A stretch of DNA of 45,425 bases, taken from positions 1 through 45,425 of the forward strand of contig JAABTS010000028.1 of NCBI GenBank assembly GCA_011389735.1, written 5' to 3'. Source of the stretch: Desulfobacteraceae bacterium (GTDB lineage Bacteria > Desulfobacterota > Desulfobacteria > Desulfobacterales > JAABTS01). The notes under the pieces were generated by a model. The model was given only the letters and a program-made list of their open reading frames with translations, ran no database searches and was not told the DNA's origin. The translations under genes and the position numbers were made by a program. The first letter of the stretch is position 1. The number at the start of each line of letters is the position of its first letter. Shown piece after piece: positions 1 to 45,425 of this stretch.

Positions 1-1
1 C

Positions 2-622
2 ATAGAAGAATCGATTTTGTTTGAAAAAGCCCTCCAATCAAGGCCGGATTACCTGCAAGCCCAATATGACATCGACTCCGCAAAAACCGATGTCAATTAT
101 ATGGAAAACCAGAAAAAGCCCAAACTTGATCTGAACGCCACTTTGGGATACAATGTCGGGAGCAGCGATGGTTCGCAAAGCCGCAATTATCAGGACTATT
201 ACTCCGGCGCCCTTGCCGTGAGCCTGGAATTTCCCTGGGGCCTGCAAAAGGATAAGGCCGGCTACCGGGCCGCCCGAATGGCGCTTGATCAATCCGAAAT
301 ACGAATCGAGGAGCTTGAATCCAGAATCTCGCTGGAAATCCGGTCCGCCGTGCGAAACGTCAAATCTTCCCATAAACGCTACCATGCGGCCAAAGTCGCC
401 GAGAATCTGGCGCAGGAAAAGCTCGAAGCCGAAGAAGTCAAATTTGAAAACGGCCTTTCCACAAGCTACAACATTTTGCAGAATCAAAGAGATTTGACCG
501 ACGCCATGGTTCGTCTGGTCAATGCGGCCATCGCTTACCAGTCGGCCATGATCGAACTCAATCAAACCGTTGGCGTAACACTCGAAAAAAACAACATCCG
601 GGTGAAAGAGGAAAACCGATGA
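2..622 (+). CDS. TolC-family outer membrane efflux protein, C-terminal part (5' end outside window)
   Basis: The reading frame is open from base 2 with no convincing start, so the gene begins left of the window; about 206 residues are visible. The protein is rich in long amphipathic helices with heptad-like spacing and ends with a segment (ALAVSLEFPWG, then helices, then a final run ending VGVTLEKN) typical of the second half of outer membrane efflux proteins (OEP/TolC family), which form the periplasmic tunnel and outer-membrane barrel. The stop overlaps the next start as ATGA (619-622), indicating translational coupling to the membrane-fusion protein and the RND pump. I infer it is the exit duct of that pump. 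The substrate cannot be read from sequence. Confidence 0.85.
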   Translation: MEESILFEKALQSRPDYLQAQYDIDSAKTDVNYMENQKKPKLDLNATLGYNVGSSDGSQSRNYQDYYSGALAVSLEFPWGLQKDKAGYRAARMALDQSEIRIEELESRISLEIRSAVRNVKSSHKRYHAAKVAENLAQEKLEAEEVKFENGLSTSYNILQNQRDLTDAMVRLVNAAIAYQSAMIELNQTVGVTLEKNNIRVKEENR

Positions 623-1977
623 AACGTTGGAAAAAACTTCTGATCATTCCGCCCGTGATCGCGGGGATCGTATTTTTCGTGTTTATGAAACAATCTTCCA
701 GAAAGCCCGCGCAAACCATCGCCAAAGAGCGAACTTACGCGGTCCGCTTTATTCCGGCGCCCAGAGTCGATGTCATACCCAGGAGTATCGGATACGGTTA
801 TGCGCAGCCGGGACAGACCTGGGACGGTATAGCCGAAGTGGGCGGAAAGATTGTTGAAATGCATAAGGATCTGAAAAAAGGAATCTTTGTCACCAAAGGA
901 ACCGTACTTCTTCGAGTCGATCCATCATCATACGGTCTTGCGGAAACCCGCGGCCAGGCAAATGTGATGAGTATCAACGCTCAATTGAACGAACTGGAAC
1001 AAAACAAGAAAAACACCGAACGGCTGCTGGCGGTGGAAAAGAAATCGCTCAAGCTGGCGTCTCAGGAACTGGAGCGAAAACGCGAACTTTTTGAAAGCGG
1101 TTACATTTCCGAGTCCGATCTCGAGCGGGAGGAAACAGCGTTTCTGTCTCAGCAAACCAGCGTCAACAACCTTCAAAACAGGCTTGACCTGATTCCCGCC
1201 CAGCGGAAAGCGCTGCTGGCGCAAAAGCAATCCGGAGTGTCAACGCTGGTCGATCAACAATTGACGCTCAAAAAAACGGAAATCATTGCGCCTTTCGACT
1301 GCCGGATATCATCGGTCAACGTCGAACTGGATCAGTTTGCGGGGACCGGCGCGGTGCTGATCGAAGCGGACAGTATCGACACGGCCGAAATCCCGGTTCA
1401 ATTATCACCGGTCATGTTCGCATCCCTGCTGCCGCGGATAGAAAATCCCATCAGGCTGATCGATTTCGACATGGATACTATCCGGCGGGCGATCGGTATC
1501 TCAGCCATTGTCCGGATTTCTCTGTTCGGACAACAAATTGAATGGCCCGCCCGATTTTCCCGAACCAGCGAATCCATGGATTTGAACACCGGGGCGCTGA
1601 CCGTTTACGTGGCGGTGGACGGCCCCTACGACAAGGTTATCCCGGGGAAACGCCCGCCGCTCATGAAAAACACCTATTGTGAAGTTGAACTGCGAGGACG
1701 GGCGATTATGGATCGGGTCGTCGTACCGAGATCCGCGCTTCATGAAGGCCGGGTTTTTGTTGTCAACAAGGAAAATCGTCTGGAAAAACGCATAATCGAA
1801 ATTGAGACGATACAGGGCGATATCATAGTGGTCAAGTCGGGCCTCGACAAAGACGAATCGGTTGTCGTTTCCGATTTAACGCCGGCCATTGACGGGATGC
1901 TCCTAGATCCCGTGAAAGACGAATCATCGCTCACGGAACTGATTGAAAGCGCATCCGGGGAGAATGCGGTAAAATGA
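619..1977 (+). CDS. RND efflux periplasmic adaptor (HlyD/membrane-fusion protein)
   Basis: A 452-residue protein with one N-terminal membrane anchor (about residues 7-24). A lipoyl-like half follows (around residues 75-100), then a long alpha-helical hairpin rich in Glu, Lys, Leu and Gln (about 115-220), the second lipoyl half (IIAPFDCRISSV), and beta-barrel and membrane-proximal domains. This is the order expected of the adaptor that links an inner-membrane RND transporter to a TolC-type duct. It overlaps both neighbours by four bases (ATGA at 619 and at 1974), so the three genes form one tightly coupled operon. It has an uncleaved-looking anchor rather than a lipobox. Confidence 0.9.
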   Translation: MKRWKKLLIIPPVIAGIVFFVFMKQSSRKPAQTIAKERTYAVRFIPAPRVDVIPRSIGYGYAQPGQTWDGIAEVGGKIVEMHKDLKKGIFVTKGTVLLRVDPSSYGLAETRGQANVMSINAQLNELEQNKKNTERLLAVEKKSLKLASQELERKRELFESGYISESDLEREETAFLSQQTSVNNLQNRLDLIPAQRKALLAQKQSGVSTLVDQQLTLKKTEIIAPFDCRISSVNVELDQFAGTGAVLIEADSIDTAEIPVQLSPVMFASLLPRIENPIRLIDFDMDTIRRAIGISAIVRISLFGQQIEWPARFSRTSESMDLNTGALTVYVAVDGPYDKVIPGKRPPLMKNTYCEVELRGRAIMDRVVVPRSALHEGRVFVVNKENRLEKRIIEIETIQGDIIVVKSGLDKDESVVVSDLTPAIDGMLLDPVKDESSLTELIESASGENAVK

Positions 1978-4900
1978 CATTTTTCAGATATTTTATCAGA
2001 GCCCTGGCCGCGCATCCGACCGCCGCCAACCTGTTCATGGCGGTTTTTATCCTCATGGGCGTTATCACGGTAGGCGACCTGAAACGCGAAACCTTTCCCG
2101 ATTTTTCACCCGAACAGGTGGAAATTACAGCGGCGTATCCCGGCGCGTCATCGATCGACGTGGAAACTTCGATTTGCCGGCGTATCGAGGATGCGATCGA
2201 AGATGTTCCGAACATCCATGAAATAACGAGCATCGCCCGGGAAGGCGTGGCGCGGGTCGTTGTGGAAATGCGCGACGACGCCGACGTTGTGCAGTTTTTT
2301 AACGACCTGAAAACCGAAGTCGAAACGATCACGGATTTTCCCGATAAAGTCGAGGATGTAATCGTAAAACCGCTCAACCGCACCGACCAGGTGCTTTCAA
2401 TCGCCGTGACCGGCCCCATGAATCCTATCGATCTGGAATTGTATTGCCAATCCCTGAAAGACCGCCTGAAACGACGGGAACTTATTTCCCAAATAGACTT
2501 GCTGGGGTTTTCGTCCCACCAGTTCCGAATCGAAGTCAAGCTGATCAAATTGATGACCCTCGGCCTTTCCGCGTCGGATCTCGCCGCCGTCATCGGATCT
2601 CAGAATATCGATCTGCCGGCGGGATCGATCGAAACCGCCGATTCAAATATCCTGATCCGATTCATCGAAGAAAAAAGAACTGTTCGAGATCTTGAAAATT
2701 TGGTGGTCGCGTCGGGCAAACACGGTGATGAGATCCTGCTAGGCGATATCGCAAAAATCACCCAACGGTTCAAGGATGAAGAAAACAAAATCCTGTTCAA
2801 CGGCCAACGGGCCGGAATGCTTCAAATCAACAAAACCAAGGCGGAAGACTCACTGAAAATCATGGACGACGTAATGGCGTTCCTCGACGAAGAACGAAAG
2901 CGCGTTCCGCCGGATGTCAAACTAGTTGTCACTCAGAACATTTCCGAAATCGTCCGGGACAGGCTGCAACTGCTCGTGGTCAACGGCGTCCAGGGGTTAA
3001 TCCTGGTGTTTCTCGCCATGTGGCTCTTTTTCTCGTTCCGGTTTTCATTCTGGGTCGCCTGGGGCCTGCCCATTTCTTTTCTGGGCACGATTTTCGTCAT
3101 GAAGCAAATCGGGTTTTCATTGAACATGATGACCATGGTGGGCCTCCTGATCGCTATCGGCCTTTTGATGGACGACGCAATAGTTATTTCCGAAAACATC
3201 GCCGCCAATATGGATAAAGGCAAAAAGCCCCTCGACGCGGTGAGCGACGGCGTTTCGGAAGTTTCGGCCGGCGTTGTTTCATCTTTTCTGACCACCTTGT
3301 TCATTTTCGGATCGCTGGCCGTATTTATCGAAGGGGATATCGGAAAAGTCCTTTACGCCGTGCCGGTAGTGCTGATCATTACCCTTAGCGTGAGCCTGAT
3401 CGAAGCTTTCTGCATTCTTCCTAACCACCTTTCCCATGCGCTGGAGCATTCAAGCCGGAGCGTAAAAGGCCGCCTGAATGTCAAGGTCGATTCCTCCGTC
3501 GTTTGGCTGAAAGAAAAAGCGCTCGGCCCAATTGTGGATACAGCGGTCAATTATCGTTATCTATTTATCGGGCTGGTGATTTTTACCTTTATCGTATCCA
3601 TCGCCATGGTCGCCGGAGGCGTTTTGAAAGTAAGGGCCTTTCCGGATACGGACGGCGACGTGCTTCAAGCCTATGTGCTCCTCCCCCAGGGCTCTCCCCT
3701 CGAACGAACGGAATCCGTCGTAGATCGGCTCATCGACGCCATAAAAAAATTGGATAAGGAATTTTCACCGCTTCAACCGGATCAACAGCAACTGATAAAA
3801 AATTACACGATCATTTACAACAGCAACGCCAACGCCGGTGAAAGCGGGCCTCATGCGGCGACCATATCCCTGGATTTGCTGAACGCTGAAATCCGAAACA
3901 CAACGATCGACGAAATCACCGGTAAATGGCGCGAATACGCTGGAACAATCCCCGACGCAACCAGCATTGTCTACACCGAACCCATGATCGGCCCCGCCGG
4001 ACTGCCGATTGAAATCCGGCTTCAAGGAACGCGGCTTGACCGCCTGAAAGCCGCGTCCAATCAGTTGATCGCCAAACTTTACGCCTACCAGGGCGTTCAG
4101 GATCTAGCCGACGATCTAAGGCCCGGCAAACCCGAACTGTTGATCACCCTCAATAAAGGCGCCCTGGCCAAAGGCCTGAACGCATCCATGATCGCAGGAC
4201 AACTCAGATCCGCATTCTACGGAATTACGGCCGACGAAATTCAAGCCGGAGAAAACAGCTATGATATCGATGTGCGCATCGCGGAATCAGACGCCGACAC
4301 CGTGTCCGATCTGGAACGATTTTACATCATTAAACCGGACGGCCAAAAAGTCCCGCTCCTGTCTGTCGTCGAAATTTCAGAAGGCCGCGGATATTCTCAA
4401 ATAACAAGGATCGACGGAATTCGAACCATCACCATCACCGGAGACGTAAACACGGAAAAAGCAAACACCGCGGAAATCATCAGGGATGTTCAAAACAATT
4501 TTCTGCCTGGCCTCAAAAAGGACTTCCCGGACATTCGAATATCCACCGAAGGCCAGGCCCGGGAAACCAAAACCTCCATGCGCTCCATGATGAAAGCCTT
4601 TATTATCGGAACCTTCGGCGTTTTCGTCCTGCTCAGCATCCAATTCAAAAGCTATTTTGAACCCCTTTTCATCATGTCCGCCATCCCGCTGGCGCTGATC
4701 GGCGTCATCTGGGGCCATATCTTCATGGGAATCGATCTGTGCATGCCGAGTGTCATGGGTTTGATTTCACTCGCCGGAATCGTCGTCAACGATTCCATTT
4801 TGCTGGTGACCTTTATCAAAGGACATCTGGCCCGGGGCGAGGAAATCGCCCAGGCAAGCAAAAACGCCAGCCGGGACCGGTTCCGAGCCGTCCTTTTGAC

Positions 4901-5096
4901 ATCAGCCACGACTGTTCTGGGGTTGCTTCCTCTGCTCACCGAACGCAGCCTCCAGGCCCAGATTCTGATCCCCCTGGCCTGTTCGATAGTATTCGGCCTT
5001 TTAGCCTCCACCGTGCTTATTCTTGTGGTCATACCAACCATTTACGCTATCAGCGGCGATTTCGACTTTATCGAAGTGGGCGCAAAATCGAAATAG
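1974..5096 (+). CDS. RND-family efflux transporter, inner-membrane pump (AcrB/MdtB-like)
   Basis: A 1040-residue protein, full length for the AcrB/HAE1 family. It has an N-terminal membrane segment after FRYFIRALAAHPTAAN, a large periplasmic loop, a block of membrane helices around residues 335-550, a second periplasmic loop and a second helix block near the C terminus. The proton-relay Asp pair of helix 4 is present (GLLMDDAIVISENI, Asp400/Asp401), so the pump is probably active. The family uses the proton gradient to extrude lipophilic compounds or metals; nothing in the sequence fixes the substrate, and the metal-type Met clusters of CusA are not obvious. It is the last gene of the operon; repeats follow it. 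Confidence 0.93.
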   Translation: MTFFRYFIRALAAHPTAANLFMAVFILMGVITVGDLKRETFPDFSPEQVEITAAYPGASSIDVETSICRRIEDAIEDVPNIHEITSIAREGVARVVVEMRDDADVVQFFNDLKTEVETITDFPDKVEDVIVKPLNRTDQVLSIAVTGPMNPIDLELYCQSLKDRLKRRELISQIDLLGFSSHQFRIEVKLIKLMTLGLSASDLAAVIGSQNIDLPAGSIETADSNILIRFIEEKRTVRDLENLVVASGKHGDEILLGDIAKITQRFKDEENKILFNGQRAGMLQINKTKAEDSLKIMDDVMAFLDEERKRVPPDVKLVVTQNISEIVRDRLQLLVVNGVQGLILVFLAMWLFFSFRFSFWVAWGLPISFLGTIFVMKQIGFSLNMMTMVGLLIAIGLLMDDAIVISENIAANMDKGKKPLDAVSDGVSEVSAGVVSSFLTTLFIFGSLAVFIEGDIGKVLYAVPVVLIITLSVSLIEAFCILPNHLSHALEHSSRSVKGRLNVKVDSSVVWLKEKALGPIVDTAVNYRYLFIGLVIFTFIVSIAMVAGGVLKVRAFPDTDGDVLQAYVLLPQGSPLERTESVVDRLIDAIKKLDKEFSPLQPDQQQLIKNYTIIYNSNANAGESGPHAATISLDLLNAEIRNTTIDEITGKWREYAGTIPDATSIVYTEPMIGPAGLPIEIRLQGTRLDRLKAASNQLIAKLYAYQGVQDLADDLRPGKPELLITLNKGALAKGLNASMIAGQLRSAFYGITADEIQAGENSYDIDVRIAESDADTVSDLERFYIIKPDGQKVPLLSVVEISEGRGYSQITRIDGIRTITITGDVNTEKANTAEIIRDVQNNFLPGLKKDFPDIRISTEGQARETKTSMRSMMKAFIIGTFGVFVLLSIQFKSYFEPLFIMSAIPLALIGVIWGHIFMGIDLCMPSVMGLISLAGIVVNDSILLVTFIKGHLARGEEIAQASKNASRDRFRAVLLTSATTVLGLLPLLTERSLQAQILIPLACSIVFGLLASTVLILVVIPTIYAISGDFDFIEVGAKSK

Positions 5097-5167
5097 AACC
5101 TTTCGTTCTCGATGGACGGGGAAATGGAATGATGCTCTTCCGCTAATAAGTAGAAGGCGCCGGTATG

Positions 5168-5212
5168 CTATAGCTTTTCAGGAATTAAATTTCATAAGGC
5201 GGCGGACGCGGG
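5168..5212 (-). repeat. Partial copy of the ~100-bp palindromic repeat family
   Basis: CTATAGCTTTTCAGGAATTAA and the following TTTCATAAGGCGGCGG match one arm of the full-length copy at 32584-32690; the second arm is missing. The surrounding gene-free stretch 5097-5457 otherwise holds 14-bp direct repeats and a REP palindrome, and no gene I can support. Confidence 0.6.
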
Positions 5213-5227
5213 ATTGTTGAATTTTGT

Positions 5228-5276
5228 GTTCAATGCTAAATTATTTATGTTGAATGCTAAATGTTGAATGCTAAAT
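5228..5276. repeat. 14-bp direct repeats (GTTGAATGCTAAAT)
   Basis: Three copies: 5228-5241 (one mismatch, GTTCAATGCTAAAT), 5249-5262 and 5263-5276. The last two are exact and in tandem. The function is unknown; it may be slippage or remnant repeat DNA beside the RAYT island. Confidence 0.7.
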
Positions 5277-5407
5277 GGGGGACTCACATTCAACATCCAA
5301 CTCGCAACCCAACCAGATCAGCGTATCTTGTGGCCGCGCTTTCATCAAAAGGAAGGCAACGGCCTGAAAATTCGGAGAACATCTCATTCGCGGCGGCAGT
5401 CAGCGGC

Positions 5408-5440
5408 GTAGGGTGGGTGGAGCGATAGCGGAACCCACCA
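5408..5440. repeat. REP palindrome left of the RAYT gene
   Basis: GTAGGGTGGGTGGAGCG followed by ATAGCGGAACCCACCA is an imperfect palindrome (GGTGGGT paired with ACCCACC). Nearly identical copies lie at 6102-6134 and, inverted, at 6232-6264, so the palindromes frame the transposase gene as RAYT-associated REPs usually do. Confidence 0.8.
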
Positions 5441-5457
5441 TTTGAATACATCCCACA

Positions 5458-6006
5458 TCATTCGCCTCCCATTCCTTCGGGAAATTCCTCAACCGAGCCC
5501 GCCCATGATTCGTTATAAACGCCTCTTTTCACAAAATGGTGAAAACTCGAATGGGGCCAATCTTTTGGGGCCGTCACCAAGCCGTGTTTTACAGGGTTGT
5601 AATGAATATAATCAATATGCACCCGGTAATCATTCTCATCTCGAATCGTGTGTTCAAAAAAGCGCCTTTGCCATATTCCCTTTTCGCCTTTTTTTCGCAT
5701 TGATACCGATGGTTTCACTGGCGGTTCGCCAATATTTGAGATGTATTCCGATGTAAAGCAGCCCTTTGTTTCTTTCCATCGCGTGGAATAATCGGAATCT
5801 TGTTCGGGCAGTCTCCGTATGCAATGGAGATGTTCGGGAAGAATGACAATTGCCTCAATGACGAACGGTTTTTCAGACATGCATTCCCGGAAGCTTTCTC
5901 GCAGAATGCCAATGGCCTCGCCGCTCAGTATTCGTTGCCGTTTATAGGTCTCCACCGTGAAAAAATAGGTCCCGCCCTTAACAAAATTTCGACGATAATT
6001 TGGCAT
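5458..6006 (-). CDS. REP-associated tyrosine transposase (RAYT, Y1_Tnp family)
   Basis: About 182 residues from the start at MPNYRRNF, chosen because the family begins with a motif of this kind; an upstream in-frame Met at 6057 gives only an unlikely extension. Recognisable family signatures are the early YFFTVETYKRQRIL segment, the HUH-type metal-binding motif in LPEHLHCI, the W-x-R-R-F-x-E-H-x-I block, and the catalytic Tyr region with YIHYNPVKHG near the C terminus. RAYTs are single-copy relatives of IS200/IS605 transposases that act on REP palindromes by single-strand cleavage. Three such palindromes flank this gene. The frame is intact and all catalytic positions seem present, so it is probably functional. 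Confidence 0.92.
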   Translation of the reverse strand: MPNYRRNFVKGGTYFFTVETYKRQRILSGEAIGILRESFRECMSEKPFVIEAIVILPEHLHCIRRLPEQDSDYSTRWKETKGCFTSEYISNIGEPPVKPSVSMRKKGEKGIWQRRFFEHTIRDENDYRVHIDYIHYNPVKHGLVTAPKDWPHSSFHHFVKRGVYNESWAGSVEEFPEGMGGE

Positions 6007-6101
6007 ATATGTGTTCCGTGTTTCGATATGACCGGCGCCGATGCGCCCGGGCGGCAATCATGTCATGGCCACATACCACAAAAATCATGCGGAGACAAGT
6101 G

Positions 6102-6134
6102 GTAGGGTGGGTGGAGCGCCAGCGGAACCCACCA
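6102..6134. repeat. REP palindrome right of the RAYT gene (first of an inverted pair)
   Basis: GGTAGGGTGGGTGGAGCGCC then AGCGGAACCCACCA has the same orientation as the 5408-5440 copy. With the inverted copy at 6232-6264 it forms a BIME-like pair about 100 bp apart. Confidence 0.8.
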
Positions 6135-6231
6135 TTTGACACCCGCCCCCGCCAATTATTTCTTCGCCGTTCGACGCCCCTGTCATTCAATTCACTGTTT
6201 GCCGCAAACCGGTCGGGTATCTTTTCATGCG

Positions 6232-6264
6232 TGGTGGGTTCCGCTAGCGCTCCACCCACCCTAC
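6232..6264. repeat. REP palindrome right of the RAYT gene (inverted copy)
   Basis: TGGTGGGTTCCGCTAGCGCT then CCACCCACCCTAC is the reverse complement of the other two REP copies with few changes. The stretch 6007-6663 has no gene I can support; it holds the two REPs and the larger palindrome at 6449-6561. Confidence 0.8.
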
Positions 6265-6448
6265 ATGAGCTTGAAAAATTCTTGTAATAAAAATTTGTTT
6301 TGATAATGTTTCTGAAAGTATAGCGGCGCCCACCCCAACGTTCCAGCGAGCCGTCGGGAAAACAACGCCAATCCGGCTTTGTCGATTAACAACAGAGTGA
6401 TGGGACTTGCATGCGTTTCTAATGAAGGGCTTGATTCTAAGATCGACC

Positions 6449-6561
6449 GGAGCGCCGCCAGGGTAAGCCGGGGGTTGCAAACCCCCTCTGAGCGGGTCTC
6501 TTGCGCTGAGCGGGTTTGTAACCCGCGACTTACGAAGTGCGGCCTTCGGCTTTGGCGCTCC
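6449..6561. repeat. Compound palindromic element (113 bp)
   Basis: The outer arms are GGAGCGCC (6449-6456) and GGCGCTCC (6554-6561). Inside are two smaller palindromes, GGGGGTTGCAAACCCCC and CGGGTTTGTAACCCG, separated by CTGAGCGGG-type repeats. It resembles structured intergenic repeats but is distinct from the REPs and from the 100-bp family. It sits about 100 bp upstream of the chosen start of the WD40 gene. Confidence 0.65.
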
Positions 6562-6663
6562 AGAGCAACCCGAGAAATTATGGCCGAAATTAGAACCAAG
6601 CTTCTAATGAATCCGGAGAACCGGCGTCCCCGTTTCCGGAATACAAAAATTGAGGTTAATATC

Positions 6664-9600
6664 ATGACTGAACCCGGAGAACTGGCTGAAAGATATAATG
6701 AGGCGTCCGAAAGCGGCGAAACTCTAGAATTCTGGATTCCCGCGAAGCATGTGATTTCAAAAGGCGTTCTGGGCGTTGTCAAATCGGGAATCGTTTTCAT
6801 CACCGCCGATTATTCGTCTGAATTGAAAGTGGACCGATGGCCGTTTGATCGGATACGGAGCGTTCGTATGGTCGAATCTCTTATTTCGCCTCAGATTATC
6901 CTCGATCTAAAAGATAAAAACCTATATTTCAGAGTCGTGAACGCAAAGGACGCGGGACCTTTCAAGTCCGCCGTCGACGCCATGCCGGCGCAGCAAAAAA
7001 CTATGGAGCATGAAAAAGGCGGCGTTTTCGACATCGAGGAGATTGAAATCGAGACTGAATTCGCGGATTTTGAGGAACCGCCGGACGATCCGTCTGAGGA
7101 TGCCGCTGATAGGGAACCGTTTCCTAAAACCCCAAAATATTCCGGCTTCAACGATTCATACAGCCGGACGCCAAAAATCATCGGATGTCTTGCGCTTATT
7201 GTAATTTTATCCGCGGCCGGATGGTTTATTCAAAGCGTCGTGGTTTATTTGAAAGACGTGGATGTTCACAAATCAATGACGGCGGAGCGATCCGGCGGTG
7301 AAAAATCCGTTACGCCGGCTAATAGCGGCCTTGAAGATTCAGAATCTACAGAGCCGCTGGAAACGGTGACGAAATACTCTGAATCCATCCGAAAAATCGA
7401 ATCCGGCAAGATCATTTTTCATTCTTTCGATTCGGCGTCCGATATCAGGCTTCGGGCCATCCGGATTCCAATGGCTGGAATCGACGCCGAAAGTCCGGGC
7501 GAACTCCCCGATTTGAAGATATACACCAGCCGTATTCACGGTAAACGAAATCTAAGGCCCGACATGGTTATCGCATCGCCGATCCGGAAAAAGTTCTTTG
7601 AAACAAACGTTCTTTTACCGGGGACGGGAAAAAAAGCGCATTGGGCGGACTATGAATTCGGCGCCGAAGTGATTTTAAAAAGCGGAACTTATTGGATCGG
7701 TCTGGAGCCGAATCCGGAGGGGCCGGCCGGAATCCGTTTGTTCAAGGACAGCCGGAAGGAAACCCTGAACCGGCAAACCGGCGGTTATGACTCGGTCACG
7801 GACCACTCTATCCGGGGCGGAGATCGTATTTCGTTTATTGTATCCGGGAGCAAACCGGAGACAGGCAAACCTTTGCTCGCCGAACCCGTCCCAGGCGTTT
7901 TCTTGCTTCGGAGTTTCAGGCACGACCTGGGCGATCCGGCCGGAATCGCGATGGGGCCTTCGGAGGAAATCGCGCTGATCGGAAATTCGGCGGTAATAAG
8001 GTGGGACTCGAACCGGATTTTATTAAAGGACATCGAGACTTCCACAAAACGGCGTTTTCATCCGATCCGATTCGGCCCGGACGGAACATCGCTGATCTGG
8101 GCGTCTGACAAATCCGTTAAATGGGCGCCCTTTGACCGGCCGGATGAAATCCGGGAATTCAAGGCCGAAGGAATGGATCTTTCCGCCATGGATATCAGCC
8201 CGGACGCCGCATATATCGTCACCGGAAAATTTGACGGCCGGATACAAATCTGGAACGTCACCGAAGGCTCGGCGTCCGACCCCATGAAGTTACATGGCGG
8301 ACCCGTCCGGGTGGTTTCCATCCACCCCGGAGGGAAAATGTTCGCCGCCGGAGGCAGGGATCTGAATGTCCGGCTGTGGTCAATGGACGGAAAGGAAATC
8401 ACCGTTTTGAAAGGCCATTGGGCCGAGATCGCCGCCATAAGGTTCTCTTCGGACGGAAAAACGCTGGTTTCAGGCAGTGTGGACGGGAATATCAAAATTT
8501 GGGATCTTTCGAACTACGCGCTTAAAACCACATTTCTGACTCCAACCCAGCAATTGACGGATCTGGCGCTGGCTCCGGACGGCGAAACGCTGTTCGCTTC
8601 AAGCGGAAACCGCATGATCAGCGTGTGGGATATTCCAGGGCGGCGGGAAATCAGCCGTTTCAAGACGCATTCCCCGTATATTCAATCCATGTATTCACGG
8701 CCGGGACTGTCGGCGATTCGGCCGGACGGGCGAACGCTTGTATCCACCGCCGGGTATTCAAGTCTTAAACTTTGGAGGCTGGATTACGAGAGACTCCGAA
8801 ATTCAGGCCGGCGTTTCAAAGGTTCGCCTGAAAGGGAGCCTGTCCGGTCTTTGTTGGAAATTGATCCTATTGTATCGGAGACGAACCGTTTTCATGGAAA
8901 AACCGCGATTGTCGCCGAATCGGCGGTAGGCCCGGGCGGCGAAATTATCGCCGTAGCCGGTGAAAAGGGCGGTATCGAAGTGTGGAACAGGAAAGGCGAG
9001 CTTGTCGGCCGTTTTCGAACCGTTTTGAAAGATATTAAATGTATGGCGGTCAGTCCGGACAATGAAATGCTGGCTGTCGGCGGCGATGGAGGCGCCGTTG
9101 TTCTTCGAATCGCGGATGGACAGGAATTGTCCAGATTCAGTGAAGGGACTTTTGTGTTAAGTTTGACATTCAGCATCGATTCCCTGCGCCTGGGCGCCGG
9201 ACGCGGCGACGGCGCCGTTGTTATTCGTGAGCCGGCGGATAAAAAGGTGCTGAAACGCTTTGAGGCGGGACGGATAACGGCCATGAAAAACGTCGTCATG
9301 AGCGGGGATCAAAAATGGATTGCAAGCCGGTCCTATCAAAAATTGCACCTGTGGGACGCCGAAAGCGGCGAACCGGTTGATTTGTTCGAAGAACCGGCGG
9401 ATAATTCGGCTTTCATCGATTTCATTCCCGGCGGAAACACTCTGATCGCGGCCGGAAAGGAAAGGGTCGTCAAGGCGAATATGAACGGCGGCATGGAATC
9501 GACGGTGTTCGACCTGGGATGGACTCCGTCAAGAACCGCCGCTCTGTCTCCGGACGGAAAACTGATGGCCCTGGCGGACGCAGAAACCATTTTATTATGG

Positions 9601-10224
9601 GATGTTGAAACCAACAAGCCGGCTCTAGCTTTTAAATCCGGACATTTCTCCCGGATATGCGGTCTCGCGTTCGGACCGGATTCCGGCAACCTGACATCTC
9701 TGGCGGAAAACAACACCATCAAGACCTGGCGAGTGGATGTAAAAAAACTTTTGGGCCGGAATCGATCCTCTGATGACCGCGGTATTCTATACAGTACCGG
9801 CGATACTCCTTCCAACGGAGGCGGCGGCCTTGGATATAACGGAGAAACGGAATATTTCGAACTGGAAAAGACTTCGAAAATCGAACGAATCGAATTTTAC
9901 ATGAAAGACATCGATATTGTCGATCCGTATTCGTTTCCCGTATTGCGTATCCGGGATGTTTCGGACGGAGGGGTCATTGCGGCCGCAACTTCCGCGGACG
10001 CCCGGAACGCCTATTTCGAGCCCCGTCATTACCACAATTCGTATTACTGGGTGGGATTCAATTTCAGCAGCGGCATTGTTCTGGAAAAAGGAAAATATGA
10101 AATTGAACTGGAATCGCCCGCCCCGCTGAGGGCTGGTTTCATTACCGTGATCAAAGCCGAAAAGGATCGGAAGCGATGCTTGTTTAAAGTGTTTGGAGAT
10201 GCGATTCAATCGAGCAATTCATGA
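6664..10224 (+). CDS. Membrane-anchored WD40 repeat protein (1186 aa)
   Basis: The start chosen is MTEPGELAERYN, preceded by GAGGTTAATATC; an open frame reaches back to 6379 but would translate the palindromic repeat, so I reject it. Residues 1-120 form a small beta-rich domain, followed by an acidic linker, one membrane segment (about 175-195, IIGCLALIVILSAAGWF) and an extracytoplasmic part. That part has a beta-sandwich-like domain, then at least nine WD-type blades (IQIWNV, VRLWSM, IKIWDL, ISVWDI, LKLWRL, IEVWNR, LHLWDA, ILLWDV, IKTWRV), enough for about two propellers, and a second beta-sandwich-like domain at the C terminus. WD40 propellers are protein-interaction platforms; no enzyme motif is visible. 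The 3' end overlaps the convergent PafA/Dop-like gene by 19 bp. Confidence 0.85.
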   Translation: MTEPGELAERYNEASESGETLEFWIPAKHVISKGVLGVVKSGIVFITADYSSELKVDRWPFDRIRSVRMVESLISPQIILDLKDKNLYFRVVNAKDAGPFKSAVDAMPAQQKTMEHEKGGVFDIEEIEIETEFADFEEPPDDPSEDAADREPFPKTPKYSGFNDSYSRTPKIIGCLALIVILSAAGWFIQSVVVYLKDVDVHKSMTAERSGGEKSVTPANSGLEDSESTEPLETVTKYSESIRKIESGKIIFHSFDSASDIRLRAIRIPMAGIDAESPGELPDLKIYTSRIHGKRNLRPDMVIASPIRKKFFETNVLLPGTGKKAHWADYEFGAEVILKSGTYWIGLEPNPEGPAGIRLFKDSRKETLNRQTGGYDSVTDHSIRGGDRISFIVSGSKPETGKPLLAEPVPGVFLLRSFRHDLGDPAGIAMGPSEEIALIGNSAVIRWDSNRILLKDIETSTKRRFHPIRFGPDGTSLIWASDKSVKWAPFDRPDEIREFKAEGMDLSAMDISPDAAYIVTGKFDGRIQIWNVTEGSASDPMKLHGGPVRVVSIHPGGKMFAAGGRDLNVRLWSMDGKEITVLKGHWAEIAAIRFSSDGKTLVSGSVDGNIKIWDLSNYALKTTFLTPTQQLTDLALAPDGETLFASSGNRMISVWDIPGRREISRFKTHSPYIQSMYSRPGLSAIRPDGRTLVSTAGYSSLKLWRLDYERLRNSGRRFKGSPEREPVRSLLEIDPIVSETNRFHGKTAIVAESAVGPGGEIIAVAGEKGGIEVWNRKGELVGRFRTVLKDIKCMAVSPDNEMLAVGGDGGAVVLRIADGQELSRFSEGTFVLSLTFSIDSLRLGAGRGDGAVVIREPADKKVLKRFEAGRITAMKNVVMSGDQKWIASRSYQKLHLWDAESGEPVDLFEEPADNSAFIDFIPGGNTLIAAGKERVVKANMNGGMESTVFDLGWTPSRTAALSPDGKLMALADAETILLWDVETNKPALAFKSGHFSRICGLAFGPDSGNLTSLAENNTIKTWRVDVKKLLGRNRSSDDRGILYSTGDTPSNGGGGLGYNGETEYFELEKTSKIERIEFYMKDIDIVDPYSFPVLRIRDVSDGGVIAAATSADARNAYFEPRHYHNSYYWVGFNFSSGIVLEKGKYEIELESPAPLRAGFITVIKAEKDRKRCLFKVFGDAIQSSNS

Positions 10225-11885
10225 ACAGCCTCCTGAACAGCCCATTTCACATATGGGTCGTCCTGAGGAAGTGACAATAATCGATCCACGGCGTTTTCCC
10301 CGGAGACGGCGGCCACGGCCCGCACCGCTGCATTTCGCACCCTATTATGCGGATCGGATTTGACTACATCGATCAGTTTTGAGATGTGCTGTTTCAATCC
10401 AATTTGTTGAAACGCACGGACCGCCCTGATTCTGATTTCGGAGGACTTATGGTTTAGAGCGGCGGTCAAATGGGAAACGATCGAATCATCCGCATATTCG
10501 CCCGAAACTTCCGCTGAAAAGAACTGAAATGGGTCGTCCATCGTAATCGGCCGGCCGTCGATTTCGGCTCTGTCCCAATTTTCGACCATTACCTGAGCAT
10601 CCCCCCGGCGGGCCAGAGAAATCAGATCCCCCCGGATTTTGGCTCGGGTAAACGGCGGCGGTTTTAAAATAGCGCGTTCGATTTCATCCGGTTCGAATTC
10701 GGGATCGCCGTCTTCACCGGCCATTCGAAAAAACAGGCCTTCATTTAAACAAATCTGGTGGTATCGGATATCGATCTGCAACAGATCGTCCAGGACCGGC
10801 GAATTCGTTAAATCATCGGTCCAATGCAGGCCGGACGCGTTCAATAATCGATCCGTCAAGTGTTTTTTGGTGATCCAGTCCACCTTTTTAAACAGCCGTA
10901 TGGGATTTTCTTCAAGCATGTCGAGTGTTGTTTCCCATTCCCTGAGAATATCCTCTTCGTCGGATTCCGGATTCACTCGTGAAAAATACTGTTGGGCGCG
11001 CCGCAGGTAAATTCTCTGAATTTGTACGGCGGTCAAATTTCCGCCGTCCCGCAGCGGAATACATATCCGGCATGACGGATCACGGGAAATGCGCCTCATG
11101 CCATTGACCGGATCAGCCAGATGGGGAATATCGTCAAAATCGAGATCTTCGATGATCCGGAGAAGCAGACCGGTGGTTCCGAGTTTCATCCATGTGGCCC
11201 ATGCGGACATGTTGGCGTCGCCGAGGATCAAATGGATTCGCCGTGTATTGCCGCTTGAAAGGGGTTCATTTTCCCGGCTGATGTTGAACAGCGCCCGATC
11301 CGTCCTGGTTTCATTGGAAATCGGCGAATCGATGAAATCCGCGCGCTGCATAATTTGAAATCCGATTCCGTCTTCACGGTTCCGCCCGAAACCAACCCGG
11401 CCCGACCCTGAATAAATCTGGCGGGTCGCTAAAAAAGGAGTGAGATACCGATAGGTCAGGCGAAGCTGATCCCCAGCGCCCAACCAGTCCGTTTGTTTCA
11501 ATGCGGAAAAATTTTCGTGGCATCCATAGGTATGGCCTTCACTGTCGACGTTGTTTTTTATAACGAACAGTTTACCCGGAAATCCGTGTCGACGGATCCG
11601 CCGCTCGGTTTCGGACAGGCTCCGGGCGATGGCGTAATCGGAAGCTTTGTCGTATAAAGCGGCTTCCCGGGCGCTTCGACATTCCGGAAGAGACCATTCC
11701 GCGTGACCTTCGTCGTCGTAAAATTTTGAACCGTTAAGGAGAAAACCGCTTTGTTCGATCCCGTAGTGATGTTTCAGAGAGGCGCTCAGGGCGTCGATCA
11801 AAAATTCCGGCTTGGGGAAAGGGGGATGGGTCGAGTAGTACGAAACAGCGTATTCGGTTTCAATACTGAAAATACGGTCTTTCAA
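10206..11885 (-). CDS. PafA/Dop-family (Pup ligase/deamidase) protein with C-terminal HEAT repeats
   Basis: A 559-residue member of the carboxylate-amine-ligase branch that attaches or removes Pup. Visible family motifs are the N-terminal IETEY (ATP/Mg Glu residues), NGSKFYDDEGHAEWS with the catalytic Asp region, LPEC, FVIKNNVDSEGHTYGCHENF, TRQIYSGSGRVG, GDANMS and LGTTGLLLRIIE. Several blocks (SGSGRVGFG, ISRDPS, QRIYLRR) read like Dop, whereas YGCHENF and the absence of the long Dop loop read like PafA, so the activity (ligase, deamidase or both) is undecided. Residues about 466-559 are an extra HEAT-type helical repeat region (IRIRAVRAFQQIG, VRNAAVRAVAAV) absent from classical PafA or Dop. 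The start is TTG, two bases after the stop of the Pup-like gene, with an AGGAGAG inside that gene as a probable binding site. Confidence 0.93.
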   Translation of the reverse strand: MKDRIFSIETEYAVSYYSTHPPFPKPEFLIDALSASLKHHYGIEQSGFLLNGSKFYDDEGHAEWSLPECRSAREAALYDKASDYAIARSLSETERRIRRHGFPGKLFVIKNNVDSEGHTYGCHENFSALKQTDWLGAGDQLRLTYRYLTPFLATRQIYSGSGRVGFGRNREDGIGFQIMQRADFIDSPISNETRTDRALFNISRENEPLSSGNTRRIHLILGDANMSAWATWMKLGTTGLLLRIIEDLDFDDIPHLADPVNGMRRISRDPSCRICIPLRDGGNLTAVQIQRIYLRRAQQYFSRVNPESDEEDILREWETTLDMLEENPIRLFKKVDWITKKHLTDRLLNASGLHWTDDLTNSPVLDDLLQIDIRYHQICLNEGLFFRMAGEDGDPEFEPDEIERAILKPPPFTRAKIRGDLISLARRGDAQVMVENWDRAEIDGRPITMDDPFQFFSAEVSGEYADDSIVSHLTAALNHKSSEIRIRAVRAFQQIGLKQHISKLIDVVKSDPHNRVRNAAVRAVAAVSGENAVDRLLSLPQDDPYVKWAVQEAVHELLD

Positions 11886-11887
11886 GA

Positions 11888-12154
11888 CTACTGGCCGCTC
11901 TCCTGCCTGAATGAACGGACAAAGGCTTCAGATGAAATTTCCGCAGCCTCGCTTCGTTTCACCGAACGGCCGACAACGCCGGCGATTGTTTGTCGTGATG
12001 TATAACCGGCTAGAATTTCATCGATAACATCCGGATCGCCGCTTGAATCGAACAGCGGCGGTTCTTCCCGCTGTTCGCTTGTTTGGAAAACTTGTGGGCT
12101 CCGGTTTTGTGTATACGTTTTTTTCCGTTTAATGCGAACTTGTTTATGTTCCAT
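11888..12154 (-). CDS. Pup/UBact-like protein modifier (88 aa)
   Basis: The start ATG at 12154 is preceded by GAGGAGCGGTTT, a good ribosome site; a longer frame to 12217 lacks one. The product is small, polar and largely Gly/Ser/Glu/Arg-rich in its first half. Its tail (EAFVRSFRQESGQ) aligns with the C terminus of mycobacterial Pup (FVRAYVQKGGQ) and with the YRQ-x-x-G-(Q/E) ending I recall for UBact proteins. An acidic DVIDEIL segment resembles the DDLLDEID stretch of Pup. The last residue is Gln (codon CAG), so by analogy the tail would need deamidation to Glu before ligation. It is directly upstream of, and two bases from, the PafA/Dop-like gene, which supports the assignment strongly. Lys residues are near the N terminus. 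Confidence 0.85.
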   Translation of the reverse strand: MEHKQVRIKRKKTYTQNRSPQVFQTSEQREEPPLFDSSGDPDVIDEILAGYTSRQTIAGVVGRSVKRSEAAEISSEAFVRSFRQESGQ

Positions 12155-12199
12155 AAACCGCTCCTCGATGCTTTGACACAAACTTCCTGAAATTAAAAT

Positions 12200-12310
12200 A
12201 CGCCTTCCGAAAGTCAAATTTCACTGTTTTGCCGACCCCGGATAAGGAATAGTATTTTTTTCGAGCCCGCCGTCTTGTGAAATTCAATTTCTAAAAAAAC
12301 CTGTATCATA
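12200..12310 (+). repeat. ~100-bp palindromic repeat, copy 2
   Basis: Arms CTTCCGAAAGTCAAATTTCAC and TTGTGAAATTCAATTTCTAA flank a centre with TTTTGCCGACCCCGGATA and CGAGCCCGCCGTC. It lies directly upstream of the Pup-like gene; with copy 3 it fills the gene-free stretch 12155-12495. A remnant arm (CTTCCTGAAATTAAAATA) precedes it at 12183. Confidence 0.75.
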
Positions 12311-12349
12311 ATCCGCCCTTTCAATCAAATCGCCGGATCACTATTTTTT

Positions 12350-12448
12350 CTATAGCCTTCCGGAAACGCATTTCACTGCGTTGTCGGACCGGTATATACG
12401 ACCGGAATTATCGCAGGCGCTCCGTCTTGTAAAAATCGATTTGGGAAC
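12350..12448 (+). repeat. ~100-bp palindromic repeat, copy 3 (diverged)
   Basis: TATAGCCTTCCGGAAACGC then TTTCACTGCGTTGTCGGACC matches the consensus left arm closely. The right arm (CTCCGTCTTGTAAAAATCGA) is degraded. It is tandem with copy 2 in the same orientation. Confidence 0.7.
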
Positions 12449-12495
12449 ATCCGTGACGGCGCCGTTGACCCCCTGCAACACCGGCGGGCGCAATT

Positions 12496-13227
12496 TCATA
12501 ACCGGACAGGTATTTTACGATTCAAAACAATGGATTTCATGGTTATGGTAACATCATAGGAGATCGCTTCGACTCCGGCGGCAAACGCTTTCCGGAGTTC
12601 CGATCCGTACTCGGGGTGAATGAAATCGGCAGGCTCGAAAACAGACGCGTCCGGCCGTTGAATCAGGTAAAACATGACGCACCGGTATCCGTCTCGGACC
12701 AGTTTTTGAAGTGTAACCAAATGCTTTAGCCCTCTTTTAGTGACTGCATCCGGAAATGCGGCCAACCCGTTACGCACCATCGTGCAGTTTTTGACCTCCA
12801 CGAAACACTCCCGCCCTGAACCGCCGGTCAAAAACAAGTCGATTCTCGATTTCTCAATCGTCGTTTTTTCCCTACGGACGGCGTCATACCCAGCCAGTTC
12901 GGGAATAACACCATTTTTCACCGATTCATAAACCAGACGATTTGGAACTTGAGTGTTTACGCCGACCAGTGAACCGCCCATGTCGATGATTTCCCAGGTA
13001 TATTTCAGCTTGCGCCTGGGGTTGTCATGGAAGGAAAGAAACACCGGCCTTCCGGACTCGGAACATTCCCGCATGCTTCCCGAGTTCGCGCAATGAGCCG
13101 TCACAAAGTTTCCGTCTTCAAGACGCACGTCGGCCAGAAACCGTTTATACCGTTTTATGAGTACGCCTTTATGGAGTTCCGGCCAGTTTATTCGGGCGCC
13201 GTTTCGGATGTTGGTTTCCTGTATCAT
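12496..13227 (-). CDS. sfsA: SfsA-family DNA/RNA-processing nuclease-like protein
   Basis: 243 residues, the normal length for SfsA. Typical blocks are visible: an N-terminal OB-like part with RYKRFLADV and CANSGSM, then the nuclease-like core with SRIDLFL (Asp), FVEVKNCT (Glu and Lys), FPDAVTKRGLKHL and MFYLIQRPDA. The family carries a PD-(D/E)xK-type fold and was first named for sugar fermentation stimulation in E. coli; its exact role is unsettled. It stands alone here, between two blocks of repeats, transcribed toward the Pup-like operon but separated from it by about 340 bp. Confidence 0.93.
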   Translation of the reverse strand: MIQETNIRNGARINWPELHKGVLIKRYKRFLADVRLEDGNFVTAHCANSGSMRECSESGRPVFLSFHDNPRRKLKYTWEIIDMGGSLVGVNTQVPNRLVYESVKNGVIPELAGYDAVRREKTTIEKSRIDLFLTGGSGRECFVEVKNCTMVRNGLAAFPDAVTKRGLKHLVTLQKLVRDGYRCVMFYLIQRPDASVFEPADFIHPEYGSELRKAFAAGVEAISYDVTITMKSIVLNRKIPVRL

Positions 13228-13394
13228 GTTATGACAATTTCCCTGTTAAAGTTTGAAACAACGCCTTGCTTCGCCGCGAAAACAGCAAGGCAATAAAAGC
13301 CTTTAAAACAAATTCATTTAAAGCGCAAGAGTAAAGCCATGCCAGGTTTTTCGGCCTGTGTTTCATGATTATGCAACAGCCTGTATATTTTTTA

Positions 13395-13424
13395 TTGACA
13401 TAAAAGCAATATCGATGTTATCAA
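13395..13424 (+). promoter_or_regulatory. Candidate sigma-70 promoter upstream of fdhA
   Basis: TTGACA at 13395-13400, a 17-18 bp spacer and TATCAA/TTATCA at 13418-13424. The -35 is perfect and the -10 is weak. It lies about 320 bp before fdhA, so a long leader including repeat copy 4 would be transcribed. Confidence 0.35.
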
Positions 13425-13600
13425 TCGATATTCTTTGTTAATCATTTTCATAACCCACGATTACAAATCAAAGGCCCGCATGGCCGGAGAACAAGATGAC
13501 GGAAGGCAGTTTTTGATATATGCACTCGCATTATGTTTTATCGCCTTTTATGTCCCCTGCATTTTATAAATCCATTTACTCTTATCTTTTAAACATTCCT

Positions 13601-13702
13601 ACAGGTTTTCAGAAATTAAATCTCACAATTCGGCCGGTCCGGGACAACACCATTGCTATATTCCAGACCTGCCATTCAGTGAAATCTAATTTCCCGAAAA
13701 CG
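13601..13702 (-). repeat. ~100-bp palindromic repeat, copy 4 (reverse orientation)
   Basis: GGTTTTCAGAAATTAAATCTC and CAGTGAAATCTAATTTCCCG are the two arms; the centre has GGTCCGGGAC and CCAGACCTGCC. It lies just upstream of the fdhA ribosome-binding site and would be in its mRNA leader. The rest of the gene-free stretch 13228-13740 shows only the candidate promoter. Confidence 0.75.
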
Positions 13703-13740
13703 ATATCAACTTACATCACAGGTAAAGGAGGGCTTATATT

Positions 13741-16700
13741 ATGGATGTTACGCGAAGGAGTTTTATTAAAATCACCGGCGTAACCACGGCCGGCCTTGCA
13801 ATCGGCAAGCTCGGTTTTGATTTGTCGCCGGTAAAAGCGCATGCGCAAATGCTCAAGACGGCGTACGCCCGTGAAACGACGACGATCTGCTGTTATTGCG
13901 CGGTAGGATGCGGAGCCATTGTTCACACCAGTTTAAAAGGAGACGGTCGTGTCATCAATATCGAAGGCGATCCGGATCATGTTATCAACAGAGGATCTCT
14001 ATGCCCAAAAGGGGCGTCCTTGTCGCAGCTCGTAGAAAACGAAAACCGCCTTACCGATCCCATGTACCGCGCTCCTTATTCCAGTGAATGGAAAAAGGTG
14101 TCCTGGGATTGGGCGCTGGATCAAATCGCCAGGCGTGTAAAAAAAACCAGGGATGCTAATTTTACCGCGAAAAACGAGAAAGGCGATGTCGTCAACCGGA
14201 CTACGGCGATCGCTTCGGTCGGTTCGGCGGCCATGGATAATGAAGAATGCTGGATTTATCAGGCGCTCATGCGATCCCTTGGTCTGGTATACATAGAGCA
14301 TCAGGCCCGTATTTGACACAGCGCCACTGTTGCGGCTCTGGCAGAGTCGTTTGGACGCGGCGCAATGACCAATCATTGGATTGACATTAAAAACAGTGAT
14401 TGTATTTTGATTATGGGAAGCAACGCTGCTGAAAACCATCCGGTTTCTTTCAAATACGTCACTGAAGCCATGGCGCGAGGCGCCAAGTTGATCAGCGTTG
14501 ATCCCCGATTCACCAAAACCTCATCGAGGGCGGACATTTATGCGCCGTTGAGATCCGGCACGGATATCGCCTTTCTAGGCGGAATGATCAAGTATATCCT
14601 TGATAATGATCTGTATAATTTCGAATATGTCAGCCAGTACACCAACGCTTCGTTTATCGTGACCAAAGAATTCAAATTCGATGACGGAATTTTTTCCGGA
14701 TTCGACCCCAAAACTCGATCCTACGACAAATCCAAATGGAGTTTTGAAATGGACGAGAACGGGGTTCCGCAAATGGACAGAGAATTGAAAGATTCCAGGT
14801 GTGTGTTCCAGCTTTTGAAAAAGCACTTTAAAAGATACAAGACGAGTGTCGTATCCAAAATCACCGGAACTTCGGAAGCGGATCTGAAAAAAGTTTATGA
14901 AACCTATGCGGCCAGCGGCGCCCCCGGCAAAGCGGGAACCGTCATGTACGCCATGGGTTGGACGCAACATACTGTCGGGGTTCAAAATATTCGAACCATG
15001 GCCATCATTCAGTTGCTTTTGGGCAACATGGGCGTGGCCGGCGGCGGTGTCAACGCTTTGAGAGGCGAATCCAACGTTCAGGGATCGACCGATCACTGCT
15101 TGTTGTGGCATATCTGGCCGGGATACCTTGGGACTCCCCGCGCATCCATGGAAACCCTCGATGATTACAACATCAAAAATACTCCTTCGAGCAACGATCC
15201 GATGAGCGCCAACTGGTGGCAAAACAAGCCGAAATATGTCGTCAGCCTGTTGAAATCGTTTTTCGGCCAAAACGCGACAAAGCATAATGACTTCGGATAT
15301 GGCTGGCTGCCCAAAGTGGACGAAGGCGTTCATTATTCATGGCTCGATTTGTTTGACGACATGTATAAAGGCGATATTGAAGGTTTTTTCGCCTGGGGCC
15401 AGAATCCGGCTTGCAGCGGAACCAACGCTGGCAAGAACCGGGAAGCCATGAAAAAATTAAAATGGATGGTTAATGTAAACCTGTTCGATAATGAAACCGG
15501 ATCTTTTTGGAACGGGCCCGGAATGAATCCATCGACCATTGAGACCGAAGTATTCATGCTTCCCGCCTGTGTATCGGTGGAAAAAGAAGGGAGCATCACG
15601 AACAGCGGAAGATGGATGCAATGGCGGTATCAGGGACCGAAACCGCTTGGCAACAGTAAACCGGACGGGGATATTATCCTGGAACTCGGCCATAGAATCA
15701 AAGAACAGTATCGTAAAGGGCACGGTGTTTTTCCGGATCCCATTCTCAACCTCAAATGGGACTACAGTACGGACGGCGCTTATGATCCGCACAAAGTCGC
15801 CAGGGAAATCAACGGATTTTTTCTGGAGGATGTGACCATTAAGGGCAAGCAATATAAAAAAGGAACATTGGTTCCCAGTTTTGCTTTCCTGCAGGATGAC
15901 GGATCGACATCATCGGCGAACTGGCTGTATTGCAACAGCTACACGGAAAAAGGCAATATGTCGACTCGGCGGAGTCAGAAGGACGCTCCGAACAATATCG
16001 GTTTATATCCGGAATTCTCCTGGTGCTGGCCCGTCAACCGCAGAATAATTTACAATCGTGCTGCTGTTGATCCCAAGGGAAACCCATGGGATAAGGAACA
16101 TTGGGTCATCAGATGGAAAAACGGGGGATGGGAAGGCGATGTTCCCGACGGCGGCTGGCCGCCGCTTCAAAACGAAGACGGAACCGTCAACCCCAATTCC
16201 CGATATCCGTTTATCATGAGAAAACACGGCCATGGACAGATTTTTGGGCCCGGACGTGCGGACGGGCCGTTTCCCGAGCATTACGAACCGCTTGAGTGTC
16301 CGATTGCGGAAAATCTCATGCCCGACAATAAACGGCTTGTCAACCCCACTGCGGCGATTTACGGCACTGACGCGGACGCTCATTTTACATGCGACGCCAG
16401 ATTTCCGTTTGTCGGCACCACGTATCGGACGGTCGAACACTGGCAGACAGGCCTTATGACCAGACCCCAGCCCTGGTTGCTCGAACTCCAACCGCAGATG
16501 TTTGTCGAAATGAGTGAGCAACTGGCCGAATTAAGGGGTTTTAAAAATGGGGAGCGCGTCAAGGTTGTATCCGCCAGAGGGTCGGTGGAATGCACCGCCA
16601 TGGTGACCAAACGCTTTCAACCATTTAACATTGACGGCGTGGATGTCCATCAGGTCGGATTACCCTGGCATTTTGGATGGCGATGGCCAAATGACGGCAG

Positions 16701-16797
16701 TGAAGAGAGCGTCAATCTGCTCACTCCGCCGACAGGGGACCCGAATACTCGAATTCCGGAAACAAAGGCCTTCATGGTCAATGTCGTCAAACTTTAA
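13741..16797 (+). CDS. fdhA: Formate dehydrogenase catalytic subunit, selenoprotein, Tat-exported
   Basis: 1018 residues when the in-frame TGA at 14314-14316 is read as selenocysteine (residue 192). The frame continues exactly, and the residues after it (HSATVAALAESFGRGAMTN) match formate dehydrogenases, where Sec binds the Mo/W of the bis-pyranopterin cofactor and is followed by His. The start has AAAGGAGGG nine bases upstream. The N terminus has a Tat signal (TRRSFIK) and hydrophobic stretch. A [4Fe-4S] site follows (Cys50-x2-Cys53-x3-Cys57, then Cys88). The C-terminal part is the molydopterin-dinucleotide-binding domain. It oxidises formate to CO2 in the periplasm and passes electrons to FdhB just downstream. 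No cytochrome or membrane subunit is adjacent, so c-type cytochromes encoded elsewhere are the likely acceptors. Confidence 0.95.
14314..14355 (+). promoter_or_regulatory. Sec codon and candidate bacterial SECIS element
   Basis: TGA at 14314 is followed by CACAGCGCCACTGTTGCGGCTCTGG. Codon by codon this parallels the E. coli fdhF SECIS (CAC, then GTTGCAGGTCTG), including the GTTGC-G-apical motif at the same distance from the TGA. A short CTG/CAG stem can be drawn, but I could not compute the fold. Confidence 0.65.
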
Positions 16798-16811
16798 TAA
16801 GGAGGGACCTG

Positions 16812-17525
16812 ATGAAAGGAAAAGCTTTTTTTATTGATACGACCCTTTGCACGGCCTGCAAGGGCTGCCAGGTCGCCTGTAAACAATGGCATCAACTGCC
16901 TGCGGAAAAAACGGTTAACCGGGGAAGCTTTCAAAACCCGGAGGACCTTTCTTTTTCCACATACAAGCTGGTGAGAATGGAAGAGGTGGTTGTCGACGGT
17001 AAACTTAAATGGCTGTATTTTCCGGATCAATGCCGGCATTGCCTGGAACCGCCGTGCCGTGATATGGCGGGGGATAAAGACGCAGTTTATAAGGATGAAA
17101 AAACCGGCGCGGTCATTTATACGGCCGCAACCAAAGGGTTGGCGCCCGAAGATCTCGAATGCCCTTACAATATCCCCAGAAAAGGAGAGAAAGGATTGCT
17201 GGCCAAATGCGACATGTGTATCGACCGGGTGTATAACGGGCAATTGCCGGCCTGTGTCAAAACATGTCCGGCCGGAGCGATGAACTTCGGTGATTTCGAT
17301 GAAATGCTCGATATGGCCAAAAAACGGCTGGCGGTGGTCAAAAAAACAAACCCAAATGCCTCCCTGCTGGATCCGGAAATGGTTCGGGTTATTTATCTGG
17401 TTGCTGAAGCGCCGTTGCTTTATCATCAATTTTCCGTCGCGGGACTCCGCCGTCCGGGCATGACCCGCGCCGCCGCGCTTCGAAAATTGACCGATCCGTT
17501 TACCCGGGCCGTTGCAAGTGTATAA
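16812..17525 (+). CDS. fdhB: Formate dehydrogenase iron-sulfur subunit
   Basis: 237 residues with ferredoxin-like Cys clusters: Cys13/16/19/23 (CTACKGCQVAC), CRHCLEPPC, an isolated ECPYNIPR Cys, CDMC and LPACVKTCPAGAMNFG, enough for up to four [4Fe-4S] clusters. The spacing, with the middle part lacking a second full CxxxCP motif, matches the soluble FdhB of Desulfovibrio rather than the membrane-anchored FdnH type, and there is no C-terminal membrane helix. It carries electrons from FdhA. The gene begins 14 bases after fdhA with an AAGGAGGGACC ribosome site, so the two are co-transcribed. Export is probably by hitch-hiking on the Tat signal of FdhA, since it has none itself. Confidence 0.94.
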   Translation: MKGKAFFIDTTLCTACKGCQVACKQWHQLPAEKTVNRGSFQNPEDLSFSTYKLVRMEEVVVDGKLKWLYFPDQCRHCLEPPCRDMAGDKDAVYKDEKTGAVIYTAATKGLAPEDLECPYNIPRKGEKGLLAKCDMCIDRVYNGQLPACVKTCPAGAMNFGDFDEMLDMAKKRLAVVKKTNPNASLLDPEMVRVIYLVAEAPLLYHQFSVAGLRRPGMTRAAALRKLTDPFTRAVASV

Positions 17526-17560
17526 ACGCTTTGGGAAGGTTCGGACTGCGTCGGACCAGG

Positions 17561-17660
17561 CTTTCCGGTAATTCAATTTCATTGCTTTGTCGGCCTGGGA
17601 TATACGAGTGGTGTTATCCCAGGCCTTCCGTGTCGTGAAATTGAATTTCTGAAATCCTTT
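17561..17660 (+). repeat. ~100-bp palindromic repeat, copy 5
   Basis: CTTTCCGGTAATTCAATTTC with GTGAAATTGAATTTCTGAAA as arms; inner stem GGCCTGGGATA (17602-17612 area) against TATCCCAGGCC. This is one of the best-preserved copies and lies between fdhB and its terminator. Confidence 0.8.
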
Positions 17661-17715
17661 GGCGCTGAATGCGCTAACCGTCTCTGACCGGTGCGGATTT
17701 TAATTGATATCGGCG

Positions 17716-17759
17716 GGAGAAAAGATCGTTAAATAGATCTTTTCTCCTGTTTTTATTTT
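17716..17759 (+). terminator. Strong rho-independent terminator
   Basis: GGAGAAAAGATC (17716-17727), an 8-base loop and GATCTTTTCTCC (17736-17747) form a perfect 12-bp stem, followed by TGTTTTTATTTT. It ends the fdhAB transcript, directly before the next gene. Confidence 0.85.
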
Positions 17760-17769
17760 CATTCAATTC

Positions 17770-19077
17770 ATGGATTCAATGGAACGATTTGCCATTATCT
17801 CTATTTGCTTCTTGATGTTTGCAGTTTCAACATGCAAGCCGCCCGATGACACATCTCAGTCCGAAACCGTATCTCCGGGGGTTTTTCAAGATAAGATCGT
17901 TTTGGGATCTTCCATGGCTCTAAGCGGCCACGCCGGATATTTAGGGACCCAGACCCATCGAGGGGCCATGGCATACATAAATCACATCAATGAGCAAGGG
18001 GGCGTATGGGGCCGAAAGATAGAAATCAAAGCTTACGACGACGCGTATGATCCGCCTCAATGTCTTGTAAACACGCAAAAGCTGCTCATTGAAGACAATG
18101 TCTTCGCTTTATTCAATTATGTCGGAACGCCTACGACTCTTAAAACGATTCCGTTGATTACGGAGGCCAAAATTCCTCTGGTCGGCATGTTCACTGGCGC
18201 TAACGCGCTCAGAACGCCGTTCAATCGCTATCTCATCAATGTGCGGGCCTCCTATTACCAGGAAACCAACGCCGCGGTTCGGCATCTTGTCAAAGATCTC
18301 GGTTTGACCAAAATAGCGGTCTTTTATCAATATGACGCCTATGGTTTTGACGGGCTTACGGGAACGGAGCTGGCGTTGAAGCAATTCGGCATGGAGCCTG
18401 TTTCCAGAAGTTTTTATATCCGGGGGACAATGGATATTGAAGAGGGTTTGGCCAAGATCATCAAATCCGGTGCTGAGGCTGTGGTGATGATCGGCGCCTA
18501 CGGGCCTTGCACGAAATTTATCAAGCTTTCTGAAGAAAAGGGCTTTAAGCCGGTTTTCTATAATGTTTCGTTTGTCGGAGCCAATGAACTGGCCAGGAGA
18601 ATCGGTAAAGAATCAGGAAGCCCTGTTATTCTGTCTCAAGTGGTGCCTCCGCCCGAAGGCCCCGGTTCGGCGAAGCTCCTTGGCAACGCTATAGAATATG
18701 TGCATCTGCTTCGTAAAAGTTATCCCGAGGACGAACCGAATTTTGTCGGGCTTGAAGGTTATATTAACGCCAGAGTGTTGGTCGAAGGGCTTTTGCGTAC
18801 TCGGGCGGAAGTAACTCGTGAAGCATTTATAAACGCTATAGAATCGATCCATGATATGGTTTTAGGGCCCAAAACCACTATTTCATTCAGCCCGAACGAT
18901 CATCAGGGAATGGAGAGCGTCTTTTTTACGCGATTAATCGAAGGCAGGTTTGTTCTGTTCGAAGACTGGCGGGCGCTTAAAAATGAAATTGAGCTTATTG
19001 AAACGGATAATCCAAATCCTTTGGGGCCGAAAAGTGATTCAATGAATCATGAAATCATTAAAAGACGTCAACCTTAA
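17770..19077 (+). CDS. Periplasmic substrate-binding protein (branched-chain amino acid/Leu-Ile-Val type, Peripla_BP_6)
   Basis: About 435 residues. The N terminus is a short hydrophobic signal ending in VSTC, an imperfect lipobox, so it may be a lipoprotein; the in-frame ATG at 17779 is an equally good start and neither has a clear ribosome site. Family blocks: DKIVLGSSMALSGHAGYLG, GAMAYINHINEQGGVWGRKI, DDAYDPPQCL, FALFNYVGTPTTLKTIPL, KIAVFYQYDAYGFDGLTG. No permease or ATPase gene is nearby. The end overlaps the histidine kinase start by 29 bases, so it probably works as a ligand sensor for that kinase rather than in transport (inference). The ligand is unknown. Confidence 0.88.
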   Translation: MDSMERFAIISICFLMFAVSTCKPPDDTSQSETVSPGVFQDKIVLGSSMALSGHAGYLGTQTHRGAMAYINHINEQGGVWGRKIEIKAYDDAYDPPQCLVNTQKLLIEDNVFALFNYVGTPTTLKTIPLITEAKIPLVGMFTGANALRTPFNRYLINVRASYYQETNAAVRHLVKDLGLTKIAVFYQYDAYGFDGLTGTELALKQFGMEPVSRSFYIRGTMDIEEGLAKIIKSGAEAVVMIGAYGPCTKFIKLSEEKGFKPVFYNVSFVGANELARRIGKESGSPVILSQVVPPPEGPGSAKLLGNAIEYVHLLRKSYPEDEPNFVGLEGYINARVLVEGLLRTRAEVTREAFINAIESIHDMVLGPKTTISFSPNDHQGMESVFFTRLIEGRFVLFEDWRALKNEIELIETDNPNPLGPKSDSMNHEIIKRRQP

Positions 19078-21034
19078 AAACAAAATATTTTTTTCAACTC
19101 TGTTCGTAATCATGATGATCAGCGCCGTGATCGCTCTTTTATCCCGATGGATACTTGTGTCGTCGCTTACATCGGAACTCGAACTTAGAGGCATTGCTAT
19201 CGCCCATTCCATAGCGGAACGAGGAACCGGATATATTCTCGAAAAAAACCAGCCAATGTTGTTGACTCTTATTTTCGACGAAGCGCGGCTTAGAGAAAGG
19301 CACCATCTGATCGCCTATATCTTTATCTCCGATGAAAAAAACCGTGTCATTTGCCACACATTCACCAAACCCTTTCCGCCGATGCTTCAAAATATCAATC
19401 AAATAACAACCGAAGAAATCAAAAGCGTCAAACTCGTTCATTTGGAAAACCAGTCCGCCTATGATATCGCCGTTCCCATGAAGGAGGGGCTCTATCAAAT
19501 CGGCACGGTGCATGTGGGACTAAGCAAAGAACACATCGACAATCTGGTCGCGAAATTGCGGTTCACTTTTCTTGGATTCATATCTCTGGTGATCATCATC
19601 ATTTTTATCATCAGCCACTGGCTTGCCAGATACATCACCATGCCCATAGACAAGTTGACGAAAATGTCCGATGAATTGAGTCGAGGCAATTTTGATGTCG
19701 TACTTGATCCCTGGGGCCAGGAAATGGAATGGAATGTTACGGAATGTCCGTCATATGAGGATTCCGAGTTAAGCTGCTGGACGCCGGCGGACACGGCGGA
19801 TGAAATTCCCGACCCCGGAATCGCCGGAAAATCCTGCCGAACATGTGCATATTTCAAGCATTCTCGAGGGGATGAAGTGATTCAGCTAGCGGATTCCTTT
19901 AAAAATATGGTTTACAGCATCAAATTTTACAGGCGCAAGTTAAGAGAATCTGAAGAGAAATACCGGTCTTTGTTTTACAGCGGACCCGATCCGATTCTGG
20001 TCGTTTCAACGAACACCCTTCAAATCATTGACGCCAACCCCAGAGCCCTGGAGGTGTATGAATACTCCAAGGAGGAAATGAAAGGGATGTCGTTTCTGGA
20101 ACTTTCCGAGGAACACGACGGAGAAAACACCGCGATATTCAATGATATCGAAAAAATGTCCGACGGTGTTTACTTTCCTAAGATGATCCATTATAAAAAG
20201 GGAAGAGAGCCGTTTTTCGTAAGTGTTCATGCGTGTCCGATTTCGTATCTGGACGCGCCGGCCATAATTATTTCAACTACGGATATAACGATAATGATTG
20301 AAAAGGACGCTCAGCTCATTCAGGCCAGCAAAATGAAAACGCTCGGTGAAATGTCCGCAGGGATCGCTCATGAATTGAATCAGCCGTTGAACGCGATTAA
20401 AATGGGAAGCGACTATTTAAGCATGGCCGTTGAAAAGGATCTGTCGATCAAGGATGACGAACTCAAAATGGTCTGCGATGAAATCAGTTCACAGATCGAT
20501 CGCGCGTCGGAAATCATTAATACGCTTAGAGCGTTCGGAAGGAAGGCCGACCCCATTATGGAAAAAACGGACATAAACAAATCCGTGGCCGGCGTTATAA
20601 CCATATTAGGGAGACAATTTGAGCTTCAACAGATTAAATTCGAGTGCGATCTTGCCGGCGAATTGCCTTCGATTATGGCTCAGGAAAACAGACTCCAGCA
20701 GGTCTTCTTCAATCTCGCGTCCAACGCCCGGGACGCCATCAATGAAAAGGCGAAACAATATCCGAACGATGTAAACAGAACTATCTTTTTTCGAACCTTT
20801 TATATGAACGAAAAGGTGTACGCCGAAGTAACGGATAAAGGAATGGGAATACCGGATTCGGTTCGAAATAAAATTTTCGAACCGTTTTTCACCACCAAAA
20901 ATACGAGCCGGGATATGGGGCTCGGACTGGCCATAACCAACAGTATTGTGAAAGATTTTAACGGAGATATTGCTATTGAAAGCACATCCGGCGTAGGCAC
21001 GACTTTTATAATGAGTTTTCCGGCCGTGGCTTGA
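19049..21034 (+). CDS. Sensor histidine kinase (TM-sensor-TM-HAMP-Cys cluster-PAS-HisKA-HATPase)
   Basis: 661 residues. Membrane segments at about 10-32 and 170-195 bound an extracytoplasmic sensor. A HAMP domain follows, then a Cys-containing insert (ECPSYEDSELSCW ... KSCRTCAYFK) that resembles the two-CW type linker of deltaproteobacterial sensors. The PAS domain begins around EEKYRSLFYSGPDPI. The phospho-acceptor is His441 in GIAHELNQPLNAIK, and the ATPase motifs are NARDAI, TDKGMGIPD and GLGLAITNSIV. The HELNQPL sequence is typical of NtrB/DctB-like kinases. Upstream overlap with the binding protein and a response regulator 27 bases downstream suggest a complete ligand-to-response module. 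Confidence 0.92.
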   Translation: MKSLKDVNLKNKIFFSTLFVIMMISAVIALLSRWILVSSLTSELELRGIAIAHSIAERGTGYILEKNQPMLLTLIFDEARLRERHHLIAYIFISDEKNRVICHTFTKPFPPMLQNINQITTEEIKSVKLVHLENQSAYDIAVPMKEGLYQIGTVHVGLSKEHIDNLVAKLRFTFLGFISLVIIIIFIISHWLARYITMPIDKLTKMSDELSRGNFDVVLDPWGQEMEWNVTECPSYEDSELSCWTPADTADEIPDPGIAGKSCRTCAYFKHSRGDEVIQLADSFKNMVYSIKFYRRKLRESEEKYRSLFYSGPDPILVVSTNTLQIIDANPRALEVYEYSKEEMKGMSFLELSEEHDGENTAIFNDIEKMSDGVYFPKMIHYKKGREPFFVSVHACPISYLDAPAIIISTTDITIMIEKDAQLIQASKMKTLGEMSAGIAHELNQPLNAIKMGSDYLSMAVEKDLSIKDDELKMVCDEISSQIDRASEIINTLRAFGRKADPIMEKTDINKSVAGVITILGRQFELQQIKFECDLAGELPSIMAQENRLQQVFFNLASNARDAINEKAKQYPNDVNRTIFFRTFYMNEKVYAEVTDKGMGIPDSVRNKIFEPFFTTKNTSRDMGLGLAITNSIVKDFNGDIAIESTSGVGTTFIMSFPAVA

Positions 21035-21061
21035 TGGGTTTAGTCAATGATGGACAAATAG

Positions 21062-21772
21062 ATGAAAAAAATTCTTGTTATCGACGATGAACAGCCGACC
21101 TTGAAAATGTTCCGCCTTTTTCTATCGGCTTATGGATATGATGTTTTAACCGCGGAGAGCGGTGAAAGCGGTATGGCGTGTTTTGACAAAGAAACGCCCG
21201 ACGTGGTTCTGACCGACGTCAAAATGCCCGGTATGGACGGTATAGAAGTATTAAAACGAATCAAAGAAAGGTCTCCTCAGACCGAAGTGATCGTCATTAC
21301 AGGACACGGTGATATGGATCTTGCGATTCAGGCGCTTAACATGGACGCCACGGATTTTATCAATAAGCCCGTGAATCGGGACGCCCTGGAGCAGGCTCTG
21401 AAAAAAGCCCAAGACAGAATCGCCCGTATCGGGAAGCAGAGCAACGACGTTGAAACGGAAATAACCGAGAATGCGGTGATTTTCAAAATTCAAGGGAATA
21501 TCGGCGCGGACGCTGAGGCCCGATTGAATAGCGCCTTCAAGGGCGTTCAAGATCTCGATCCGTCAAAAATCGTCCTTACATTCGATCCCAACTCATCGAT
21601 TAACGGGGCCGGAATAGCCGTGTTAACGCAACTGCTGCTGGAAATAAAAAAACAAGACGTTCAGGTCGATCTCGCCGGGCTGCCTGAAAACTTTAAAAAA
21701 ATATTTGATCTCGTCGGAATTTCCAAATTGGCGGCCGTTCGAAATTCACTGGAAGACGCTCTTGCCTCGTAA
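21062..21772 (+). CDS. Response regulator with receiver and STAS-like domains
   Basis: 236 residues: an N-terminal receiver (phospho-acceptor Asp52 in VLTDVKMPG, plus conserved IDDE, TGHG and INKPVN), then a linker and a C-terminal STAS-like domain (from about residue 135). The position that holds the phosphorylated Ser in anti-sigma antagonists (DSSG) reads NGAG here, so the STAS part is probably not switched by phosphorylation itself. No DNA-binding or enzyme output is present; a protein-protein output is inferred. It is co-directional with, and 27 bases after, the histidine kinase. Confidence 0.88.
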   Translation: MKKILVIDDEQPTLKMFRLFLSAYGYDVLTAESGESGMACFDKETPDVVLTDVKMPGMDGIEVLKRIKERSPQTEVIVITGHGDMDLAIQALNMDATDFINKPVNRDALEQALKKAQDRIARIGKQSNDVETEITENAVIFKIQGNIGADAEARLNSAFKGVQDLDPSKIVLTFDPNSSINGAGIAVLTQLLLEIKKQDVQVDLAGLPENFKKIFDLVGISKLAAVRNSLEDALAS

Positions 21773-21854
21773 TTCTTGAGCGGTTTTTATTGCGTGCGCT
21801 TATATAGTCTTCCGGAAATCAGGGCCTGGTTCTAATTTCGGCCATTTTAATAAA

Positions 21855-21915
21855 ACCACGAAACAAACGAAACACACCAAATAAAATCATTAATATTTTC
21901 GTGTATTTTCGTGGT
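21855..21915. repeat. Imperfect inverted repeat (ACCACGAAA...TTTCGTGGT)
   Basis: ACCACGAAACAAACGAAACAC at 21855 pairs with TTTTCGTGTATTTTCGTGGT ending at 21915. It is AT-rich and has no T-run after it, so it is more like dispersed repeat DNA than a terminator. The rest of the gene-free stretch 21773-22058 holds a fragment and a copy of the 100-bp family. Confidence 0.6.
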
Positions 21916-21950
21916 AGTATCCAAAAACATAATTGGCCGGTTTTCGAACC

Positions 21951-22038
21951 ACCCCGGAAATCAAATGTCAGTGTGTTGTCGGCCCGGGATATAGGAATAT
22001 TAAGATTCCGGGCTGGCGGCCGATATTTTGCGAATCGA
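21951..22038 (+). repeat. ~100-bp palindromic repeat, copy 6 (diverged)
   Basis: CCCGGAAATCAAATGTCAGTG, then GTTGTCGGCCCGGGATATAGG and ATTCCGGGCTGGCGGCCG. The right outer arm is degraded. A separate left-arm fragment (GTCTTCCGGAAATCAGGGCC) lies at 21809-21830. Confidence 0.6.
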
Positions 22039-22058
22039 TAAAAAAAGGATGGTAAAAA

Positions 22059-22634
22059 ATGACAGGCGTAAACAAATCAGCCAGAATCAATCATTATATC
22101 GGATGGTTCCTTGTGGTCGTGCTTGCTGTTGCGACTCCCGGATACTGTAACGGCATACCCAAAGCCGGATCGGTTTTCCCGGCGATTACATTGACGGCTC
22201 CGGCTCTCGATTCCGATATTGAATATTTGTCGTTACAAGGAAAATCCGAATTTTCCCTCTCGGATATCCCCGCGGACTATCTGGTGGTCGAAATCATCGG
22301 GGTGTATTGCGCGGTGTGTTTTAAACAAGCGCCGTTATTCAACAAACTTTTTACCCGGTTGAACCGGATGGAAAGCGCCGGGAACGTGAGAATGATAGCT
22401 ATTGCAGCAGGAGCTTCCACGGCGGAAACACAGATGCTGCGAAAAAACGGAAACTATAAATTTCCCGTCCTCACCGATCCCGATTATACGGTTCATAAAA
22501 GAATCGGAGAACCCAGAACGCCCTATACGCTTGTCATGGATAAAAACAGGAACGTGCTTTCCGCCCACCTGGGATTGGTCAAGGATGTCGATTCTTTTTT
22601 CGAAAAGCTAACCCGATTACCTGATTTAGATTGA
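22059..22634 (+). CDS. Secreted thioredoxin-like/redoxin protein (TlpA-like)
   Basis: 191 residues with an N-terminal signal peptide or anchor (WFLVVVLAVATPGYCNG). The redoxin fold carries a CxxC-type site, Cys84-Ala-Val-Cys87 in GVYCAVCFKQAP, and a cis-Pro region at EPRTPYTLVMD. It probably reduces or senses disulfides in the periplasm. It heads a cluster with a GAF/rhodanese-like membrane protein (4-base-scale overlap), a MauE/DoxX-like protein and a lipoprotein, all co-directional. CAVC is an unusual inner dipeptide, so the redox potential cannot be guessed. The start is preceded by AAAAAAGGATGG. Confidence 0.85.
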   Translation: MTGVNKSARINHYIGWFLVVVLAVATPGYCNGIPKAGSVFPAITLTAPALDSDIEYLSLQGKSEFSLSDIPADYLVVEIIGVYCAVCFKQAPLFNKLFTRLNRMESAGNVRMIAIAAGASTAETQMLRKNGNYKFPVLTDPDYTVHKRIGEPRTPYTLVMDKNRNVLSAHLGLVKDVDSFFEKLTRLPDLD

Positions 22635-22636
22635 GG

Positions 22637-23809
22637 ATGAAGGAACAGCCGGAACAATTACAACGGATTCTCGAAGAAGCTGAAAGAAACCGGGGACGGC
22701 TCGATAAAAAAAATTTCCACATGACGTCCCTGCTCGAAACTTCCCGCGAGCTTTCAGGCGTCAACGATTTGGATAAACTGATCCATACGTTCCTGCTGTC
22801 GATCATGGGGACTTGCAGCATGGGAAGCGGGTTTATTCTTTTTTGCGACCGGGAGTCAAAAGCGTATCACGCCGTTTACCGCGGAGTGGCCGATGAAAAG
22901 CATTTTTCATGGGAAACGGCGGACAAACTGGTGTTCGACTGTTTCAATGTTTCAAAAGAACGCCGTATCACGCCGTTCACGGTTTCGACCATTGTGAACA
23001 TGAAGCCGTTTTCAGCCATTGACTTTCCTTTTGTTCCGGTAACCGCTCTGTTTTATGTGATCGAAAGCCAGGCGCTTGGGGTCATAGCTCTTGGAAATCC
23101 GCTTATGGAAAACTTGTTCACCGAAGATGAAGCCGCATTGCTGGCGACATTGACCGCCGGCTTTATCATTCATATACGGAATGCACGGGCGGTTTCAACA
23201 ATTGAGCGGTTAAACGAAAATTTGGAAATCAGAAACCGGGAGCTTGAACAAACCATTCGGGAGTTGACCGAGGCCCGAAAAACCATTTCGGCGCTTGAAA
23301 AGTTCGGCGAAACCATCCGAAATATCATCCGGCAAAAATCGGAACGATTGAGTCGAGCATCCAGGTACGACTTCATTCTTATCCTGCTTTTTTCATTGAC
23401 GATCGGAATTTTATACAACATGAACAGCCCGAACGGCGTCACCCTGGTTCCGCCGTATGTGATCCGGACCGATGCAAAAATGATATCCGTGGCCGAAGCC
23501 GTTTCCCCGGAATATGGTGAAAGATCGGTTATCGTGGACGCCAGACCGGCTGAATTTTATCGGGAAGAGCATATTAAAAGCGCCGTGAATATGCCCCCGG
23601 CCATCTTTGATTTCATCTATCTGATGAAATTTTCCAATCTTCCGGTAGATACGCCGATTATTATTTACGGGAGGAACATCAGCAAGCATTATGATGAAGA
23701 AGTCGCCTATAAATTTCAAATGCGGGCCCATAAAACCGTCCGAATTCTTGACGGCGGCGTAAGCGCCTGGAAAAAGAGCGGATATGAGGTCGAGAGTGAC
23801 GATTCTTGA
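22637..23809 (+). CDS. GAF domain - membrane anchor - rhodanese-like protein lacking the catalytic Cys
   Basis: About 390 residues from the ATG at 22637 (a TTG two codons earlier overlaps the previous stop). Order: coiled start, GAF-like domain (about 40-180), coiled coil (about 185-230), one membrane segment (YDFILILLFSLTIGILY) and a C-terminal rhodanese domain (VIVDARPAEFYREEHIKSAVNMP ... ILDGGVSAWKKSGYEV). In active rhodaneses the loop after the IIIY strand starts with Cys; here it reads YGRNISK, so sulfurtransfer is unlikely. The GAF domain would be cytoplasmic and the rhodanese-like domain periplasmic. It overlaps the next gene by 26 bases. Confidence 0.85.
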   Translation: MKEQPEQLQRILEEAERNRGRLDKKNFHMTSLLETSRELSGVNDLDKLIHTFLLSIMGTCSMGSGFILFCDRESKAYHAVYRGVADEKHFSWETADKLVFDCFNVSKERRITPFTVSTIVNMKPFSAIDFPFVPVTALFYVIESQALGVIALGNPLMENLFTEDEAALLATLTAGFIIHIRNARAVSTIERLNENLEIRNRELEQTIRELTEARKTISALEKFGETIRNIIRQKSERLSRASRYDFILILLFSLTIGILYNMNSPNGVTLVPPYVIRTDAKMISVAEAVSPEYGERSVIVDARPAEFYREEHIKSAVNMPPAIFDFIYLMKFSNLPVDTPIIIYGRNISKHYDEEVAYKFQMRAHKTVRILDGGVSAWKKSGYEVESDDS

Positions 23810-24275
23810 TACAGCCTGGCGAATCGTAACCCACAGGTATGTCGCCTTGATTTTCAGATTGTATATAGGCGGCCTGTTTATATACGCCGCCATGTATAAG
23901 ATCAATTACGCCGGCGAATTCGCGGAAACCATCGCCGGTTACCGGATTCTTCCGTATTGGGCCATCAATATGACGGCGATTGTAATGCCCTGGCTGGAAT
24001 TGATTTGCGGAATTCTGTTGATTATCGGAGTTCGACCCAACGCCGCCGTAGTGTTTATTATCGGCATGCTGTTTCTTTTTTCAACCGCCATTTTCGTCAA
24101 TCTGATTCGGGGGACTAATATCGGATGCGGTTGTTTTCAAGGGCCGGGTTCCGAGATGGACTGGGCCACACTGGGGCGGGATCTGGTCTGGACGGCGATG
24201 GCGATTCATGTATACCTGTATGATTCCGCATTCCACCTGGAACAAAAATTCATGATGCGGGTAAAGGATTTATAG
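23784..24275 (+). CDS. MauE/DoxX-family membrane protein
   Basis: 163 residues with about four membrane helices and the family pattern FRLYIGGLFIYAAMYKI near the start, then PYWAINMTAIVMPWLELICGILLI and GTNIGCGCFQGPG. The Cys pair in GCGCF is a conserved feature of MauE-like members that act with disulfide or thiol partners. It overlaps the rhodanese-like gene by 26 bases; a GTG at about 23795 could be an alternative start. With the thioredoxin-like protein upstream it suggests a membrane thiol-redox unit (inference). Confidence 0.85.
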   Translation: MRSRVTILDTAWRIVTHRYVALIFRLYIGGLFIYAAMYKINYAGEFAETIAGYRILPYWAINMTAIVMPWLELICGILLIIGVRPNAAVVFIIGMLFLFSTAIFVNLIRGTNIGCGCFQGPGSEMDWATLGRDLVWTAMAIHVYLYDSAFHLEQKFMMRVKDL

Positions 24276-24279
24276 ACCA

Positions 24280-24606
24280 TTGAAAGCAATCCCAATCCGA
24301 TTTATAATCCTTCTTTCCGGAATAATTGTGATGACGGCGGGGTGTAGCGACGGCGACCGTCTGGTCGGCGATTACACAGCCTTCCATCCGGGAAAAGACG
24401 AGGTTGAAGTTTATCTCTCCCTTAAAGCCGACGGCCGGGGAAGCTGGGTATTTGAAGGGGAGGAGGCCCTGTTCAATTGGGAGGTTAAAAACGATGAAAT
24501 CTGGTTGCATACGCCCTCCGGAGGACTCATCGTCGGCGACATAAACAGTAACGCGCTCCATATCGTCCTTCCCGGCGTCGGCGGATTTACATTCACAAAA
24601 CAATAA
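24280..24606 (+). CDS. Small putative lipoprotein
   Basis: 108 residues from a TTG start four bases after the MauE-like stop. The signal is RFIILLSGIIVMTAGC with a good lipobox (TAGC), so the mature protein would start at that Cys and be about 85 residues long. The rest is beta-rich and polar (GDYTAFHPGKDEVEVYLSLK, WLHTPSGG). I do not recognise the family; its short beta-meander resembles small lipid-anchored barrels. It is the last gene of the thiol-redox-like cluster. Confidence 0.7.
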   Translation: MKAIPIRFIILLSGIIVMTAGCSDGDRLVGDYTAFHPGKDEVEVYLSLKADGRGSWVFEGEEALFNWEVKNDEIWLHTPSGGLIVGDINSNALHIVLPGVGGFTFTKQ

Positions 24607-24757
24607 TTCATATGGTTGTTCAGGAGATCCTGATCGACATCGGATCCGCTTTTCCGATACGTTTCGATATTTATTTAACCTTCTGTTATCACAATATATG
24701 TTTTCATTTTTAGGCGTCGGCGCAAATCCCTCTGCATGTTTAATATCGTCTTTTTTC

Positions 24758-24786
24758 TTGACTAAAATTTGATTTTTTTTTAAAAT
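24758..24786 (+). promoter_or_regulatory. Candidate sigma-70 promoter
   Basis: TTGACT (24758-24763), a 17-bp AT-rich spacer and TAAAAT (24781-24786). It is well placed 93 bases upstream of the zinc-ribbon/HAMP gene. The gene-free stretch 24607-24878 shows nothing else. Confidence 0.5.
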
Positions 24787-24878
24787 TCATGTATTTAAAG
24801 TGTTATCAGGTTTAAAGGAAAACCCCTTTTAATTCCTGTTCCAAAGGATCTTGCTTTTATAATTAAGGAGTTACGACT

Positions 24879-25928
24879 ATGATGGAGGTTACTTGCGACA
24901 AATGCGGAAAGATATATAGAATCGACGAAAACAAGCTGAAGAAGAAAATTTCCAAACTGGGATGTAAAACATGCGGCCATGTGATCATGGTCGAAAAATC
25001 CGTCGATTCGGAGGCCCGCGGGGAGGAGGAATCCTATTCGGAACAAACGATCGCTTTGAGCCCCGGGGCGGATGAAGCCACGCCTTCCCATCAGGAATCT
25101 TCTTTGGATTCATCTTCCCGGCGCTCTCCTTTCAGCGAAAGCGCGGGATCGTCGTCAACTTCGGGCCAGGCGCCTGCGCCGCTGGCCGGCCACCCTCCGC
25201 AAAAAGGGACGCTGGCCTCCAAAAAAATATTCTGGATGAACCGTATTCAGGTACGGATGAGCGCAATTTTGATTTTCCTGACCACGGTTATTCTGCTCGT
25301 TTATGCGCTGTTCAACTACCAGATGGAAAAAAGCGCTATGAATGAGGAAATCAGCTTATTTGCCGAAATCACCACGACCAGACTGTCGAATCATCTGGTT
25401 GAGCCGTTTTGGGCGCTGGATGACGATTTGCTCAAGGACAGCATTAATTCCGAAATGATGGACAAACAAATCTACGCCATTTTGATCCGGGATAGAAACG
25501 GCAAGACCATTTATATGGGCCGGAAACGGGGTAAAAACTGGAACATTATCGAAACGACCGATGAAATCAACGACAGCAGTCTGACGATGAGGCGCATGAA
25601 CATTGTGAAAGGCGACGATAAAATCGGAGCGGTCGAAGTATACCTGACGCCGGAATTTATGGAAGAGGAACTCAAACGTTCCACGATTTATATGATCATT
25701 GCGGTGATCATTCTGGATATCATCCTGTTCATATCGATTTATTCAATTTTGAAACGGATGATCATCCGTCCGATCATGCAACTGACGGACGCGGCCGAAC
25801 AGATGAGTATGGGAGATTTGAACGTGCAATTCAATATCAGAACCAAAAACGAAATCGGTTTGTTGATCAAGGCGCTCGAACGAATGCAAACCAGCCTCCG
25901 ATTTGCAATGGAACGTTTGGGGTCATAA
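24879..25928 (+). CDS. Zinc-ribbon (MJ0042-type) - membrane sensor - HAMP protein without output domain
   Basis: 349 residues. The N terminus is a cytoplasmic zinc ribbon (VTCDKCGKIYRIDENKL ... GCKTCGHVIMV), followed by a Ser/Pro-rich linker, membrane segment 1 (about 125-145), an extracytoplasmic double-sensor-like domain, membrane segment 2 (about 265-288) and a HAMP domain (LKRMIIRPIMQLTDAAEQMSMGDLNVQF). The protein stops just after HAMP, so it has no kinase, cyclase or methyl-accepting output. The start has AAGGAG 10 bases upstream. A periplasmic solute-binding protein is 16 bases downstream and a large hybrid kinase converges on the pair, so it may relay a signal by protein contact (inference). 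Confidence 0.85.
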   Translation: MMEVTCDKCGKIYRIDENKLKKKISKLGCKTCGHVIMVEKSVDSEARGEEESYSEQTIALSPGADEATPSHQESSLDSSSRRSPFSESAGSSSTSGQAPAPLAGHPPQKGTLASKKIFWMNRIQVRMSAILIFLTTVILLVYALFNYQMEKSAMNEEISLFAEITTTRLSNHLVEPFWALDDDLLKDSINSEMMDKQIYAILIRDRNGKTIYMGRKRGKNWNIIETTDEINDSSLTMRRMNIVKGDDKIGAVEVYLTPEFMEEELKRSTIYMIIAVIILDIILFISIYSILKRMIIRPIMQLTDAAEQMSMGDLNVQFNIRTKNEIGLLIKALERMQTSLRFAMERLGS

Positions 25929-25944
25929 AAATTAAGGAGACCGT

Positions 25945-26712
25945 ATGAAATACAATAAGCATACTGTTTGCTTTATAATCCTCGCCGTTTTTGTATCGGC
26001 GGTCTGCTTTTGCGCTTCATCATCGGCTCAGACGGATCAGAAAATGATTCGGCTGGCGACTGTCGAGTGGGAGCCCTATTACGGGCGCAATTTAAAAAAT
26101 CAGGGTTATATCAGTGAGATAACGCGAAAAGCCTTCAAGCGCGTTGGATACGACGTAGAAATTCGGTTCATGCCCTGGAAACGGGCCATGCATGACACCA
26201 GGAACGGTTATTTTGACGGTCTGATGGGACTTTATCACACCAAAGAACGAGAAAAATGGCTTGCGTATTCCAATCCCATTGCGGAAACCCGGATCGTTTT
26301 CTTTGGTCTCAAAGGAAGGAACATCAAATATTCATCGTTGACGGATTTGAAGCCTTATAAAATCGGTATTGAGCGGCAATTCGCCTATACCGAAGAATTC
26401 GATAACGCGGAGTATCTCGAAAAAGAACCGGTCAGAAACATCGAATTGAATTTTAACAAGCTGATCAAAGGCAGAATCGACCTTGTCGCCGCGTCCCAGA
26501 ACGTTTTCCTGCATATGATTTCAACAAGACATCCCCAAGTCCGGGAAGCCGTCCAAATTATTGAACCGCCTCTGACGGTCAGTAAAATTTATAACGGGAT
26601 TACCCGTAAAAAGCCGAACTATATCCAAATCGTCAAAGATTTTAACCGGGGGCTGTGGTTGATCAAGAGCGACGGCGCTTTTGACCGAATTCTCGAAAAA
26701 CACGGATTCTAA
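25945..26712 (+). CDS. Periplasmic solute-binding protein, SBP_bac_3 type
   Basis: 255 residues with a signal peptide (FIILAVFVSAVCFCASSSAQ). Family blocks are EWEPYYGRNLKNQGYISEI, FMPWKRAMHDTRNGYFDG and a C-terminal GLWLIKSDGAFDRILEKHGF. This is the polar amino-acid-binding fold, but no ABC transporter genes adjoin. It follows the zinc-ribbon/HAMP protein by 16 bases (AATTAAGGAGACCGT ribosome site), so it is probably a stand-alone ligand receptor. Substrate unknown. Confidence 0.88.
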   Translation: MKYNKHTVCFIILAVFVSAVCFCASSSAQTDQKMIRLATVEWEPYYGRNLKNQGYISEITRKAFKRVGYDVEIRFMPWKRAMHDTRNGYFDGLMGLYHTKEREKWLAYSNPIAETRIVFFGLKGRNIKYSSLTDLKPYKIGIERQFAYTEEFDNAEYLEKEPVRNIELNFNKLIKGRIDLVAASQNVFLHMISTRHPQVREAVQIIEPPLTVSKIYNGITRKKPNYIQIVKDFNRGLWLIKSDGAFDRILEKHGF

Positions 26713-26733
26713 AGGCAACCGACGCCCTGTTTT

Positions 26734-29421
26734 TTATTGCGCCGGCGGGGCCCCTTTTTTCAATAAATTTTGGATTTCCCCATAGTTGAAATTGTCCGCC
26801 AGCCTTTTAAACACCGCTGCGATTTCCGGTAAATCCGCATGTAATTCAGTGATGATTTCTTCCAAAATTTCCATATCCAGTCTTTCCGCCGCAATCAGGA
26901 GTCTGGACGCGATGTCCGGAGGTATTTTACTGATTGTTTCCGAGTCCATGAATTTAAATGAAATGTAATTTTCATATGCGGTCAATATTTCTTCGCCTGC
27001 CAGTCCGGCGCCGACGATATCGGCGATAACCATTTTCGCTTCCCTTTCAATTTCCGGGATCATCGCCGATGCGTCATCGACGGCGCCTGCTTTCAACGCC
27101 GTTTCCAGGCAAATCGCTGTTTCCCGAAGTTTCGGAGCGGATATGTTTCCGGCCATCCCTTTGATACTATGGGCTTTGATAGCAGCGGTTTTCAAATCGG
27201 ATTCCGCCAGACCTTCCCGAATTCGGTGCAGTTCAACAAACACGCTGACAGCGAATGTTTCCAAAATTCCCTGACAATCCTCGGGATGATCGCCGATGCG
27301 GCGGAGCAGTTCGTTCTTGTTGAAACTCGGTGGATCCGGGCCTGGGGGGGATGAAATTGTATCGGCTCCTCCGGATCTCGAATTCTCCTCCGACGCTCTG
27401 ACGGCGTCGATCTCCAAAACCTGTTGGATAATATCGATTAGAAGAGGAGGATCGATCGGTTTCGAAACATAATCATTCATTCCGGCGTCGATAAATTTTT
27501 CCCGGTCGCCTTTCATGGCGTGAGCCGTCATGGCGATAATCGGAACAGCCGGGTTCCGGATATTCGAAGTTCCTGCGCGAATCGCCTGGGTGGCCTGGAT
27601 TCCGTCCATTTCAGGCATTTGAATATCCATGAGAACAAGATCGTAATCTTCATTGCGGAGCTTTTCCAACACCTCGGTCCCGGTCTCGGCTACGTCCATT
27701 GAAGGCCCGTATTTACTGAGCAAGGCAAGAAGGAGTTTTTGGTTGAAATTATTGTCTTCGGCCAGCAGGATTCTCAGATCGGATAGAGAATATCGTTTGG
27801 CGGTCTTTTTAAATTCGCCGTGAAATCGTTTTGACGGCGGATGTTGCGAATTCAACTGCGTTTCCTCAACAGATTGCAATGTCACTGTAAACCGAAAGCA
27901 GCTCCCCTTCCCTTCCACGCTTTCAACATCAATTCTTCCGTCCATCAATTCCGAAAGCTGATTCGAAATGGCTAATCCAAGGCCTGTTCCGCCGTATTTT
28001 CGAGTCACCGACGGATCTATCTGAGAAAAGGGGTTAAACAATTGATTCATTTTATCTCCTGGAATCCCGATTCCCGTATCCGAGACCGAAAAGCAGATTG
28101 TGGCCTCTGATTCAGTCCGTTCATCGACTGAAATTCGAATACTCACACTGCCTTCCGGGGTAAATTTGACGGCGTTATTTGCAAAATTTAAAATAATCTG
28201 TTCGATTCTCACGGGATCGCCGTAAACCTTCTCCGGAACTCCTTCGTCAATATTCACTGTAAAATCCAGACCTTTTTTCCTCGCCCGGGCGGATAAAATG
28301 TCTTCAATATCGCGGGTAATGTCCTTGATAAGGAAACCGCTTTTTGAGATTTCAAGCTTTCCTGCTTCAATTTTCGAAAAATCGAGTATATCGTTGATTA
28401 AGGAAAGGAGAATGTTTGAAGAACTTATTATAATTTCAGTGTATTCCTTCTGTTCTTCAGTAAGGGGAGTGTCTTTGAGAACCCTTGCGAAATTGATTAC
28501 GCTGTTCATCGGCGTTCTGATTTCATGGCTCATATTGGCAAGGAAACTACTTTTGGTTCTGTTCGCTGCTTCAGCCGCCTCACGGGCGTTCCGGATTTCC
28601 TCTTCGGCGCGTTTTTGTTCCGTGATATCCCTTGCGATGGCTACGATCATCGTCACTTGCTGCTTGTTTTCATCCCAAAAAGGTGAATAATTTACACTCA
28701 TGTAACGTTTTCCATAACCGGCCAGATTGAACCAATGATCAAAATTGATGATTTCGCCTTTCCAGCATCGGTCAAGATTTCTCTTGATATGATTTTCAAA
28801 GACGCTTTCGCCCATAAGATCAGCCACGGTACGCCCCACGATGTCCTCGTATCGTTTGTTGTGGGCTTTCAAATACGACTCATTGACCATCACGTATCTG
28901 TAGTTTTTATCCAATAGCGAAATCAAATCCTGAGTCGCTGAAAACGCGGTTTTATATTTTTTCAACATGTTTTCATTCTTTTTACGGGCGTCAATTTCCC
29001 TTTCCAGCAATAAATTTTGTTTCTGTAACCTTTTATAGGCGTTTTTCAGGTTCAAATGCGTCTTGACACGAGCCAAAATTTCCTGGCGCGGCGTCGGTCT
29101 GGTAATATAGTCCACTCCGCCGCATGAAAAAGCGTTCACCTTGTCGTCGAGCCTGTCGAGCGCCGTCATAAAAACAACGGGAATATCGTTCGTCAAAGGA
29201 TCTTCTTTCAATTTTCGGCACGTTTCAAAACCGTCCATGTCAGGCATTACGATATCGAGCAAAATAAGGTCGGGCGACAACTTTTTAGCCATCTCCAGGC
29301 CTGAAAAACCGTCCCGCGCAATCGCGGTTTCAAATCCGGACGCTTTAAGATAGTTTTCAATTATTTTTATGTTATTCAATTCATCGTCAATAACGAGTAT
29401 GATATTTTTTTCGGAATTCAT
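26734..29421 (-). CDS. Hybrid histidine kinase (REC-PAS-HisKA-HATPase-REC-HPt)
   Basis: About 895 residues from MNSEKNIILVIDDE; an upstream in-frame Met at 29472 adds 17 residues overlapping repeat copy 7 and is less likely. Order: receiver (LILLDIVMPD), linker coil, PAS/PAC (about 155-275), HisKA (FLANMSHEIRTPMN), HATPase (NNAVKFTPEG, DTGIGIPG, GTGLGLAIS), second receiver (DLVLMDIQMPEMDG) and an HPt domain (AAIKAHSIKGMAGN) plus a short helical tail. There is no membrane segment, so it is cytoplasmic and would sense through the N-terminal receiver and PAS. It converges on the solute-binding gene with a 21-base gap. All phosphotransfer residues seem present. Confidence 0.93.
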   Translation of the reverse strand: MNSEKNIILVIDDELNNIKIIENYLKASGFETAIARDGFSGLEMAKKLSPDLILLDIVMPDMDGFETCRKLKEDPLTNDIPVVFMTALDRLDDKVNAFSCGGVDYITRPTPRQEILARVKTHLNLKNAYKRLQKQNLLLEREIDARKKNENMLKKYKTAFSATQDLISLLDKNYRYVMVNESYLKAHNKRYEDIVGRTVADLMGESVFENHIKRNLDRCWKGEIINFDHWFNLAGYGKRYMSVNYSPFWDENKQQVTMIVAIARDITEQKRAEEEIRNAREAAEAANRTKSSFLANMSHEIRTPMNSVINFARVLKDTPLTEEQKEYTEIIISSSNILLSLINDILDFSKIEAGKLEISKSGFLIKDITRDIEDILSARARKKGLDFTVNIDEGVPEKVYGDPVRIEQIILNFANNAVKFTPEGSVSIRISVDERTESEATICFSVSDTGIGIPGDKMNQLFNPFSQIDPSVTRKYGGTGLGLAISNQLSELMDGRIDVESVEGKGSCFRFTVTLQSVEETQLNSQHPPSKRFHGEFKKTAKRYSLSDLRILLAEDNNFNQKLLLALLSKYGPSMDVAETGTEVLEKLRNEDYDLVLMDIQMPEMDGIQATQAIRAGTSNIRNPAVPIIAMTAHAMKGDREKFIDAGMNDYVSKPIDPPLLIDIIQQVLEIDAVRASEENSRSGGADTISSPPGPDPPSFNKNELLRRIGDHPEDCQGILETFAVSVFVELHRIREGLAESDLKTAAIKAHSIKGMAGNISAPKLRETAICLETALKAGAVDDASAMIPEIEREAKMVIADIVGAGLAGEEILTAYENYISFKFMDSETISKIPPDIASRLLIAAERLDMEILEEIITELHADLPEIAAVFKRLADNFNYGEIQNLLKKGAPPAQ

Positions 29422-29445
29422 TGAATGCATCCAACCATTATTCTC

Positions 29446-29530
29446 TGTAGCCTTCCGGAAATCAGTTTTCACTATTTTTTCGGTCTGAAAAATATACTAC
29501 AGTTTTTCAGAATTTAAATTTCAGAAACGT
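29446..29530 (+). repeat. ~100-bp palindromic repeat, copy 7 (short, diverged)
   Basis: GCCTTCCGGAAATCAGTTTTCAC as left arm and TTTTTCAGAATTTAAATTTC as right part; the centre is shortened. It lies immediately upstream of the hybrid kinase start. The remaining gene-free stretch 29530-29869 shows nothing I can support. Confidence 0.5.
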
Positions 29531-29869
29531 TTATTAAGATTATGCTCCGCTTTTCGAATAACAAAGCCGGGTGTTTGAATCATTTGTATCTTGATAAGCG
29601 GTTTTCTTGCAAGTTTAAAATTGATTCAAACATAAAATTAAGGGTTGGGCGCCTGTTCCGGTGGAAAGGATGGAAAGAAACAACGGTGTTTACGGTGCTC
29701 AGACTTTAAACCCGGCGTATCGGAAAAAATTTGAACCAGCTTACACCTTATGAATACGCCGCGTTTTTGATTTCTTTCTTGACTTTTTTGCTTACAAATC
29801 AGAAGATAGGTCAGATTTGGTTGGTTGTTCAAATTGCCGTATAATTGAAAAGGCTGAAGGAGAAACGTT

Positions 29870-30085
29870 ATGGATAAAGAGATTAAAAAGGTTTGCAAAT
29901 GTGAAAAATGCGGGAATGAAGCCGAAATGGTCATAACATGCACGCTTCCCGAGGAAGAAAACGAAAATCCCGAAGCGCACAAACATGAACATGCTAAAGT
30001 CTCCGATGATAAAATCAAGGGCACGGGAATATGTTCTGTTTGCGGCAATGAAGCGGATATGTGGATAGACTCCGGATCTCTATAG
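29870..30085 (+). CDS. Small zinc-ribbon-like protein with His-rich loop
   Basis: 71 residues, start preceded by AAGGAGAAACGTT. Two Cys pairs (CKCEKCGNEAEM and CSVCGNEADM) sit in near-duplicate segments, separated by an acidic loop with HKHEH. The Cys pairs would form one zinc ribbon or rubredoxin-like knuckle; the His cluster could bind metal too. I do not recognise the family. It stands alone in direction with gltA, with a 131-bp inserted element between them. Confidence 0.7.
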   Translation: MDKEIKKVCKCEKCGNEAEMVITCTLPEEENENPEAHKHEHAKVSDDKIKGTGICSVCGNEADMWIDSGSL

Positions 30086-30130
30086 AAAGACGCCGGATAT
30101 ATTTTCAAACCGTCATTTAAAGGTAAAACC

Positions 30131-30261
30131 AATACCAGTGCATGAATACAATTCATGTTTTTGAACAGAATTAAAAATGACGCCGACAGGCGGTTTAAAC
30201 AGGCAAGGATGCCTGTTCTACGGGGATAAAACCGGCTGAATGGTATTCATTCACGGGTATT
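30131..30261. mobile_element. 131-bp MITE-like element with terminal inverted repeats
   Basis: The ends AATACCAGTGCATGAATACA (30131-30150) and the reverse complement of GGTATTCATTCACGGGTATT (30242-30261) match at 17 of 20 positions. AAGGTAAAACC occurs directly before (30120-30130) and again one base after the element (30263-30273), like an 11-bp target-site duplication. It contains the hairpin ACAGGC/GCCTGT (30199-30216) and no coding capacity. It lies in the gene-free stretch 30086-30495. Confidence 0.7.
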
Positions 30262-30495
30262 GAAGGTAAAACCGGATTCGGTTTCCGATTGCTTTTGCGC
30301 CGAGTCGAATGCATCCGCCCGGGATTGTCGGTTTCAAGCCTCCTTCTGAACATCAAGAAACCGATGGTTCCGGGCTTTTAATAAGGTTTGGGGTGTATTT
30401 TGCAAAATGCGGCGGGAATACGAACGAGAATCGCCTTTTTCGTTCATCCCTTTTAAAATTTATTCGTTTTGTTCCTCTTAAAAAGGAGGTGAATC

Positions 30496-31683
30496 ATGGA
30501 AGAAGAATGTAAACCCATCATCAACACCGGACTTCGCGGAGTTACGATTGCAAGCACGAAAATCAGCGATGTAAACGGTCAGTTGGGGAAGCTTGTTTAT
30601 CGAGGCTACCTGGTTAAGGATCTGGCTGAAAACACAACGTTCGAAGAAGCGGCGCACCTTTTATTGAAAGAAAAACTCCCGAACGCATCCCAGCTCGCCG
30701 GGTTCAAGGAAAAACTTGTGGCGGAACGAGATATTCCGGCGTCCCTGGTCGCCGCTTTGAAAACCAGGCCGAACGAATCCCTACCGATGGATATTCTTCA
30801 GGCCGGAACCGCCATGCTCGCCAACCACGATCCGGAGATAAATGTTCAAACCAGGGAGGCTACGGAAAATATGGCTTTGCGCCTGATTTCTAAAACACCG
30901 GCAATCCTGGCTGCATGGGAACGAATCCGCAACGGAAAAGATCCTGTTCCGCCAAACAAGGAATTGAGCCATGCGGCCAATTTCCTGTACATGATGACCG
31001 GAGAAATTCCAAATGACGAAATCATTCGCTTTTTTGACGCCTGCCTGATTCTTCACGCCGAACATTCTTTCAACGCATCCACGTTCGCCGCCAGGGAAGT
31101 GGCGTCTACGAGGGCTCATATTTACGCGGCCGTCGCCGCCGCTGTAGGATCACTCTCAGGAGAACTTCATGGCGGCGCCAACACCAGGGTCATGAATATG
31201 CTTCTGGAAATAGGTTCTCCCGACAGGGTCGAGCAATACTTAAACGATGAACTCGAGGCGGGCCGGAAAATCATGGGCCTGGGACACGCGGTTTACAAAG
31301 TGGATGATCCGCGAGCATTGATTCTGGCTCCAATGTCGAAACGAATGGGTGAAATGGCCGGTCAACCTCAGTGGTACGAAATGTCCAGAGAACTGGAACT
31401 GAAAGCCAAGGAAGCTTTTAAAACACGAAAAAATATGGATATTTTCGTCAATGTGGATTTTTACAGCGCTTCCTTGTATTACAGCATGGGAATTCCGGTC
31501 GATCTGTTCACGCCCGTGTTCGCCATATCCAGAGTGGCTGGATGGACGGCTCATGTACTCGAAGAACAATTTGCGGAAGCGGCCCCCAAACCAATGCTCT
31601 ACAGACCTGAATCCGATTATATCGGAGATTATTGCGGCCCCGAAGAATGCGTTCTGGAGCCGATCTACGAACGGAAACCATGA
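30496..31683 (+). CDS. gltA: Citrate synthase
   Basis: 395 residues, the short type-I-like bacterial/archaeal size. Catalytic regions are visible: GELHGGANTRV (His), MGLGHAVYKVDDPRA (His; the usual Arg after it is Ala here) and VDFYSASLYYSMGIP (Asp). It condenses acetyl-CoA with oxaloacetate; a relaxed 2-methylcitrate activity cannot be excluded from sequence. The start is preceded by AAAAAGGAGGTGAATC, a very strong ribosome site. EF-P follows 111 bases later. Confidence 0.93.
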   Translation: MEEECKPIINTGLRGVTIASTKISDVNGQLGKLVYRGYLVKDLAENTTFEEAAHLLLKEKLPNASQLAGFKEKLVAERDIPASLVAALKTRPNESLPMDILQAGTAMLANHDPEINVQTREATENMALRLISKTPAILAAWERIRNGKDPVPPNKELSHAANFLYMMTGEIPNDEIIRFFDACLILHAEHSFNASTFAAREVASTRAHIYAAVAAAVGSLSGELHGGANTRVMNMLLEIGSPDRVEQYLNDELEAGRKIMGLGHAVYKVDDPRALILAPMSKRMGEMAGQPQWYEMSRELELKAKEAFKTRKNMDIFVNVDFYSASLYYSMGIPVDLFTPVFAISRVAGWTAHVLEEQFAEAAPKPMLYRPESDYIGDYCGPEECVLEPIYERKP

Positions 31684-31794
31684 AATAAGAACGACGGATC
31701 AAGATTTTCGGGGAATAGAATTCCGGAAAACCTTAGCCGCCGTAATTCTCCGGAATTACCGGAGTAGAAAGACGATTGGAGGAAATTAACACGA

Positions 31795-32358
31795 ATGTAT
31801 GAAAGCAGTGACCTCAGGAAAGGTCTAAAAATTGAAATGGACGGAGAACCATATGTCGTTACGCAGTTTAATTTCGTCAAACCCGGTAAAGGGCAGGCGT
31901 TATATAAATGCAAATTGAAAAACATGCTGACCGGCGTCCAGTTCGAAAAAACGTTCAGATCCGGAGATAAATTCAATGAAGCGGATCTCATGGAAAAGGA
32001 AATGGAATACCTTTACTATGACGGCGAAAAATATTGTTTCATGGATACGTCGACCTACGAGCAGGAGTTTTTGAACGAAGATCAGGTGGGCGACGCCAAA
32101 AATTTCCTGAAAGAAAATACGGTGTGCAATATCTTGTTTTTCGGGGAAAAGGCCATAGGAATCAATCTGCCGTTTTTTATCCATTTAAAAATCACACAGG
32201 CCGATCCCTGGGCCAAGGGCGACACGGCCACCGGCAGCACCAAACCCGCGACATTGGAAACCGGTCATGTTCTTCAAGTCCCGCCGTTTGTCGAGGAGGG
32301 CCAGGTCATTCGTATCGATACACGAACCGGCGAATATGTGGAACGGGTCAAAGAATAA
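31795..32358 (+). CDS. efp: Translation elongation factor P
   Basis: 187 residues, normal length, with the KOW-like N domain and two OB domains. The tip loop is VKPGKGQALYK with Lys32 at the position modified in other bacteria. The signature ITQADPWAKGDTATGSTKPA lies in the last domain. EF-P relieves ribosome stalling at consecutive prolines. The ribosome site is TTGGAGGAAA. A small CTCCGG/CCGGAG hairpin sits at 31748-31764 in the leader without a T-run. Confidence 0.97.
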   Translation: MYESSDLRKGLKIEMDGEPYVVTQFNFVKPGKGQALYKCKLKNMLTGVQFEKTFRSGDKFNEADLMEKEMEYLYYDGEKYCFMDTSTYEQEFLNEDQVGDAKNFLKENTVCNILFFGEKAIGINLPFFIHLKITQADPWAKGDTATGSTKPATLETGHVLQVPPFVEEGQVIRIDTRTGEYVERVKE

Positions 32359-32373
32359 CGGAATCAGTATCTG

Positions 32374-32568
32374 ATGAGCGCCTTGAATTTTTTTTTATGT
32401 GTGTTGGGATTGGTGATGGTTGTCGAAGGCGTTCCTTATTTCGCGTTTCCGGAGCGGATGAAATCCATGATGCGCAAAATCCTGGAAACGCCTGACAGTA
32501 CGCTTCGGGGAATCGGAATCGTAATTATGTCAATCGGGCTTTGTCTGATTTATATCGGCAAAACCTGA
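32374..32568 (+). CDS. DUF2065 small membrane protein
   Basis: 64 residues with two membrane helices (NFFLCVLGLVMVVEGVPYFAF and GIGIVIMSIGLCLIYIG) joined by a basic loop with PERMKSMMRKI. This matches the DUF2065/YjeT family, whose role is unknown. It starts 15 bases after efp and is probably co-transcribed. Confidence 0.85.
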   Translation: MSALNFFLCVLGLVMVVEGVPYFAFPERMKSMMRKILETPDSTLRGIGIVIMSIGLCLIYIGKT

Positions 32569-32583
32569 TAAATTGATAAGGAT

Positions 32584-32690
32584 CTATAGCTTTTCAGGAA
32601 TTTAATTTCACAAGTCGGCGGGCCAGGAATCATAGTTTTCGTATATCCCGGCCCGACAACGCAGTGAAATTCCATTTCTGGAAAGCTATA
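32584..32690 (-). repeat. ~100-bp palindromic repeat, copy 8 (reverse orientation, well preserved)
   Basis: Starts CTATAGCTTTTCAGGAATTT and ends TTTCTGGAAAGCTATA; inner stem GGGCCAGGAAT against ATATCCCGGCCCG. The near-perfect ends CTATAG/GCTATA mark the element boundary. It lies in the leader of the NifU-like gene. Confidence 0.85.
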
Positions 32691-32718
32691 CAAATTTGAA
32701 AAGCATGGAGGGAATAGA

Positions 32719-32949
32719 ATGAAAGCAAAAGTACAAGAGGCCCTGGATAAAATCAGACCCAAGCTTCAGGCGGATGGAGGAGATGTGGAACTGGTGGAAA
32801 TCATCGACGGCGTCGTCAAGGTTCGTTTGCAGGGCGCCTGTGCTGGGTGTCCCATGTCTCAAATGACATTGAAAAACGGGATAGAAGCATTTCTGAAAAA
32901 AGAAATTCCAGATGTTAAATCCGTAGAATCCGCGGGTTCATTATCTTGA
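32719..32949 (+). CDS. NifU C-terminal-domain (Nfu-like) iron-sulfur scaffold
   Basis: 76 residues consisting only of an NFU domain: KIRPKLQADGGDVELVEI, then the cluster-binding GACAGCPMSQMTLKNGIE (CxxC) and a short tail. It carries or transfers [4Fe-4S] clusters. The start has CATGGAGGGAAT before it; the aminotransferase follows 25 bases later. Confidence 0.93.
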   Translation: MKAKVQEALDKIRPKLQADGGDVELVEIIDGVVKVRLQGACAGCPMSQMTLKNGIEAFLKKEIPDVKSVESAGSLS

Positions 32950-32974
32950 CACGTAAACCTGAAAAGGCTGATAT

Positions 32975-34156
32975 ATGACGATTTCAAAGTATATTGACGG
33001 CGCTATTACAAAATCCTCATGGATTCGGAAAATGTTTGAAAACGGCGCCCGGCTAAAAGCGGAGCATGGCGCTGAAAAGGTCTTCGATTTCAGTTTGGGG
33101 AATCCGAGCCTGAAATCCCCGGAAAGCTTTCACCAGGTGTTACGGGATACGGTGGCTGAATCCGTCCATGGTGATCACGGCTATATGCCCAATATAGGCA
33201 GAATCGATGTGAGGAAAGCGGTGGCTGAATATCTGACCGGCGAACAGGGGACGCCGGTAACGGAAAACGAAGTTATCATGACTTGCGGCGCCGCCGGAGC
33301 GCTCAATGTCATTTTTAAAACACTGCTTGATCCCGGAGACGAAGTGATTACGCCTGCGCCCTGTTTTGTCGAGTATAATTTTTACGCGCAAAATCATGGC
33401 GGGATTCTCAAAACCGCTCCCACCATGCCTGATTTTCATCTGGATATAGGCGCTATCGCCGATACGATAACGCCCAGGACAAAAATAATCCTGATCAATT
33501 CGCCCAATAATCCCACGGGCCAGATATATCCGAAAGAAGCATTGAACGAATTAAATGCGATTTTAACGGAGAAGCAAAAATCGTTCAACCGGGACATCTA
33601 CCTTGTTTCTGATGAACCCTATCGCAAAATCACTTTTGACGGAATCGATGTTCCGTCTTTGTTCGAGGCTTACGACAACAGCATTGTTTGCACATCCTAT
33701 TCCAAGGATTTATCCATTCCCGGCGAACGAATCGGCTTTCTTGCAGTCAATCCGAAAGCGGGTCTCAAATCCAAACTGATCGACGGTATGGCGCTCGCCA
33801 ACCGAATTCTGGGGTATGTCAACGCACCTGCCTTAATGCAACGCGTGGTCGGCAAACTCCAGGGGGTCAGCGTCGATATATCCGAATATCAGAAAAAGCG
33901 CGATTTGTTGTGCAACGGTCTGGCGGAAGGCGGATACGAATTCACGGTTCCGGCCGGGGCGTTTTACCTGTTTCCGAAAACTCCGGTTCCGGATGATGTC
34001 GAGTTTGTCCGGGCGCTTCAAGATGAATTGATACTGGTTGTTCCCGGAAGCGGTTTCATGGGTCCTGGTTATTTCCGGATCGCTTTTTGTGTGGACGATG
34101 AAACCATTGTAAACGCTATGCCTGGATTTAAAAGGGTTATGGAAAAATTTAAATAA
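32975..34156 (+). CDS. PLP-dependent aminotransferase, class I/II
   Basis: 393 residues of fold type I. Seen are FSLGNPSLKSP, the cofactor-binding CGAAGALNVIFKTLLDPGDEV, LINSPNNPTGQIYP, VSDEPYRKI (Asp) and the Schiff-base Lys244 in SYSKDLSIPGERIGF. The C-terminal domain carries YFRIAFCVDD with the substrate-carboxylate Arg. It transfers amino groups between an amino acid and a 2-oxoacid; the specific substrate (Asp, Ala or aromatic) is not decidable. It follows the Nfu-like gene by 25 bases. Confidence 0.93.
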   Translation: MTISKYIDGAITKSSWIRKMFENGARLKAEHGAEKVFDFSLGNPSLKSPESFHQVLRDTVAESVHGDHGYMPNIGRIDVRKAVAEYLTGEQGTPVTENEVIMTCGAAGALNVIFKTLLDPGDEVITPAPCFVEYNFYAQNHGGILKTAPTMPDFHLDIGAIADTITPRTKIILINSPNNPTGQIYPKEALNELNAILTEKQKSFNRDIYLVSDEPYRKITFDGIDVPSLFEAYDNSIVCTSYSKDLSIPGERIGFLAVNPKAGLKSKLIDGMALANRILGYVNAPALMQRVVGKLQGVSVDISEYQKKRDLLCNGLAEGGYEFTVPAGAFYLFPKTPVPDDVEFVRALQDELILVVPGSGFMGPGYFRIAFCVDDETIVNAMPGFKRVMEKFK

Positions 34157-34178
34157 TATATAAATTAATACATTTGAT

Positions 34179-34276
34179 GGTTTTCCGGAAAGCAAATCTC
34201 ACAATGTTGTCGGCCTGTGTATACAAACCTTATGATCCCGGGCGCCCGCCTTGTGAATTCCAATTTCGGAAAACCT
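34179..34276 (+). repeat. ~100-bp palindromic repeat, copy 9
   Basis: GGTTTTCCGGAAAGCAAATCTC and TTGTGAATTCCAATTTCGGAAAACC are the arms; the centre has GTTGTCGGCCTGTGTATAC and CCGGGCGCCCGCC. It lies between the aminotransferase and the epimerase gene, about 40 bases upstream of the latter. Confidence 0.75.
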
Positions 34277-34316
34277 GAAACTGCAACGCGAACTTTACCG
34301 GTGAGGAGATAATACC

Positions 34317-34721
34317 ATGAAAGTACTAAAAATCGATCATCTCGGAATAGCCGTCAACAACATTGAGGAAGGCAGAAAATTCTGGGGGGATATTCTGGGG
34401 CTCCCTTTTGAAGGCGAGGAAACTGTGGAGGAGCAGAAAGTGACCACGGCGTTTTTTCCGGTCGGGGAAAGCGAGGTTGAACTCCTGGAATCCACGTCGC
34501 CCGAGGGCGCGGTCGCCAGGTATATTGAAAAAAAAGGCGAAGGCATACAGCACGTTGCGTTTCGGGTTGAAAACATTGAAGCAGCGCTGGCGGAGCTCAA
34601 AGAAAAAGGCGTAAAGCTTATCGACGAAAAGCCGAGAATCGGAGCGGGCGGCGCCAAAATCGCGTTTCTGCATCCGAAAGCCACAAAAGGCGTGCTTGTC
34701 GAATTATGTGAACGCGGTTGA
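34317..34721 (+). CDS. mce: Methylmalonyl-CoA epimerase
   Basis: 134 residues, normal length, vicinal-oxygen-chelate fold. Metal ligands are recognisable: His8 in KIDHLGIAV, a Glu in EVELLEST, His in IQHVAFRV and Glu in VLVELCE. It interconverts the epimers of methylmalonyl-CoA in propionate metabolism. The ribosome site is GAGGAGATAATACC. The mutase genes are not in the window. It converges with the DUF4846 gene. Confidence 0.94.
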
Positions 34722-34747
34722 TTTTGTAGCAATCCGGCGCCGATTGA

Positions 34748-35659
34748 TTATTCTGAAAATCGTTTTAGCTGATTTTTCGAGAATTTCCATTCCGGTGTAA
34801 TCAGAGTTTCGCCGAAATTGGAACGATACCAGGGATCCAACCGGTCGTTTGCCGGATTTTTGAGTATATGGATTTGTTGAGCGGGCATATAGCTTTGGGC
34901 GGTTAAAAAAACGGATTTTCCGGTTTTCCGGTTTTCCGCCATATCCACGATGATCACCGCGTGGCCGGGAAATCCGCCCTGTATAAACACATCCCCGATC
35001 GTCATGTCTTTTCGATGGGCCTTTATCATTTCCCGTTCCAGCGAATAGCTGCCGGCGTACATGAAAATCGTGTCCAGATAAGATCTGAAATTGGAATAAC
35101 TCGAATCCGGTGCGGCGGATTTTCGAAACCGGACGCTATTCCCCTTGACCACGGGCCGGAATCCCGCCGCCCATTTATCGAACCGGATCCGGTCTCCGCT
35201 GGTGAAATTGAATGCAATCCGCTCGTAAGATCCGATTGCGAATAAAAATTCAGATCTCAATCTAATAACCGCATCGGCGCATTGCTGGAGGTTTTTTTCA
35301 CCTGTGTCGATATCGATAACCGAATGATGAGCGGATTGATTCGCTTTCAAAGCGCCGTTGTATAGATAGACCGGCGTTCCAGGAGCTTTCAGCGGCAAAT
35401 GTCTCAGCCATCGGCCGAAACCATCGGCGCCGATTCTTTCATACCCCGTAGGAGTGGCGATACGGTTGATAATCGCCTGATCCGGATCGAATCGTTCCAT
35501 CCACGAATACACAGGATCGCCTGAAAAAGACGGACCACTGAACGCAACAATCAGGGCTGTAATAAAACCCCCCGCACACACGATTCGACAACACAAGAAC
35601 CTTCGCCGGATCGTCATCCATAACCAATTCAAGAACCGCAAACATTTTCTCTGTTTCAT
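34748..35659 (-). CDS. DUF4846-containing exported protein
   Basis: About 303 residues from MKQRKCLRF, chosen because its ATG overlaps the upstream stop as ATGA; the frame is open further but would run into that gene. There is a basic start and a hydrophobic segment (IVCAGGFITALIVAFSGPSFS). The body has IDIDTGEKNLQQCADAVIRLRSE, GDRIRFDKW and the C-terminal DPWYRSNFGETLITPEWKF blocks of DUF4846. The function is unknown. It is last of the envelope-type operon. Confidence 0.85.
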   Translation of the reverse strand: MKQRKCLRFLNWLWMTIRRRFLCCRIVCAGGFITALIVAFSGPSFSGDPVYSWMERFDPDQAIINRIATPTGYERIGADGFGRWLRHLPLKAPGTPVYLYNGALKANQSAHHSVIDIDTGEKNLQQCADAVIRLRSEFLFAIGSYERIAFNFTSGDRIRFDKWAAGFRPVVKGNSVRFRKSAAPDSSYSNFRSYLDTIFMYAGSYSLEREMIKAHRKDMTIGDVFIQGGFPGHAVIIVDMAENRKTGKSVFLTAQSYMPAQQIHILKNPANDRLDPWYRSNFGETLITPEWKFSKNQLKRFSE

Positions 35660-36468
35660 AAAGCCAGCACCAGCAGGCCGAATGGAAGAAAGAAAACAAA
35701 CCACAACACAAGCCATCTCCGTTCATAATACCATATAACCCCCTGGCCGCCCAGCACCACCATGGATCCGGTAAAGCGGTCATGAAGGCCCTGCTTGTTT
35801 TTGCTGAACATTATCAACATGAACAATAGAAACAGAGGTGGTATAAATTGCAATATCTTCAGGCAATTTCGAATCAGAGCGGACGTGAATGAAATGGGTT
35901 GCCCGTAATTGTCGATCACTTTGAAATCAAGCGCTATTTTGCCCAAAGATCCTTGAAACCGGGACGCCTCCATAATCGACCAGTATAGAAGCATAAATAT
36001 AACAAAAAAGACCGTCAATACGATTTTTCCGACAAGGAGCATGTCTTCCTGATTTTGAAAATAGACCGTAAACCGTGCGATAGGTCTCGAAAAGAGAGCT
36101 AAAAGGAACAAAAGCGGTAGAACATCGATAACATATTGAAAGCATCGCCACCAAAACCCAACGTGTTTCAAAAATATCTGGTTTGGATTATCGCTCCGAA
36201 TTACGTTCTGAATATAATCGTTAATATAAGACCAGAAATCGTATTCTTCTATGTTGACGGCCTTACTCGAATATTTTCCGTTGTTGTTCAGCGGTTTGGC
36301 GGTTTTTTGGGAAGCCGTTGGATGAATTTCCGGGGCGCCCCGACGCCGGCCGCCGTTTCCGGACGGAATGATCATCGCCGTTTTGCATTCGGGGCAGCAT
36401 CCTTTCTTTCCACGGGCGTCATCTTTGGCCTTCAAGGATTTACCGCAATTAGGACAATTCAATTTCAT
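35656..36468 (-). CDS. Zinc-ribbon and RDD-family membrane protein
   Basis: About 270 residues. The N terminus is a zinc ribbon (MKLNCPNCGKSLKAKDDARG, KGCCPECKT); starts at 36480 or 36495 are also possible and none has a clearly spaced ribosome site. A polar linker leads to an RDD domain with about four membrane helices (FQYVIDVLPLLFLLALF; QGSLGKIALDFKV; NCLKILQFIPPLFLLFM). RDD proteins are implicated in ion transport, but the function here is unknown. It is translationally coupled (ATGA) to the DUF4846 gene. Confidence 0.85.
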   Translation of the reverse strand: MKLNCPNCGKSLKAKDDARGKKGCCPECKTAMIIPSGNGGRRRGAPEIHPTASQKTAKPLNNNGKYSSKAVNIEEYDFWSYINDYIQNVIRSDNPNQIFLKHVGFWWRCFQYVIDVLPLLFLLALFSRPIARFTVYFQNQEDMLLVGKIVLTVFFVIFMLLYWSIMEASRFQGSLGKIALDFKVIDNYGQPISFTSALIRNCLKILQFIPPLFLLFMLIMFSKNKQGLHDRFTGSMVVLGGQGVIWYYERRWLVLWFVFFLPFGLLVLAL

Positions 36469-36605
36469 TATATGTTTCATCTCCGATTTTTCCATACCCG
36501 ATTTTTTCCACGGAAACCAGAGGGAAGTCAATGGGGGGCGCCGCGTATTGGAGGCGGGGAATATCCTACTTTTATACAGGCAAAGAAAAAAAGGTGTCGT
36601 CTATT

Positions 36606-38576
36606 TTAACGGTATTTCGGTTCAGACCCCTTGATAAATAGTGCGGAAACGGAACCAGGCGCGTCTTCCGGCGTTCTTTCGCCAGTGTCAGGATCAATGG
36701 GAACCCGAACGACATTGTCGGGTGTGTCGAAATAGCGAAAAGATTCCTTTGCTGTCGCCGTCCGCATAAAATCGATCCAGATCGGCAGCGCGGATCGCGA
36801 CCCGGTTTCAAATTTTCCCAATGATCGATATTCGTCTCTCCCCACCCATACGCCTGCGGCGACGCCCGGTGAAAAACCGATAAACCATGCGTCTTTATAA
36901 TCATTTGTGGTTCCGGTTTTACCGCCGATAGTTTTATTTAAAACCTGAGCCGCCCGGCCCGTGCCTTCCTTGACCACCCCTTCGAGCATGTTCGTGACCA
37001 CAGCGGCGCCTTCACGGGACATGGCGATCGCTTTTTCCGGTCCGGCGCGCCAGATCGTGCGGCCCTTGTTATCGCTTATCTCGACGATCCCGAAAGGTTC
37101 AATCCGTTTCCCCTGACGGGGAAAAACGGAATAAGCGGCCGTCATTTCAAGCAGGGAGCACCCGGATGCGCCAAGAGCCAAAGACAGATACGGAGTTAAA
37201 GGTGATTCGACGCCCATCGATTTCGCAAACCGGATCACCGATTCCGGCCCCAGGGAATCAATCAGCCTGACGGCCGGTATGTTCTTGGAAAGGCTTAGCG
37301 CTTTTCTCAACGTGATTTCCCCTGAAAAAGTTTCGGAAAAATTCTTGGGCAACCAGTCTTCTCCCGTTTTGGATCCCTTGAATACTACAGGCGCATCCAG
37401 AATCGTTTTGTTCTGAGGGATATTCCGTTCGATAGCGCAGGCGTAAACGATCGGTTTGAACGCCGAACCCGGTTGCCGTTTTGCGTTCACCGCACGATTG
37501 AACCGAGTTTTTTCGTAATCGCCGCCGCCGACCATGGACAGAATCGCGCCTGTCTGGACATCGATGGCGACCAGAGCCGCCTGGGGCTCCGGTTCGGCGT
37601 TCCCTCTATCCGCCATTCGTTTTTCAAGTTCCTCCAGGCCCTCTGTTATGGCCTTTTCAGCGGCGTCCTGAAGTCTCATGGACAGGGTTGTATGTATATT
37701 CAAGCCGCCTTTGTAAAGCAATGAAGATCCCAGCAGATCCTGTAATTCGGATTCCATGTAATCCGTGATATAGTCAACGAAATAGCCCGCCTTGATAGAT
37801 TTTCCGGAGTTGGGATTCAGCCGGAGCGGTTCATCGGCGGCTTCACGATATTCGGCCTTGCTGATAGCGCCGACGGCAAGCATTTGCTTGAGAACGATAT
37901 TCCGCCGCCTGACGGCCAATTCCGGATTAACGAGCGGCGAGTATCGCGACGGGAGCCTCGGCATGGCCGCAATGAGCGCACATTCGCCAAGGGAAAGCGA
38001 TTCAACGGACTTATCGAAAAAAATACGGGCCGCCGACTTGACTCCATAAGCCCCGCTCCCAAAATAAACTTGATTCAAATATAGTTCCAGAATCTCATCT
38101 TTAGTGTAACGTTTTTCGAGCTGAAGAGCCAGAACCGCTTCTCGAATTTTTCGAATGAGCGTTTTTTCCGGAGTTAGAAACAGAGTCTTGGCGAGCTGCT
38201 GGGTAATGGTGCTGGCGCCTTCCACAAAACCGCCGGCCCGAATATCCGCCAGCAGAGCCCGGGCCACGCCCTTGATATCGATCCCCGGATGAGTATGGAA
38301 TTTGCGGTCTTCCATTGTCAACAAAGCGGTTTGCAATTCGGCGGGGATCTCTTCGAGCGGAATCGGATCGCGTTTTTTGGTGTACAGTTCAGCCAGCACG
38401 ATTTTTTCCCGCGAATATATCCGGGTGATCATGGATGGGCTGAAATCCTCCAGAGACCTTATTTCCGGAAGATCATGAATCAGTGCTATATAGGCTCCTG
38501 CAGCGCCGCCGCACAGCGCGCCGCCGATCAACACCATAATAAAAGGGGCGATACGCTTGAATCGTTTTGAATTCAT
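36606..38576 (-). CDS. Penicillin-binding protein 1A (bifunctional peptidoglycan synthase)
   Basis: 656 residues with one N-terminal membrane anchor. The glycosyltransferase domain shows TMEDRKFHTHPGIDIKGVAR, ASTITQQLAKTLFL and ELYLNQVYFGSGAYGV. The transpeptidase domain has the active-site Ser in GSAFKPIVY, then SKN (SLSKNIPAV) and KTGTTND. It polymerises glycan strands and cross-links peptides in the periplasm. The gene begins 21 bases after the stop of the 1362-residue membrane protein, so the two are probably co-transcribed. Confidence 0.96.
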   Translation of the reverse strand: MNSKRFKRIAPFIMVLIGGALCGGAAGAYIALIHDLPEIRSLEDFSPSMITRIYSREKIVLAELYTKKRDPIPLEEIPAELQTALLTMEDRKFHTHPGIDIKGVARALLADIRAGGFVEGASTITQQLAKTLFLTPEKTLIRKIREAVLALQLEKRYTKDEILELYLNQVYFGSGAYGVKSAARIFFDKSVESLSLGECALIAAMPRLPSRYSPLVNPELAVRRRNIVLKQMLAVGAISKAEYREAADEPLRLNPNSGKSIKAGYFVDYITDYMESELQDLLGSSLLYKGGLNIHTTLSMRLQDAAEKAITEGLEELEKRMADRGNAEPEPQAALVAIDVQTGAILSMVGGGDYEKTRFNRAVNAKRQPGSAFKPIVYACAIERNIPQNKTILDAPVVFKGSKTGEDWLPKNFSETFSGEITLRKALSLSKNIPAVRLIDSLGPESVIRFAKSMGVESPLTPYLSLALGASGCSLLEMTAAYSVFPRQGKRIEPFGIVEISDNKGRTIWRAGPEKAIAMSREGAAVVTNMLEGVVKEGTGRAAQVLNKTIGGKTGTTNDYKDAWFIGFSPGVAAGVWVGRDEYRSLGKFETGSRSALPIWIDFMRTATAKESFRYFDTPDNVVRVPIDPDTGERTPEDAPGSVSALFIKGSEPKYR

Positions 38577-38597
38577 TCTAAAAATATAATCATGTGG

Positions 38598-41500
38598 TCA
38601 AGTTTTTTCATCCCCGGCATCTTCAGTCTTGTCGTCCGGAAGGGGCGGAGGCGATGTTTGCTTTTTTTTTCGTTTCCATTTTTTCCAGACGCCTCCCGAA
38701 CTGAAGCATTCCCATGCCCATCGAATCCATTTCAAAAGAGAGACCGCCAGCCAGAGCGCCCAAAGCAACATAAGAATACGGTACACGAGCATGGGCAGGA
38801 CAAAAGCCCAGGGGGCGGGCATGGAGCCGTCGATTCGATCCTGAAACCATCGCAATGTGAAATCGCTGGATCCGTTTCCGGATATCTGCATGTAGGGAAC
38901 TCCAAGCAGTCCGTTTTCGATTGCCTGATAAAGCGCCAGGGCCGCCGCGACCGTCCATGCCGCGATCAGCAATTGGGTAAAATTAAAGGCGAAAAATCCC
39001 CGATCCGCTTCCCGCTGTCCTTTTCTCCACGCCAGCACGAGAAACCACCCCACTACGATCAAGGCGACAACGGGATAGACCTGGGTCAGGCCAAGGCTGA
39101 GCAGCAGCCAGTGATGAAATTTCAGGGGCGTCAAGCGCACTTTTCCCAGTGCGAAAGCCGCCAGAAGGATCACCGCCAGGTAGCTCCAGAATAAAACGGC
39201 GGGGCCTAAAACAGGGCCGTGAGTCCATATAATCCAACGGTTTCCGGGCATATGGAAGGTGATATCGACATTGGCCGCTTTTTCACCGATATCGACATGA
39301 GGCGCACGGATTAAAAACGAGAAGCGTGACGGTTGGTTCCATTCGAGCAACACATTTGACGATCCCGGCGCAAGCGATATGGATACGGCTCCGCCCTCCC
39401 CGCGAATAGGTTTTCTTTTTCCATTGATTTTCAACACCTGAACACGGGCGGACGGATCCAATGTTATTGTATGGCTTTGACCTTGTGTGGTTCTAAAGAC
39501 TGCGTTCAGCACCCCTCTATTGAATCGGAGACCGGGCGTCCATTCAAGATCCGCGGAATCGATCGTGAGTATACGGCCGGGCGCCGGTTTGGGTTTGGAT
39601 ATCCGGATATGGACTGTTTCGCCGGGCCATGGCCGCCATTCGGGCCGCCGGAGGCCGCTTTCATCCTGATGATGAATGACGGTGACGCCTGAAAATTCAC
39701 AATGCCATATAGGGCTTGCGTCGAGTGTCCAGGTTTCGGTCCAGGGTTTATTTTCAGGAGCCGTAAGCACGATTTCCGGATCGATTCGCATAACGCCCCC
39801 CCAGGAAATTTTTCTGACGCCCGCGTCCATATTGATCTGCGCCGCATGTTCATGAACCCGGATATTTTCCGACGTCACCGACTCTCCTTTCAGCAGGGGA
39901 ACAGATACGGAGGCCGGAACCGCGTCCGTTGTCAGTCTTTCGACAGTGGTTTCCACCCCCCATGTCAATCCAAGGCGCAATACCCGTTTTACGTGAAAAA
40001 AGGGAGCGAATTCCGTAACGCCGTTTTCCTCGAAATCCCGCCCGGCCTGCTGTTGCCGGATGAATTGTACGCCGGATTCGACGGTACCTTCCGGGGATAC
40101 GCCGGTCACTTCCCATCCTTCGGCTCGCACTTCAGCCATGCGCGGTTTGAGCGGAACCGAAACGCGGATAACATTTTCCGATCCGGCCGCCCCGCTCATG
40201 ATCACCGTATGAATCCCCTCGGGAACCAGTCCCCAAAGAATCCCCTGGTTATCTCTCATAAGCCCTTCCGCGGGTCGATTATCGATAAGCACGGTTTGAG
40301 GCGTCCATGCGTCCAAGGATCCCGGGAACGGAACCGCTGTTTCCACGGCCGTATGAATTTTCATATGCACGTTCAAAGTATCAGGATTGATTTCAAAAGT
40401 CATCCGGTTCATATCGGCGCAATACGGCAGGCAATCCGGAGGGGCGAGCAACCTGTCGCGCATTTGATTCAATATCTCGGGAGGCGGAACCTCTGATGCA
40501 AGCGCCGTATGATGTCCGGCGAGGACGCCAAAAATTACGATCGCCGCCACAATAGACGCGTTCCGGACTCCTGAAAAGGAAGCCGAGATATTGCGCCGGT
40601 CAATCAGTCCGTAAATCATGAGCGCCAAAAGGATAATCCGTGAAAAAGCCAGAATCATATTTATTGACGGGGACAGAAGCCATAAGCGAATTTTTTGATC
40701 GCTTTCCACAGGACCGTTCCATTTCATTGACATGGTTCTCCATCGCCAGGTGGGTAGACCGGGGCCGGTTTGAATCAGGGCGTCCGGATCATGTTCAAAC
40801 AGGGTTTCACGTTTTTCGGACTCTTGAACAGCCTGAGGCGCACCGAGCTTCCTGCTGTACGATTTTGGCATCTGATCCGCCTCGTAATCAAGAGCGCCGG
40901 CTTTCATTTGAACATTCGGAGCCATGCCGCAGCCCATTGTCGGTAGAAGGGATGTACGGTAATAGTGTCCCGCAGGTTCCAGTTGAGGGTAAATCCCCCA
41001 TCTAGCCTGCTGGACCATGAAGGTTACCGAAATTGTCGCGAGTACGATAATCGAACAAAGCGCCCAAAATTTGATAATTCGTCTTATCCGGCCTTCCGGA
41101 ATGACTTTCATGAGCGCCAGGGCCGCCAGGATATGAAGGAAAACCAGCCGGGGAGCATCGATTTCATGGTAAATGAGAATCATGGCCGCCAGGGTGATGA
41201 GACCCCATGCGGCGTTGCGGAGCTTATAAACTGAAATGGCGATGATCAGCACGATGAAAAGATCGAGAAGGGTCCAGCGTTGAAACCAGGTTCCAGGCGC
41301 AATATCCACGCCGGACGCAGTGAACAGCCGCCAGCCCGGAGGCAGATTCAGAGTCGCGGACAGGGATTGAAAATCGTGATCCCATCCAACGGCGGGAACG
41401 GACTCGATACTTTTTTCATAACGGGAATCGGCCTTCAGATCGATCATACCGCGTCTGAGTTCAACTCCCGGCTTTTCGTCGCCGGCCGGATAGGTAATCA

Positions 41501-42686
41501 ACCGGTTTTCGCCGTCAACAGTGACTCGTCCCAACCTGGCCGGCGGATTCATCGCCAGATACCAATTACGGCTCACGGAGCCTGTAATATGATCTCGAAT
41601 CGTGAATCCGTCTCCATCAAAATCGAGCCAGAATGTACGTTCCAGGGCCAACCGGTCGGGAGCCGGATCAGGATCGCCGCGCCGCAGTTCTTTGATTTTT
41701 AGAGTGGTGTCCGGAGTAATTATGTAGGCGGGGTGTCGCCGCCATTCCCGAGGCAATTGGGTTCTGGACGGCTCCACGGACGGCGCCCCTTCGATTTCAA
41801 CCACCCGGAAACTGCTCCGGGCCTTGAACGACCAGATTTCCCGGCCGTATTCGCAGGGCGCGGGCCCGATGGAATACATCGGTTCCTTATAGTAGGATTC
41901 TATTCGCGCCGTCCAACGCCCGGGCCGCGCCTGAATCATCAACTCGCCGTCGCGGCTCAGCCTCGCCGGCAGAGAACTTTCCAGGCGTATAGGTTCGGTT
42001 TGGTCCGGAATAACATGATCCAGCCGAATTTCACGAGCGCCGCCGGATATCGTCATATCCACATGAGTGGTGACGCGCATGGGAATAGAATCGTCGATCA
42101 ACCGGTAAATCTTGATTTCGCGACGGTCCTCTTTGGTTTCGGGGTCGGATCGTTTCTGAAGCCATAACCGTCCGTTTTTATCCAAAATGGGCCGGTTGAC
42201 GGCTTTGCCGCCGATGTACAGCCGAATAAGACCCGATGAAGGCGGAATGCGAATCACTTCAGGAATGGTATCCCAGGCGAACGTTCCTTCAACGACATGT
42301 TTTCCGCTGTTTAGATAAATGCAAGGGACGCCGTTTCGGGATATCACCGGCGCGATGATCCCGTCCGCTATGACGGATTCAGGCTGAACGCCCGGTTCGC
42401 CGGGAAGCGGTATCCAGGTTGGGGAAAAAATCAGCCAATTTTGTTCGAACCGTCCTTCCCCGGGGCCGGCCTTTAAAATGAATTCGGAAGGCCATGCGCA
42501 TTGATAGGCGTTTCCGTCATTGTAATAGACAGGGCATCGCTTTTGTTCCTGGCCGTATAGCGTCCAGGATTTCCATTCTTCCAGTCCGGGCGGAATCTTG
42601 CCGCCGTCGCCGGACGCGGCAAGAACAGTCAATGGGATAGTCAACAGCCAACAAATTTGAATCGCTGTTCGTATAAATGTGTTCAT
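38598..42686 (-). CDS. Large multi-pass membrane protein of unknown function (1362 aa)
   Basis: Signal peptide (QICWLLTIPLTVLAAS), then a beta-rich exported domain of about 420 residues containing PVYYNDGNAYQCAWPSEF, then membrane helices at about 470-575, 685-750 and a final block about 1175-1330 (for example SYLAVILLAAFALGKV, VALIVVGWFLVLAWR, LPMLVYRILMLLWALWL). A second large beta-rich domain lies between the last two blocks, and a basic Lys-rich then acidic tail ends the protein. I recognise no catalytic motif and no named family. It leads a minus-strand operon with PBP1A, an RDD protein and a DUF4846 protein, so an envelope role is inferred. Confidence 0.85.
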   Translation of the reverse strand: MNTFIRTAIQICWLLTIPLTVLAASGDGGKIPPGLEEWKSWTLYGQEQKRCPVYYNDGNAYQCAWPSEFILKAGPGEGRFEQNWLIFSPTWIPLPGEPGVQPESVIADGIIAPVISRNGVPCIYLNSGKHVVEGTFAWDTIPEVIRIPPSSGLIRLYIGGKAVNRPILDKNGRLWLQKRSDPETKEDRREIKIYRLIDDSIPMRVTTHVDMTISGGAREIRLDHVIPDQTEPIRLESSLPARLSRDGELMIQARPGRWTARIESYYKEPMYSIGPAPCEYGREIWSFKARSSFRVVEIEGAPSVEPSRTQLPREWRRHPAYIITPDTTLKIKELRRGDPDPAPDRLALERTFWLDFDGDGFTIRDHITGSVSRNWYLAMNPPARLGRVTVDGENRLITYPAGDEKPGVELRRGMIDLKADSRYEKSIESVPAVGWDHDFQSLSATLNLPPGWRLFTASGVDIAPGTWFQRWTLLDLFIVLIIAISVYKLRNAAWGLITLAAMILIYHEIDAPRLVFLHILAALALMKVIPEGRIRRIIKFWALCSIIVLATISVTFMVQQARWGIYPQLEPAGHYYRTSLLPTMGCGMAPNVQMKAGALDYEADQMPKSYSRKLGAPQAVQESEKRETLFEHDPDALIQTGPGLPTWRWRTMSMKWNGPVESDQKIRLWLLSPSINMILAFSRIILLALMIYGLIDRRNISASFSGVRNASIVAAIVIFGVLAGHHTALASEVPPPEILNQMRDRLLAPPDCLPYCADMNRMTFEINPDTLNVHMKIHTAVETAVPFPGSLDAWTPQTVLIDNRPAEGLMRDNQGILWGLVPEGIHTVIMSGAAGSENVIRVSVPLKPRMAEVRAEGWEVTGVSPEGTVESGVQFIRQQQAGRDFEENGVTEFAPFFHVKRVLRLGLTWGVETTVERLTTDAVPASVSVPLLKGESVTSENIRVHEHAAQINMDAGVRKISWGGVMRIDPEIVLTAPENKPWTETWTLDASPIWHCEFSGVTVIHHQDESGLRRPEWRPWPGETVHIRISKPKPAPGRILTIDSADLEWTPGLRFNRGVLNAVFRTTQGQSHTITLDPSARVQVLKINGKRKPIRGEGGAVSISLAPGSSNVLLEWNQPSRFSFLIRAPHVDIGEKAANVDITFHMPGNRWIIWTHGPVLGPAVLFWSYLAVILLAAFALGKVRLTPLKFHHWLLLSLGLTQVYPVVALIVVGWFLVLAWRKGQREADRGFFAFNFTQLLIAAWTVAAALALYQAIENGLLGVPYMQISGNGSSDFTLRWFQDRIDGSMPAPWAFVLPMLVYRILMLLWALWLAVSLLKWIRWAWECFSSGGVWKKWKRKKKQTSPPPLPDDKTEDAGDEKT

Positions 42687-42733
42687 GTTCCCTTCCTTGA
42701 TGATAGTTTTTTCAGATGTCCCGTTTCAGGAAA

Positions 42734-42840
42734 TATAGATTTCCTGAAATCAAATTTCACTGCGTTGTCGGCCTGGGATATACGAATAGTATTATCCCAA
42801 GCCTGCCGCCTTGTGAAATTAATTTCTGAAAACCTATATA
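42734..42840 (+). repeat. ~100-bp palindromic repeat, copy 10 (closest to consensus)
   Basis: TATAGATTTCCTGAAATCAA and TTTCACTGCGTTGTCGGCC form the left half; GCCGCCTTGTGAAATTAATT and TCTGAAAACCTATA the right half. Inner stem GGGATATACGAATAGTATTATCCC. It lies in the gene-free stretch 42687-43115 between two divergent genes. Confidence 0.85.
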
Positions 42841-43056
42841 TCGTTTTTGACTCACAGTCTCTGTCGGAAAAAATTTACGGCGACTGTTTTTGCTGCTCGT
42901 ATAGCGCAATTGTGTAAAAATTCGGATAAGGTTAAATACATCCTCACTAACATGAGATGGAATTTTAAATCAAGAGAATTGAAAATATTCGGAACGAAAT
43001 AAACAACCGGCGCATCCTGCAAGGTGTGCATCAATGTTGGTCTGGTGTCAAACTCC

Positions 43057-43086
43057 TTGACAATCACTGCTTACCTAATTTAGAAT
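43057..43086 (+). promoter_or_regulatory. lepB: Candidate sigma-70 promoter of lepB
   Basis: TTGACA (43057-43062), an 18-bp spacer and TAGAAT (43081-43086), 30 bases before the lepB start. Confidence 0.5.
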
Positions 43087-43115
43087 TGAAATTTTTCAAT
43101 TAAAAGAGAGGGATA

Positions 43116-43814
43116 ATGAAAGAATCCAAAAAACAGCTCAAACATGAAGAAACCGGAATGCAGGAGGCCCCAAAGCCCCCCAAAAGCGCAATTCGTGAAA
43201 ATATGGAGGCGATTCTGGTCGCCGTTATTCTGGCTTTATTTATCAGAACATTTATCGTTCAAGCCTTTAAAATTCCTTCCGGATCAATGCAAGAAACGCT
43301 CCAGATTGGCGATCACATACTGGTCAATAAATTTATATACGGAATTAAAGTCCCGTTTCTGGATAAGACATTGATACCGGTTACAAACCCTGAACGAGAG
43401 GATATTATTGTATTCAGGTATCCGGAAGATCCCAGCAAGGACTATATTAAAAGAGTTATCGGGGTTTCAGGGGATTCCGTGGAGATCCGGAATAAAAAGG
43501 TTTATGTGAACGGTCAACCGCTGAACGGCGAATATGCTGTTTTTAAAGACCCTCATGTACGCTCTCCAGGTTTGGATCCGAGAGATAATCTGCCCGTTTT
43601 TAAAGTACCTCCCGAATCTCTTTTTGTGATGGGAGACAATCGGGACAACAGCCATGACAGCAGGTATTGGGGGTTTGTCAGTCTCGATGAAGTTCGAGGC
43701 GAAGCGTTTATGATTTACTGGTCCTGGGATAGCGAACACTTTCCCGGCGGGTTGAAATGGTTCCAGTTATGGAAATGGGTCAGATGGAACAGATTGTGTG
43801 ACATATTGGAATGA
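43116..43814 (+). CDS. lepB: Signal peptidase I
   Basis: 232 residues. An N-terminal cytoplasmic stretch is followed by one membrane helix (AILVAVILALFIRTFIVQAF) and the catalytic Ser in KIPSGSMQETL; the general-base Lys is in SKDYIKRVIGVSGD, and the box MGDNRDNSHDSRYWG is intact. It removes signal peptides at the inner membrane. The ribosome site is AGAGAGGGAT. It overlaps or abuts the following regulator gene. Confidence 0.97.
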   Translation: MKESKKQLKHEETGMQEAPKPPKSAIRENMEAILVAVILALFIRTFIVQAFKIPSGSMQETLQIGDHILVNKFIYGIKVPFLDKTLIPVTNPEREDIIVFRYPEDPSKDYIKRVIGVSGDSVEIRNKKVYVNGQPLNGEYAVFKDPHVRSPGLDPRDNLPVFKVPPESLFVMGDNRDNSHDSRYWGFVSLDEVRGEAFMIYWSWDSEHFPGGLKWFQLWKWVRWNRLCDILE

Positions 43815-43830
43815 TACCGGAGAAAATCAA

Positions 43831-45222
43831 ATGAAACCACACATTCTTGTCGTTGACGACGAACTGAGTATGCGCGAACTTCTCGACTTTATGCTCACAA
43901 AAGAAGGGTATGAAGTCAGTTGCGCTGAAAACGGCGTAAAAGCGATTGAATATATAAAAGAAAATTCATTCGATTTATTGCTCTGTGATATCCGCCTGGG
44001 AGATATTACCGGTATCGATGTATTAAAGGCGGCTAAAGAAAAAAATCCCAATGTTATCGTGATTATGATTTCAGCTTACGCCACGGCTGAAACCGCGGTT
44101 GAGGCGATGAATTTCGGCGCCTACGACTATCTGCCGAAACCTTTCAATAACGATGAGCTGAAGGAAACCATCGCAAAAGCGCTCGAATTGAAAACCCTGG
44201 ATCAGGAAAAGAAAATCATCGAAAGCAACCTGAAAAAACACCTTCATTTCGGGATTATCGTAGGCAGCAGCCCGCCGATGATGCATATATACAAGATGAT
44301 CATGCAAGTCGCCAAAACAAAAACAAACATTTTAATTACAGGCGAAAGCGGCACCGGCAAAGAATTGATCGCCCGCGCGATACATGATCAAAGTGACCGG
44401 AAAGATATGCCTTTTGTAGCTGTAAACTGTGGGGGCATTCCCGAAAGCCTGATGGAAAGCGAGTTGTTCGGACACAAAAAAGGGGCTTTCACCAGCGCGA
44501 GCAGCGATAAAAAGGGGCTTTTCGAAACCGCCCACAAAGGGACTTTGTTTCTCGACGAGGTCGCGGAAATCAATACCCATATGCAGGTAAAACTGTTAAG
44601 AGCGGTTCAGGATAAAATGTTTATCAGCGTCGGCGGAAACGAAGTCAAATCCGTGGATGTACGAATCATATCGGCCACCAATAAAAATATTGAAGAAGAG
44701 GTTATCGAGGGACGATTCAGAGAGGATCTGTTTTATCGTCTCAATGTGATCGAAATCAAAATACCGCCGTTAAGAGAACGGAAACAGGATCTTCGCGATC
44801 TGGCTCAACATTTTCTCGAAAAATACACCAGGGAAATGGGCAAGGAAATCAGCAAAATCTCTTCTTACGCGATCGACCTGCTTAACCATTATGATTTTCC
44901 AGGAAATGTACGGGAACTCGAAAACCTGATGGAAAGAAGCGTCGCTCTGACCAATACGAATATCCTTCTTCCCGACAGTCTGGCCCTTTCCATTCATAAA
45001 AGACAATGGAAACAGAAAAGCGGAGATCTTCTGGATCTGGATCGCGTATCCGAAGGTGTTTTATTGGACGGTATTTTGGAACATGTAGAAAAAATGTATA
45101 TCTTAAAAGCACTGGAATTGTGCGGAGACAATCGCCAGAAAGCCGCCGACCTGCTGGGAATCAATACAAGATCGTTACGATATCGAATGAGCAAGCTCGA
45201 TATCGACACATCGATCACATAG
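43831..45222 (+). CDS. Sigma-54-dependent response regulator (NtrC/PilR type)
   Basis: About 463 residues from MKPHILVVDDE (GGAG 9 bases upstream); a GTG at 43798 would add 11 residues and overlap lepB. Receiver (DLLLCDIRLGD; KPFNN), AAA+ central domain (Walker A GESGTGKE, Walker B TLFLDEVAEI, arginine-finger region ATNKNIEEEVIEGRFREDLFYRLNV) and a C-terminal Fis-type HTH (NRQKAADLLGINTRSLRYRMSKL). The sigma-54-contact loop reads GAFTSA instead of the canonical GAFTGA. It activates sigma-54 promoters; the target and partner kinase lie outside the window. The receiver/HTH arrangement is PilR/NtrC-like. Confidence 0.93.
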   Translation: MKPHILVVDDELSMRELLDFMLTKEGYEVSCAENGVKAIEYIKENSFDLLLCDIRLGDITGIDVLKAAKEKNPNVIVIMISAYATAETAVEAMNFGAYDYLPKPFNNDELKETIAKALELKTLDQEKKIIESNLKKHLHFGIIVGSSPPMMHIYKMIMQVAKTKTNILITGESGTGKELIARAIHDQSDRKDMPFVAVNCGGIPESLMESELFGHKKGAFTSASSDKKGLFETAHKGTLFLDEVAEINTHMQVKLLRAVQDKMFISVGGNEVKSVDVRIISATNKNIEEEVIEGRFREDLFYRLNVIEIKIPPLRERKQDLRDLAQHFLEKYTREMGKEISKISSYAIDLLNHYDFPGNVRELENLMERSVALTNTNILLPDSLALSIHKRQWKQKSGDLLDLDRVSEGVLLDGILEHVEKMYILKALELCGDNRQKAADLLGINTRSLRYRMSKLDIDTSIT

Positions 45223-45303
45223 AATACACGAGCGTCATTTCCTTCTCTCCCTTTTGTAACTGATCGTTGGCATCCTTCATTTCTTGTTTACAGTTTCATC
45301 AAA

Positions 45304-45337
45304 ATCGGGATCGGGATCGGGATCGGGATCGGGATCG
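45304..45337. repeat. Hexanucleotide tandem repeat (ATCGGG x ~5.7)
   Basis: Five exact ATCGGG units plus ATCG. A loosely inverted tract (CGATACCGATGTCGATTTCG and CGATACCGAT) follows at 45352-45379. No gene is visible in 45223-45425. Confidence 0.85.
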
Positions 45338-45425
45338 AAATCTTAATAATTCGATACCGATGTCGATTTCGATACCGATTTGGGAAGTATAAACTATTTA
45401 TCAGAATTTATGAAAGATGCCTGAT

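Follow-up and report, generated by a model that had tools for sequence, protein, structure and literature searches.

Genes and features of the locus

The window, by which we mean the whole 45,425-nucleotide stretch of DNA that was analyzed, carries on its minus strand a short open reading frame followed by a PafA/Dop-family gene. We assigned the following features to this pair:

12161..12166, minus strand: pup ribosome-binding site GAGGAG, 6 nt 5' of the ATG, read from the sequence
11888..12154, minus strand: pup, encoding a predicted 88-residue Pup-like modifier with the C terminus GQ (ATG at 12154, stop TAG at 11890-11888)
11888..11923, minus strand: C-terminal tail motif FVRSFRQESGQ plus stop, scored with a tail matrix; one occurrence in the genome
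10206..11885, minus strand: pafA, encoding a putative Pup ligase (PafA/Dop family) of 559 residues with a TTG start (PF03136; placed with PafA in the tree, 99/98)
11712..11714, minus strand: codon for ligase residue Asp58, which lines up with the catalytic residue Asp64 of Corynebacterium glutamicum PafA
10221..10508, minus strand: HEAT-repeat domain at the C-terminal end of the ligase, spanning approximately residues 460-555 (HEAT_2, 46.5 bits; alignment; structural model)

Translation of the minus-strand open reading frame gives a product that starts MEHKQVRIKRKKTYTQ and has the C-terminal end SSEAFVRSFRQESGQ. The two genes are on the same strand and separated by exactly 2 bases (pup stop at 11888, pafA TTG at 11885). 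The initial annotation had described an 88-residue protein with a Pup-like tail, 2 bases upstream of a PafA/Dop-family gene, and the open reading frame, the gap, and the PF03136 match confirm that description. The product also agrees with the definition of Pup given by Iyer et al. 2008: its 88 residues are inside the 50-90 residue range, its C terminus is of the G[EQ] type, and the adjacent gene belongs to the PafA family.

Pup forms two helices in complex with Dop or PafA (PMC8599861). For the pup product, a single-sequence AlphaFold2 model (mean pLDDT 64 overall) predicted disorder in residues 1-40 and helices at residues 41-51 and 75-86; the prediction broadly resembles the Pup outline of a disordered body and two short C-terminal helices, but with a longer linker between the helices. 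At the level of sequence, the reading as a Pup-type modifier beside its ligase is supported as by far the best one for the 88-residue protein.

Several other elements surround the gene pair. Just 5' of pup is one copy of a dispersed, roughly 82-bp element whose ends are palindromic (GTGAAATYNAATTTC); copies are located at 12208-12291, 13612-13693, 17568-17649, and 32597-32678, and its half-sites have 18 matches in the window versus 2.3 expected. A large WD40-repeat protein gene (6379-10224, plus strand) is convergent with pafA, with a 19-base overlap at the pafA end. Farther along, a formate-dehydrogenase-like gene (13741-16797, plus strand) has one in-frame TGA at about 14314, at a position that suggests selenocysteine.

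Tail statistics and profile searches

We built a tail matrix of 17 positions from six Pup/UBact-like tails, leaving out the window protein, and scored it on the C termini of all open reading frames, 30 or more residues long, from the window and the compared loci (4,883 C termini). On this matrix the window tail, EAFVRSFRQESGQ, scored 26.2 bits. The known Pup/UBact-like tails, each left out in turn, scored 14.5-44.3 bits, and the best non-Pup C terminus among the 4,883 scored 7.9 bits. The maximum among 2,000,000 random tails was 15.6 bits, with none reaching the value of the window tail. When searched as DNA, the degenerate pattern F[VL]..F.Q..G[EQ]-stop had one match in the 6.5-Mb genome, which is the pup site, and a reversed-pattern control had zero. 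The modifier had been labeled Pup/UBact-like in the initial annotation. Of the two halves of this label, Pup is the better match: FVRSF.Q..GQ is closer to the Pup of Actinobacteria than it is to the tail of a UBact-like protein at a related locus (L021, described below).

The remainder of the protein is not recognized by public models. Neither Pfam nor NCBIfam models matched the 88-residue protein at E <= 10, including the Pfam model PF05639 (curated cut-off 27 bits), and a search of its own genome with PF05639 gave just weak matches, all elsewhere than pup. A phmmer search against the PDB returned no match either. Outside the tail, these PF05639 and PDB searches detected no similarity of the window Pup to other Pups. 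A related Pup of 64 residues, from locus L020, is likewise below the PF05639 cut-off (15.4 bits versus 27). The expectation that the first half would be unlike Pup, and that ordinary homology searches might miss the protein, was borne out by the blank results from Pfam, NCBIfam, and the PDB. A tag that public models fail to recognize suggests that Pup genes outside Actinobacteria are under-counted.

That the first 60 residues match nothing could be taken as a sign of a chance open reading frame or of actinobacterial contamination. The tail, however, scores 26.2 bits against a chance maximum of 15.6, and its motif occurs once in the genome. The tetranucleotide composition of the window contig correlates at r = 0.97 with that of C62, a contig of the same genome that carries additional pupylation genes (see below), compared with 0.2 for the actinobacterium Nonomuraea. 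Pieces of the window correlate with each other at 0.96-0.98, and the 2-kb pup-pafA piece fits the window composition as well as other window pieces do. We therefore rejected contamination on the basis of host-matching composition, and the tail statistics, motif uniqueness, and composition together refute, for practical purposes, both a chance frame and a contaminant.

Assignment of the window enzyme as a probable ligase

The PafA/Dop-family protein of the window matched PF03136 (Pup_ligase) with an E value of 2.1e-100 and 337 bits, against a cut-off of 25, and the nearest ligases are just 33-39% identical to it. The E.E ATP-binding motif is present as E9-T-E11, and the counterpart of Asp58, Asp64 of C. 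glutamicum PafA, carries an Asn substitution in 4bjr. By alignment, the HEAT-repeat domain was not found in any other PafA/Dop protein examined. An AlphaFold2 model built from a three-row alignment had a mean pLDDT of 51 overall and a helical C-terminal domain with pLDDT of about 82, and we used it solely for that domain. A protein-binding domain fused to the enzyme could make substrate choice by a Pup ligase directly testable.

Family models do not by themselves separate ligase from depupylase: the window enzyme scored 286.7 bits with the Dop model TIGR03688 (cut-off 492) and a nearly equal 281.1 bits with the PafA model TIGR03686 (cut-off 551). The top PDB match was Dop, not PafA. Both observations would fit an enzyme that is a second depupylase/deamidase, with ligation carried out by the other PF03136 protein of the genome, on C62, or by neither. 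Individual residues, assigned to Dop or PafA type following Table 1 of PMC7947786, fall on both sides. The spacing after the catalytic Asp58 (no extra residue), Ser64, and Pro66 are Dop-like, whereas other features are PafA-like: the Dop-loop is absent, Phe48 and the Ser of the alpha-loop are of PafA type, and the segment leading up to Trp437 is longer, with extra residues common to the window enzyme and PafAs. The Dop-loop is missing from the C62 enzyme as well, according to the alignment.

In a tree of 18 proteins, the window protein grouped with PafA, on a long branch, and the C62 protein grouped with Dop; support was 99/98 in each case. AU tests rejected the two as a sister pair (p 0.026), but a position of the window protein with Dop was not rejected (p 0.16), so its placement on the PafA branch is not exclusive. 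Gene order agrees with the tree. The pup gene is directly 5' of the window enzyme, as in the pup-pafA arrangement of proteasome-less Corynebacterium, and the C62 enzyme is directly 3' of an ATPase, as in mpa-dop; this order therefore favors the ligase role for the window protein (PMC3511204). Based on the tree position (99/98) and gene order, we infer that the window enzyme is a ligase and not a depupylase, and we consider the reverse assignment unlikely.

Pupylation genes on a second contig and the search for a proteasome

The genome has two PF03136 genes, the window ligase and one on C62, where two adjacent genes were assigned:

C62 (L005), 6169-8418: Mpa/ARC-type ATPase, 749 residues (TIGR03689, E 1.7e-139)
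C62, 8447-9949: Dop-like gene, the second PF03136 gene of the genome, directly after the ATPase, with best scores to Dop

The best PDB matches of the C62 ATPase are mycobacterial proteasome-associated ATPases. Its TIGR03689 score of 465.8 bits is under the cut-off of 504.75, and the match is in pieces around an insert of 87 residues that separates the Walker A part from the remaining AAA domain; at this place the mycobacterial protein has 10 residues. The GQYL tail is absent, and the C terminus reads VEIHLEI instead. No 20S genes were found: PF00227 searched against the genome (96.9% complete, 477 contigs) gave just HslV, beside HslU. With HslV as the sole proteasome-fold gene found in this 96.9% complete assembly, we rejected a 20S proteasome as improbable, though a 20S operon could lie in the missing part. 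DsrD is also encoded in the genome, in keeping with a dissimilatory sulfate reducer.

From these gene contents, the genome appears to encode a complete pupylation set that is proteasome-less and split over two loci, a reading to which we assign a probability of roughly 80%. On this reading, a genome of the sulfate-reducer type would hold the full set of pupylation genes but no proteasome. Alongside Corynebacterium it would be the second case, and a distant one, where Pup tagging must have a use other than supplying substrates to a 20S proteasome.

Related systems

PafA/Dop homologues were found in 3 of 291 genomes in the order and in 5 of 395 genomes in a sample of the phylum. The initial annotation had tied its reading to conservation of the tail among orthologs at the same place, and the motif does recur there, upstream of PafA, in four further systems of the same phylum (L018, L019, L020, and L021). 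Two of the genomes with related systems, G584 and G365, are 8-9% contaminated and are used with care. In L019 and L020 the genes for ATPase, Dop, Pup, and PafA are clustered; their Pup ends FLD[RE]F[KR]Q.EGE, and a 20S gene was not recognized among their listed open reading frames. At L021 (G365, 1087-10577), the ATPase, Dop, and PafA genes are accompanied by one for a UBact-like protein with the C-terminal end SRQRGGE. JAB-like and E1-like ThiF genes adjoin them, placing two kinds of protein-tagging genes at one locus. L018 (G095, 7897-8953, minus strand) has kept pup, and the PafA gene that follows is without about the first 215 residues; decay therefore happens in this group.

Directly 3' of PafA, three of these loci encode a conserved protein of 217-251 residues (L018, 7233-7988, minus strand; L019, 7057-7710, minus strand; L020, 12817-13533, plus strand). 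It contains the motifs MLHE.QHH and DIYKCLHQGEFG.GH and has no Pfam match. This protein is possibly a new pupylation partner.

Searches farther afield returned little. A contig scan with the window ligase alone as query returned solely Actinomyces denticolens, none of the viral contigs scanned with four ligases/Dops encodes a relative, and further systems were not found in the sampled orders and classes of G365, G336, and G584. A human fecal scaffold labeled Bacteriophage sp. (MT835496.1, L033) has the order dop-pup-pafA, and its Pup (ETFVRSFVQKGGQ) has 9 of the last 13 residues in common with EAFVRSFRQESGQ. Given its actinobacterium-like composition, this is probably a mislabeled bacterial scaffold, and we rejected it as a phage-borne system.

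The rare and patchy distribution, the truncated PafA in L018, and the long branch of the window protein would be consistent with a decaying remnant gained by transfer, transcribed or not, that has no present function. Against this, all four genes in the genome studied here are open, the catalytic Asp and active-site motifs are kept, pup has a good ribosome-binding site and a tail intact to the last residue, and composition is fully host-like. We regard a functionless remnant as quite improbable.

Proposed role of the tag

Because the pupylation set is present and no proteasome was found, tagging probably serves unfolding or regulation of proteins, not proteasome feeding. In characterized systems, Dop deamidates the terminal Gln of Pup, PafA forms an isopeptide bond via the phosphorylated gamma-carboxylate, and Dop reverses the bond; the pupylation ATPase takes hold of Pup and unfolds the tagged protein (PMC3511204, PMC8599861). 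For the genome studied here we infer deamidation, conjugation, the ligase and depupylase roles, and the fate of tagged proteins as follows. Pup (88 residues) would be made with a C-terminal Gln, which the Dop-like C62 enzyme would deamidate to Glu. The window ligase would then phosphorylate this Glu with ATP and form an isopeptide bond to target lysines, the HEAT domain possibly contributing to target selection, and Dop would remove Pup again. The N terminus of the Mpa/ARC-type ATPase would grip Pup, and the tagged proteins would be unfolded or remodeled without 20S. Pup binding to the C62 ATPase is a guess because there is no detectable Pup similarity outside the tail. Because 20S was not found, the nearest precedent is ARC-driven disassembly of pupylated ferritin in C. 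glutamicum (PMC12288473).

Alternatively, tagged proteins could be degraded, with the ATPase or its substrates handed to another chambered protease, e.g., HslV. HslUV is present in the genome, and the 87-residue insert in the AAA domain of the C62 ATPase is unusual. However, HslV already has a partner in the adjacently encoded HslU, the ATPase ends VEIHLEI without a GQYL-type tail, and the role of pupylation in the known proteasome-less case is nondegradative (PMC12288473), making degradation improbable. The fuller proposal, in which pupylation in an anaerobic sulfate reducer is purely nondegradative, with a HEAT-guided ligase and an insert-altered ATPase that remodels proteins without a protease, is tentative.

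Comparison with known systems

Corynebacterium has pup directly before pafA, has kept the ATPase, and has lost 20S, with no C-terminal proteasome motif on the ATPase (PMC3511204). The system described here is like that of C. glutamicum in having Pup directly before PafA, in keeping ATPase and Dop, in that no 20S genes were found, and in lacking the C-terminal proteasome-binding motif of the ATPase. It differs in being spread over two loci, in its 88-residue Pup ending SGQ, in the HEAT domain on the ligase, in the ATPase insert, and in a Dop without the Dop-loop. The mycobacterial Pup-proteasome system (Pup, Dop, PafA, Mpa, and 20S) has the same type of tail, FVR.[FY].Q..GQ, and homologous enzymes and ATPase, but in the genome studied here 20S was not found and the body of Pup is unlike.

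UBact has the tail RQ.[GST]G[EQ], and its clusters have been described together with proteasome genes. The window system shares a Gram-negative-type host and that tail pattern with UBact, as does the tail SRQRGGE of L021; the window tag, however, ends GQ rather than GE and keeps the FVR of Pup. None of the NCBIfam models matched the window Pup, and 20S genes were not found in the genome.

Like the window system, the membrane-type ligases of Plesiocystis and Rhodopirellula (Iyer et al. 2008) represent Pup-PafA outside Actinobacteria with no linked proteasome genes. Those ligases have four transmembrane segments and a membrane-protein neighbor, whereas the window ligase has a HEAT domain instead. 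It had been proposed that a Desulfobacterota copy widens the known range of pupylation. This was overstated, because Pup outside Actinobacteria was already reported in 2008 (PMC2588565), including in the "deltaproteobacterium" Plesiocystis, today classed in Myxococcota, and sporadic PafA/Dop matches in Proteobacteria and other phyla have been mentioned (PMC7947786). A text search of the literature for pupylation together with Desulfobacterota returned, within the searchable text, just a marine community survey with one mention. Pupylation outside Actinobacteria is thus already known; what is new here is a predicted proteasome-less system split over two loci, in which Pup is diverged and the ligase bears a HEAT domain.
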